DNA of 31,837 nucleotides, taken from the IMG/VR virus record IMGVR_UViG_3300017746_002081, positions 1 to 31,837 of that record, one strand, 5' to 3'. The notes beneath the pieces were generated by a model, which saw nothing but the letters and a program-made list of their open reading frames with translations, searched no databases and was not told the origin of the DNA. Position numbers and translations under genes: made by a program. This stretch comes from a virus. Below, piece after piece: positions 1 through 31,837 of the stretch; within the stretch, counting starts at the first letter, position 1; each line of letters starts with the position of its first letter.

Positions 1-320
1 GTGCTCACAAGTTAGACAACGGAACTTATGTTCCACGATTTGAAGAACAAAACTTTGTTGAGTTTTACGGTATGAGTTCAGATGCGGCAATGGCAACACA
101 TGGTACACGTAAAGATGGATACCGTGGAGCAGAAGGTAAACTTGTTTCTATTCCTTACAAAGGAGAAGTAGAAGGTACACTAACAGAAATACTTGGCGGA
201 CTAAGATCCACTTGCACATACATTGGTGCAAAACGTATTAAAGATATGCCTAAGTGTACTACATTCGTAAGATGTACACAACAGGTTAACCAAGTGTTCA
301 ATCAGTACAATGCAAGTTAG
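1..320 (+). CDS. guaC: GMP reductase, C-terminal part (5' end outside window)
   Basis: This is the C-terminal third of an IMP dehydrogenase/GMP reductase-family enzyme. GMP reductase makes IMP, ammonia and NADP+ from GMP and NADPH, a cytosolic purine-salvage step. The reading frame is open from base 3, upstream of the first in-window ATG at 72, so the gene is cut by the window edge. Recognisable family segments are FYGMSS, the YRGAEGK stretch, and ILGGLRSTCTYIGA near the end, followed by the TTF-R-Q-N tail. The tail and the length after GGLRS fit GuaC better than IMP dehydrogenase. The stop at 318-320 overlaps the next gene by 11 bases, so the two are probably co-translated. In a phage it may help recycle host nucleotides; that role is inference. 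Confidence 0.85.
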   Translation, partial: AHKLDNGTYVPRFEEQNFVEFYGMSSDAAMATHGTRKDGYRGAEGKLVSIPYKGEVEGTLTEILGGLRSTCTYIGAKRIKDMPKCTTFVRCTQQVNQVFNQYNAS

Positions 321-864
321 CACACACAAGGTTCCGTTTGTACACACAATAATTAACAACTTCTTTGACGATGCAGAACTTCCAAGTGTATTTTCTGAAA
401 TAAACTATCTTAATAAACACAGCCAGGACACACAAGACAATGGTGATCCTAAAAGCAGTAACATGACTGCCGTGCATTTAGATAAGCACTACAAGGAAGA
501 TAGACACGTCAGCAGTATTCTTAGATACAACAGAAAGATATTTAATATTGACCTGTCCGACAATGTGTTTAGTAACTATATCAAGATGTGTAATTTTGAT
601 GTAACACAACTGAACTGTTATAATGGAGATGGTAGTTATGCTCCGCACCCAGACCTTGCAGTTATGTCAGCAGTAACATTATTACATGAAGACCCCAAGC
701 AGTATACAGGAGGAGAGCTATGTTTCAGTGACTATGACTATACTCCTAAGATGGAAAACAATACAACTATACTGTTTCCTAGCTTCGAGCAACACGAAGT
801 AAAGCACATTAAAGGCTCAGGCCGTTATAGCTTAAATCAGTTCTTTTTCGTTCATATCAAGTAA
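310..864 (+). CDS. 2-oxoglutarate/Fe(II)-dependent oxygenase
   Basis: A 184-residue jelly-roll oxygenase of the prolyl-4-hydroxylase-like type. Such enzymes use Fe(II), O2 and 2-oxoglutarate to hydroxylate a substrate. The iron-binding triad is visible as H113 and D115 (HPD) with the distal H162. R172 in GRYSL is the expected 2-oxoglutarate-binding residue. A GGEL segment at 134-137 and LFPSF at 155-159 are typical of the family. The ATG at 310 lies inside the end of guaC (11-base overlap). Genes of this type are frequent in T4-like marine phages, where their substrates are mostly unknown. At least three genes in this window belong to this broad group, and two more share the fold. Confidence 0.85.
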   Translation: MQVSTHKVPFVHTIINNFFDDAELPSVFSEINYLNKHSQDTQDNGDPKSSNMTAVHLDKHYKEDRHVSSILRYNRKIFNIDLSDNVFSNYIKMCNFDVTQLNCYNGDGSYAPHPDLAVMSAVTLLHEDPKQYTGGELCFSDYDYTPKMENNTTILFPSFEQHEVKHIKGSGRYSLNQFFFVHIK

Positions 865-921
865 TTTGGTTACATTTATACTTGTAAATTGACCTATTTT
901 AGCATATAATTCGTATAGTAG

Positions 922-929
922 TATAAATA
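922..929 (+). promoter_or_regulatory. T4-type late promoter (TATAAATA)
   Basis: An exact match to the T4 late-promoter octamer, in the gap before hsp20. The octamer is followed five bases later by ATG at 935, which opens only a five-codon reading frame. The hsp20 ATG is 67 bases downstream and has its own Shine-Dalgarno sequence. The other 132-base gap content (865-996) shows no further gene. Confidence 0.7.
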
Positions 930-996
930 CTAATATGTTAAAGAATGCTTGATAGGTTCTTTCAACATTTAACTTGCTTAATAAAGGAGACATATA

Positions 997-1437
997 ATGA
1001 CAAGACATCAACATCTATCAATTTTTAATCAACTAAGACCAGTAACAGTAGGGTTTGATCCTATCTTTGATCACTTCGAAAGAATGTTTGACAACGATAC
1101 GTTAATGACACCATCTGTTAATTACCCACCTTACAATATTGTAAAAACAGGTGAATACACCTACAATATTGAAGTAGCCCTTGCAGGCTTCAACAAGAAG
1201 GATATTGAAGTTAAGTACGCAGATAATACTTTAGAAATCAAATCCATTCATGAGAAGGAAGAAGCTAAAGAAGGCACACTACACCAAGGTATTAGCAAAA
1301 GACACTTTACTAGATCTTTTACTATTGCTGAAGATGTGGAAGTAAAAGGTGCGGAACTTAAAGACGGTCTTTTACAAGTTGAACTGGAAAAGATTATTCC
1401 AGATAGCAAAAAACCAAGAACTATTAGCATTAAGTAG
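997..1437 (+). CDS. hsp20: Small heat-shock protein, Hsp20/alpha-crystallin family
   Basis: A 146-residue cytosolic holdase chaperone that binds unfolding proteins without ATP. The alpha-crystallin domain covers about residues 45-138: it opens with PPYNIVKTGEYTY, includes ALAGFNKKDIEV, and ends with the family signature around LKDGLLQVELEK. The C-terminal RTISIK holds the I-x-I motif used for oligomer assembly. The length is normal for the family. The start is supported by AAAGGAGA about six bases upstream. hsp20 is a common T4-like cyanophage gene and is usually linked to virion assembly or host stress during infection. A T4-type late promoter lies 67 bases upstream, and a hairpin follows the gene. 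Confidence 0.95.
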   Translation: MTRHQHLSIFNQLRPVTVGFDPIFDHFERMFDNDTLMTPSVNYPPYNIVKTGEYTYNIEVALAGFNKKDIEVKYADNTLEIKSIHEKEEAKEGTLHQGISKRHFTRSFTIAEDVEVKGAELKDGLLQVELEKIIPDSKKPRTISIK

Positions 1438-1449
1438 TTCAAAACGGAA

Positions 1450-1488
1450 TGAGTGGGGACACAACTTCTATGTTACTCTCCCCACTCA
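1450..1488 (+). terminator. Intercistronic hairpin between hsp20 and clpS
   Basis: A perfect 10-base inverted repeat: TGAGTGGGGA at 1450-1459 pairs with TCCCCACTCA at 1479-1488, leaving a 19-base loop. The sequence after it (TTCTAATTCTC) is pyrimidine-rich but not a clean T tract. It may be a weak intrinsic terminator or an mRNA-stabilising or processing stem. The clpS Shine-Dalgarno sequence starts 13 bases later. Confidence 0.55.
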
Positions 1489-1512
1489 CTTCTAATTCTC
1501 AGGAGCGATTCA

Positions 1513-1821
1513 ATGATAAGTAATGTTATGGACGTACAAATAGACGAAAAAATTAAGCAACAAATCTTAGAGCCAGGAATGTTCAAAGTTGTTTTCTTAA
1601 ATGACGACCAAACACCAATGGACTTCGTGATTGAGTGCCTTATCGGAATATTTAAACATACAGACGAAACGGCAAGAGACCTTACTGTAAAAATACATGA
1701 AGAAGGGTCAGCGATAGTTGGAGTATTCACTTTTGAAATAGCAGAACAAAAAGGAATCGAAACTACGCAGTTGGCTCGCTCAAACGGCTTTCCATTACAA
1801 GTGAAAGTTGAGAAAGAATGA
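1513..1821 (+). CDS. clpS: ClpS-like adaptor of the Clp protease
   Basis: A 102-residue protein of the ClpS family, which docks on the ClpA/ClpC ATPase and delivers N-degron substrates to ClpP. Visible family residues are the LNDDQTPMDFV segment (N30, D31, D32 line the N-degron pocket in characterised ClpS), H62 in KIHEEG, and GVFTFEIAEQK leading to GFPLQV at the end. The start at 1513 is chosen over an in-frame ATG at 1453 because AGGAG lies seven bases upstream and the extra 20 residues are not ClpS-like and would cross the hairpin. Its ATGA overlap with heme oxygenase (1818-1821) couples translation. A phage copy could redirect host proteolysis; that is inference. Confidence 0.9.
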   Translation: MISNVMDVQIDEKIKQQILEPGMFKVVFLNDDQTPMDFVIECLIGIFKHTDETARDLTVKIHEEGSAIVGVFTFEIAEQKGIETTQLARSNGFPLQVKVEKE

Positions 1822-2363
1822 GCCTTAAAGAATTAACATACGAACATCATCGTAATGCAGAAAGACAACAGTTTGTAAAAGTACTAATGAGCGGACATAT
1901 AGATCCGAAACTATATGCTACCTTTATGTACAATCAGCATCAACAATATAATATTTTAGAAGTATGTTCCATGTCACATGGATTAATGAACGGTCTAATG
2001 GATATTAGACGAGCTCCAAACATCTGGGCAGACTATGAAGAACTGTGGGAAGACAAAGACAATCCACCTGAGCTTTTATCTGTTACTAAAGAATATGCAG
2101 ATCATATCATGAGCATAAAAGATGATGAAAAGAAATTGTTCGCACACATTTATACTAGGCACATGGGTGACCTAAGTGGCGGACAGATGATCCGTAAAAA
2201 GATTCCAGGAAGTGGCACACTATATAATTTCGAAAACGGTCCAGCTCTTAAAGAATTAATTAGAGAACGTTTAGATGATAGTATGGCTGATGAGGCAAAG
2301 ATTTGTTTTGACTTTGCTACTAAAACTTTTCAGGAATTGATGGATGTCAAACTCACAAGTTAA
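1818..2363 (+). CDS. ho1: Heme oxygenase
   Basis: A 181-residue all-helical heme oxygenase. It converts heme to biliverdin, CO and Fe(II), using electrons usually supplied by ferredoxin. The proximal heme ligand is probably H11 in the HxxAE motif. The distal-helix signature GDLSGGQ is at 117-123 in RHMGDLSGGQM. It is shorter than typical cyanobacterial HO1, mostly by a trimmed C-terminus. Its ATG overlaps the clpS stop (ATGA), and its last 20 bases overlap the halogenase start. Biliverdin is the substrate of the bilin reductase two genes downstream, so the two enzymes form a heme-to-bilin pathway. Phage heme oxygenases are known from cyanophages and from uncultured marine phages. Confidence 0.92.
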   Translation: MSLKELTYEHHRNAERQQFVKVLMSGHIDPKLYATFMYNQHQQYNILEVCSMSHGLMNGLMDIRRAPNIWADYEELWEDKDNPPELLSVTKEYADHIMSIKDDEKKLFAHIYTRHMGDLSGGQMIRKKIPGSGTLYNFENGPALKELIRERLDDSMADEAKICFDFATKTFQELMDVKLTS

Positions 2364-3840
2364 AAAAATTGTTATAGTTGGAGGAGGTAGTGCAGGTTGG
2401 CTCACAGCCGCTTATGCCCTATACAATTTACCCAACACACAAATCACACTAATAGAAAGTCCTAACATACCTATAGTAGGAGTAGGTGAAGCTACTATAC
2501 TTGGCTTCGACCATTACCTAACTGACTGTGGTATACCAACCGAACTGTGGACAAAGGAATGTGATGCAACTATTAAACTAGGCACATACTTTCCTAACTG
2601 GAGAGATGATGGTAAAAACATTTGGCAACCTTTTTACTTTCCAATTGAAAAAGCACAAACAGGTAACTGGCATGATGTAATAGACTTATGTCGAGATGCT
2701 AATGTTCCTTTTGAAGATTACGAAAAGTGGACTGCTTGGTATGACATCAGTGTTAAGGATAAGAAGATTGCAGGTAACACAACTGCCTGTGGTAGTGAAG
2801 CTCATGTAGGTTATCATTTAGATGCAGTTAAACTAGCAAACTTCTTAAGCGAATATCTTAATAAGAAGTATCCAAGGTTAAAACATATTAAAGCACACAT
2901 AGATAAGCCTGTTATAAAAGATGGAAACATTGAACACGTTGTATTAGAGAACGATGAAATAGTCACTGGAGACTTCTTTGTTGACTGTACAGGATTTAAA
3001 AGATTACTTTCAAATGCACTAGGCAATAGTAAATGGGTTGACAGAAGCCATATGTTGTTTACAAATGCCGCAGTGGCATCACAGATTAGTTATGAAACAG
3101 AAGATGAACCGCAGGTACCTTATGTAACTGCACAGGCTTGTGACCACGGATGGATATGGAAAACTCCTGTTAAAGATAGAATAGGTAGTGGACTTTGTTA
3201 CAATAGTGATATAACAACTAAACAAGAAGCAGAAGATTACTTTGTACAACATTGGGGAGAACATAGATTAAGAACAGGTAAGTTTAATCATGTACCTTTC
3301 AAACCAGAGTACAATGCAAACAACTGGCGTGGCAACTGTTTTAGTGTAGGACTAGCAAGTGGATTTATTGAACCACTCGAGTCAACAGGACTTGCACTAT
3401 TAGTAATAGGTAGTTCAGCACTACACTATATGAAAAAAGGTTACTATGAACAGGCAGACGTAGATAGATTTAACGAGGACATGAGTAACGTGTACGAAGA
3501 TAGCATGGGCTTTGTTGCACTACATTATTTTAGCAATCCAAGACAGAGTAAGTTTTGGAGACACGTTGAAGAAAACTTTAAAGAAACTAAAAAGATGGAA
3601 GATCTGTGTACAAACTATGCAAGAAACTTTACTCCCACAGTAGATGAACAGTTCTTTCCACGCAACACAGAAATATTTCAAGACATCAATTGGAAGCTAT
3701 GGTTAAACACCGTAGGCATTAAAACTGCTACTGCCAATTTAGGTGAAGCAGAGAGCTTAGACCTTTTAAATAGAATGAAGGAAGAAAACAAGAAAGCTTC
3801 TTATCCGGGCTTAACAAACAGACAATGGAGTAACAGGTGA
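2344..3840 (+). CDS. FAD-dependent halogenase (tryptophan-halogenase family)
   Basis: A 498-residue flavoprotein of the PrnA/RebH family. These enzymes use FADH2, O2 and halide to form hypohalous acid, which a lysine guides to an electron-rich substrate. The N-terminal FAD motif is GGGSAGW (13-19). GVGEATILGF follows at 46-55. K78 in TIKLG matches the catalytic lysine, the halogenase motif is WIWKTP (270-275, with T in place of the usual I), and SGFIEPLESTGL carries E346 and S347 at the PrnA positions. All key residues are present, so it is probably active. The substrate is unknown; a cyanophage relative (VirX1) halogenates varied small molecules in vitro. It overlaps heme oxygenase by 20 bases and the bilin reductase by four. 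Confidence 0.92.
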   Translation: MSNSQVKKIVIVGGGSAGWLTAAYALYNLPNTQITLIESPNIPIVGVGEATILGFDHYLTDCGIPTELWTKECDATIKLGTYFPNWRDDGKNIWQPFYFPIEKAQTGNWHDVIDLCRDANVPFEDYEKWTAWYDISVKDKKIAGNTTACGSEAHVGYHLDAVKLANFLSEYLNKKYPRLKHIKAHIDKPVIKDGNIEHVVLENDEIVTGDFFVDCTGFKRLLSNALGNSKWVDRSHMLFTNAAVASQISYETEDEPQVPYVTAQACDHGWIWKTPVKDRIGSGLCYNSDITTKQEAEDYFVQHWGEHRLRTGKFNHVPFKPEYNANNWRGNCFSVGLASGFIEPLESTGLALLVIGSSALHYMKKGYYEQADVDRFNEDMSNVYEDSMGFVALHYFSNPRQSKFWRHVEENFKETKKMEDLCTNYARNFTPTVDEQFFPRNTEIFQDINWKLWLNTVGIKTATANLGEAESLDLLNRMKEENKKASYPGLTNRQWSNR

Positions 3841-4538
3841 GCGAATCAATTATATGGGACACACTAATTAAAACCCAAGACGAGATACTTGACATATTTG
3901 ACAAGTATGCAGAAGAAACAGAAGAAAAGACCTTGAACAAGTTTAATCAGCCTGAGAACGGTTGGTTGAATAGAGTATGGGCAAACAAGCACGTTCGAAG
4001 AGCTCACATTGACGTTGTTGATGTACGTGAACAAAAAGGTCTGTGGATGATGCACGTATGTTGCTTTCCAACACTAGACAATGGTGCACCTATATACGGC
4101 TTTGATGTTATCGCAGGCAAACGTAAGATGACTGGTGCCTTCCATGACTTTAGTGCATCAAGTGGCGGAGAAGATCATCCGTTGTGTGAATGGTACTTAG
4201 ATGCTGTCAAAGATTTTATTCCTAGTAAGAAACGTGAATTACCTGAATGGGCAACAAACATATTCAGTCCAGGCATGATTGCCGCTGGTAACGTTGCTAC
4301 AGAAGAAGAAGCACAGGCTATTTGTAAACTTGCAGTTGATAACTTAAAGGTATGGTTTGATAGTGTACCTGAATATGCAGGAGAACAAACAGTAGAGTTT
4401 ACTGCTGGTGCACAGGACTATTACTGTCATAATCAGCAACAGAACCCACATACACCACGTGTTATGAAGTCCTTAGGGCTTAACGAAGCAGACGTAGATG
4501 AATTTTGTACTAATGCCTTGTTTCCTAAAATAGCATAA
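3837..4538 (+). CDS. Ferredoxin-dependent bilin reductase (PebS/PcyX-like)
   Basis: A 233-residue enzyme of the ferredoxin-dependent bilin reductase family, which reduces biliverdin to a phycobilin without a metal or flavin cofactor. The core IYGFDVIAGKRKMTGAFHDFS (86-106) is typical; D104 aligns with the active-site Asp near position 105 of PcyA and PebS. The 233-residue length is that of phage PebS. In the C-terminal active-site helix the sequence is NPHTPR (203-208), where many cyanobacterial members have NDKTRR, so the second acidic residue seems absent. PebS and PcyX, both phage-encoded and both phycoerythrobilin-forming, are the leading candidates. It starts at GTG 3837, overlapping the halogenase stop as GTGA. 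A start at a later codon would lose the conserved N-terminus. Confidence 0.85.
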   Translation: MSESIIWDTLIKTQDEILDIFDKYAEETEEKTLNKFNQPENGWLNRVWANKHVRRAHIDVVDVREQKGLWMMHVCCFPTLDNGAPIYGFDVIAGKRKMTGAFHDFSASSGGEDHPLCEWYLDAVKDFIPSKKRELPEWATNIFSPGMIAAGNVATEEEAQAICKLAVDNLKVWFDSVPEYAGEQTVEFTAGAQDYYCHNQQQNPHTPRVMKSLGLNEADVDEFCTNALFPKIA

Positions 4539-4541
4539 ATA
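4534..4541 (+). promoter_or_regulatory. Late-promoter-like octamer CATAAATA
   Basis: The octamer covers the stop codon of the bilin reductase and ends eight bases before the ATG at 4550. There is no Shine-Dalgarno sequence in between. By analogy with T4 late promoters the transcript would begin about two to three bases before the ATG. Confidence 0.6.
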
Positions 4542-4549
4542 CTTGTGTT

Positions 4550-6130
4550 ATGCGATTTTTCGAATTTAAAACAGTATCCAAACCTATATTAGAAAGCACT
4601 AGAGGTATCAAAGGTGCAGTAGACGATATCAATCTGAAGGGTATGGAAAGTCCTTTTAGCACTGAAGAAGGTGGTAAGTTTATTCCTACCAACTGTTGGT
4701 TCTTTCCATTAGATGAACAAACAGAAAGATACGTTGCAGTAGAAAAAGAAGATGATACAACTGATCCAGATGCTAAAAACGGATCATCAGTAGGACCAGC
4801 TTCTGTTCATGCAGATGTACAGTTCCAAGAAGATCTAAAGACAGCTGGTATCACAGGTAAACTAATTGAAGCAAACAAAAAGCCATTAACCGAGTATGCG
4901 GCCATTGTTGTTGAAATAACATCAGACGCAGGTACACTACACTTTGTAAGATATTACAAGAGCAAGACTGCAAACTACATCAAATGGGAACTAACTGACT
5001 TTATGAGAAACATAGAGCCATTAGGATACAATATTAAAAAGACATTATCAGCAACTGCAAACAAGGCACACCCTAACGTAAGGTTCTTTCCAAATAGATT
5101 AGGTGTTACAGATGGTCCTATGGACATATCAGCAGTAGCAGAAAGAATTAGAAGTTCAGAGCTATTTCCTAAAGATGTTCCACCAGAAGAAAGACCAATC
5201 ATTGCAGACATAATAGAAAACTTAGATACATCCATGCCTGCAACAAAGGACTACAAAGGTAACTACGAAATTCAAATAGGTGAGATTGCAGGACCTATTG
5301 CACTATCACAAGGATCAAGCATGGTCGGAGGTGCAGTAGCAGAAGCACAGGAACAACTGTTACAGGTTATTGAACCAGGACTTACTTGGCAGGCTATGAA
5401 AACTGTAGAGTATCCAGCAGACGAATCACAAAAACTTATTGACAGTTTTATTATATCTCCTAAGGGAGCAAAGATAGGTATTAGTGCTAAAGATGGTAAA
5501 GGTGGTGCGAAGGCAAGTGCCGTTAGTATTGCAGAAACTATTGATAACAAACCAGACGTAATTAAATTAAAGAACAAAAACTTCTTTACAGAATTTAAAG
5601 AGTACTTGGGTTGGATGGAAACAATTAAGGAAAAAGATAAGAAGTATCAAGTTTACAAACTAGCAACTAGATTAGGTATGATTAATGAAGCCGAACTAGA
5701 TGCACTTAAAAAACTAGTTGACGATCCATCTAGTTGGAATAATGAAGAAAGAATTAAACAAGCAGTACCAAGACACTATGATGAATACATGAATTCAAAT
5801 GTGTATCGTCCTAAAGACGCAACTTTACAAAATGCCAAGTACAGAAAGCTATGGCACTTCACAACAACACTTGCTAAAAACGTTGCGGCACAGATGAACA
5901 ACGATCCTGATAACCTAAACAGATTCTTTAAGACTGTGTTAGAAAGCTCTAACATGATCCAAATAAAAAGCACGTTCCAAATGCAGGGTGACGACAAAGG
6001 TAAGTTTACCAAAATGCTTGTAATTTATCCACCAGTATTTGATGGTAGAATAAAGTTTGATGCTGGTAAAGAGTTTTATGCTAATATGAACTTGCCGGGT
6101 TCAATGGGCTTTGGTTTCGCTAGAAAATAG
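4550..6130 (+). CDS. Phage protein of unknown function (526 aa)
   Basis: I do not recognise this family with confidence. The protein is soluble and has no signal peptide or membrane segment. It opens with MRFFEFK, a start seen in other large marine myovirus proteins. Charged, acidic stretches are common. The segment SFIISPKGAKIGISAKDGKGG (about 300-320) resembles the D-x(n)-(S/E)xK core of restriction-like nuclease folds, and it is followed by an ASAVS helix; this is a weak by-eye resemblance. It is preceded by a late-type promoter and no Shine-Dalgarno sequence, which suggests late expression and perhaps a virion or packaged protein. Its 3' end overlaps the convergent DUF3307-like gene by 11 bases. 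Confidence 0.85.
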   Translation: MRFFEFKTVSKPILESTRGIKGAVDDINLKGMESPFSTEEGGKFIPTNCWFFPLDEQTERYVAVEKEDDTTDPDAKNGSSVGPASVHADVQFQEDLKTAGITGKLIEANKKPLTEYAAIVVEITSDAGTLHFVRYYKSKTANYIKWELTDFMRNIEPLGYNIKKTLSATANKAHPNVRFFPNRLGVTDGPMDISAVAERIRSSELFPKDVPPEERPIIADIIENLDTSMPATKDYKGNYEIQIGEIAGPIALSQGSSMVGGAVAEAQEQLLQVIEPGLTWQAMKTVEYPADESQKLIDSFIISPKGAKIGISAKDGKGGAKASAVSIAETIDNKPDVIKLKNKNFFTEFKEYLGWMETIKEKDKKYQVYKLATRLGMINEAELDALKKLVDDPSSWNNEERIKQAVPRHYDEYMNSNVYRPKDATLQNAKYRKLWHFTTTLAKNVAAQMNNDPDNLNRFFKTVLESSNMIQIKSTFQMQGDDKGKFTKMLVIYPPVFDGRIKFDAGKEFYANMNLPGSMGFGFARK

Positions 6131-6476
6131 CAATAGTAATAATTAAATAATATCCTAAGAAGTGTAGTATTTGGTCAAACATATTCAATACCCAAAACTG
6201 CCTTTGATTATTCTTCCAACCGTACTTTTCACGTATATTCGTCTTAAAATAGTCTATATGCCAGTGTAGTATGTAATCAAGTATTCCAAGCAACACAGAG
6301 ACCTCTATGCTAGTGTAAAGCGCCATTACAAGCATTGTTAACACCCCATGTGGTATGTAATGTTGCTTATGTGCCGCCCAACCAAAATATCTTAATTTGG
6401 TTGCTCCTAGTCCAAAGGGTTGAAAACCCAAATCAACTATTGCGTGTTTTATCATTAATAAAAGGAAAATTTCCAC
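6120..6476 (-). CDS. Membrane protein, DUF3307-like
   Basis: A 118-residue very hydrophobic protein with about three membrane helices. It contains several His/Asp/Gln patterns typical of DUF3307: KHAIVDLGFQ, HYIPHGVLTML, LDYILHWHIDYFK and MFDQILHFLGYY. The function of that family is not established. The start is GTG at 6476, favoured because AAGG lies about 10 bases upstream and a late-type promoter (ACTAAATA at 6502-6509) sits a further 13 bases away; an ATG at 6455 is the alternative and would lose seven residues. It is convergent with the 526-residue gene and overlaps it by 11 bases. Confidence 0.75.
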   Translation of the reverse strand: MEIFLLLMIKHAIVDLGFQPFGLGATKLRYFGWAAHKQHYIPHGVLTMLVMALYTSIEVSVLLGILDYILHWHIDYFKTNIREKYGWKNNQRQFWVLNMFDQILHFLGYYLIITIAIF

Positions 6477-6505
6477 TTGACTAAACCTTGTTTGTTTGCT
6501 ATATT
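6477..6505 (+). promoter_or_regulatory. Sigma70-type promoter TTGACT-N17-TATATT
   Basis: -35 TTGACT at 6477-6482 and -10 TATATT at 6500-6505, separated by 17 bases, pointing at the small gene at 6563. It lies back to back with, and overlaps, the minus-strand late-type octamer at 6502-6509. Confidence 0.65.
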
Positions 6506-6509
6506 TAGT
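6502..6509 (-). promoter_or_regulatory. Late-promoter-like octamer ACTAAATA (minus strand)
   Basis: Read on the minus strand this is ACTAAATA, 25 bases before the GTG of the DUF3307-like gene. It shares bases with the plus-strand -10 element at 6500-6505, so the two polymerase states probably exclude each other. Confidence 0.5.
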
Positions 6510-6562
6510 TAGAGTAATAATTAATAGTAGTAGAAAGAAAAAGTAATATAGTAGAGAAACAT

Positions 6563-6754
6563 ATGATACACAAGATATCTGAATTTTGCGACAAGATTGA
6601 TTCTATCAAAGCTATGGCTGATAAGCTACGTGACATGAAGTACAACACGCCTAAGGCTGATACTAGTGAAATAGACAATATGATCCAGTCCATACAGACA
6701 GACTGTTTGTTAGTTGCTAACGATAAACAGAAGTATGCGAAGTCGTCAGATTAA
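6563..6754 (+). CDS. Small protein of unknown function (63 aa)
   Basis: A 63-residue, charged, mostly helical protein with a regular heptad-like pattern (ISEFCDKIDSIKAMADKL, then IDNMIQSIQ), which suggests a short coiled coil. No family is recognised. A TTGACT-N17-TATATT promoter ends 57 bases upstream, and the leader is purine-rich without a strong Shine-Dalgarno sequence. The last 38 bases overlap the convergent gene at 6717-7118. The antisense open frame here would give a very hydrophobic peptide without any initiation signal, so I prefer this strand. Confidence 0.6.
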   Translation: MIHKISEFCDKIDSIKAMADKLRDMKYNTPKADTSEIDNMIQSIQTDCLLVANDKQKYAKSSD

Positions 6755-7118
6755 TAAATTTACGCAGAAAGCGGAAGTGAACTGATAAAGAATCAAAAAG
6801 CTCTTTGTTCATACCGTAAGAAATGCGATTATAACTACTTTGACCTATACCAATATAGTAGTCGATATCGATACCATATGTGGGAAACACACCCGTAACA
6901 AATAAACAGTTATCTCCAAGACTCTTAGCATCTCTGCTATTCCTTAATTCTAAATAATATTCAGCAAAACTAGTATCTGGTAGGAAGTCTGGTTTATCAA
7001 CTTTGTCCGCGAGAAGCATAACAACATAAGACTCAAGTTCTACAGGTAGAGTGTAACCACTTGACTCCTGGGTGTCTTTTACAAGCCCATAAAAGGCGCT
7101 TTGATAAAAGTCCTTCAT
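6717..7118 (-). CDS. Protein of unknown function (133 aa)
   Basis: A 133-residue soluble acidic-neutral protein with no recognised domain. The N-terminal half is helical (FYQSAFYGLVKDT, LESYVVMLLADKVDKPDFLP) and the centre reads GDNCLFVTGVFPTYGIDIDYYIGIGQSSY, which looks like two beta strands with a turn. The ATG at 7118 has no Shine-Dalgarno sequence but is preceded, with exactly five bases between, by AGTAAATA, a late-promoter-like octamer. It may thus be translated from a leaderless message. It is convergent with, and overlaps, the small gene at 6563-6754. Confidence 0.7.
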   Translation of the reverse strand: MKDFYQSAFYGLVKDTQESSGYTLPVELESYVVMLLADKVDKPDFLPDTSFAEYYLELRNSRDAKSLGDNCLFVTGVFPTYGIDIDYYIGIGQSSYNRISYGMNKELFDSLSVHFRFLRKFINLTTSHTSVYR

Positions 7119-7123
7119 ACAAG

Positions 7124-7131
7124 TATTTACT
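7124..7131 (-). promoter_or_regulatory. Late-promoter-like octamer AGTAAATA (minus strand)
   Basis: On the minus strand AGTAAATA is followed by CTTGT and then the ATG at 7118. The arrangement TAAATA-CTTGT-ATG is nearly the same as at 4534-4550 and 16325-16338. Confidence 0.5.
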
Positions 7132-7193
7132 TTATTTTGGCAACATAGTTTTTAAACCATTGAAAAACCTACATTTATCTCGAACCTAAAAGG

Positions 7194-7222
7194 TTGACTT
7201 TCTGGCAAAATTTGTATATAAT
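7194..7222 (+). promoter_or_regulatory. Sigma70-type promoter TTGACT-N17-TATAAT
   Basis: -35 TTGACT at 7194-7199 and a perfect -10 TATAAT at 7217-7222 with a 17-base spacer. The predicted start near 7229 gives a leader of about 23 bases that includes the AAAGGG ribosome-binding site of the metallopeptidase. Confidence 0.8.
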
Positions 7223-7251
7223 ATATATTACAATCAACAAAGGGTGAATTA

Positions 7252-7725
7252 ATGGAAGTTAGTATCAAAGGTGGCACAAAATCGCAAAAGGCTTATGCAA
7301 AATCTATCATAGAGTTCTGTGCAGATAAGCTAATGAGTACTAGACTTGCCAATACTCTTACAGTAAAATTACACTTTACTCCACTATACGAAAAGCATAG
7401 ACAAATGGGTAATTGTTCATGGGAAGATGACAGTTATAGGCCCAAAGAATTTACGATAGAAATAGACCCAAGTACTAGACTCAGAAGGGTGCTAGAAAGC
7501 ATCTGCCACGAAATGGTACACGTCAAACAGTTCGCCAAGGGAGAAATGCGAGATCTAGCAAGTGCTGAAAAAGTAAGCTGGAATGGGCAAAAGTACGATA
7601 TAAGCTCAGATGAGTACTTTGAAAGACCCTGGGAAATAGAAGCACACGGGCGAGAATTGGGTCTTTTTATACGTTGGGCTGAAAAACACGAATTAGGACA
7701 CTTAAAGTGGACACATGATAAATAA
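7252..7725 (+). CDS. SprT-like zinc metallopeptidase
   Basis: A 157-residue protein with a zincin active site: HEMVH at 86-90 supplies two zinc-binding His and the catalytic Glu. A third ligand is likely in the downstream RPWEIEAH segment (125-132), as in SprT/WLM-type peptidases. The fold resembles the SprT domain found in DNA-protein crosslink proteases, but no DNA-binding domain is visible, so the substrate is unknown. Small proteins like this are common in T4-like marine phages. The start is supported by AAAGGG about nine bases upstream and by a strong sigma70-type promoter. The next gene, a ClpP-like protease, follows 18 bases later, so two peptidases are adjacent. Confidence 0.8.
   Translation: MEVSIKGGTKSQKAYAKSIIEFCADKLMSTRLANTLTVKLHFTPLYEKHRQMGNCSWEDDSYRPKEFTIEIDPSTRLRRVLESICHEMVHVKQFAKGEMRDLASAEKVSWNGQKYDISSDEYFERPWEIEAHGRELGLFIRWAEKHELGHLKWTHDK
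7717..7724 (+). promoter_or_regulatory. Late-promoter-like octamer GATAAATA
   Basis: GATAAATA overlaps the end of the metallopeptidase gene and lies 19 bases before the ClpP-like ATG. AGGA at 7737-7740 gives a short, normal leader. It could let the protease be expressed late and independently. Confidence 0.45.
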
Positions 7726-7743
7726 TATAAATTACAGGATTTC

Positions 7744-8307
7744 ATGAAAAAAGTATACGAACAATATTCAGTTGATGAGAGGATAGAAGCAACTCTACAT
7801 GATAATGACATTCATTACTTGAGTGGAGAGCTAGATAATGACAATATCTCCAAAGCAATCAAATGGATAGTATCAGCAAATCTTGTAAAAAGACCAAAAC
7901 GTAAACTAACATTGTACGTGAATACAGTAGGTGGAGACCTATATGAAATGTTCGGACTGATCGATGTTATGAGAGATAGCTATCATACTATTTCTACAGT
8001 AGGTATTGGAGCAGTAATGAGTGCTGGATTTTTGATATTTGCAAGTGGTAAACAAGGTGAAAGATATATCGGTAAGAACACAGGTATAATGAACCATCAA
8101 CACTCAGACACAATGGAATCTAAGATGCACGACATGAAAGCACAGATGAAAGAGAACAACAACTGTGAACAAAGATGTATGCAGATATTAAGAGATGCAA
8201 CTGGATACAGTTTAGCAGACGTTCGTAAGAAATTCAATAACCCATCAGACCAATACTTTACTGCCAAGCAGTTAATTGACTTAAAAGTCGCAGATCATAT
8301 ACTTTAA
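7744..8307 (+). CDS. clpP: ClpP-like serine protease
   Basis: A 187-residue protein of the ClpP/crotonase fold. The catalytic triad can be placed as S93 in GAVMSAGF, H118 in IMNHQHS and D169 in NNPSDQYFTA. The oxyanion-hole glycines are in NTVGGDLYEM (60-69), where ClpP has the N-S-P-G-G type motif. ClpP forms a barrel protease fed by ClpA/ClpX-type ATPases. Marine T4-like phages often encode it, either as an assembly (prohead) protease or to alter host proteolysis; which applies here is not shown. A phage ClpS adaptor is also present at 1513-1821, which fits a combined Clp strategy. AGGA lies three bases before the start. Confidence 0.88.
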   Translation: MKKVYEQYSVDERIEATLHDNDIHYLSGELDNDNISKAIKWIVSANLVKRPKRKLTLYVNTVGGDLYEMFGLIDVMRDSYHTISTVGIGAVMSAGFLIFASGKQGERYIGKNTGIMNHQHSDTMESKMHDMKAQMKENNNCEQRCMQILRDATGYSLADVRKKFNNPSDQYFTAKQLIDLKVADHIL

Positions 8308-8314
8308 TTTCTGG

Positions 8315-8343
8315 TTGACAAACCAATACATTGATGTTATAGT
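8315..8343 (+). promoter_or_regulatory. Sigma70-type promoter TTGACA-N17-TATAGT
   Basis: -35 TTGACA at 8315-8320 and -10 TATAGT at 8338-8343, 17 bases apart, right after the ClpP-like gene. The predicted start near 8350 gives a 23-base leader for the gene at 8373. Confidence 0.75.
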
Positions 8344-8372
8344 ATTACTATAATTAGGCAAGTGAGGCAACA

Positions 8373-9071
8373 ATGAATAATAAGGTTAAAAAATTTCCGT
8401 TGGTAGACATACTATCGGCAAGTTTCGCCGCATATAGAATCAATGGCGACTACTACAGAGAAACTAGACGTTTCGAAGAATCACCTACACAGTTTTCAAA
8501 CAAGGATTGCCTAGTAGAACAATTTAGAAACGACGAACACTTTTCACCACCAGACTGGCAACAGATGACAATCAAAGATGAAGACTTGCAAAATGCAGTT
8601 GCATCAGTTGAATGGATCAATAAAGAAAACACTTTGGCCATAATGGCTGATACGTTATCCGATTACATGAAGAACCTTATTACTTGTCTAAACACACAAC
8701 AGTTAACCAAAGAACAATTTGGTGTTGTTGCAGTTACGCCAAAGATATATTTTGAAGGCAAGAAGAAGAAAGATGTTAAGAAATCTCTTAAAACTAACTT
8801 CTCTGAGTCAAAACACATAAGTACTATTGGAAGTACTTTTCAAGGTGAGTTTACTTTGCATGAAATCAAGTTTGTAGATAAGTTTAGTTGCCACGTACTG
8901 AATGGGTCGTGCAACGGCAACCTAGTTAGCTTTTTTAAGAGCTTCGATCAAACCAAAGAATTACCAAAAGAGAGTACCACCTTTAACATTAAGGCAAAAA
9001 TTAAGAGGCATGGGGAAAACTTTATTACCAAATTCCCTGAAACGATTTTAAATTACGTAAAGATAGGTTGA
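8373..9071 (+). CDS. Unknown protein with OB-fold-like C-terminus (232 aa)
   Basis: The N-terminal half is unrecognised and acidic, with WINKENTLAIMADTLSDYMKN near 80-100. The C-terminal part (about 145-232) looks like a five-strand OB fold: ISTIGSTFQGEF, HEIKFVDKFSCHVL, NGNLVSFFKSF, a linker, then FNIKAKIKRHGEN and ending TILNYVKI. OB folds of this pattern bind single-stranded DNA or RNA; the assignment is by eye. The start has GTGAGG about seven bases upstream and sits behind a good sigma70-type promoter, suggesting early expression. The gene end holds the -35 element of the next promoter. A role in phage nucleic-acid metabolism is plausible but not shown. Confidence 0.75.
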   Translation: MNNKVKKFPLVDILSASFAAYRINGDYYRETRRFEESPTQFSNKDCLVEQFRNDEHFSPPDWQQMTIKDEDLQNAVASVEWINKENTLAIMADTLSDYMKNLITCLNTQQLTKEQFGVVAVTPKIYFEGKKKKDVKKSLKTNFSESKHISTIGSTFQGEFTLHEIKFVDKFSCHVLNGSCNGNLVSFFKSFDQTKELPKESTTFNIKAKIKRHGENFITKFPETILNYVKIG

Positions 9072-9096
9072 CAAAACTGAAGAATTATAGTAATAT
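9068..9096 (+). promoter_or_regulatory. Sigma70-type promoter TTGACA-N17-TAATAT
   Basis: -35 TTGACA at 9068-9073 overlaps the stop of the preceding gene; -10 TAATAT is at 9091-9096. The start falls near 9103, one base before an ATG at 9104 that is in frame with the next gene. Confidence 0.7.
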
Positions 9097-9139
9097 TAAA
9101 ACAATGTCAATCTATTGTAAACTTATTGGAGATAGTACA

Positions 9140-9364
9140 ATGGCGAATCACAAGTTTGTTACAATAGAAGAAGTCCTCGATACAGATGATTGGGGATTGA
9201 TAATTAATAAGAACGGTGAACTGAAAGGTCTTTACGTTCCTAAAGGACAAGAAGACGATGAAGTACCTCAAGCTATAGCGACACTATGCGAAAAGTACTT
9301 TAACGTTAATTGGGCTGATGAGGACGTATTCATGGAGACAGCCGGACAGAACACATTACACTAA
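9140..9364 (+). CDS. Small acidic protein of unknown function (74 aa)
   Basis: A 74-residue acidic protein, mostly beta in character at first (FVTIEEVLDTDDWGLIINKNGELKGLYVP) then helical (AIATLCEKYFNVNW). No family is recognised. The ATG at 9140 is chosen because GGAG lies eight bases upstream. An in-frame ATG at 9104 falls almost exactly on the predicted transcription start and would give a leaderless 86-residue form. The upstream TTG at 9068 is part of the -35 element and is not credible as a start. bS21 follows after nine bases. Confidence 0.7.
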   Translation: MANHKFVTIEEVLDTDDWGLIINKNGELKGLYVPKGQEDDEVPQAIATLCEKYFNVNWADEDVFMETAGQNTLH

Positions 9365-9373
9365 AGGAGAAAT

Positions 9374-9568
9374 ATGGAAGTAATAGTTAGAAATAACAAT
9401 GTTGAAAAAGCCCTTAGAGTTATGAAACGTAAAATGAAAAAAGAAGGTTTACTTTTAGAACTTAAGGAAAGAGCATACTACCAAAAGCCAAGTGAGAAAA
9501 AACGTTTGGCTAAAAAACGTGGTATCAAGAGAGCATTAAAGTTACAAAAAGAAAGAAACAGAATATAA
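9374..9568 (+). CDS. rpsU: Ribosomal protein bS21 homologue
   Basis: A 64-residue basic protein matching small-subunit protein bS21 along its length: VIVRNNNVEKALRVMKRK, KEGLLLELKERAYYQKPS, then a lysine/arginine-rich tail. bS21 sits near the anti-Shine-Dalgarno end of 16S rRNA and helps initiation. Phage-encoded bS21 has been reported from marine phages, including pelagiphages, and is thought to replace the host copy in ribosomes and favour phage messages. The start has a strong AAAGGAGA sequence. Its presence is notable here because several other genes in the window appear to lack Shine-Dalgarno sequences. Confidence 0.93.
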   Translation: MEVIVRNNNVEKALRVMKRKMKKEGLLLELKERAYYQKPSEKKRLAKKRGIKRALKLQKERNRI

Positions 9569-9587
9569 CACTAAGGAAGGGAAGTAC

Positions 9588-10073
9588 TTGAAATTTTTTA
9601 AGAATAAAACTGATGACTTCTTTAGATGGGTCAAGGGTACAGAGCTAGTTGAACTAGACGACATTGACGTATCTGAGGATCCTGTAAGACCTGATTTAAC
9701 ATTAGGTTGGCGTATCACAAAAGGTCGTAAGATATACGGTCTGAAATACGAGGACGAGATAGAAGGCATTATTTGTATTGCATATACTAATGATGTTCCA
9801 GAGAATGTAAAGGAACTTGATATGATGAGTGAACTCGTACATATGAAAGAAGAAGTTCCAAAGGTTGCTATCGCATACACAGTTTGGTCACGTAAACGTG
9901 GAGCAGGTAGAGAGATCATTCAAAAGATTTTATCTCATGCAAAAGAACAGGGCATTGAAAGAGTTATTACACTATCGCCATTAACACCTATGGCAACACA
10001 CTTCCACATACGTAACGGTGCTAAACAAATAAGCATCAATGACACATCACAGAATTTTGAATATGAACTATGA
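9588..10073 (+). CDS. GNAT-family N-acetyltransferase
   Basis: A 161-residue protein whose second half has the GNAT fold. Motif A, which binds the acetyl-CoA pyrophosphate, is RKRGAGREI (102-110) followed by the IQKILSHAKEQG helix. The next strand ERVITLSPL and the FHIRNGAKQISI end fit motif B. The N-terminal 40 residues are acidic and unrecognised. The start is TTG at 9588, backed by a purine-rich AAGGAAGGGAA sequence just upstream. The substrate could be a protein, a small metabolite or an antibiotic; nothing in the context decides it. It overlaps the next gene by 11 bases. Confidence 0.8.
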   Translation: MKFFKNKTDDFFRWVKGTELVELDDIDVSEDPVRPDLTLGWRITKGRKIYGLKYEDEIEGIICIAYTNDVPENVKELDMMSELVHMKEEVPKVAIAYTVWSRKRGAGREIIQKILSHAKEQGIERVITLSPLTPMATHFHIRNGAKQISINDTSQNFEYEL

Positions 10074-10317
10074 GTTTGAAGATTATAGGAAGAAACCACC
10101 TAAGCCTATGCTAGGCAGTTTTCCTTTTTGGGAAGTACCCAATATCTTAGTAACTGATTATCTAGTTAAGATAGTTGCGTTCTTATTCTTAATACCAGCA
10201 TTGTTTGGAATGGCCCTAACGACTACAGGATTGTTAATAAACTTCTTGTTGGTGGACTTTATTATGTATAAATCATATCAAAGTAAAATTAATAAACTAT
10301 GGGGTAAAGATGAATAA
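10063..10317 (+). CDS. Small membrane protein (84 aa)
   Basis: A small protein with a soluble, proline-rich N-terminus (YRKKPPKPMLGSFPFWEVP) and two closely packed membrane helices at about residues 32-66 (LVKIVAFLFLIPALFGMAL and a second one ending in DFIMY). The tail is basic. Start at 10063 is preferred over ATG 10039 because it keeps the overlap with the GNAT gene short. No family is recognised; a holin-like role cannot be claimed. It overlaps the next gene by eight bases. Confidence 0.65.
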   Translation: MNYEFEDYRKKPPKPMLGSFPFWEVPNILVTDYLVKIVAFLFLIPALFGMALTTTGLLINFLLVDFIMYKSYQSKINKLWGKDE

Positions 10318-10540
10318 AAACTACGATTCTAAATGCACTATTACTTGCACCGATAATGACGTTGTTGCTGAAGCAGACGTTGATAGGTTTGAGGAAGGAC
10401 AATTTGTTGAAGTGTTTATAGCACAGAACAAAATTAAGATGATGTACACTGGTAGAGTGTATGTTGGTAATAAGATGGGCATGGAATTTACTACTCCTGG
10501 ACCTAGAACTTTTAACATAAAGCAAGGAAGAGGTTTATGA
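10310..10540 (+). CDS. Small beta-rich protein of unknown function (76 aa)
   Basis: A 76-residue protein that looks like a small beta barrel: alternating strands CTITCTD, VVAEADV, FVEVFIA, KMMYTGRVYVGNKMGMEF. This recalls PilZ- or SH3-like barrels but no diagnostic motif is present. It overlaps the genes on both sides (eight bases upstream, four bases ATGA downstream), so it belongs to a translationally coupled run. Confidence 0.7.
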   Translation: MNKNYDSKCTITCTDNDVVAEADVDRFEEGQFVEVFIAQNKIKMMYTGRVYVGNKMGMEFTTPGPRTFNIKQGRGL

Positions 10541-10815
10541 GTTTAGATCAAATAGCAGAATTAAAAGGAATACCCACCAAGGATACGTTAATCAAGTTAC
10601 TGAAAGAGCAAACTGCTACAGTAACTTTTTTAAAACTTGATGGCGACGAACGTGTAATGACTTGTACCAAAGACCTAAGAGTTATACCAGAAGCTAATCA
10701 CCCTAAGACAACCAAAGAAGCTCACGAGAAGAACATCACAGTATGGGACACTAATGCCAAAGGATATCGTTCCTTTGTGTATGATAGAGTTAGAAAGGTT
10801 GTTATAAATGGGTAG
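10537..10815 (+). CDS. SH3/Sm-like barrel protein (DUF2693/WYL_2-like)
   Basis: A 92-residue protein resembling a widespread phage family with an Sm-like SH3 barrel. The pattern LLKEQTATVTFLKLDGDERVM, then CTKDLRVIP, then ITVWDTNAKGYRSFVYD near the end is characteristic. Its function is not established; a regulatory or nucleic-acid-linked role is often assumed. AAGGAAGAGG precedes the start, and the ATGA overlap with the previous gene shows coupling. The end overlaps the next gene by eight bases. Confidence 0.75.
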   Translation: MSLDQIAELKGIPTKDTLIKLLKEQTATVTFLKLDGDERVMTCTKDLRVIPEANHPKTTKEAHEKNITVWDTNAKGYRSFVYDRVRKVVING

Positions 10816-11098
10816 AATTTTTAGTCAAGAGTTATACGGTCCAGATGGAAAGTTTTTAAATTTATCAAAATATAATGTTGTTTATGTAGTTAGGCAAATG
10901 GTCAAGGAGAAATTATGTAAGACTCCTGTTGGAGCTCTCCAAATGTTAGAGCATCATGACATAGATGTTGACGGCTTACTCGAAAGAGCGGTCAATGGAA
11001 CTATGCCAGAGGTAAGTACTACTGATGACGAAACAGAAGACCAAACAAGAGGCAGTGAGGAAGCACCGGGACTTTCCAGGGAATCTGATAAAAGTTAA
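10808..11098 (+). CDS. Small protein of unknown function (96 aa)
   Basis: A 96-residue protein with a compact N-terminal part (about 1-65: LSKYNVVYVVRQMVKEKL, then TPVGALQMLEHHDIDVDGLLERAV) and a disordered acidic tail rich in T, D, E and S. No family is recognised. The disordered tail region (from 11025 on) overlaps the next gene in another frame for 74 bases, so that stretch carries two reading frames. Confidence 0.65.
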   Translation: MGRIFSQELYGPDGKFLNLSKYNVVYVVRQMVKEKLCKTPVGALQMLEHHDIDVDGLLERAVNGTMPEVSTTDDETEDQTRGSEEAPGLSRESDKS

Positions 11099-11225
11099 TA
11101 TACTTGAACAAGAAATTGAGTATGCCAAAAGTTGTTTACAAGAACACGACACAGGACATATTCATACTGCAATAAGTTGGTTGGAAGATCGCGTAAATGA
11201 ACTAAAGGGGATTTATGACAGATGA
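11025..11225 (+). CDS. Small helical protein of unknown function (66 aa)
   Basis: A 66-residue protein whose C-terminal half matches a small conserved marine-phage pattern: LEQEIEYAKSCLQEHDTGHIHTAISWLEDRVNEL, two helices joined by DTGHIHTA. The N-terminal 25 residues lie in the overlap with the previous gene and are basic and less structured. A later start cannot be excluded, because no strong ribosome-binding site sits before ATG 11025. It overlaps the next gene by 11 bases. Confidence 0.65.
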   Translation: MTKQKTKQEAVRKHRDFPGNLIKVNILEQEIEYAKSCLQEHDTGHIHTAISWLEDRVNELKGIYDR

Positions 11226-11409
11226 TAGATCAGAAGATGCAACATACGAAAACGAAGGTAGCACAGTAACAATACCTTTGAAGGACTACGACAAGCTACG
11301 TGAAAGACAAACTTACATTACAGATAAAAGTTTGATTTCAGTGATTGATAAGATCGAGGAACTTGTTAGAGCATTGAGAAAGCACATTGTTAGATCAGAG
11401 TTTGATTAA
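11215..11409 (+). CDS. Small protein of unknown function (64 aa)
   Basis: A 64-residue charged protein, with an acidic N-terminus, a PLKDYDKLRERQTYI segment and a C-terminal helix (VIDKIEELVRALRKHI). This arrangement is common in small phage genes, but I know no function. GGGG lies five bases before the ATG. It ends eight bases before the tRNA-Thr gene. Confidence 0.7.
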   Translation: MTDDRSEDATYENEGSTVTIPLKDYDKLRERQTYITDKSLISVIDKIEELVRALRKHIVRSEFD

Positions 11410-11417
11410 TCTTACAA

Positions 11418-11493
11418 GCCGCTTTAGCTCAGTTGGTAGAGCAACTGATTTGTAATCAGTAGGTCCGCGGTTCGAATCCGTGAAGCGGCACCA
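11418..11493 (+). tRNA. tRNA-Thr (anticodon TGT), CCA encoded
   Basis: A full cloverleaf. The acceptor GCCGCTT (11418-11424) pairs with AAGCGGC (11483-11489). The D arm has AGCTCAGTTGGTAGAGC. The anticodon stem ACTGA/TCAGT encloses TTTGTAA with anticodon TGT, and the T arm is CGCGG-TTCGAAT-CCGTG. The discriminator A and a genomic CCA end the gene. It reads ACA, a codon used heavily in the neighbouring phage genes. No separate promoter is evident. Confidence 0.97.
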
Positions 11494-11507
11494 CTATTGA
11501 GAAGATT

Positions 11508-12245
11508 ATGGATATAGAAACAAAAGAATTTTACGAAGCACACAAAAATAAGGATTTTACATTTCCAGAGTTACCAGCTGACGTTAACCCTAAGATGGGT
11601 TATTCAGTTGGCAAATGGTTATTCCAACTATTGCTAGACAATAAGATAGGTTGGATAGATCTTGATTTGAAAAGTGTTAACCCACCAGACTACGAAGACT
11701 TTGGTTTTAACTTTAAGATTAGATTAGAAACTGATAGGGTAGTGGAACACACCAAGCCATTACCATTAGGCGATGTCAAAGGTGTTACCGTTTACAATAA
11801 TCAATGGCATAAACTTGAAGGTGCTGATATGACACAAACGGCACAATGGTGGTTTGATAATAGTGCTTGTGATAAACTAGCCAAGATTAACTATTGGCGT
11901 ATTGAGCCTGAAGGATATGCACGACCGCATAACTTTAACATGGTAGAGCCAACTGATAACGTAGACACAATAGATTTAATTAGCTGGCCAATTCCATTAA
12001 TGATTTGTATGGAAGAGCCAGGACTAGATTGTCATACAGTAGTAGAAGACTTTGGTATTGTACCATCACAGTTAGGTAAGGTATTCCTTATTAATCCAAA
12101 TAAGAAACGTTGCATAGTAAACACAGGAATACAACCAAGCACAAGACAGTTTGCCTTTGTAAGAATGGGTATACAATTTCAAAGGTTTATGGATCTACTT
12201 GCTAGAAGCTATCATAGACACATGATGTTACAAGGTAAACAATAA
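11508..12245 (+). CDS. Jelly-roll hydroxylase-like protein lacking metal ligands
   Basis: A 245-residue protein whose residues 125-225 follow the aspartyl/asparaginyl hydroxylase-like jelly roll: YWRIEPEGYARPHNFN, WPIPLMICME, LGKVFLINPNKKRCIVNTG and RQFAFVRMG. However, the usual HxD is HNFN (H141, N143) and the position of the distal His is occupied by R201/C202. On this reading the Fe(II) site is broken, so it may be a binding or structural protein, or use another chemistry. It ends in a one-base overlap (TAATG) with an intact 2-oxoglutarate oxygenase, which hints at a heteromeric or accessory role. The start at 11508 follows the tRNA by 14 bases with GAGAAG upstream. Confidence 0.7.
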   Translation: MDIETKEFYEAHKNKDFTFPELPADVNPKMGYSVGKWLFQLLLDNKIGWIDLDLKSVNPPDYEDFGFNFKIRLETDRVVEHTKPLPLGDVKGVTVYNNQWHKLEGADMTQTAQWWFDNSACDKLAKINYWRIEPEGYARPHNFNMVEPTDNVDTIDLISWPIPLMICMEEPGLDCHTVVEDFGIVPSQLGKVFLINPNKKRCIVNTGIQPSTRQFAFVRMGIQFQRFMDLLARSYHRHMMLQGKQ

Positions 12246-12844
12246 TGTATATTTTAACACCACCACAACATAGAGATAATCCACCACCAGAATATTGTGT
12301 GGAACAATGGGGATTGAACGATAAGATAGCAAACGACCTCCATGACTGGGTTCGAACGAACAATCCTGTTCAGAACGCAGGTTACGTTAAGGAAGGTGAA
12401 GCTGAACACGATTACGAGTTACGTTCAACAGACATAAGTTGGATTGACACAAACACCAATCCAGAGTTGTATAACTTATTAGGTGGCGTTATACATCATG
12501 CAAACGATTTTCATTTTAAATATTCTATCACGTATTTAGAAACACTCCAATATAGTGTTTATAATGCAGATAAGAAAGGTCATTATTCAATGCACTCTGA
12601 CGCAGGGTTCAAAGGTGTTAATGGTGACAGTAGAAAGATTTCATTTAGTTGTTTACTAAATGACCCAAGCGAGTTTGAAGGAGGCGCATTAACATTGATG
12701 CCAGACTCGATTGGTTACCCTATCCAATTAAAGAAATATGAGATATGTTTCTTCCCTAGTTGGATGCCTCACAAAGTAGTACCAGTAACAAAAGGCACAC
12801 GTAAGTCATTAGTTGGTTGGGTACATGGACCCGATTTTGTATAA
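12245..12844 (+). CDS. 2-oxoglutarate/Fe(II)-dependent oxygenase (PKHD-type)
   Basis: A 199-residue oxygenase with an intact active site: H117 and D119 (HSD), distal H176 in WMPHKV, and R186 in KGTRKSLVGW for 2-oxoglutarate. FEGGALTL (144-151) and CFFPSW (168-173) are typical family segments; the pattern resembles PiuC/PKHD hydroxylases. Substrate unknown. It is coupled by TAATG to the degenerate jelly-roll gene before it. A sigma70-type promoter starts 16 bases after its end. Confidence 0.88.
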   Translation: MYILTPPQHRDNPPPEYCVEQWGLNDKIANDLHDWVRTNNPVQNAGYVKEGEAEHDYELRSTDISWIDTNTNPELYNLLGGVIHHANDFHFKYSITYLETLQYSVYNADKKGHYSMHSDAGFKGVNGDSRKISFSCLLNDPSEFEGGALTLMPDSIGYPIQLKKYEICFFPSWMPHKVVPVTKGTRKSLVGWVHGPDFV

Positions 12845-12859
12845 TTGGCAAACAAGTAT

Positions 12860-12888
12860 TTGACTTTACTAGATTTTTAGTGTATACT
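12860..12888 (+). promoter_or_regulatory. Sigma70-type promoter TTGACT-N17-TATACT
   Basis: -35 TTGACT at 12860-12865 and -10 TATACT at 12883-12888 with a 17-base spacer. It drives the small DNA-binding-like gene, which has its own terminator, giving a one-gene transcription unit. Confidence 0.8.
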
Positions 12889-12924
12889 GTAACAGTATTT
12901 GAAACTTAATTAAGGAGATATTAC

Positions 12925-13173
12925 ATGAAAAATACAATTCAAGATAGTGTATTGACCGCACTTAAAAACGGATCAGAACTAACTTCAGCTCAACTTAAGA
13001 GCAAGTTTAAAGCAGGTAACCCACAAGCGGTTATCCAATCTTTGAGATTCGCAGGATACCCTGTGTACTTAAACACTACTAAGACTGGTGCTAAAAAGTA
13101 CAGATTAGGTTCTGCCTCAAGAGCAGTAGTTGCCGCTGGTTACAAAGCAATGGCATCTGCATCAAGAAGCTAA
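12925..13173 (+). CDS. Small helix-turn-helix-like protein (82 aa)
   Basis: An 82-residue basic protein, likely a small winged helix. Helix ALKNGSELTSAQLKSKFK leads into AGNPQAVIQSLRFAG, which has the spacing of a helix-turn-helix, followed by a hairpin YPVYLNTTKTGAKKYRL. The tail is rich in A and S (SRAVVAAGYKAMASA). Similar small proteins are conserved in T4-like marine phages. AAGGAGA seven bases upstream supports the start. Strong promoter, strong ribosome site and a dedicated terminator suggest high expression, fitting an abundant DNA-binding protein or regulator; this is inference. Confidence 0.8.
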   Translation: MKNTIQDSVLTALKNGSELTSAQLKSKFKAGNPQAVIQSLRFAGYPVYLNTTKTGAKKYRLGSASRAVVAAGYKAMASASRS

Positions 13174-13191
13174 TTTAGTTTCTTAGTTTTT

Positions 13192-13230
13192 AAAAAGGGC
13201 CGATCATTCATTTGTTCGGCCTTTTTTTTT
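13192..13230 (+). terminator. Intrinsic terminator after the HTH-like gene
   Basis: GGCCGA (13198-13203) pairs with TCGGCC (13216-13221), extended by the flanking A and T runs, and ends in a run of nine T. It is the clearest rho-independent terminator in the window. Confidence 0.93.
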
Positions 13231-13231
13231 G

Positions 13232-13239
13232 ACTAAATA
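13232..13239 (+). promoter_or_regulatory. Late-promoter-like octamer ACTAAATA
   Basis: ACTAAATA lies directly after the terminator and seven bases before the ATG of the small lipoprotein gene. No Shine-Dalgarno sequence fits in the gap. Confidence 0.5.
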
Positions 13240-13246
13240 TTCTACA

Positions 13247-13417
13247 ATGAAGCTGGCACTGATCATAGCACTCTCCCTAGTTCTACTGATCTCCTGTGTT
13301 AGAAAAATGGATTGTGATGTTAAGGCATCGGCTGATGTGAAAACAATACACGAACCTACCATTAAAGAACTCCAAGATAAAGTTATTCCAAAAGCTGAAG
13401 TCGGCTGTAGATTCTAA
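13247..13417 (+). CDS. Small predicted lipoprotein (56 aa)
   Basis: A 56-residue protein with a signal sequence: MK, a hydrophobic stretch LALIIALSLVLLIS and a lipobox-like LISC, so C17 could be lipidated. The mature part is short, charged and contains two more cysteines. The ATG at 13247 is preferred over TTG 13229, which lies in the terminator T run. Such small lipoproteins in phages include Rz1-like spanins and superinfection-exclusion proteins, but no Rz partner is visible and the mature part is not proline-rich, so I give no function. Confidence 0.65.
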   Translation: MKLALIIALSLVLLISCVRKMDCDVKASADVKTIHEPTIKELQDKVIPKAEVGCRF

Positions 13418-13446
13418 TTGACAAAACCAAAATAATGCACTATACT
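13418..13446 (+). promoter_or_regulatory. Sigma70-type promoter TTGACA-N17-TATACT for tRNA-Arg
   Basis: A perfect -35 TTGACA at 13418-13423, 17-base spacer and -10 TATACT at 13441-13446. The predicted start lies at about 13453, one base before the mature tRNA 5' end at 13454, so the transcript may need little or no 5' processing. Confidence 0.82.
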
Positions 13447-13453
13447 ATATACA

Positions 13454-13530
13454 CGGCCCATAGCTCAGTTGGATAGAGCGCCAGTTTGCGGAACTGGAGG
13501 TCAGGAGTTCGAATCTCTTTGGGCCGGCCA
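13454..13530 (+). tRNA. tRNA-Arg (anticodon GCG), CCA encoded
   Basis: A full cloverleaf. Acceptor CGGCCCA (13454-13460) pairs with TGGGCCG (13520-13526), followed by discriminator G and genomic CCA (13528-13530). The D arm is AGCTCAGTTGGATAGAGC, with the A after GG that is the Arg identity base A20. The anticodon stem CCAGT/ACTGG encloses TTGCGGA, anticodon GCG; the T arm is AGGAG-TTCGAAT-CTCTT. Bacteria normally read CGC and CGT with an ACG (inosine) tRNA, so GCG is unusual. Confidence 0.95.
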
Positions 13531-13539
13531 AAAAAAGAC

Positions 13540-13568
13540 TTGACAAATGAATATATTGATTATATAAT
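13540..13568 (+). promoter_or_regulatory. Consensus sigma70 promoter TTGACA-N17-TATAAT
   Basis: Full consensus at both hexamers (13540-13545 and 13563-13568) with the ideal 17-base spacer. It lies between tRNA-Arg and DNA ligase and gives a leader of about 21 bases containing AGAGAGG. Confidence 0.88.
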
Positions 13569-13595
13569 GTATATAATAATTAAAGAGAGGCACAA

Positions 13596-14924
13596 ATGAG
13601 AACACAACCCCAGGCAATAATCGAAAAGCTAGAAGCAGACAATTCACGTCTTGCTAAAGAATCAATATTATTAGACGCAATGAATGAAGGACTAGATGAG
13701 TTCTTTGAAGGTGTACGTATGGCACTTGATCCATTATACACATTTGGCGTTAAGCAAGTTCCAACAAAGGACACAGTAATCAGTGGACAAGGTTGTGAAT
13801 GGAAGGTATTCGTAGAACTTGCAGATAAACTTAACAAAAGAGAATTAACTGGTCATGCGGCCAGAGATGCTATTGAGCTTGTAATGAGTTCAGCGACAGC
13901 AGAACAATGGAATGGTTTTTACAGACGTATCCTTATTAAAGATTTACGTTGTGGCGTAAGTGAAAAGACAGTAAACAATGTAGCAAAGAAAAATAACTTT
14001 GACAAATACATTGTTCCTACATTTACTTGTCAACTTGCACATGACTCAGCTAACCACGAAAAGAAGATGGTTGGTCCTAAACAAATAGAAATTAAACTTG
14101 ATGGTGTTAGAGTACTAACAGTTATCAAAGATGGCAAGGTTGAGATGTTTAGCAGGAATGGTAAGCAGTTTCATAACTTTGGACATATCATAGAAGAACT
14201 AGAAGCAGTATTAAAAGAAAAGCCTGCTCCATATGATCTAGTATTGGACGGAGAGGTAATGAGTGCTAACTTCCAGGACCTAATGAAACAGGTACATAGA
14301 AAGAGTGGAGGTGTTGCCAAAGACGCAGTACTACATTTATTTGATATGATTCCATTAGACAAGTTCTTAGAAGGAAAGTATGAAGTAGAGCAATCAAAAA
14401 GAAGTCAGTATGTATGGCATTGGGTTGAAGCTAATAAAGACGCCTTAGAGCACGTACAAGCACTGGACTGGGAAGATGTGGATCTAAGTAGCCCTGAAGG
14501 CCAAGATCGCTTTGTAGAGCTTAATAAAGCGGCTGTAGACGGTGGATATGAAGGAGTTATGATCAAAGATCAACAAGCAGTATACGAATGTAAGAGATCT
14601 CATGCTTGGTTAAAAGCCAAACCTTTCATCGAGATTACATTAAAAGTAGTTGCAGTTGAAGAAGGAACTGGACGAAATGAAGGTAGACTTGGCGCAATCA
14701 TAGTAGAAGGAGAAGACGATGGATACAATTATCACCTTAACTGTGGAAGTGGTTTCACTGACAGTCAACGTGATCAGTTCTGGACTGACCGTACTAACAT
14801 CATTGGTTCTTTAGTAGAAATTAGAGCAGACGCTCGTACAAAATCACAAGATTCAGACACATACAGTTTACGTTTTCCTAGATTTAAAACTTTTAGATCA
14901 GATGAAAATGGCGAAAAAATATAA
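13596..14924 (+). CDS. ATP-dependent DNA ligase
   Basis: A 442-residue ligase comparable to T4 gp30 (slightly shorter). It seals nicks through an enzyme-AMP intermediate. The nucleotidyltransferase motif I is EIKLDGVR with the adenylated lysine K167. Motif III is FSRNGK (185-190), motif IV LVLDGEV (215-221), motif V EGVMIKD (319-325) and the WLKAKP segment (338-343) supplies the last lysines. An OB-fold domain follows from about 345 (ITLKVVAVEEGTGRNEGRLGAI). The N-terminal 150 helical residues correspond to a DNA-binding domain. It is expressed from a consensus promoter and ends at an intrinsic terminator, so it is its own unit, likely early. Confidence 0.95.
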   Translation: MRTQPQAIIEKLEADNSRLAKESILLDAMNEGLDEFFEGVRMALDPLYTFGVKQVPTKDTVISGQGCEWKVFVELADKLNKRELTGHAARDAIELVMSSATAEQWNGFYRRILIKDLRCGVSEKTVNNVAKKNNFDKYIVPTFTCQLAHDSANHEKKMVGPKQIEIKLDGVRVLTVIKDGKVEMFSRNGKQFHNFGHIIEELEAVLKEKPAPYDLVLDGEVMSANFQDLMKQVHRKSGGVAKDAVLHLFDMIPLDKFLEGKYEVEQSKRSQYVWHWVEANKDALEHVQALDWEDVDLSSPEGQDRFVELNKAAVDGGYEGVMIKDQQAVYECKRSHAWLKAKPFIEITLKVVAVEEGTGRNEGRLGAIIVEGEDDGYNYHLNCGSGFTDSQRDQFWTDRTNIIGSLVEIRADARTKSQDSDTYSLRFPRFKTFRSDENGEKI

Positions 14925-14927
14925 GAT

Positions 14928-14961
14928 TAAAAGTCATTTTTAGTAGACTTTTATTTTTTTT
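14928..14961 (+). terminator. Intrinsic terminator after DNA ligase
   Basis: TAAAAGTC (14928-14935) pairs with GACTTTTA (14946-14953), loop of 10, followed by an eight-T run. It begins three bases after the ligase stop. The stem is AT-rich, so termination may be partial. Confidence 0.75.
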
Positions 14962-14969
14962 GCTATATA
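14961..14969 (+). promoter_or_regulatory. Possible extended -10 (TGCTATATA)
   Basis: TG-C-TATATA directly after the terminator, 39 bases before the next start codon. No -35 match lies 17 bases upstream, so this is only a candidate. Confidence 0.3.
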
Positions 14970-15007
14970 GTAACTGTGTTAGACATATTTTTGCAGGAGA
15001 TTGAAGA

Positions 15008-16306
15008 TTGGCTAAATCACTTTTAAAAGGTGCACCTCGTAAAAAGAAGAGAGCCACGAGACGTGTAAGCCAAAAGAATTATGAGCCGGATATATCGAAG
15101 GCGAGTGAACTTGATGGGCCGGCCTATGGGAGACTAAAGGACCATGCTTATTCCTATTATAGGATGGAGTTTAAAGGTGCTGACTACAAAAGATGGATTC
15201 TTGAGTATTGTAAGGACAAGCCTGAATGGAAGAAACACATAAAGGCTATAGGAAAGAATCCGGAATGGCGTTTTAGTTGTACACTTGGTACAAGTTGTAG
15301 ACTAATGAACAAAGGCCTTCCGTCTTTGCACAAACCTTACGCAGACCACTGGCGAGAGCTTCCAGGTACTATGGGAGAAATCAAGCCAATGGAAGATTTT
15401 ATAGATAAACAATTAAAAGAATTGATTATTGAAGGAAGTAAAGTGATTGAAGAAGTAAAGAAAAAAGAAATTGAAGAACAAAAACTTGAAGCACGTAAGC
15501 CAAGTATACAGGAACGTATCGCATCGCAGTCATTACTGATGATGGGTGCAGTTGATGATTGGCTGGATACCTGGGGAAGTAATCCAGGCAAGTTTGATCC
15601 TAAGTCCTTTAGAATTAGCAAACATCTTAATGATGTAAAGTGTACACAGGCTCATGCACGTAAGATCAAAGAGTGGTATACAAGCGAGATAGCAGAATTT
15701 ACAGAAGTATTACAACCACCAAGCAAGGCCCAACGTGATGCAATGAGTGAACGTGATCGAGACTATGCGGAACAGTTGATAGAAGCATACAGTGACTTTG
15801 AAAAGAAAGATGTTAAGAAGTATCTTGAAGCATTAACATTGTTTATGGGTGCTTGTGATATAATCATTGACACAGCCAAAGCAAATAGAAAGCCACGTAA
15901 ACGTATCCGTAGCAAAGAGAAGATGGTATCTAAATTAAGGTTTAGAGTCAACGATGAGAAGTTCCAGTTAGCAAGTATCAACCCACAAGAGATCATTGGT
16001 GCAGAAGAGCTTTGGGTGTTTAACATCAAAACACGTAAGCTAGGTAGGTATGTTGCTAGTAGCAAAGATCCACTACATCAACGTAGAGAAGGTACAGGAT
16101 TAAGTGTTAAAGGTACTACTATCATAGGCTTTAGCGAAGAAGAATCCATACAAAAAACACTACGTAAACCAGAAGAAAAGCTGAAAGAGTTTAAAGATGC
16201 TGGAAAAATCAAGATCAAGAAGTTCTTGGACGAGATCAATGCAGTAGATATCAAGCTCAATGGTCGTATCAATCCTGAGACGATTTTGCTAAAAACAATA
16301 GATTAA
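15008..16306 (+). CDS. Basic phage protein of unknown function (432 aa)
   Basis: A large soluble protein with a strongly basic N-terminus (RKKKRATRR at 11-19). The first third contains LKDHAYSYYRMEFKGADYKRWIL and a W-rich block, which suggest a compact helical domain. The middle (about 130-300) is charged and helical, with a coiled-coil-like run (LIIEGSKVIEEVKKKEIEEQ). The C-terminal part from about 310 is beta-rich: SKLRFRVNDEKFQLASINPQEIIGAEELWVFNIKTRKLGRYVA. I do not recognise the family, though similar large proteins occur in T4-like marine phages. The start is TTG at 15008 with AGGAGA about nine bases upstream. The basic N-terminus fits nucleic-acid or capsid contact, but no function is claimed. 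Confidence 0.8.
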   Translation: MAKSLLKGAPRKKKRATRRVSQKNYEPDISKASELDGPAYGRLKDHAYSYYRMEFKGADYKRWILEYCKDKPEWKKHIKAIGKNPEWRFSCTLGTSCRLMNKGLPSLHKPYADHWRELPGTMGEIKPMEDFIDKQLKELIIEGSKVIEEVKKKEIEEQKLEARKPSIQERIASQSLLMMGAVDDWLDTWGSNPGKFDPKSFRISKHLNDVKCTQAHARKIKEWYTSEIAEFTEVLQPPSKAQRDAMSERDRDYAEQLIEAYSDFEKKDVKKYLEALTLFMGACDIIIDTAKANRKPRKRIRSKEKMVSKLRFRVNDEKFQLASINPQEIIGAEELWVFNIKTRKLGRYVASSKDPLHQRREGTGLSVKGTTIIGFSEEESIQKTLRKPEEKLKEFKDAGKIKIKKFLDEINAVDIKLNGRINPETILLKTID

Positions 16307-16324
16307 ACCAAACAATACAAGTTT

Positions 16325-16332
16325 GATAAATA
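16325..16332 (+). promoter_or_regulatory. Late-promoter-like octamer GATAAATA
   Basis: GATAAATA-CTTAC-ATG: five bases separate the octamer from the ATG at 16338. If it works like a T4 late promoter, transcription starts at the ATG itself. No Shine-Dalgarno sequence is present. Confidence 0.6.
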
Positions 16333-16337
16333 CTTAC

Positions 16338-17450
16338 ATGAGCACACATGACATCCAAGATTCTGAATTAAAAGCAGTACAAGACGGGCTAGTGCAGTTA
16401 GGCAAGTCCATTGAAACTATTGCGAAGCGTCAATTACCTAAACCTGAATTTCTTAATAACGAAATCAGTGGAGACAAAATCCATGGTGGAACTATTACAG
16501 AATTTAGTACAATGGGTATACAAGATAGAGCTACGAAACTTGAATTAGTGGTTGAAAACAATCTTGTAAGTACTGACAACTTAAAAGTTGGACTACTTAA
16601 GAATAGTGTTAGAGTAGAAGAAGACTTAACAGTAGCAGGTACTATCAAAGCGGCTAGACTTGAAGTAGATGAAGTCAAGGCTGATGTACGTAATGACAGA
16701 ACAAGTCCATTAAACTTTGATTGTGAGAACGAATCACCTTACGGAAAAGGTTTGATGTGGACTGGAGCAGGGCATACTAAACAATTAGTGATGCAAGGCA
16801 ATCCAGATAGGATTTGGTCAAGTGAGATCATAGATACTCATGGTGAGTATCGAATAGGAAACATAACAGTACTATCTTCAAATGAACTAGGAGCAGACGT
16901 TACTAAATCTAGTTTGACTGAAGTAGGTACATTAAGAAACCTTAGAACAGAAGGTAATTTTGTATTAGACCAGTTTATATTTTATGATGGTGACGGTATG
17001 CGTTTGGGCATTGGCTCAGAAGCACCTAACGGTCAGTTAAGTGTTGCTGGTAACGAAGTAGAGTTTATTGTTGATCCAGGGTATGACACAGTAAAGGTTG
17101 GAGCATTTACAACAAGTGATGTAGAACTTATTACTGATGATCAAACTAGAATCAAACTTAAAGCAAACAATCGAATTGAAGTTGGAACTGACGCTGATAC
17201 TATTACTACTGTAAAAGGTAAACTAGGAATAGGTGTTAATAACCCAGATGTTTGTTTTAGTACATCAGGACCAATCAAATTTGAAAACAAGAAGTTTGAA
17301 GTAGGATCAGATGTTCCACAAAGTGGTAATTACAAACGTGGGGACATTGTATGGAATGACACTCCAAGTCCAACAGGATTTGTAGGGTGGGTCTGTATAA
17401 AAGATGGCACCCCAGGAGAGTGGAAACCATTTGGCCAAATAGGGGCTTAA
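16338..17450 (+). CDS. Tail-fibre-like virion protein
   Basis: A 370-residue structural protein. It starts with a short helical segment (residues 1-35), then short beta repeats typical of trimeric fibres (VEEDLTVAGTIKAARLEV, LTEVGTLRNLRTEGNF, VKGKLGIGVNNPD). The C-terminus KRGDIVWNDTPSPTGFVGWVCIKDGTPGEWKPFGQI is a module seen at the end of many T4-like marine phage fibre and baseplate-appendage proteins. A TTG at 16323 is in frame but sits in the promoter octamer; ATG 16338 is used. The membrane protein follows after one base. Exact position in the virion (short or long fibre) cannot be told. Confidence 0.8.
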   Translation: MSTHDIQDSELKAVQDGLVQLGKSIETIAKRQLPKPEFLNNEISGDKIHGGTITEFSTMGIQDRATKLELVVENNLVSTDNLKVGLLKNSVRVEEDLTVAGTIKAARLEVDEVKADVRNDRTSPLNFDCENESPYGKGLMWTGAGHTKQLVMQGNPDRIWSSEIIDTHGEYRIGNITVLSSNELGADVTKSSLTEVGTLRNLRTEGNFVLDQFIFYDGDGMRLGIGSEAPNGQLSVAGNEVEFIVDPGYDTVKVGAFTTSDVELITDDQTRIKLKANNRIEVGTDADTITTVKGKLGIGVNNPDVCFSTSGPIKFENKKFEVGSDVPQSGNYKRGDIVWNDTPSPTGFVGWVCIKDGTPGEWKPFGQIGA

Positions 17451-17451
17451 A

Positions 17452-17787
17452 ATGGTAACACAAATTAAGTTCTGGCATTGGCTAGGTAGACTAGCACCGA
17501 TGGTTACACTACTAGGATTATGTTTATCCCTTTGGTTAGGTCCAGACAGTTGGACAGACTACTTAATCATATCAATCGCAGTATCATTTGGAATCATAGC
17601 ATTTGCTTGGTGGTGGTGGGTAATAATTGCTGTCAAAGATTTAACAGATATGCTGAAAAAGAATCAAGAAGACTTCATAAAGGTAATTGATGATATCGGT
17701 AAATTACGAACTGATATGTCTAAAAGCCGTAAACCTAGAGTCGCACATAACGATCCAGATAAAGATCTAAATAAACCTAAAGATTAA
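17452..17787 (+). CDS. Two-helix membrane protein (111 aa)
   Basis: A 111-residue protein with two membrane helices at about residues 12-29 and 37-59 (the second ends in a run of four W), then a charged cytosolic tail of 50 residues with a coiled-coil part (KDLTDMLKKNQEDFIKVIDDIGKL). AGGGG lies about eight bases upstream. It follows the fibre-like gene by one base. Size and topology would fit a holin, and the location in a structural block is compatible, but sequence alone does not show it. Its stop overlaps the stop of a minus-strand gene. Confidence 0.7.
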   Translation: MVTQIKFWHWLGRLAPMVTLLGLCLSLWLGPDSWTDYLIISIAVSFGIIAFAWWWWVIIAVKDLTDMLKKNQEDFIKVIDDIGKLRTDMSKSRKPRVAHNDPDKDLNKPKD

Positions 17788-17921
17788 TTTTTAGGTTCGT
17801 TATACTCATCTGTTGGCTTAGGCAGAGGTTGAGTATTATTGTGTTCTTGTCTCATCTCACTATCATCTCCCTTTGGCATTGTACCATCTGGTTGTCGAAG
17901 TTTTTCTTTATCCTGATCCAA
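17784..17921 (-). CDS. Small hydrophilic protein (45 aa), TTG start
   Basis: A 45-codon reading frame with an ideal ribosome-binding site: AGGAGG (minus strand, 17935-17930) eight bases before a TTG start at 17921-17919. It begins inside the end of the 552-residue fibre gene (14-base overlap) and stops in overlap with the plus-strand membrane protein. The product is very hydrophilic and proline-rich (LRQPDGTMPKGDDSEM, then TQPLPKPTDEYNEPKN), probably disordered. No family recognised. The perfect ribosome site and the way the frame fills the gap exactly argue that it is real. Confidence 0.6.
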   Translation of the reverse strand: MDQDKEKLRQPDGTMPKGDDSEMRQEHNNTQPLPKPTDEYNEPKN

Positions 17922-19566
17922 GTGTTAACCCTCCTCTTGCATTGTAATATCCTGCCAAGCTCATATCTTTAGTTTGTCGTTTTATGTTCTGATTGCCGTT
18001 GGCACTAGTTGTTAATTCATCTGATTTGAAATTTGCAAAGTTGTAATTTGAATGTCCTTGGATTGCACTTGCGGCCGTGTTTGTATGTGCAACACCACCC
18101 GTACCACCTTGGTTGTATCCGTATCTAAAATATTCTGGTACTATTCTTAATATTCCAGGTAGATAGTAACGAAAGTCAACTGAGTCAGCATTAACGTCAC
18201 AGTATAGATATGGATAATCTTCGCCCGTATCTAAGGTGTCATGAAAGTATGCTTCTGTATCAGTCTTGATCTTGTTCAGTGCATCTGTTTGGCTTGACCC
18301 ATCTTCAAAGATATAATTTCTATAGCCTAGGGTTGTTTCAGTACCGCTATTAACAGGAGTGAAATAAAATGTTATTTTAAGCCATGTTGGAAATCCATAA
18401 TTCTGTCTATTGAATGTTTCAAAACACCCTGTTGGAGTTCCTCCACTAGGGACCGTGTGTGCGTTTGTAAATTGACCACCACTGTCTGCCCATAACAGGC
18501 TTCCTAGTCTGTTTTTAGACCCTGCTGGAAAACCAGTTGAATCTGACATTGAGTATTTAAAAAGTAAAACATACCCACCAGTGTTGTTTACGAATGTATG
18601 GTTAAGTGTTGCTCCACTGTTGCTCATTTGTAGTGTAACGTTTTCTGAGGTGCCGGCATAGTTAGGAGCTCTTGCTGTGTTATAACCTGCCGAGCTGGCT
18701 ATGTAATTAGCTACGTTGGTTGCATTATTATTACTGCCGTTTAGAAATGTTCCTGATCCGTTTGTATAACCAGTGTTGTTTGTCCATGCAACATTCCTAA
18801 AATTATCAAATGTAAATTGTTTTGCAGAACTGTCCCAGGCGGCATCATAGAGATTTAGATAATAGTAATGCCAAGTTCCACCACTAGCTATCGTAGGTAG
18901 TGCCGTCATAACCTGACTGAAGTCTACACTTCCTCCATTAGGAACAATAACTCCGTTGTCTGTATCTAAGATGTTGCTCACAGTGGTGATCTTTGTGTTA
19001 ACTGATCCTCCTACAAATCCTCCTGCGTCTGAAAAGGTAAAATTTGCCTTACCATAAAGGTAGTCAACTGCGGTTGTGGTATTTCCTGGGTCTTCAACAA
19101 TCTGAATAGGAACTGCCGTTGAGGCTGTTGTGGTATCTGATTTTAGATATCCATTTACCCATCCACCTGTAGTAGATGTAAAGCCTGCATCTGAACCATC
19201 TATCACCATTATGCTATCAACACCTGCGGCGTTATTAGTAACTCCCGTGTTAAGTAAATTGTTGTTACCTGGGGCTGTGGTCGTACTAAAATACAAGTTA
19301 CCATCATTCCATATTCCTGACCTAAGAATTAATACTAACTTCGAATCGGTGTTTATGTTAATAAAGTCTACATCTCCACCACCAACTTGTAACTTGTTAT
19401 TAACCGTGTTCTTACTTACTGTGAATATAGTGTAGTTAGGTCCGCCACTGGTTTTGGAAGAGTTGTGATTTGATGCTCTGAATTCTGATAATGATATAGG
19501 ATTAGATCCTCCGAATTCTGCTTGGAGGTCTGCAAAACTTATCTGTCCACTGCTAGGTAGTGCCAT
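17908..19566 (-). CDS. Virion structural / tail-fibre protein
   Basis: A 552-residue protein starting MALPSSGQISFADLQAEFGGSNPISLSEFRAS, read as MALPSSGQ...FADLQAEFGG...LSEFRA: a recognisable N-terminal module of many T4-like cyanophage and pelagiphage structural proteins. The rest is Gly/Ser/Asn/Thr-rich beta sequence, typical of fibres or adhesins. Near the C-terminus YYNARGGLTLGSG is a common end of such proteins. AAGGGG precedes the ATG by about six bases, and the gene starts three bases after the stop of the S74 fibre, so both are in one operon. It probably decorates or extends the fibre; that is inference. Confidence 0.85.
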   Translation of the reverse strand: MALPSSGQISFADLQAEFGGSNPISLSEFRASNHNSSKTSGGPNYTIFTVSKNTVNNKLQVGGGDVDFININTDSKLVLILRSGIWNDGNLYFSTTTAPGNNNLLNTGVTNNAAGVDSIMVIDGSDAGFTSTTGGWVNGYLKSDTTTASTAVPIQIVEDPGNTTTAVDYLYGKANFTFSDAGGFVGGSVNTKITTVSNILDTDNGVIVPNGGSVDFSQVMTALPTIASGGTWHYYYLNLYDAAWDSSAKQFTFDNFRNVAWTNNTGYTNGSGTFLNGSNNNATNVANYIASSAGYNTARAPNYAGTSENVTLQMSNSGATLNHTFVNNTGGYVLLFKYSMSDSTGFPAGSKNRLGSLLWADSGGQFTNAHTVPSGGTPTGCFETFNRQNYGFPTWLKITFYFTPVNSGTETTLGYRNYIFEDGSSQTDALNKIKTDTEAYFHDTLDTGEDYPYLYCDVNADSVDFRYYLPGILRIVPEYFRYGYNQGGTGGVAHTNTAASAIQGHSNYNFANFKSDELTTSANGNQNIKRQTKDMSLAGYYNARGGLTLGSG

Positions 19567-19569
19567 CTG

Positions 19570-21822
19570 TTACCCCTTGGATTTCAATTCGTTTACTTCT
19601 TTTCTTAATTCTTTGATTGCTTCTACCAATAGTCCTACTAACTTATCGTATTGTATACCTAGGTATCCATCTTTTTTCTCACGCACCACTTCTGGTAATA
19701 CCTGTAGCACGTCTTGAGCAATTAATCCTGTGTCGTGTTTCTTAATGAAGTATCCGTCTTCTCCACCACGTTCTTCAATGTAAGAGTCACACCAATCAAA
19801 CCTTACACCTTTTAACTTGGCTACCCTGTCTAGTGCATTTGGAATGTTAACAATATTTTCTTTTAGTCTACTGTCTGATGTATAGTATCCTGTGATGTTA
19901 TTAGTAGCTCTGATCTCTCCAGCAGTTCCTGAAGCGGCAGTTCCTATTCCTATGCTTCCCATTTGTACGTTGTCATCATTGTCAACGCCTAGTAGTTTAC
20001 GTTGTGAACCTGCGGCATTACCAACGTTTGTAGCACCAAGGAATGTTCTTCCTATTGAGCCTAGTGTAAATGTACCAGCAGTATTTGAACCTGTAAAATA
20101 TATTCCTGTGTCAGCCGCGGAAGTTAATCCTGCTAGTGCGTCTAAGTCTGCGTCCCAGGCCTGTAAGTTTGTGCCAATGGTCCAATCAAAAGTGATGTTA
20201 CCTGTCAATCCTGATAATGACAGTGGTGATGAAACACTTACAGGTACCGTACCGCCGGCATCTGGAAATGTTATGAATCTAGCACCAGTAACAGATGCTG
20301 GAGCCTGTAATGTAATTTTATGTGTTCCGTTGTTTGTTCCTTCTAAAAACTCAATCTTACCACCAGTAGTAGCAGTTGGAGACAAAATAGGATTAGTTAA
20401 CGTTTTGTTTGTAAGTGTATCAGTAGTTGCTCTACCTACTACTTCATCTCCTGTGATTGCAGTATTAAGTTCTGCAAAGGTTCCTGAGAGTGTATTGGTA
20501 GTTAAACTAATTGACTTGTTTGTAAATGTATCTGTTGTATCTCTACCAACTAACGTTGCGTCACTAACTGCGGTATTAAGTTCTGCTAGTGTACCTGTTA
20601 CTGTATTAGTAGTTAAGCTGATTGACTTGTTTGTAAATGTATCTGTTGTTGCCTTACCAACTAGTGTATCTGTTGCGGCTGGCAATGTAATAGTTACATC
20701 GGCAGTACTTGCAGGACCTATTAGTGTTGCTTTGTTAGTGCCGTTGTTTGTTCCTTCTAAAAACTCAACCTTACCACCAGTAGTAGCAGTCGGAGATAGA
20801 ATAGGATCAGTTAATGTTTTGTTTGTGAGTGTTTGCGTTGCCGCAATACCAACAAGTGTTTCGTCACTAACCGCAGTATTAAATTCCGCAAAGGTTCCTG
20901 TTACTGTATTAGTAGTTAAACTAATTGACTTATTTGTAAATGTATCTGTTGTAGCTCTACCTACAAGTGTGTCTGTGCTTGTTGGTAATGTAATTGTTCC
21001 TGTGTTTGAAATGGAACTAATTACAGGAGTTGTTAATGTTTTGTTTGTTAAAATCTGTGAATCGTTAAGTGTTACAACACTTGAATCTATTGCGTATGAA
21101 ACTGTGTCAGTACCTGCTGTGGTTGTTATGTCAATACCTGTTCCACCTACAAGTGTAAGTAGATCAGCAATGGTATCTGCTACGACATCAGTTTGACCTG
21201 ATACCCTAATTGTTTTAAATGCTTGTTTGGCTCCACCGTAGTCAGCAGTAGCAACACCACCTGATACGTATGCAGGGAATCCTGTACTGTTTAGTCCTGT
21301 GCTTAATAAATCATCTGTGTACAAATCAAAATTGTTACCATCGATAACGTTCATGAAATATTCGTTACCGTTTACATTGGTCATTCCTACGACATCAACT
21401 ATGGTTACTGGTGTACCTTCCGTAAATCCGTGTGGGTTAGTAGTTGTTACCCTAGCAGGATTGGCCTGTGTAATTGCACTAATGCTTTTACTAACACCAC
21501 CGACCAAAGCCGCGATAGTAAGTTGATTAGCATTGTCTCTGGTGATGGTCATGTTACCACCTGCCACCAGTGCTATGTCTTTGTTGTTTGAATTTACATC
21601 AGACAGTCGTATGCTTGTTGTTGATACTGGAACGTTTAAATCGTAATCAACATCTATCTTAAATGAATCCGTAGATGCGTTAGCCCCTGTAAAAGCTACG
21701 CCGTTACCTCTGCTGATATTCAAGCTATCAGTTACACTATCACCTTCAAGTGTAGCTTCTAGTGTTGTACCATCTGTCGAGTACAACTTAATATATCTAA
21801 AAAAATCGTAAAATGCTGTCAT
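19570..21822 (-). CDS. Tail fibre with C-terminal S74 intramolecular chaperone
   Basis: A 750-residue fibre. Most of it is low-complexity beta repeats rich in T, N, V and S, including near-identical modules (see repeats). The last 102 residues form a peptidase S74 intramolecular chaperone domain: SDSRLKENI at 649-657, then VAKLKGVRFDW, TGLIAQDVLQVLPEVV and IQYDKLVGLLVEAIKEL with a C-terminal coiled coil. In characterised members this domain trimerises the fibre and then cleaves itself off; the Ser in the SDSRLKE motif is at the cleavage site. An AATAAATA octamer on the minus strand (21856-21849) and AGGA before the ATG fit late expression. Confidence 0.92.
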   Translation of the reverse strand: MTAFYDFFRYIKLYSTDGTTLEATLEGDSVTDSLNISRGNGVAFTGANASTDSFKIDVDYDLNVPVSTTSIRLSDVNSNNKDIALVAGGNMTITRDNANQLTIAALVGGVSKSISAITQANPARVTTTNPHGFTEGTPVTIVDVVGMTNVNGNEYFMNVIDGNNFDLYTDDLLSTGLNSTGFPAYVSGGVATADYGGAKQAFKTIRVSGQTDVVADTIADLLTLVGGTGIDITTTAGTDTVSYAIDSSVVTLNDSQILTNKTLTTPVISSISNTGTITLPTSTDTLVGRATTDTFTNKSISLTTNTVTGTFAEFNTAVSDETLVGIAATQTLTNKTLTDPILSPTATTGGKVEFLEGTNNGTNKATLIGPASTADVTITLPAATDTLVGKATTDTFTNKSISLTTNTVTGTLAELNTAVSDATLVGRDTTDTFTNKSISLTTNTLSGTFAELNTAITGDEVVGRATTDTLTNKTLTNPILSPTATTGGKIEFLEGTNNGTHKITLQAPASVTGARFITFPDAGGTVPVSVSSPLSLSGLTGNITFDWTIGTNLQAWDADLDALAGLTSAADTGIYFTGSNTAGTFTLGSIGRTFLGATNVGNAAGSQRKLLGVDNDDNVQMGSIGIGTAASGTAGEIRATNNITGYYTSDSRLKENIVNIPNALDRVAKLKGVRFDWCDSYIEERGGEDGYFIKKHDTGLIAQDVLQVLPEVVREKKDGYLGIQYDKLVGLLVEAIKELRKEVNELKSKG
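20320..20960 (-). repeat. Tandem and interspersed repeats in the S74 fibre gene
   Basis: A module encoding TDTFTNKSISLTTNT-V/L-(S/T)GT-(F/L)AE occurs three times, at about 20461-20545, 20573-20656 and 20877-20957. A second module encoding LTNKTLT(N/D)PILSPTATTGG and FLEGTNNGT occurs twice (about 20320-20420 and 20740-20840). DNA identity is high with silent changes. Such repeats encode the fibre shaft and allow length change by recombination. Confidence 0.85.
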
Positions 21823-21848
21823 TTCGTATCATGTCCTAACTTATACTG

Positions 21849-21861
21849 TATTTATTAAATA
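21849..21861. promoter_or_regulatory. Overlapping divergent late-promoter-like octamers
   Basis: On the minus strand AATAAATA (21856-21849) points to the S74 fibre; on the plus strand ATTAAATA (21854-21861) points to the gene at 21869, seven bases before its ATG. The two octamers share three bases, so they probably compete. Confidence 0.5.
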
Positions 21862-21868
21862 ATGTATC

Positions 21869-22438
21869 ATGCTAGTAATAGGTAACGGAGAAAGTAGGCT
21901 AGGCCTAAATATAGACGGATATCAACGTACAAAAGTGGGCTGTAATGCAATATATAGAGATCACCATGTACATCACTTGATATGCTGTGATAAACGTATG
22001 GTTCTTGAAGCACAGGAGAACGACTACAAGGGTACTTTATATACTAGATCTAATTGGGTTGATGAGTTCAAGGGTGTTGAAACTGTACCACACCTACCTT
22101 ACAAAGGAGATGCTCGTCCTGACGATCCGTGGCATTGGGGGAGTGGACCTTATGCAGTATTATTAGCTTCAAGATTATGTTACGAATTTAAACAGCCCGT
22201 TCATTTAATTGGATTTGATGTTGAACTAGGCGAAACAGTAAACAACATATACGCAGGAACCAAAAACTATGCTGAACAAGGTAGCCGTGCTATAGATCCT
22301 AGTTATTGGATATATCAAATGAACAAGGTATTTGAACATTCAAAAGATGTACAGTTCATTTATTACAATAACACGCCATGGCCTAAGATAATTAATAATG
22401 TAGCAAACAAAAGGACAGAAGAATTCAATGCAATATGA
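21869..22438 (+). CDS. Possible glycosyltransferase-like protein (189 aa)
   Basis: A 189-residue soluble protein. It begins with a nucleotide-fold-like strand and loop, MLVIGNGESRLGLNID, then GCNAIYRDHHVHHLICCDKRMV. The VIGNGxS opening and the following GCNAIYRD resemble sialyltransferase-like (GT29-type) or DUF115-like proteins, and IGFDVELGETVNNIYAG is also seen in such phage proteins. This is a weak by-eye match. Its place next to tail fibres and a second glycosyltransferase fits modification of a glycan or of the fibre. There is no Shine-Dalgarno sequence; a late-type octamer ends seven bases before the ATG. It overlaps the next gene by 11 bases. Confidence 0.7.
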   Translation: MLVIGNGESRLGLNIDGYQRTKVGCNAIYRDHHVHHLICCDKRMVLEAQENDYKGTLYTRSNWVDEFKGVETVPHLPYKGDARPDDPWHWGSGPYAVLLASRLCYEFKQPVHLIGFDVELGETVNNIYAGTKNYAEQGSRAIDPSYWIYQMNKVFEHSKDVQFIYYNNTPWPKIINNVANKRTEEFNAI

Positions 22439-23075
22439 AGCTAGACACTATCCAGCTTTTCCATCGTTGGTATCAAGTTTTGATCTAAAAGACCATCCAT
22501 GTGAGAAGACTGTTATCGATATGATCAATACCTGGGAAAGAACAGGTGATCACGTTTTGGTACATGAAGGGCAAAGCAGTTACATCACAGGTGATGAGAT
22601 GTTCTTAAATGACAAACGTTTAACTGACCTTTGGAAAACAATACAGGAATGTTGCGATACATATTGTAACGAGTCTGGCATTGACTACACACTTATTTCA
22701 ACAAGCTGGTTTAACACACTATACGAAAAAGGATCTGTTACTGCACATAGACACGAACGAAGTGTTATCAGTGGAGCATACTATCCTAAGGTAGATGACA
22801 ACAGTTCGCCTATCATATTTGAAAGTCCGCTACAACCATACTTCATGAATATGAACAACATTAGACAAACACAATACAACACTTATCAATTAGACTTCCA
22901 ACCACAAAATGGTTTGCTAGTTTTATTTCCTAGCTGGATGCGACATAGTGTTCCTGCAAACCCAACAGAAAAAAGATTTACAATTAGTTTTAACACAATA
23001 AGACGAGATGATAGAGAGCATTTCCAAACAATAAGAGATTACAGAGTAGAGCCACATGAAAGTACAGATTCCTGA
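22428..23075 (+). CDS. Putative 2-oxoglutarate/Fe(II) oxygenase (TIGR02466-like), copy 1
   Basis: A 215-residue protein of the phage/marine-bacterial oxygenase group often labelled TIGR02466. The key segment is TSWFNTLYEKGSVTAHRHERSVISGAYYP; metal-binding candidates are H107 and H109 with distal H173 in LFPSWMRHSVP, and R183 in KRFTISFN fits 2-oxoglutarate binding. The first pair is HxH rather than HxD. Substrate unknown. It overlaps the gene before by 11 bases and the paralogue after by 20, and shares with the latter HRHE, SGAYYP, ESP, LFPSW and TISFNT, so the pair arose by tandem duplication. Confidence 0.82.
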   Translation: MQYEARHYPAFPSLVSSFDLKDHPCEKTVIDMINTWERTGDHVLVHEGQSSYITGDEMFLNDKRLTDLWKTIQECCDTYCNESGIDYTLISTSWFNTLYEKGSVTAHRHERSVISGAYYPKVDDNSSPIIFESPLQPYFMNMNNIRQTQYNTYQLDFQPQNGLLVLFPSWMRHSVPANPTEKRFTISFNTIRRDDREHFQTIRDYRVEPHESTDS

Positions 23076-23670
23076 TCAGGAGTTTAGGAAAGCAGAATAT
23101 AGAATCTTTCCAACACTGATACAAGTACACCAATTAGATTTTGACACGGTACGAACGTACACCAGTGTGGTGAACGCATTCTTAGATGATTGCGATATGG
23201 ACACTTGGCCAGACGACATAGGCAAAGGAACTACCAGCAGTAGACAGGTAATGAATCTATTACACCTAAATGAATTTGCAAATCTTAAAAACTTGATTGA
23301 TGAACGTTTAACCGAATACTGTGATGACGCAGGACTAGGACCTGTGGAAATAGGAAAGAGTTGGGTTAACCAACAAGTACAGGAAGGTTATGTTGCCAGT
23401 CATAGACACGAACTATCCATTGTAAGTGGAGCATACTATCCAATGGTAGATGAAGGTAGTGGATCGTTTGTTGTGGAAAGTCCAATCAGAACACCACGCA
23501 TGGCAGAGATACACAATAAGACAACAGACTTTACTGCAAACAAAATGGAATTTGAACCAAAAAGCGGAATGCTAATACTATTCCCTAGTTGGTTATACCA
23601 TTATAGCTTACCAAACAAAACGGCAAACCGTGTTACGATTAGTTTCAACACTTTTCATAAAAACAGTTGA
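23056..23670 (+). CDS. Putative 2-oxoglutarate/Fe(II) oxygenase (TIGR02466-like), copy 2
   Basis: A 204-residue paralogue of the preceding gene. The matching residues are H116 and H118 in ASHRHELSIVSGAYYP, distal H182 in FPSWLYHYSLP and R192 in NRVTISFNTF. The N-terminal 60 residues differ much more than the catalytic core, so the two copies probably act on different substrates or partners. The ATG lies 20 bases inside copy 1. Its end carries the -35 element of the promoter for the QueD-like gene. Confidence 0.82.
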   Translation: MKVQIPDQEFRKAEYRIFPTLIQVHQLDFDTVRTYTSVVNAFLDDCDMDTWPDDIGKGTTSSRQVMNLLHLNEFANLKNLIDERLTEYCDDAGLGPVEIGKSWVNQQVQEGYVASHRHELSIVSGAYYPMVDEGSGSFVVESPIRTPRMAEIHNKTTDFTANKMEFEPKSGMLILFPSWLYHYSLPNKTANRVTISFNTFHKNS

Positions 23671-23695
23671 CTTTTTGTTTAAAAGGTTATATAAT
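23667..23695 (+). promoter_or_regulatory. Sigma70-type promoter TTGACT-N17-TATAAT
   Basis: -35 TTGACT at 23667-23672 overlaps the stop of the oxygenase; -10 TATAAT at 23690-23695 is perfect. The start near 23702 gives a leader of about 61 bases, the longest sigma70-type leader in the window. Confidence 0.85.
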
Positions 23696-23701
23696 TATAA
23701 C

Positions 23702-23762
23702 ATGAGGACTTTAACAACGTCGACCCTCTTTAAATACTCCGCCGTTATAACTGGAGAGAAAT
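23702..23762 (+). promoter_or_regulatory. Structured 5' leader, candidate riboswitch or translation switch
   Basis: Two possible stems. GAGG (23704-23707) pairs with CCTC (23725-23728). CTCC (23737-23740) pairs with GGAG (23753-23756), the Shine-Dalgarno sequence itself, across a 12-base loop containing the palindrome GTTATAAC. Hiding the ribosome site is typical of translational riboswitches. The first stem recalls the GAGG/CCCTC pairing of preQ1-I riboswitches, but the conserved loop and A-rich tail do not match. The downstream gene is QueD-like. Confidence 0.45.
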
Positions 23763-24212
23763 ATGAGTAAACATTATAGTACAAAACATTACGGACACAA
23801 CATTGGGTTGAGTGCAGTCTTTAGACAACCAAACGCAGATCATTCACATTGTCATTTGCTACATGGATATAGCCTAGCATTTACATTTACTTTTGGTTGT
23901 GATAAATTAGATAACAAAAACTGGGCAGTGGACTTTGGAGGACTTAAACCTTTGAAGGCTTGGTTAGAAGATAGCTTTGATCATAAACTAGCATTAGACA
24001 ATGCAGATCCACACATAGACGAATTCAAAAGATTAGAAGATTTGGGTTTAGCAGAACTTAGATTTTTTGATGGCGTTGGTGCAGAGAAGTTTGCCGAACA
24101 CGCCTTTAACTTCGCAGACAAACTTATTAGAGAAGCAACAGACAATAGATGCTACGTTGTAAAAGTTGAGTGTGCAGAACATGGAGCCAATAGTGCAATT
24201 TACGAAGGATAG
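23763..24212 (+). CDS. queD: 6-carboxytetrahydropterin synthase-like protein (QueD/PTPS family)
   Basis: A 149-residue T-fold enzyme of the QueD/6-pyruvoyltetrahydropterin synthase family. QueD turns dihydroneopterin triphosphate into 6-carboxytetrahydropterin, the first specific step to preQ0, which leads to queuosine or deazaguanine DNA modification. Visible are HSHCHLLHGYSLAF (27-40, zinc/catalytic Cys region), WAVDFGGLKPLKAWLE (54-69), FDHKLAL (72-78) and the terminal HGANSAIYEG (140-149) with its family-typical E near the end. The first zinc His of classical QueD is not obvious (AVFRQ stands there), as in a marine/alphaproteobacterial subgroup. GGAGAG precedes the ATG. No other preQ0 genes are in the window. 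Confidence 0.82.
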   Translation: MSKHYSTKHYGHNIGLSAVFRQPNADHSHCHLLHGYSLAFTFTFGCDKLDNKNWAVDFGGLKPLKAWLEDSFDHKLALDNADPHIDEFKRLEDLGLAELRFFDGVGAEKFAEHAFNFADKLIREATDNRCYVVKVECAEHGANSAIYEG

Positions 24213-24783
24213 AAGAAACTTCTGGGCAGAGCTTAACCAAACTAGATCAGGTGGTAAACCTAAGGTTTGGAGGGAAGTGTTTCCTGAAGCAACTAACATA
24301 GATTTTCATACACTACTACAAGCTAATCAATACCTCTCAACCATAACCAATGAGGATAAGATATTAAAAGGAACTGCACACCTACCAGGTGTTGAAACAG
24401 ATCCAGTAATCAAACCTTATCATATTGAGTACATGGAAAATTATCAAAGGATTGATACAGAAACATTGTTCAATGCAAGTTTGTTCTTTAGCTTCAGTGA
24501 CGGACATCATAGTGTTCATATGCACAGAGATTACGAATCAGTATTATTGATCCAAGGTTACGGTGACGTTACATTTATTACTGCTAACGAAGACAACTCC
24601 AAGAAGGAAGTGTTTACGTTAGGTACAGGTGATGCAATATTCATTCCTAGACTGTACGGTCATAAATCAGTTCCTATGGGACCAAGAGTAACATTGAGCT
24701 TAGGTGCTAATCCACGTAAGGCAATGAGTACTAATCCTAACTTTATGAACCAACCAGTAAACAGTTCACAACCATATAATTAA
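24181..24783 (+). CDS. Cupin-domain protein
   Basis: A 200-residue protein with a C-terminal cupin barrel: H113 and H115 in SVHMHRDYESVLLIQG (motif 1), then GTGDAIFIPRLYGHKSVP with H161 (motif 2). These give a plausible metal site, as in JmjC-like/cupin-8 oxygenases, though an oxygenase activity cannot be asserted. The N-terminal 90 residues are unrecognised. ATG 24181 lies 32 bases inside the QueD-like gene; a TTG at 24166 would add five residues. No good Shine-Dalgarno sequence is visible, so translation is probably coupled to queD. Confidence 0.75.
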   Translation: MEPIVQFTKDRRNFWAELNQTRSGGKPKVWREVFPEATNIDFHTLLQANQYLSTITNEDKILKGTAHLPGVETDPVIKPYHIEYMENYQRIDTETLFNASLFFSFSDGHHSVHMHRDYESVLLIQGYGDVTFITANEDNSKKEVFTLGTGDAIFIPRLYGHKSVPMGPRVTLSLGANPRKAMSTNPNFMNQPVNSSQPYN

Positions 24784-24788
24784 GGGAG

Positions 24789-24799
24789 GGGCTGAGCCC
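24789..24799 (+). promoter_or_regulatory. Hairpin between ribosome site and start codon
   Basis: GGGC-TGA-GCCC: a four-base GC stem with a three-base loop that ends immediately before the ATG at 24800. The GGGAGGG ribosome site overlaps its left arm, so the stem could limit or tune initiation of the glycosyltransferase. Confidence 0.45.
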
Positions 24800-25498
24800 A
24801 TGAATTATGTACTATGTCTCAAGCACGGTGACAAATACGGTCCAGAGTACGTAAACATACTTTACAGTATGGTCAAGAGACATACTTCAATCCCTATTGA
24901 GTTTATATGTTTTACAGAAAAGCCACAGGGCATTGATCCAGGCGTACAGATAAGACCAATTCCATTACACCCACAGATTAAAGGTTGGTGGTACAAGCCG
25001 ATGTTCTTTAATCCAGGACTTAACTTTAGTGGTCCTGCTTTGTACATGGACTTGGATATCATTATCTTTAGAAACATCGACAACTTATTTTCTTACAAGC
25101 CAGGCGAGTTCTGTGTTATTAGAGATTTCAACAGAGCTATACAGTCTAACTGGGATCGAATGAACTCTAGTATCTTTAGATTGAACCCAGGACAACACAA
25201 GGTAGTATATGAAAGATTTATGCAGGATCCAGAGTATCATGCAAAACGTTATCATGGAGACCAGGATTGGTTGTATGCTAACGTAAAATCACAGTTTAAC
25301 TTTTGGCCAGACGAATGGATCCAAAGTTATAAATGGGAAATGAGAGGCAGACCAGAAATGAATAGAACCAGTGGCAGAAGAAACTTTGCCATGAAAGGTG
25401 AGCCTACCATTCTACCAGAGACAAGTATTGCAGTATTTCACGGTGATCCAAATCCAAAAGATTGTGTGGACGATTGGTGTCGTGAGAATTGGCGATAA
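24800..25498 (+). CDS. Glycosyltransferase (GT-A fold)
   Basis: A 232-residue GT-A glycosyltransferase. The metal/nucleotide-sugar DxD motif is YMDLDIIIF (D84, D86). The order VLCLKHGDKYGPEYVNILYSMVKRH, IEFICFTE, WWYKPMFF, LYMDLD, then SSIFRLNPG, HGDQDWL and VFHGDPNPKD matches a GT8-like arrangement. It transfers a sugar to an unknown acceptor in the cytoplasm. Its neighbourhood (tail fibres, a second possible transferase) suggests modification of host surface glycans, phage fibres or DNA; which one is open. GGGAGGG precedes the start with a small hairpin between them. Confidence 0.85.
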   Translation: MNYVLCLKHGDKYGPEYVNILYSMVKRHTSIPIEFICFTEKPQGIDPGVQIRPIPLHPQIKGWWYKPMFFNPGLNFSGPALYMDLDIIIFRNIDNLFSYKPGEFCVIRDFNRAIQSNWDRMNSSIFRLNPGQHKVVYERFMQDPEYHAKRYHGDQDWLYANVKSQFNFWPDEWIQSYKWEMRGRPEMNRTSGRRNFAMKGEPTILPETSIAVFHGDPNPKDCVDDWCRENWR

Positions 25499-25503
25499 AC
25501 TGC

Positions 25504-25532
25504 TTGACTTTAACCAAAAAATCTAATATAAT
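25504..25532 (+). promoter_or_regulatory. Sigma70-type promoter TTGACT-N17-TATAAT, leaderless arrangement
   Basis: -35 TTGACT at 25504-25509 and perfect -10 TATAAT at 25527-25532. Six bases after the -10 comes ATG 25539, so the expected +1 base is the A of the start codon. An ATG at 25533 would lie before the transcription start. Confidence 0.82.
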
Positions 25533-25538
25533 ATGACT

Positions 25539-26225
25539 ATGAAAAAACTTTTAAAAACTAAGACATTTCGCATATTCATATATGTACTCATAGCTTTATT
25601 AGGTATGTTTACAACATACGTTTATGGAACTTTCAAGCCTAACTATATTACACTAGATAAACTAAAAGCAAAGTATGAAAAAGCTCTTATACAAGAGTGG
25701 AACAGTTATGGCTTTATTGAACCTAGCATAGAATACAATACGGATTTACAGTTTGTAAAAGCAGTTGGCAGATGTATAGACTTTCTTAATTTACATCTAG
25801 AGCCTGAGAAAAGAATTCACAGAGATATCATTATAGCAATGGCTGTATTAGAAACAGGTTACGGTACTAGTAGGTTTGCCAAAGAGGCAAACAATCTATT
25901 TGGTATTAGAACATGGGATAAGAATACACCACAACTAAAAGCAAAAGAAAATCAAAATGCAGTTTGGGGTGTTAAGAAATATAAGACTAAATGCTTGTCT
26001 GTAAAAAACATGATTGACATTATTAACTCACTTCATGTTTACGAAGACTTTAGAATTGAAAGAGCAAGTCAACTGGAGTCAGGTAAGATTGATATTGACT
26101 CACAGATTGATCACTTGCACAAATGGAGCACCAATCCAGACTATACTAAATTAGTTAAGAACAGAGCTAAAAAAGTTCACACACAATTAGAAGCAAAAGA
26201 AGTTGACATTAAAGCAGAAAAGTAG
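25539..26225 (+). CDS. Bax-like glucosaminidase with N-terminal membrane anchor
   Basis: A 228-residue protein. A basic start and a membrane helix at about 12-29 (FIYVLIALLGMFTTYVYG) form a signal anchor, which places the rest in the periplasm. The catalytic domain is of the Bax/FlgJ-like glucosaminidase type (PF01832): AMAVLETGYGTSRFAKEANNLFGIRTW with the probable catalytic E105, followed by NAVWGVKKY and a substrate-groove region HVYEDFR. It should cut peptidoglycan, so it may be the lysis enzyme in a signal-anchor-release form, or remodel the wall. The ATG at 25539 is used because it coincides with the predicted transcript start; no ribosome site is present. Its end includes the next promoter. 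Confidence 0.83.
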   Translation: MKKLLKTKTFRIFIYVLIALLGMFTTYVYGTFKPNYITLDKLKAKYEKALIQEWNSYGFIEPSIEYNTDLQFVKAVGRCIDFLNLHLEPEKRIHRDIIIAMAVLETGYGTSRFAKEANNLFGIRTWDKNTPQLKAKENQNAVWGVKKYKTKCLSVKNMIDIINSLHVYEDFRIERASQLESGKIDIDSQIDHLHKWSTNPDYTKLVKNRAKKVHTQLEAKEVDIKAEK

Positions 26226-26231
26226 TATAAT
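26203..26231 (+). promoter_or_regulatory. Consensus sigma70 promoter TTGACA-N17-TATAAT, leaderless arrangement
   Basis: Both hexamers are perfect and the spacer is 17. It lies across the end of the glucosaminidase gene. The ATG of uvsE at 26238 is at the predicted +1, with six bases between -10 and ATG, exactly as for the previous gene. Confidence 0.87.
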
Positions 26232-26237
26232 AGTATT

Positions 26238-27260
26238 ATGTTAGAACGTATAGGTTTTGCCTGCAAATATATGCACCCGGATCAGACGCAGAAGAAGAAA
26301 CTGCTAGAAGAGATCCAGCGACCCTTTAACACTCGTAGCACAACCGTACAATGGTTGAATAGGCAGACACGAGATGTAGCAGAACAACGGCTATGGGATA
26401 TCATGGTGCATAACATACAAAGTTTCCATAACTTGATAGAATACGTTGGCGGTTTACGAGATGAGTTGCGAATGGTTCGACTAGGTAGTGATGTACTTCC
26501 TGTTTACACACAGGCAGATTGGTCTTACTACTGGAAGAAGCCAGACGTGATTGCATACTGTGAAACACACTTTGCTAAGGTAGGTGAACTTGCAAGAAAG
26601 CTAGATGTTAGACTTTCTATGCACCCAGGACAATTTACTGTCCTTGCTAGTGACACCCCAGAAATAGTAAATAGAAGTATAGAGGAGTTTGAATATCATG
26701 TTGATTGCATCAGATGGATGGGCTACGGCCAACAATTCCAGGACTTTAAGTGCAACGTCCATATATCCGGTCGCCAAGGTCCAGCCGGTATCCAACGAGT
26801 CCTCCCAAGATTATCTCAAGAGGCGAGAAATACGATTACGATCGAGAACGACGAAATGTCGTGGGGCATCGAAGCAAGCCTCGAACTTGAAAAGGATCTC
26901 GCTCTCGTACTTGACATACACCATCACTGGGTCCGCACAGGTGAATACATACACCCCACCGACGATAGATATCTACGCATAGTAGACAGTTGGCGTGGCG
27001 TTCGCCCTGTTATACACTATTCTGTATCACGTGAAGATCTACTTGTAGGTCATGATCCAGATGTGTTACCTAACATGGACGAACTGCTAGAACAAGGATT
27101 CAAGAAAGCTAAACTACGTGCCCACAGTGATATGATGTGGAATCATGCAGTTAACGACTGGGCATTGACATTTAGACCCACAGCCGACATCATGGTAGAA
27201 TCCAAACATAAGAATTTGGCTAACTCCACACTACTAGAATCAGCATCTGTTTCAAGCTAA
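26238..27260 (+). CDS. uvsE: UV damage endonuclease
   Basis: A 340-residue TIM-barrel endonuclease of the UVDE/UvsE family, which nicks DNA 5' to UV photoproducts and abasic sites, using metal ions. Family signatures are IGFACKYM at the start, MVRLGSDVLPVY, LSMHPGQFTVLAS, VHISGRQGP, ITIENDEMSWG, LVLDIHHHWVRTGE and AHSDMMWNHAVNDW. The His, Glu and Asp ligands for the metal cluster lie in these strands and all seem intact. The length is normal. It starts at the predicted transcription start of a consensus promoter, with no ribosome-binding site. UV repair is an obvious benefit for a surface-ocean phage. Confidence 0.93.
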   Translation: MLERIGFACKYMHPDQTQKKKLLEEIQRPFNTRSTTVQWLNRQTRDVAEQRLWDIMVHNIQSFHNLIEYVGGLRDELRMVRLGSDVLPVYTQADWSYYWKKPDVIAYCETHFAKVGELARKLDVRLSMHPGQFTVLASDTPEIVNRSIEEFEYHVDCIRWMGYGQQFQDFKCNVHISGRQGPAGIQRVLPRLSQEARNTITIENDEMSWGIEASLELEKDLALVLDIHHHWVRTGEYIHPTDDRYLRIVDSWRGVRPVIHYSVSREDLLVGHDPDVLPNMDELLEQGFKKAKLRAHSDMMWNHAVNDWALTFRPTADIMVESKHKNLANSTLLESASVSS

Positions 27261-27263
27261 ATA
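27256..27263 (+). promoter_or_regulatory. Late-promoter-like octamer GCTAAATA
   Basis: GCTAAATA-TTAGC-ATG: five bases separate the octamer from ATG 27269. It overlaps the uvsE stop codon. The spacing is the same as at 16325 and 7131. Confidence 0.55.
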
Positions 27264-27268
27264 TTAGC

Positions 27269-27811
27269 ATGATAATAATGGAAGTTACAGAAAAAGAACA
27301 ATCTTTGGTACTTGAAAAACTACCTTACGATATGGGCGATCTGTCTCCAGTACTATCTAAAGACAATGTAGACTATCATTACAATGTCCTGTCAAAAGGA
27401 TATGTTGATAGATACAATGCAGGTGAAGGAGATCCTGACTTTAATTATGGTGGTGCTAAACTACATAATTTATGGTGGACGCAATTGAAGAAGCCAGCAG
27501 GATCAAACACACCATCAGGTTCAATTTTAGAACTTATCAAAGACAAATACAGTGATTATAAAAAGTTCCAAGAAGAGCTTGTGAAAACAGCTATGGGCAT
27601 TCAGGGATCAGGTTGGGTATACCTTTCTAAAAAAGGCGAACTTAAAACAACACCTAATCAATCCTATAAGAAAGATATACTGATGCCAATAGATATGTGG
27701 GAACATTCTTTTTCAGACTATACCACAGAAGGTAAGGAATGTAAAAAGAAGTATCTTACGAGTGTAATGAAAATAATCAATTGGGAAGTTATTAACAATA
27801 GATTACAATAA
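27269..27811 (+). CDS. sodA: Mn/Fe superoxide dismutase
   Basis: A 180-residue Fe/Mn-type superoxide dismutase; it converts superoxide to H2O2 and O2. All four metal ligands can be placed: H37 (DYHY), H66 (KLHNLWW), D142 and H146 (IDMWEHSF). The gateway Tyr is Y45. Q112 in MGIQGSGWVYL sits at the position typical of Mn enzymes. The HH of the YHYGKHH motif is missing (YHYNVLSKGY), and the loop regions are shorter than usual, so this is a divergent member. No signal peptide, so cytosolic. ATG 27269 coincides with the expected start of transcription; ATG 27278 is a possible alternative. Phage-borne SODs are uncommon. Confidence 0.85.
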   Translation: MIIMEVTEKEQSLVLEKLPYDMGDLSPVLSKDNVDYHYNVLSKGYVDRYNAGEGDPDFNYGGAKLHNLWWTQLKKPAGSNTPSGSILELIKDKYSDYKKFQEELVKTAMGIQGSGWVYLSKKGELKTTPNQSYKKDILMPIDMWEHSFSDYTTEGKECKKKYLTSVMKIINWEVINNRLQ

Positions 27812-27822
27812 GGAGAAACATT

Positions 27823-27996
27823 ATGATCAATCCAATAGACTGGATCAAAAGTAGATTAGACGAAAGAACATCATGGGACGGTGCTATGCTTATAGCCATT
27901 GGTGTTATTATCTTAATTGCAGGACCATTTGCTAAAATTGCCGCCTACGGTGCAATTGGCTATGGTGCTTGGACTCTTTGGAAAAGAGAAAACTAA
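27823..27996 (+). CDS. Small membrane protein (57 aa)
   Basis: A 57-residue protein with an excellent ribosome site (AAGGAGA six bases upstream). After MINPIDWIKSRLDERTSWDG it has one long or two short membrane helices (AMLIAIGVIILIAGPF, IAAYGAIGYGAWTLW) and a charged end KREN. Short proteins of this pattern are conserved in T4-like marine phages; function unknown. It follows sod by 11 bases and is probably co-transcribed. It was below the usual length cut-off for gene finding but the frame and signal are clear. Confidence 0.78.
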   Translation: MINPIDWIKSRLDERTSWDGAMLIAIGVIILIAGPFAKIAAYGAIGYGAWTLWKREN

Positions 27997-28009
27997 TCCA
28001 AATTCAATA

Positions 28010-28052
28010 TCAGATACGGTTGTTATAATTTACTAATATCAATCGTATCTGA
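28010..28052. terminator. Bidirectional hairpin between convergent genes
   Basis: TCAGATACGGTTG (28010-28022) pairs with CAATCGTATCTGA (28040-28052): 13 positions, one G-T wobble, 17-base AT-rich loop. It lies between the plus-strand small membrane gene and the minus-strand zinc-ribbon gene, whose stop is in the loop. No clear T tract on either side. Confidence 0.5.
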
Positions 28053-28313
28053 ATCTATTCTTAAATTTAATTTTTTACGTTGTTCAACACCCTTTTTCTG
28101 TGCGAATCTTTTAGGATCACATTTTGGACAAACATGAGCATACTCATCAGATAGCCTTTTAGGGTCTACTTTACCCTTGTCCCTTATAAACTCTTCAGCA
28201 CAATCATCGCATTTAAATATGACCAACGTTTTTTTACGTTTGTATGTATGGTGTTGACCCTTCTTGCCCTTGCGTAAGAAGTATTGTATTTTGCGTTCAG
28301 TTCTTAAAAACAT
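28023..28313 (-). CDS. Small zinc-ribbon protein (96 aa)
   Basis: A 96-residue basic protein with two CxxC pairs (C35/C38 in KCDDCAEE and C62/C65 in VCPKCDP), a zinc-ribbon or HNH-like metal site. The N-terminus is very basic (FLRKGKKGQHHTYKRKK), which suggests nucleic-acid binding. It is not long enough for a full HNH nuclease and has no visible HNH histidine pair. I use ATG 28313 rather than the upstream in-frame start at 28412, because the longer form would overlap the Fe-S carrier gene on the other strand and its extra residues look unrelated. TATAAATA (28329-28322) ends eight bases before this ATG; no ribosome site is present. Confidence 0.72.
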   Translation of the reverse strand: MFLRTERKIQYFLRKGKKGQHHTYKRKKTLVIFKCDDCAEEFIRDKGKVDPKRLSDEYAHVCPKCDPKRFAQKKGVEQRKKLNLRIDSDTIDISKL

Positions 28314-28321
28314 AACAACAA

Positions 28322-28329
28322 TATTTATA
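28322..28329 (-). promoter_or_regulatory. Late promoter TATAAATA (minus strand)
   Basis: An exact T4-type late octamer on the minus strand, eight bases before the ATG of the zinc-ribbon gene at 28313. Confidence 0.6.
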
Positions 28330-28356
28330 AGATTACATTCGGATTGTACAGGTCTG

Positions 28357-28364
28357 GATAAATA
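28357..28364 (+). promoter_or_regulatory. Late-promoter-like octamer GATAAATA
   Basis: Lies 17 bases before the Fe-S carrier ATG, with AGAGGA as ribosome site in between: a leadered counterpart to the leaderless cases. It is divergent to the octamer at 28322-28329. Confidence 0.6.
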
Positions 28365-28381
28365 ACATAAAGAGGAACAAG

Positions 28382-28705
28382 ATGTCAATAGTGAATCTAA
28401 CAGATAACGCAAAGGAACATATGGTTACAATGCTAAAAGAACACGATAAGCCGGCTATTAGACTAGCTTTAAAAGGTGGTGGCTGTGCAGGTTTCAAATA
28501 CGAATGGTCTTTAGAAGATACAGCAGACAAAGACGATGAAGTAGTTGACTTAGACAACGGTAAGTTTTTAATCGATGCTTCAAGTGTAATGTATCTAATA
28601 GGTGCTACAGTAGACTATAAAAAAGAAGTGTTCGGAGCATATTTTGATATTAAAAGCCCAGGTGCAACATCAAGTTGCGGTTGTGGCGAATCAGTAGGAT
28701 TTTAA
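28382..28705 (+). CDS. A-type iron-sulfur carrier (IscA/ErpA/HesB family)
   Basis: A 107-residue A-type carrier that receives Fe-S clusters and passes them to apo-enzymes. The three cluster-binding cysteines are C35 (GGGCAGFKYEW) and C99/C101 (SSCGCGESVGF). Length and layout are standard for the family. HesB-like genes are recurrent in T4-like cyanophages. In this window possible customers are limited to host ferredoxin, which the bilin enzymes depend on; that link is speculative. AGAGGA supports the start. The next gene begins three bases after its stop. Confidence 0.92.
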   Translation: MSIVNLTDNAKEHMVTMLKEHDKPAIRLALKGGGCAGFKYEWSLEDTADKDDEVVDLDNGKFLIDASSVMYLIGATVDYKKEVFGAYFDIKSPGATSSCGCGESVGF

Positions 28706-28708
28706 AGA

Positions 28709-31700
28709 ATGGCAAAACAAAATATAAACATTGGTGTAGAAGGTAACGACGGTACTGGTGATAGTATAAGAGAGTCGTTTCGTAAAGCAAATGAAAACTT
28801 TACAGAACTCTATGCAGTATTTGGACAAGGTGGATCGATATCATTTAGATCATTAAGTGATGTTCCAGATACACTAGCGGCCAACAGCATTCCACAAGCC
28901 AATGCGGCAGGTGATGCCATTGACATGAAGGCACTTTTAGGTGGAACAGGTATTACTGTTACACAAAGTCCAACTGCAATTACAATTACAAACAGTGGAT
29001 CAGTAGTAAGCACAGATGGTATACCAAGTTTAGGTGGACCACTTAATGCGGCTAACCAAGGTATTGCTAATCCAAACATTTCAACTGCGGCCATTAACGC
29101 ATTAAACTCCGCACATGGTACAAGTTTTACAATAGATGACCTTGTTATTACAAAAGGTTTTGCAGATGCAAGATACTTAACTTCAACAGGTTCTCCAGGA
29201 GCGGCAGGACAGATTAGAGTTAGAACTGAACCTGCAGATGCATCAGGTTACACATTTACTATTGCAAGTTATTCAAATGGTAACATCATAACTTCAGCGG
29301 CACACGGATTTACAACTACTTCAAATGGTATTGCATACAGATACAAATCAACAGGTACAGATGCAACTAACCTTGTAGAAGGAACAACTTACTATCTAAG
29401 ATTTGTAAGTGCTACAGAATTATCAATTCATGCTACAAAAGAAGAAGCACAGAATAATGATGATGGAACAAGAACAAGGATTGTAGCTTCAGCAGGATCT
29501 GGCACACAAACAATGACAGATGCTGACTTTGATGCTACGTTGGCAGGTTATTGGATTACATCAGAGGCAATGCCAAGAGAGTCTGTAACAAGACGCCAAG
29601 GTGACGAAATGACAGGTCCGTTGTACCTAAGTGATCACCCAGGATCTTTTGCAGGTGCAGGACAACCAAACGGAATTACAGATAGACAAGCGGCTACGAA
29701 ATACTACGTAGACAATTCAGCTTATGCTTCAGCTACAAACTTATATGTTAGCATGAAGGGTGACGACACAATGGCTAACGTGCCAGTTGGTAGTGAAGGT
29801 AGAGCTTGGAACTATGCTTACAGATCAGTAGCGGCCGCGGCGGCAAAGGCAGAAGAAGTTATTGTAACATCTCCTTTAAACGTAGGTCCATACAAACAAA
29901 CAATTACATATAACAGTGGTGCAAGTAACTCAACAGTAGCAACAACTGGTGTAACTTCGTCAAGTGGTTATGAAGAAATTAAAGTTTTAACAGATGCAAA
30001 CTTAAGATTCATTAGAGAAGAAACTATTGCATTCTTGAATGTAACTTATCCTAATTACTTGTTTGATAGATCTCAGTGTAGAAACGATTTAGGTTTAATT
30101 GCAAACGGTATCATACTTGATATGTTAGATGGTACAACTGCTAACTATCACAGTAGAAATGCAGGTTTAAGGTATTACAGTACAGCAAGTGGACAAAAGG
30201 CAAGACAGTCGCAAAGAGTAGAAACACTAGCGGCGATTACATTTGCTAAGGCTCTACACGCAAAAGTAATTACAAACACAACTGAAACAACTTTATACCA
30301 AGGAAAATTTGCAGTTAGACAGATTGGCTTAGGTGCAAACACTTTAAGTATTAACGCAGGTAGTAACGAATACGTTCACACTTATGTTAGTGGTGGTACA
30401 GTAACATTTGATGGTCAAACACATAACGTTACAGGTTCAACATACGATAACATAAATGGTATCATTACAATTACAACTGCTACACCACACGGTGCAGTAG
30501 CAAATGATATTATTACAGTAGCAAACATAACTTGGAACTGTTCATTAGGTGACAAGGTATATCCAGATATTGCAACACAAACTATTGACAACGCACAGGT
30601 TGTTGATCTAGTAGGACAAACTGCTACTGCGGCCAAATGGGATATTGTTTCAACAATCATTACAGGACCAACTATTGCAAGTGCTCCACAACTTGTTGAA
30701 GGTAGCACATGGTCAATTACAATTTCAAATGGTAGCATTGGATATGTTGATCAAAACATATCAAGCAACCAAGACTTGATTCCAGGTAAACTTGTTGTAG
30801 GTAAAACTTCAGGTGCTGTTGGTAGACTTGTTAAGATTACAGCAGGCGGAACACACGATACATTAGAATTAGAACTACTAGAACCAAAGACTTACACAGT
30901 AGGTGAAGAACTAGAATACGGTAACAAAGAGTCAGTTAAAAACATTACCATACACGTTGAATCAGGAACATACACTGAGCAGTTTCCTATTAGAGTTTCA
31001 AACGGTGTATCAATTAAAGGTGATGAATTTAGACGTGTTATCATTCAACCAAAAGATGAAACATCAACTTCAATTTGGCGTAACCAGTATTTCTACAGAG
31101 AGCCAGAGTTTGATGGAATTGATTTAAAAACATCTAACAATCCATACGCATACACTTTATTATCTGCTAACAAAGAATATGTTAAAGATGAAACTATTGC
31201 ATGGATTGAAGCACAGGTTGCCGGCGCCGCTGGTATATGGAATGGCTTTACATACGACAAAAAGAAATGTGAAAGAGATACAGGAATTATTTTAGATGGT
31301 ATTTTATACGATCTTAAATGGGGTGGTAACGAAAAGACTTATGACAATGCAGGCAAGTACTACGTAGGAGCAGTTTCGCAGGTAGGTGGACAAGAAGCTC
31401 AAACTGCCGCGGCATTGGCACAAACAAGTACTATTGTTAGAGATTACATTTTAACAAACACAGCTTACACTTCTTTACAAACAGTAACAACACAGACTAC
31501 CAACAGTAACAATGGTGAAGCAGTTGCTATTACAAAAGTAAACACTTTAATGACATTGATTGGTAATGTTATTACAACAGGACTAACAGCATTAGGAACA
31601 CTAGAGTCAACTAGTTATGGTTATCATTACCTAACTGATCACACAAACATCAACAGTACTGCTAAAAACAACAAAGACATGGACGTCTTCTTAATGAATG

Positions 31701-31837
31701 ACGCAACCATTATTAGAAACGTAAGTGTTAGAGGACATGGTGGATTTATGATGGTACTAGATCCAGAAGGATCAGTATTAACCAAGTCACCATATGCACA
31801 AACCAATACAAGTTTCTCACAAAGCATTAACAAGAAA
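28709..31837 (+). CDS. Large virion structural protein, N-terminal 1043 residues (3' end outside window)
   Basis: An open frame of 1043 codons from ATG 28709 to the window end without a stop. The start MAKQNINIGVEGNDGTGDSIRESFRKANENFTELYAVFG is a fibre/baseplate N-terminal module (key words: GDSIRESF, NENFTELYA). Fibre-like parts follow: LITKGFADARYL-type and QAATKYYVDNSA segments. Two diverged copies of a CxRDxGxIxDGIxxD module are seen, near 30078 (CRNDLGLIANGIILDML) and 31268 (CERDTGIILDGILYDL), a unit found repeatedly in T4-like marine phage structural proteins. It is T/N/S/G-rich beta sequence. It probably is a long fibre or decoration protein. It follows the Fe-S carrier by three bases. 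Confidence 0.85.
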   Translation, partial: MAKQNINIGVEGNDGTGDSIRESFRKANENFTELYAVFGQGGSISFRSLSDVPDTLAANSIPQANAAGDAIDMKALLGGTGITVTQSPTAITITNSGSVVSTDGIPSLGGPLNAANQGIANPNISTAAINALNSAHGTSFTIDDLVITKGFADARYLTSTGSPGAAGQIRVRTEPADASGYTFTIASYSNGNIITSAAHGFTTTSNGIAYRYKSTGTDATNLVEGTTYYLRFVSATELSIHATKEEAQNNDDGTRTRIVASAGSGTQTMTDADFDATLAGYWITSEAMPRESVTRRQGDEMTGPLYLSDHPGSFAGAGQPNGITDRQAATKYYVDNSAYASATNLYVSMKGDDTMANVPVGSEGRAWNYAYRSVAAAAAKAEEVIVTSPLNVGPYKQTITYNSGASNSTVATTGVTSSSGYEEIKVLTDANLRFIREETIAFLNVTYPNYLFDRSQCRNDLGLIANGIILDMLDGTTANYHSRNAGLRYYSTASGQKARQSQRVETLAAITFAKALHAKVITNTTETTLYQGKFAVRQIGLGANTLSINAGSNEYVHTYVSGGTVTFDGQTHNVTGSTYDNINGIITITTATPHGAVANDIITVANITWNCSLGDKVYPDIATQTIDNAQVVDLVGQTATAAKWDIVSTIITGPTIASAPQLVEGSTWSITISNGSIGYVDQNISSNQDLIPGKLVVGKTSGAVGRLVKITAGGTHDTLELELLEPKTYTVGEELEYGNKESVKNITIHVESGTYTEQFPIRVSNGVSIKGDEFRRVIIQPKDETSTSIWRNQYFYREPEFDGIDLKTSNNPYAYTLLSANKEYVKDETIAWIEAQVAGAAGIWNGFTYDKKKCERDTGIILDGILYDLKWGGNEKTYDNAGKYYVGAVSQVGGQEAQTAAALAQTSTIVRDYILTNTAYTSLQTVTTQTTNSNNGEAVAITKVNTLMTLIGNVITTGLTALGTLESTSYGYHYLTDHTNINSTAKNNKDMDVFLMNDATIIRNVSVRGHGGFMMVLDPEGSVLTKSPYAQTNTSFSQSINKK

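Follow-up and report, generated by a model that had tools for sequence, protein, structure and literature searches.

Predicted leaderless messages from promoters six bases before the start codon in marine phages

In the viral DNA of IMG/VR record IMGVR_UViG_3300017746_002081 (positions 1 to 31,837), two consecutive genes stand so close behind sigma70-type promoters that their mRNAs might carry no leader at all. We refer to this whole stretch of 31,837 nucleotides as the window. The locus raises the question of whether such promoters merely happen to fall near ATG codons in AT-rich DNA, or whether they form a layout that has been selected. We consider it very probable, from the sequence comparisons given below, that the glucosaminidase and uvsE genes are each read from their own sigma70-type promoter into mRNAs that start at the AUG and undergo leaderless translation, and that this is a recurrent, selected layout.

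The two promoters and their genes

The features concerned are as follows:

25504..25532, plus strand: promoter 1, found by sequence match, with -35 TTGACT (25504-25509), a 17-base spacer and -10 TATAAT (25527-25532)
25533..25538, plus strand: ATGACT, the six-base gap between the -10 of promoter 1 and the start codon
25539..26225, plus strand: gene for a glucosaminidase-domain protein with an N-terminal hydrophobic segment (PF01832, 2.4e-14; ORF list), opening with the ATG at 25539
26203..26231, plus strand: promoter 2, with -35 TTGACA (26203-26208), a 17-base spacer and -10 TATAAT (26226-26231), 12/12 consensus matches
26232..26237, plus strand: AGTATT, the six-base gap between the -10 of promoter 2 and the start codon
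26238..27260, plus strand: uvsE, UV damage endonuclease (UvdE; PF03851, 4.6e-40; homologue comparison), opening with the ATG at 26238
9068..9096, plus strand: a weaker promoter-like site, TTGACA-N17-TAATAT, with an ATG at 9104, seven bases downstream

The initial annotation had reported two TTGAC(A/T)-N17-TATAAT-N6-ATG promoters at 25504 and 26203, and both are present at exactly these coordinates. For the glucosaminidase message the +1 is predicted to be A 25539, and for the uvsE message A 26238. Another ATG, at 25533, is in frame with the glucosaminidase and lies directly 3' of the -10, upstream of the predicted +1; a relative, L006, reads ATAACT in place of ATGACT, with ATA where the window has this ATG, and keeps the hexamers and spacing of promoter 1 around an altered spacer sequence. 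The -35 of promoter 2 sits within the 3' end of the glucosaminidase gene, and its -10 immediately 3' of the TAG stop of that gene. The uvsE start is hard to put elsewhere, because the conserved RIGFACKYM of UvsE begins three codons past it, and farther upstream no ATG, GTG or TTG is available before an in-frame TAG is reached at 26223. Anti-SD duplex energies for the two genes are +1.8 and -1.3. Among glucosaminidase relatives, eight bases rather than six separate the -10 from the start in L092, and HTVC008M has AGGAGG and no promoter of the leaderless type.

In TA-led bacterial genes the -10 precedes the start codon by about 12 bases, measured start to start (PMC3160421). Likewise, both window genes have an AUG start codon and a -10 near enough to put the predicted +1 on it. 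They do not have the -10-only promoter of the Deinococcus type, since a -35 (TTGACT, TTGACA) is present at 17-base spacing in each, nor a T4-type late promoter (a TATAAATA box without a -35), as we found TATAATAT and TATAATAG with a consensus -35.

Consensus promoters overall are not enriched in the window (54 found against 64 +/- 8 expected), and the significance of the two sites therefore rests on their exact spacing and recurrence. Other sigma70-type genes of the window had been described as leadered with ribosome sites, which holds for the promoters at 7194, 8315, 12860, 13540 and 23667, whose leaders measure about 21-61 bases and contain SD-like motifs. A third leaderless case had been suggested at 9104, and this start we have dropped: the -10 there is TAATAT (4/6) and ends seven bases before the ATG, and a better start, ATG 9140, is preceded by the SD GGAG, with distant homologues aligning only from about that residue. 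The gene downstream of the 9068 site thus likely starts at 9140 with this SD. The stretch 9068-9364, in which ATG 9104 lies near the predicted +1 and the in-frame ATG 9140 behind an SD, resembles E. coli mRNAs bearing a 5'-terminal AUG plus an SD start (PMC4965119).

Several other elements of the window deserve mention. At 13418-13530, seven bases separate the end of the promoter TTGACA-N17-TATACT from the tRNA-Arg(gcg) gene at 13454, and the tRNA transcript may begin at or beside the first base of the tRNA. A strong intrinsic-terminator-like hairpin at 13190-13234 (GGGCCGAUC...GUUCGGCC, then a T run) surfaced as a weak L20_leader match. A conserved leader RNA extends from a strong promoter to a PTPS/queD-like gene, at 23702-23760 in the window and in several relatives (L007:4743-4812, L028:884-960, L083:4757-4827 and others). 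Its P1 arms covary (GAGG/CCTC, GTGG/CCAC, AAGG/CCTT), as do its P2 arms (AACG/CGTT, ATGC/GCAT, GACG/CGTC), and in sequence it looks like an H-type pseudoknot. An Rfam search of this leader gave no match. Its topology and queD-like neighbour resemble those of preQ1-I riboswitches, and it is possibly an unlisted riboswitch. ATGs lying 6-7 bases past the -10 before queD-like genes were considered as leaderless small ORFs and rejected, as their frame is unconserved and several relatives have no ATG; we assign them to the structured RNA leader.

Spacing and recurrence in related phages

We measured the distance (d) from the end of the -10 in TTG-N20-TATANT sites to candidate ATG starts of called ORFs, ATG only, in 2.0 Mb of sequence made up of 101 stretches, namely the window and contigs reached via uvsE or glucosaminidase relatives. 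Distances in the histogram (2989 candidate starts) are bimodal, with a one-base spike at exactly d=6 (23 starts, two of them supplied by the window) and a wide second mode around 19-45, while the distances 1-5 and 7-18 hold a mean of 0.59 starts each. The Poisson probability of the spike is about 1e-28, or about 8e-10 when only 10 gene families are counted. Mis-ordered, mis-spaced and scrambled decoy motifs gave 0-1 starts at d=6 and no peak, and promoters with 16- or 18-base spacers between -35 and -10 gave only two, against 23 with 17. A direct search of 30 records found the strict pattern at 23 places, including places in near-identical contigs and places before the queD leader RNA, and the backwards-read pattern at none. 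Starts at d=6 belong, among others, to DnaJ (7), to a primase-like protein carrying a Toprim-like domain (2), to ClpP, to a PfkB/RfaE-like protein and to smaller ones; ClpP and the RfaE-like protein were named by reading their sequences.

The two classes of start also differ in what precedes them. An SD-like motif is found at 1/23 d=6 starts versus 77/102 leadered starts (Fisher 1.5e-10), and in about half of the genes without a nearby promoter; the d=6 class thus shares with TA-led genes the lack of an SD before the start. Counting from the end of the -10 in the 102 leadered promoters of these contigs, position seven holds A in 70 cases and G in 11, and position six holds T or C in 70. This is the initiator signature expected for a +1 at the seventh base. 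Since this position is occupied in the d=6 class by the A of ATG, with T or C before it in 22/23, the signature would independently put the +1 on that A. Predicted initiation there is thus supported by the spacing peak at 6, the absence of SD motifs, the initiator offset and the repeated gain or loss of the layout before uvsE.

Comparison of the same genes in related phages, named as a check in the initial annotation, shows the exact layout recurring: 13 of 64 different UvsE homologues have the leaderless geometry and 51 do not, and it is found in other families as well. On the UvsE protein tree the leaderless state needs 12 changes, of which at least 4 are forced by well supported branches, and 12 is not fewer than with shuffled labels. 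So many changes imply that the geometry was gained or lost repeatedly and not inherited as one block. What stays constant among leaderless uvsE copies is the pair of hexamers, 17 bases apart, and the six-base gap; the spacers and flanks vary. Most other copies adjoin or overlap the upstream gene and have no SD, which suggests translational coupling. A comparable contrast is seen in P-SSM2_156, which is leaderless in P-SSM2, overlaps the upstream gene in related viruses and has a short SD leader in S-SCSM1. Many uvsE relatives without a leaderless promoter (L016, L018, L021, L025, L036, L044 and others) carry TTGACA-N17-TATAAT some 45-85 bases ahead of the uvsE start codon, in what appears to be coding sequence of the gene upstream, either as a conserved codon accident or as an internal promoter.

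The pattern also occurs beyond this sample. In IMG/VR, an ORF of 60 or more codons opens at 97 of 128 distinct matches to TTGACA-N17-TATAAT-N6-ATGAA and at 37 of 77 matches to an N9 control; the comparison is of the share opening long ORFs among the matches listed, and the totals are not comparable. When the selected sites are excluded from these loci, d=6 is still prominent among the matches listed (32 starts against 5 and 4 at the neighbouring distances), with part of the excess consisting of ATGATG doublets from the N9 selection (several cases). Among isolates, the d=6 ATG coincides exactly with the annotated start in P-SSM2_036, P-SSM2_156 and Mosig_00122. A pattern search of the HTVC008M, T4, Syn9, KVP40, NCTB and phiKZ genomes gave no match. 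A search of 385 Alphaproteobacteria genomes found the strict pattern 34 times and its reversed control twice, so possible hosts use the pattern too, at far lower density. When we looked for the host of the window phage, the top-scoring genomic match to uvsE fell in a Neomarinimicrobiota assembly, which we did not take as pointing to a host. The contig concerned, L158 (PBPT01000016.1, 335 kb; G031 C57 and C77), carries a close uvsE relative (78%) and is probably a mis-binned large phage; contig C77 repeats its pattern sites in reverse order.

Explanations for the six-base gap

Under the leaderless reading, sigma70 initiation from a host-type promoter would begin at the A of the ATG, separately for each gene, and would presumably use the host RNA polymerase. 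The resulting mRNAs would carry the AUG at their 5' end, with neither leader nor SD, and 70S ribosomes would bind this 5'-terminal AUG directly. The layout may serve a gene that otherwise depends on its upstream neighbour, giving it a promoter of its own within a packed genome. Read-through from upstream could add leadered mRNA, which, having no SD, would be poorly translated unless coupled. At uvsE, reinitiation could contribute because the start lies 12 bases past the glucosaminidase stop.

Chance would suffice if AT-rich DNA simply placed TATAAT near ATG and two examples caught the reader's eye. The genome is indeed AT-rich and its promoter-like sites are, as noted above, not enriched overall; yet the spike stands at one distance only, is missing for decoys and at neighbouring distances, and the layout is repeated on the uvsE tree with differing spacers. 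We regard chance as extremely improbable, and for the phage group it is refuted by the spacing histogram. It might instead be that compact genomes press promoters against the ATG to save space, as the uvsE -35 inside the preceding gene could indicate, with leaderlessness a by-product and no selection for a 5'-terminal AUG. Such packing should yield distances anywhere between 0 and 15, whereas d=7-18 is nearly empty beside the spike at 6, and we think it very unlikely.

A further possibility is that both genes are expressed mainly from upstream as part of an operon, by coupling or reinitiation, with the local promoters playing a minor role. This account fits the location of all genes here on one strand, the gaps of 34 bases (25498 to 25533) and 12 bases (26225 to 26238), and the many uvsE relatives that overlap or adjoin the upstream gene without an SD. 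It does not explain why near-perfect promoters are held at exact spacing although the spacer DNA varies, and a merely internal promoter has no need of a +1 on the A of ATG; we judge it unlikely. The preferred reading remains that of separate promoters and leaderless messages. An extension of it, which we consider unlikely, is that the leaderless genes form a regulated class, with the phage or the stressed host shifting ribosomes or initiation factors towards 5'-AUG mRNAs. If so, genes for repair, chaperone, protease and wall enzymes would stay translated as SD-led translation falls.

Known leaderless systems and marine phages

Leaderless mRNA was first described for phage lambda (cI), an example mentioned in PMC3160421 and PMC9031893, and 70S ribosomes bind a 5'-terminal AUG independently of an SD (PMC9031893). 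Like the cI message, those of the window are predicted to start at the AUG without an SD; unlike it, the messages of the present set follow near-consensus promoters placed before marine phage enzyme genes (repair, chaperone, wall hydrolase), with repeated gain or loss. In Caulobacter, 375 leaderless mRNAs have been described, which are common and well translated (PMC4117421). The present genes resemble these and the TA-led bacterial genes (PMC3160421) in having the -10 about 12 bases before the start, the predicted +1 at the start codon and no SD, but the set is viral rather than cellular and most starts retain a -35 at 17-base spacing. A -10 motif adjoining the ORF also yields leaderless mRNA in Deinococcus-Thermus (PMC12340547), whereas here the -35 is near TTGACA in almost all cases. 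A study of the giant phage AR9 remarks that phage transcripts are often leaderless; the leaders it mapped are of 26-491 bases, and it gives no concrete phage set with the N6 geometry (PMC5312081). In the open-access literature on cyanophages, pelagiphages and jumbo phages we found no matching report of leaderless transcripts. The leaderless mechanism, in which the -10 precedes the start by about 12 bases, is therefore of an already known kind; what appears to be new is a sharply defined leaderless promoter class in marine lytic phages, repeatedly gained or lost in the same gene and standing in front of genes for repair, chaperone, protease and wall enzymes.

Our data point to a two-class promoter organisation in abundant marine phages that is visible from sequence alone, one class having a predicted leader of zero length. 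The layout offers a practical rule for locating start codons and promoters in uncultured phages. As the cultured lytic phages P-SSM2 and Mosig have such genes, leaderless translation during infection is directly testable.
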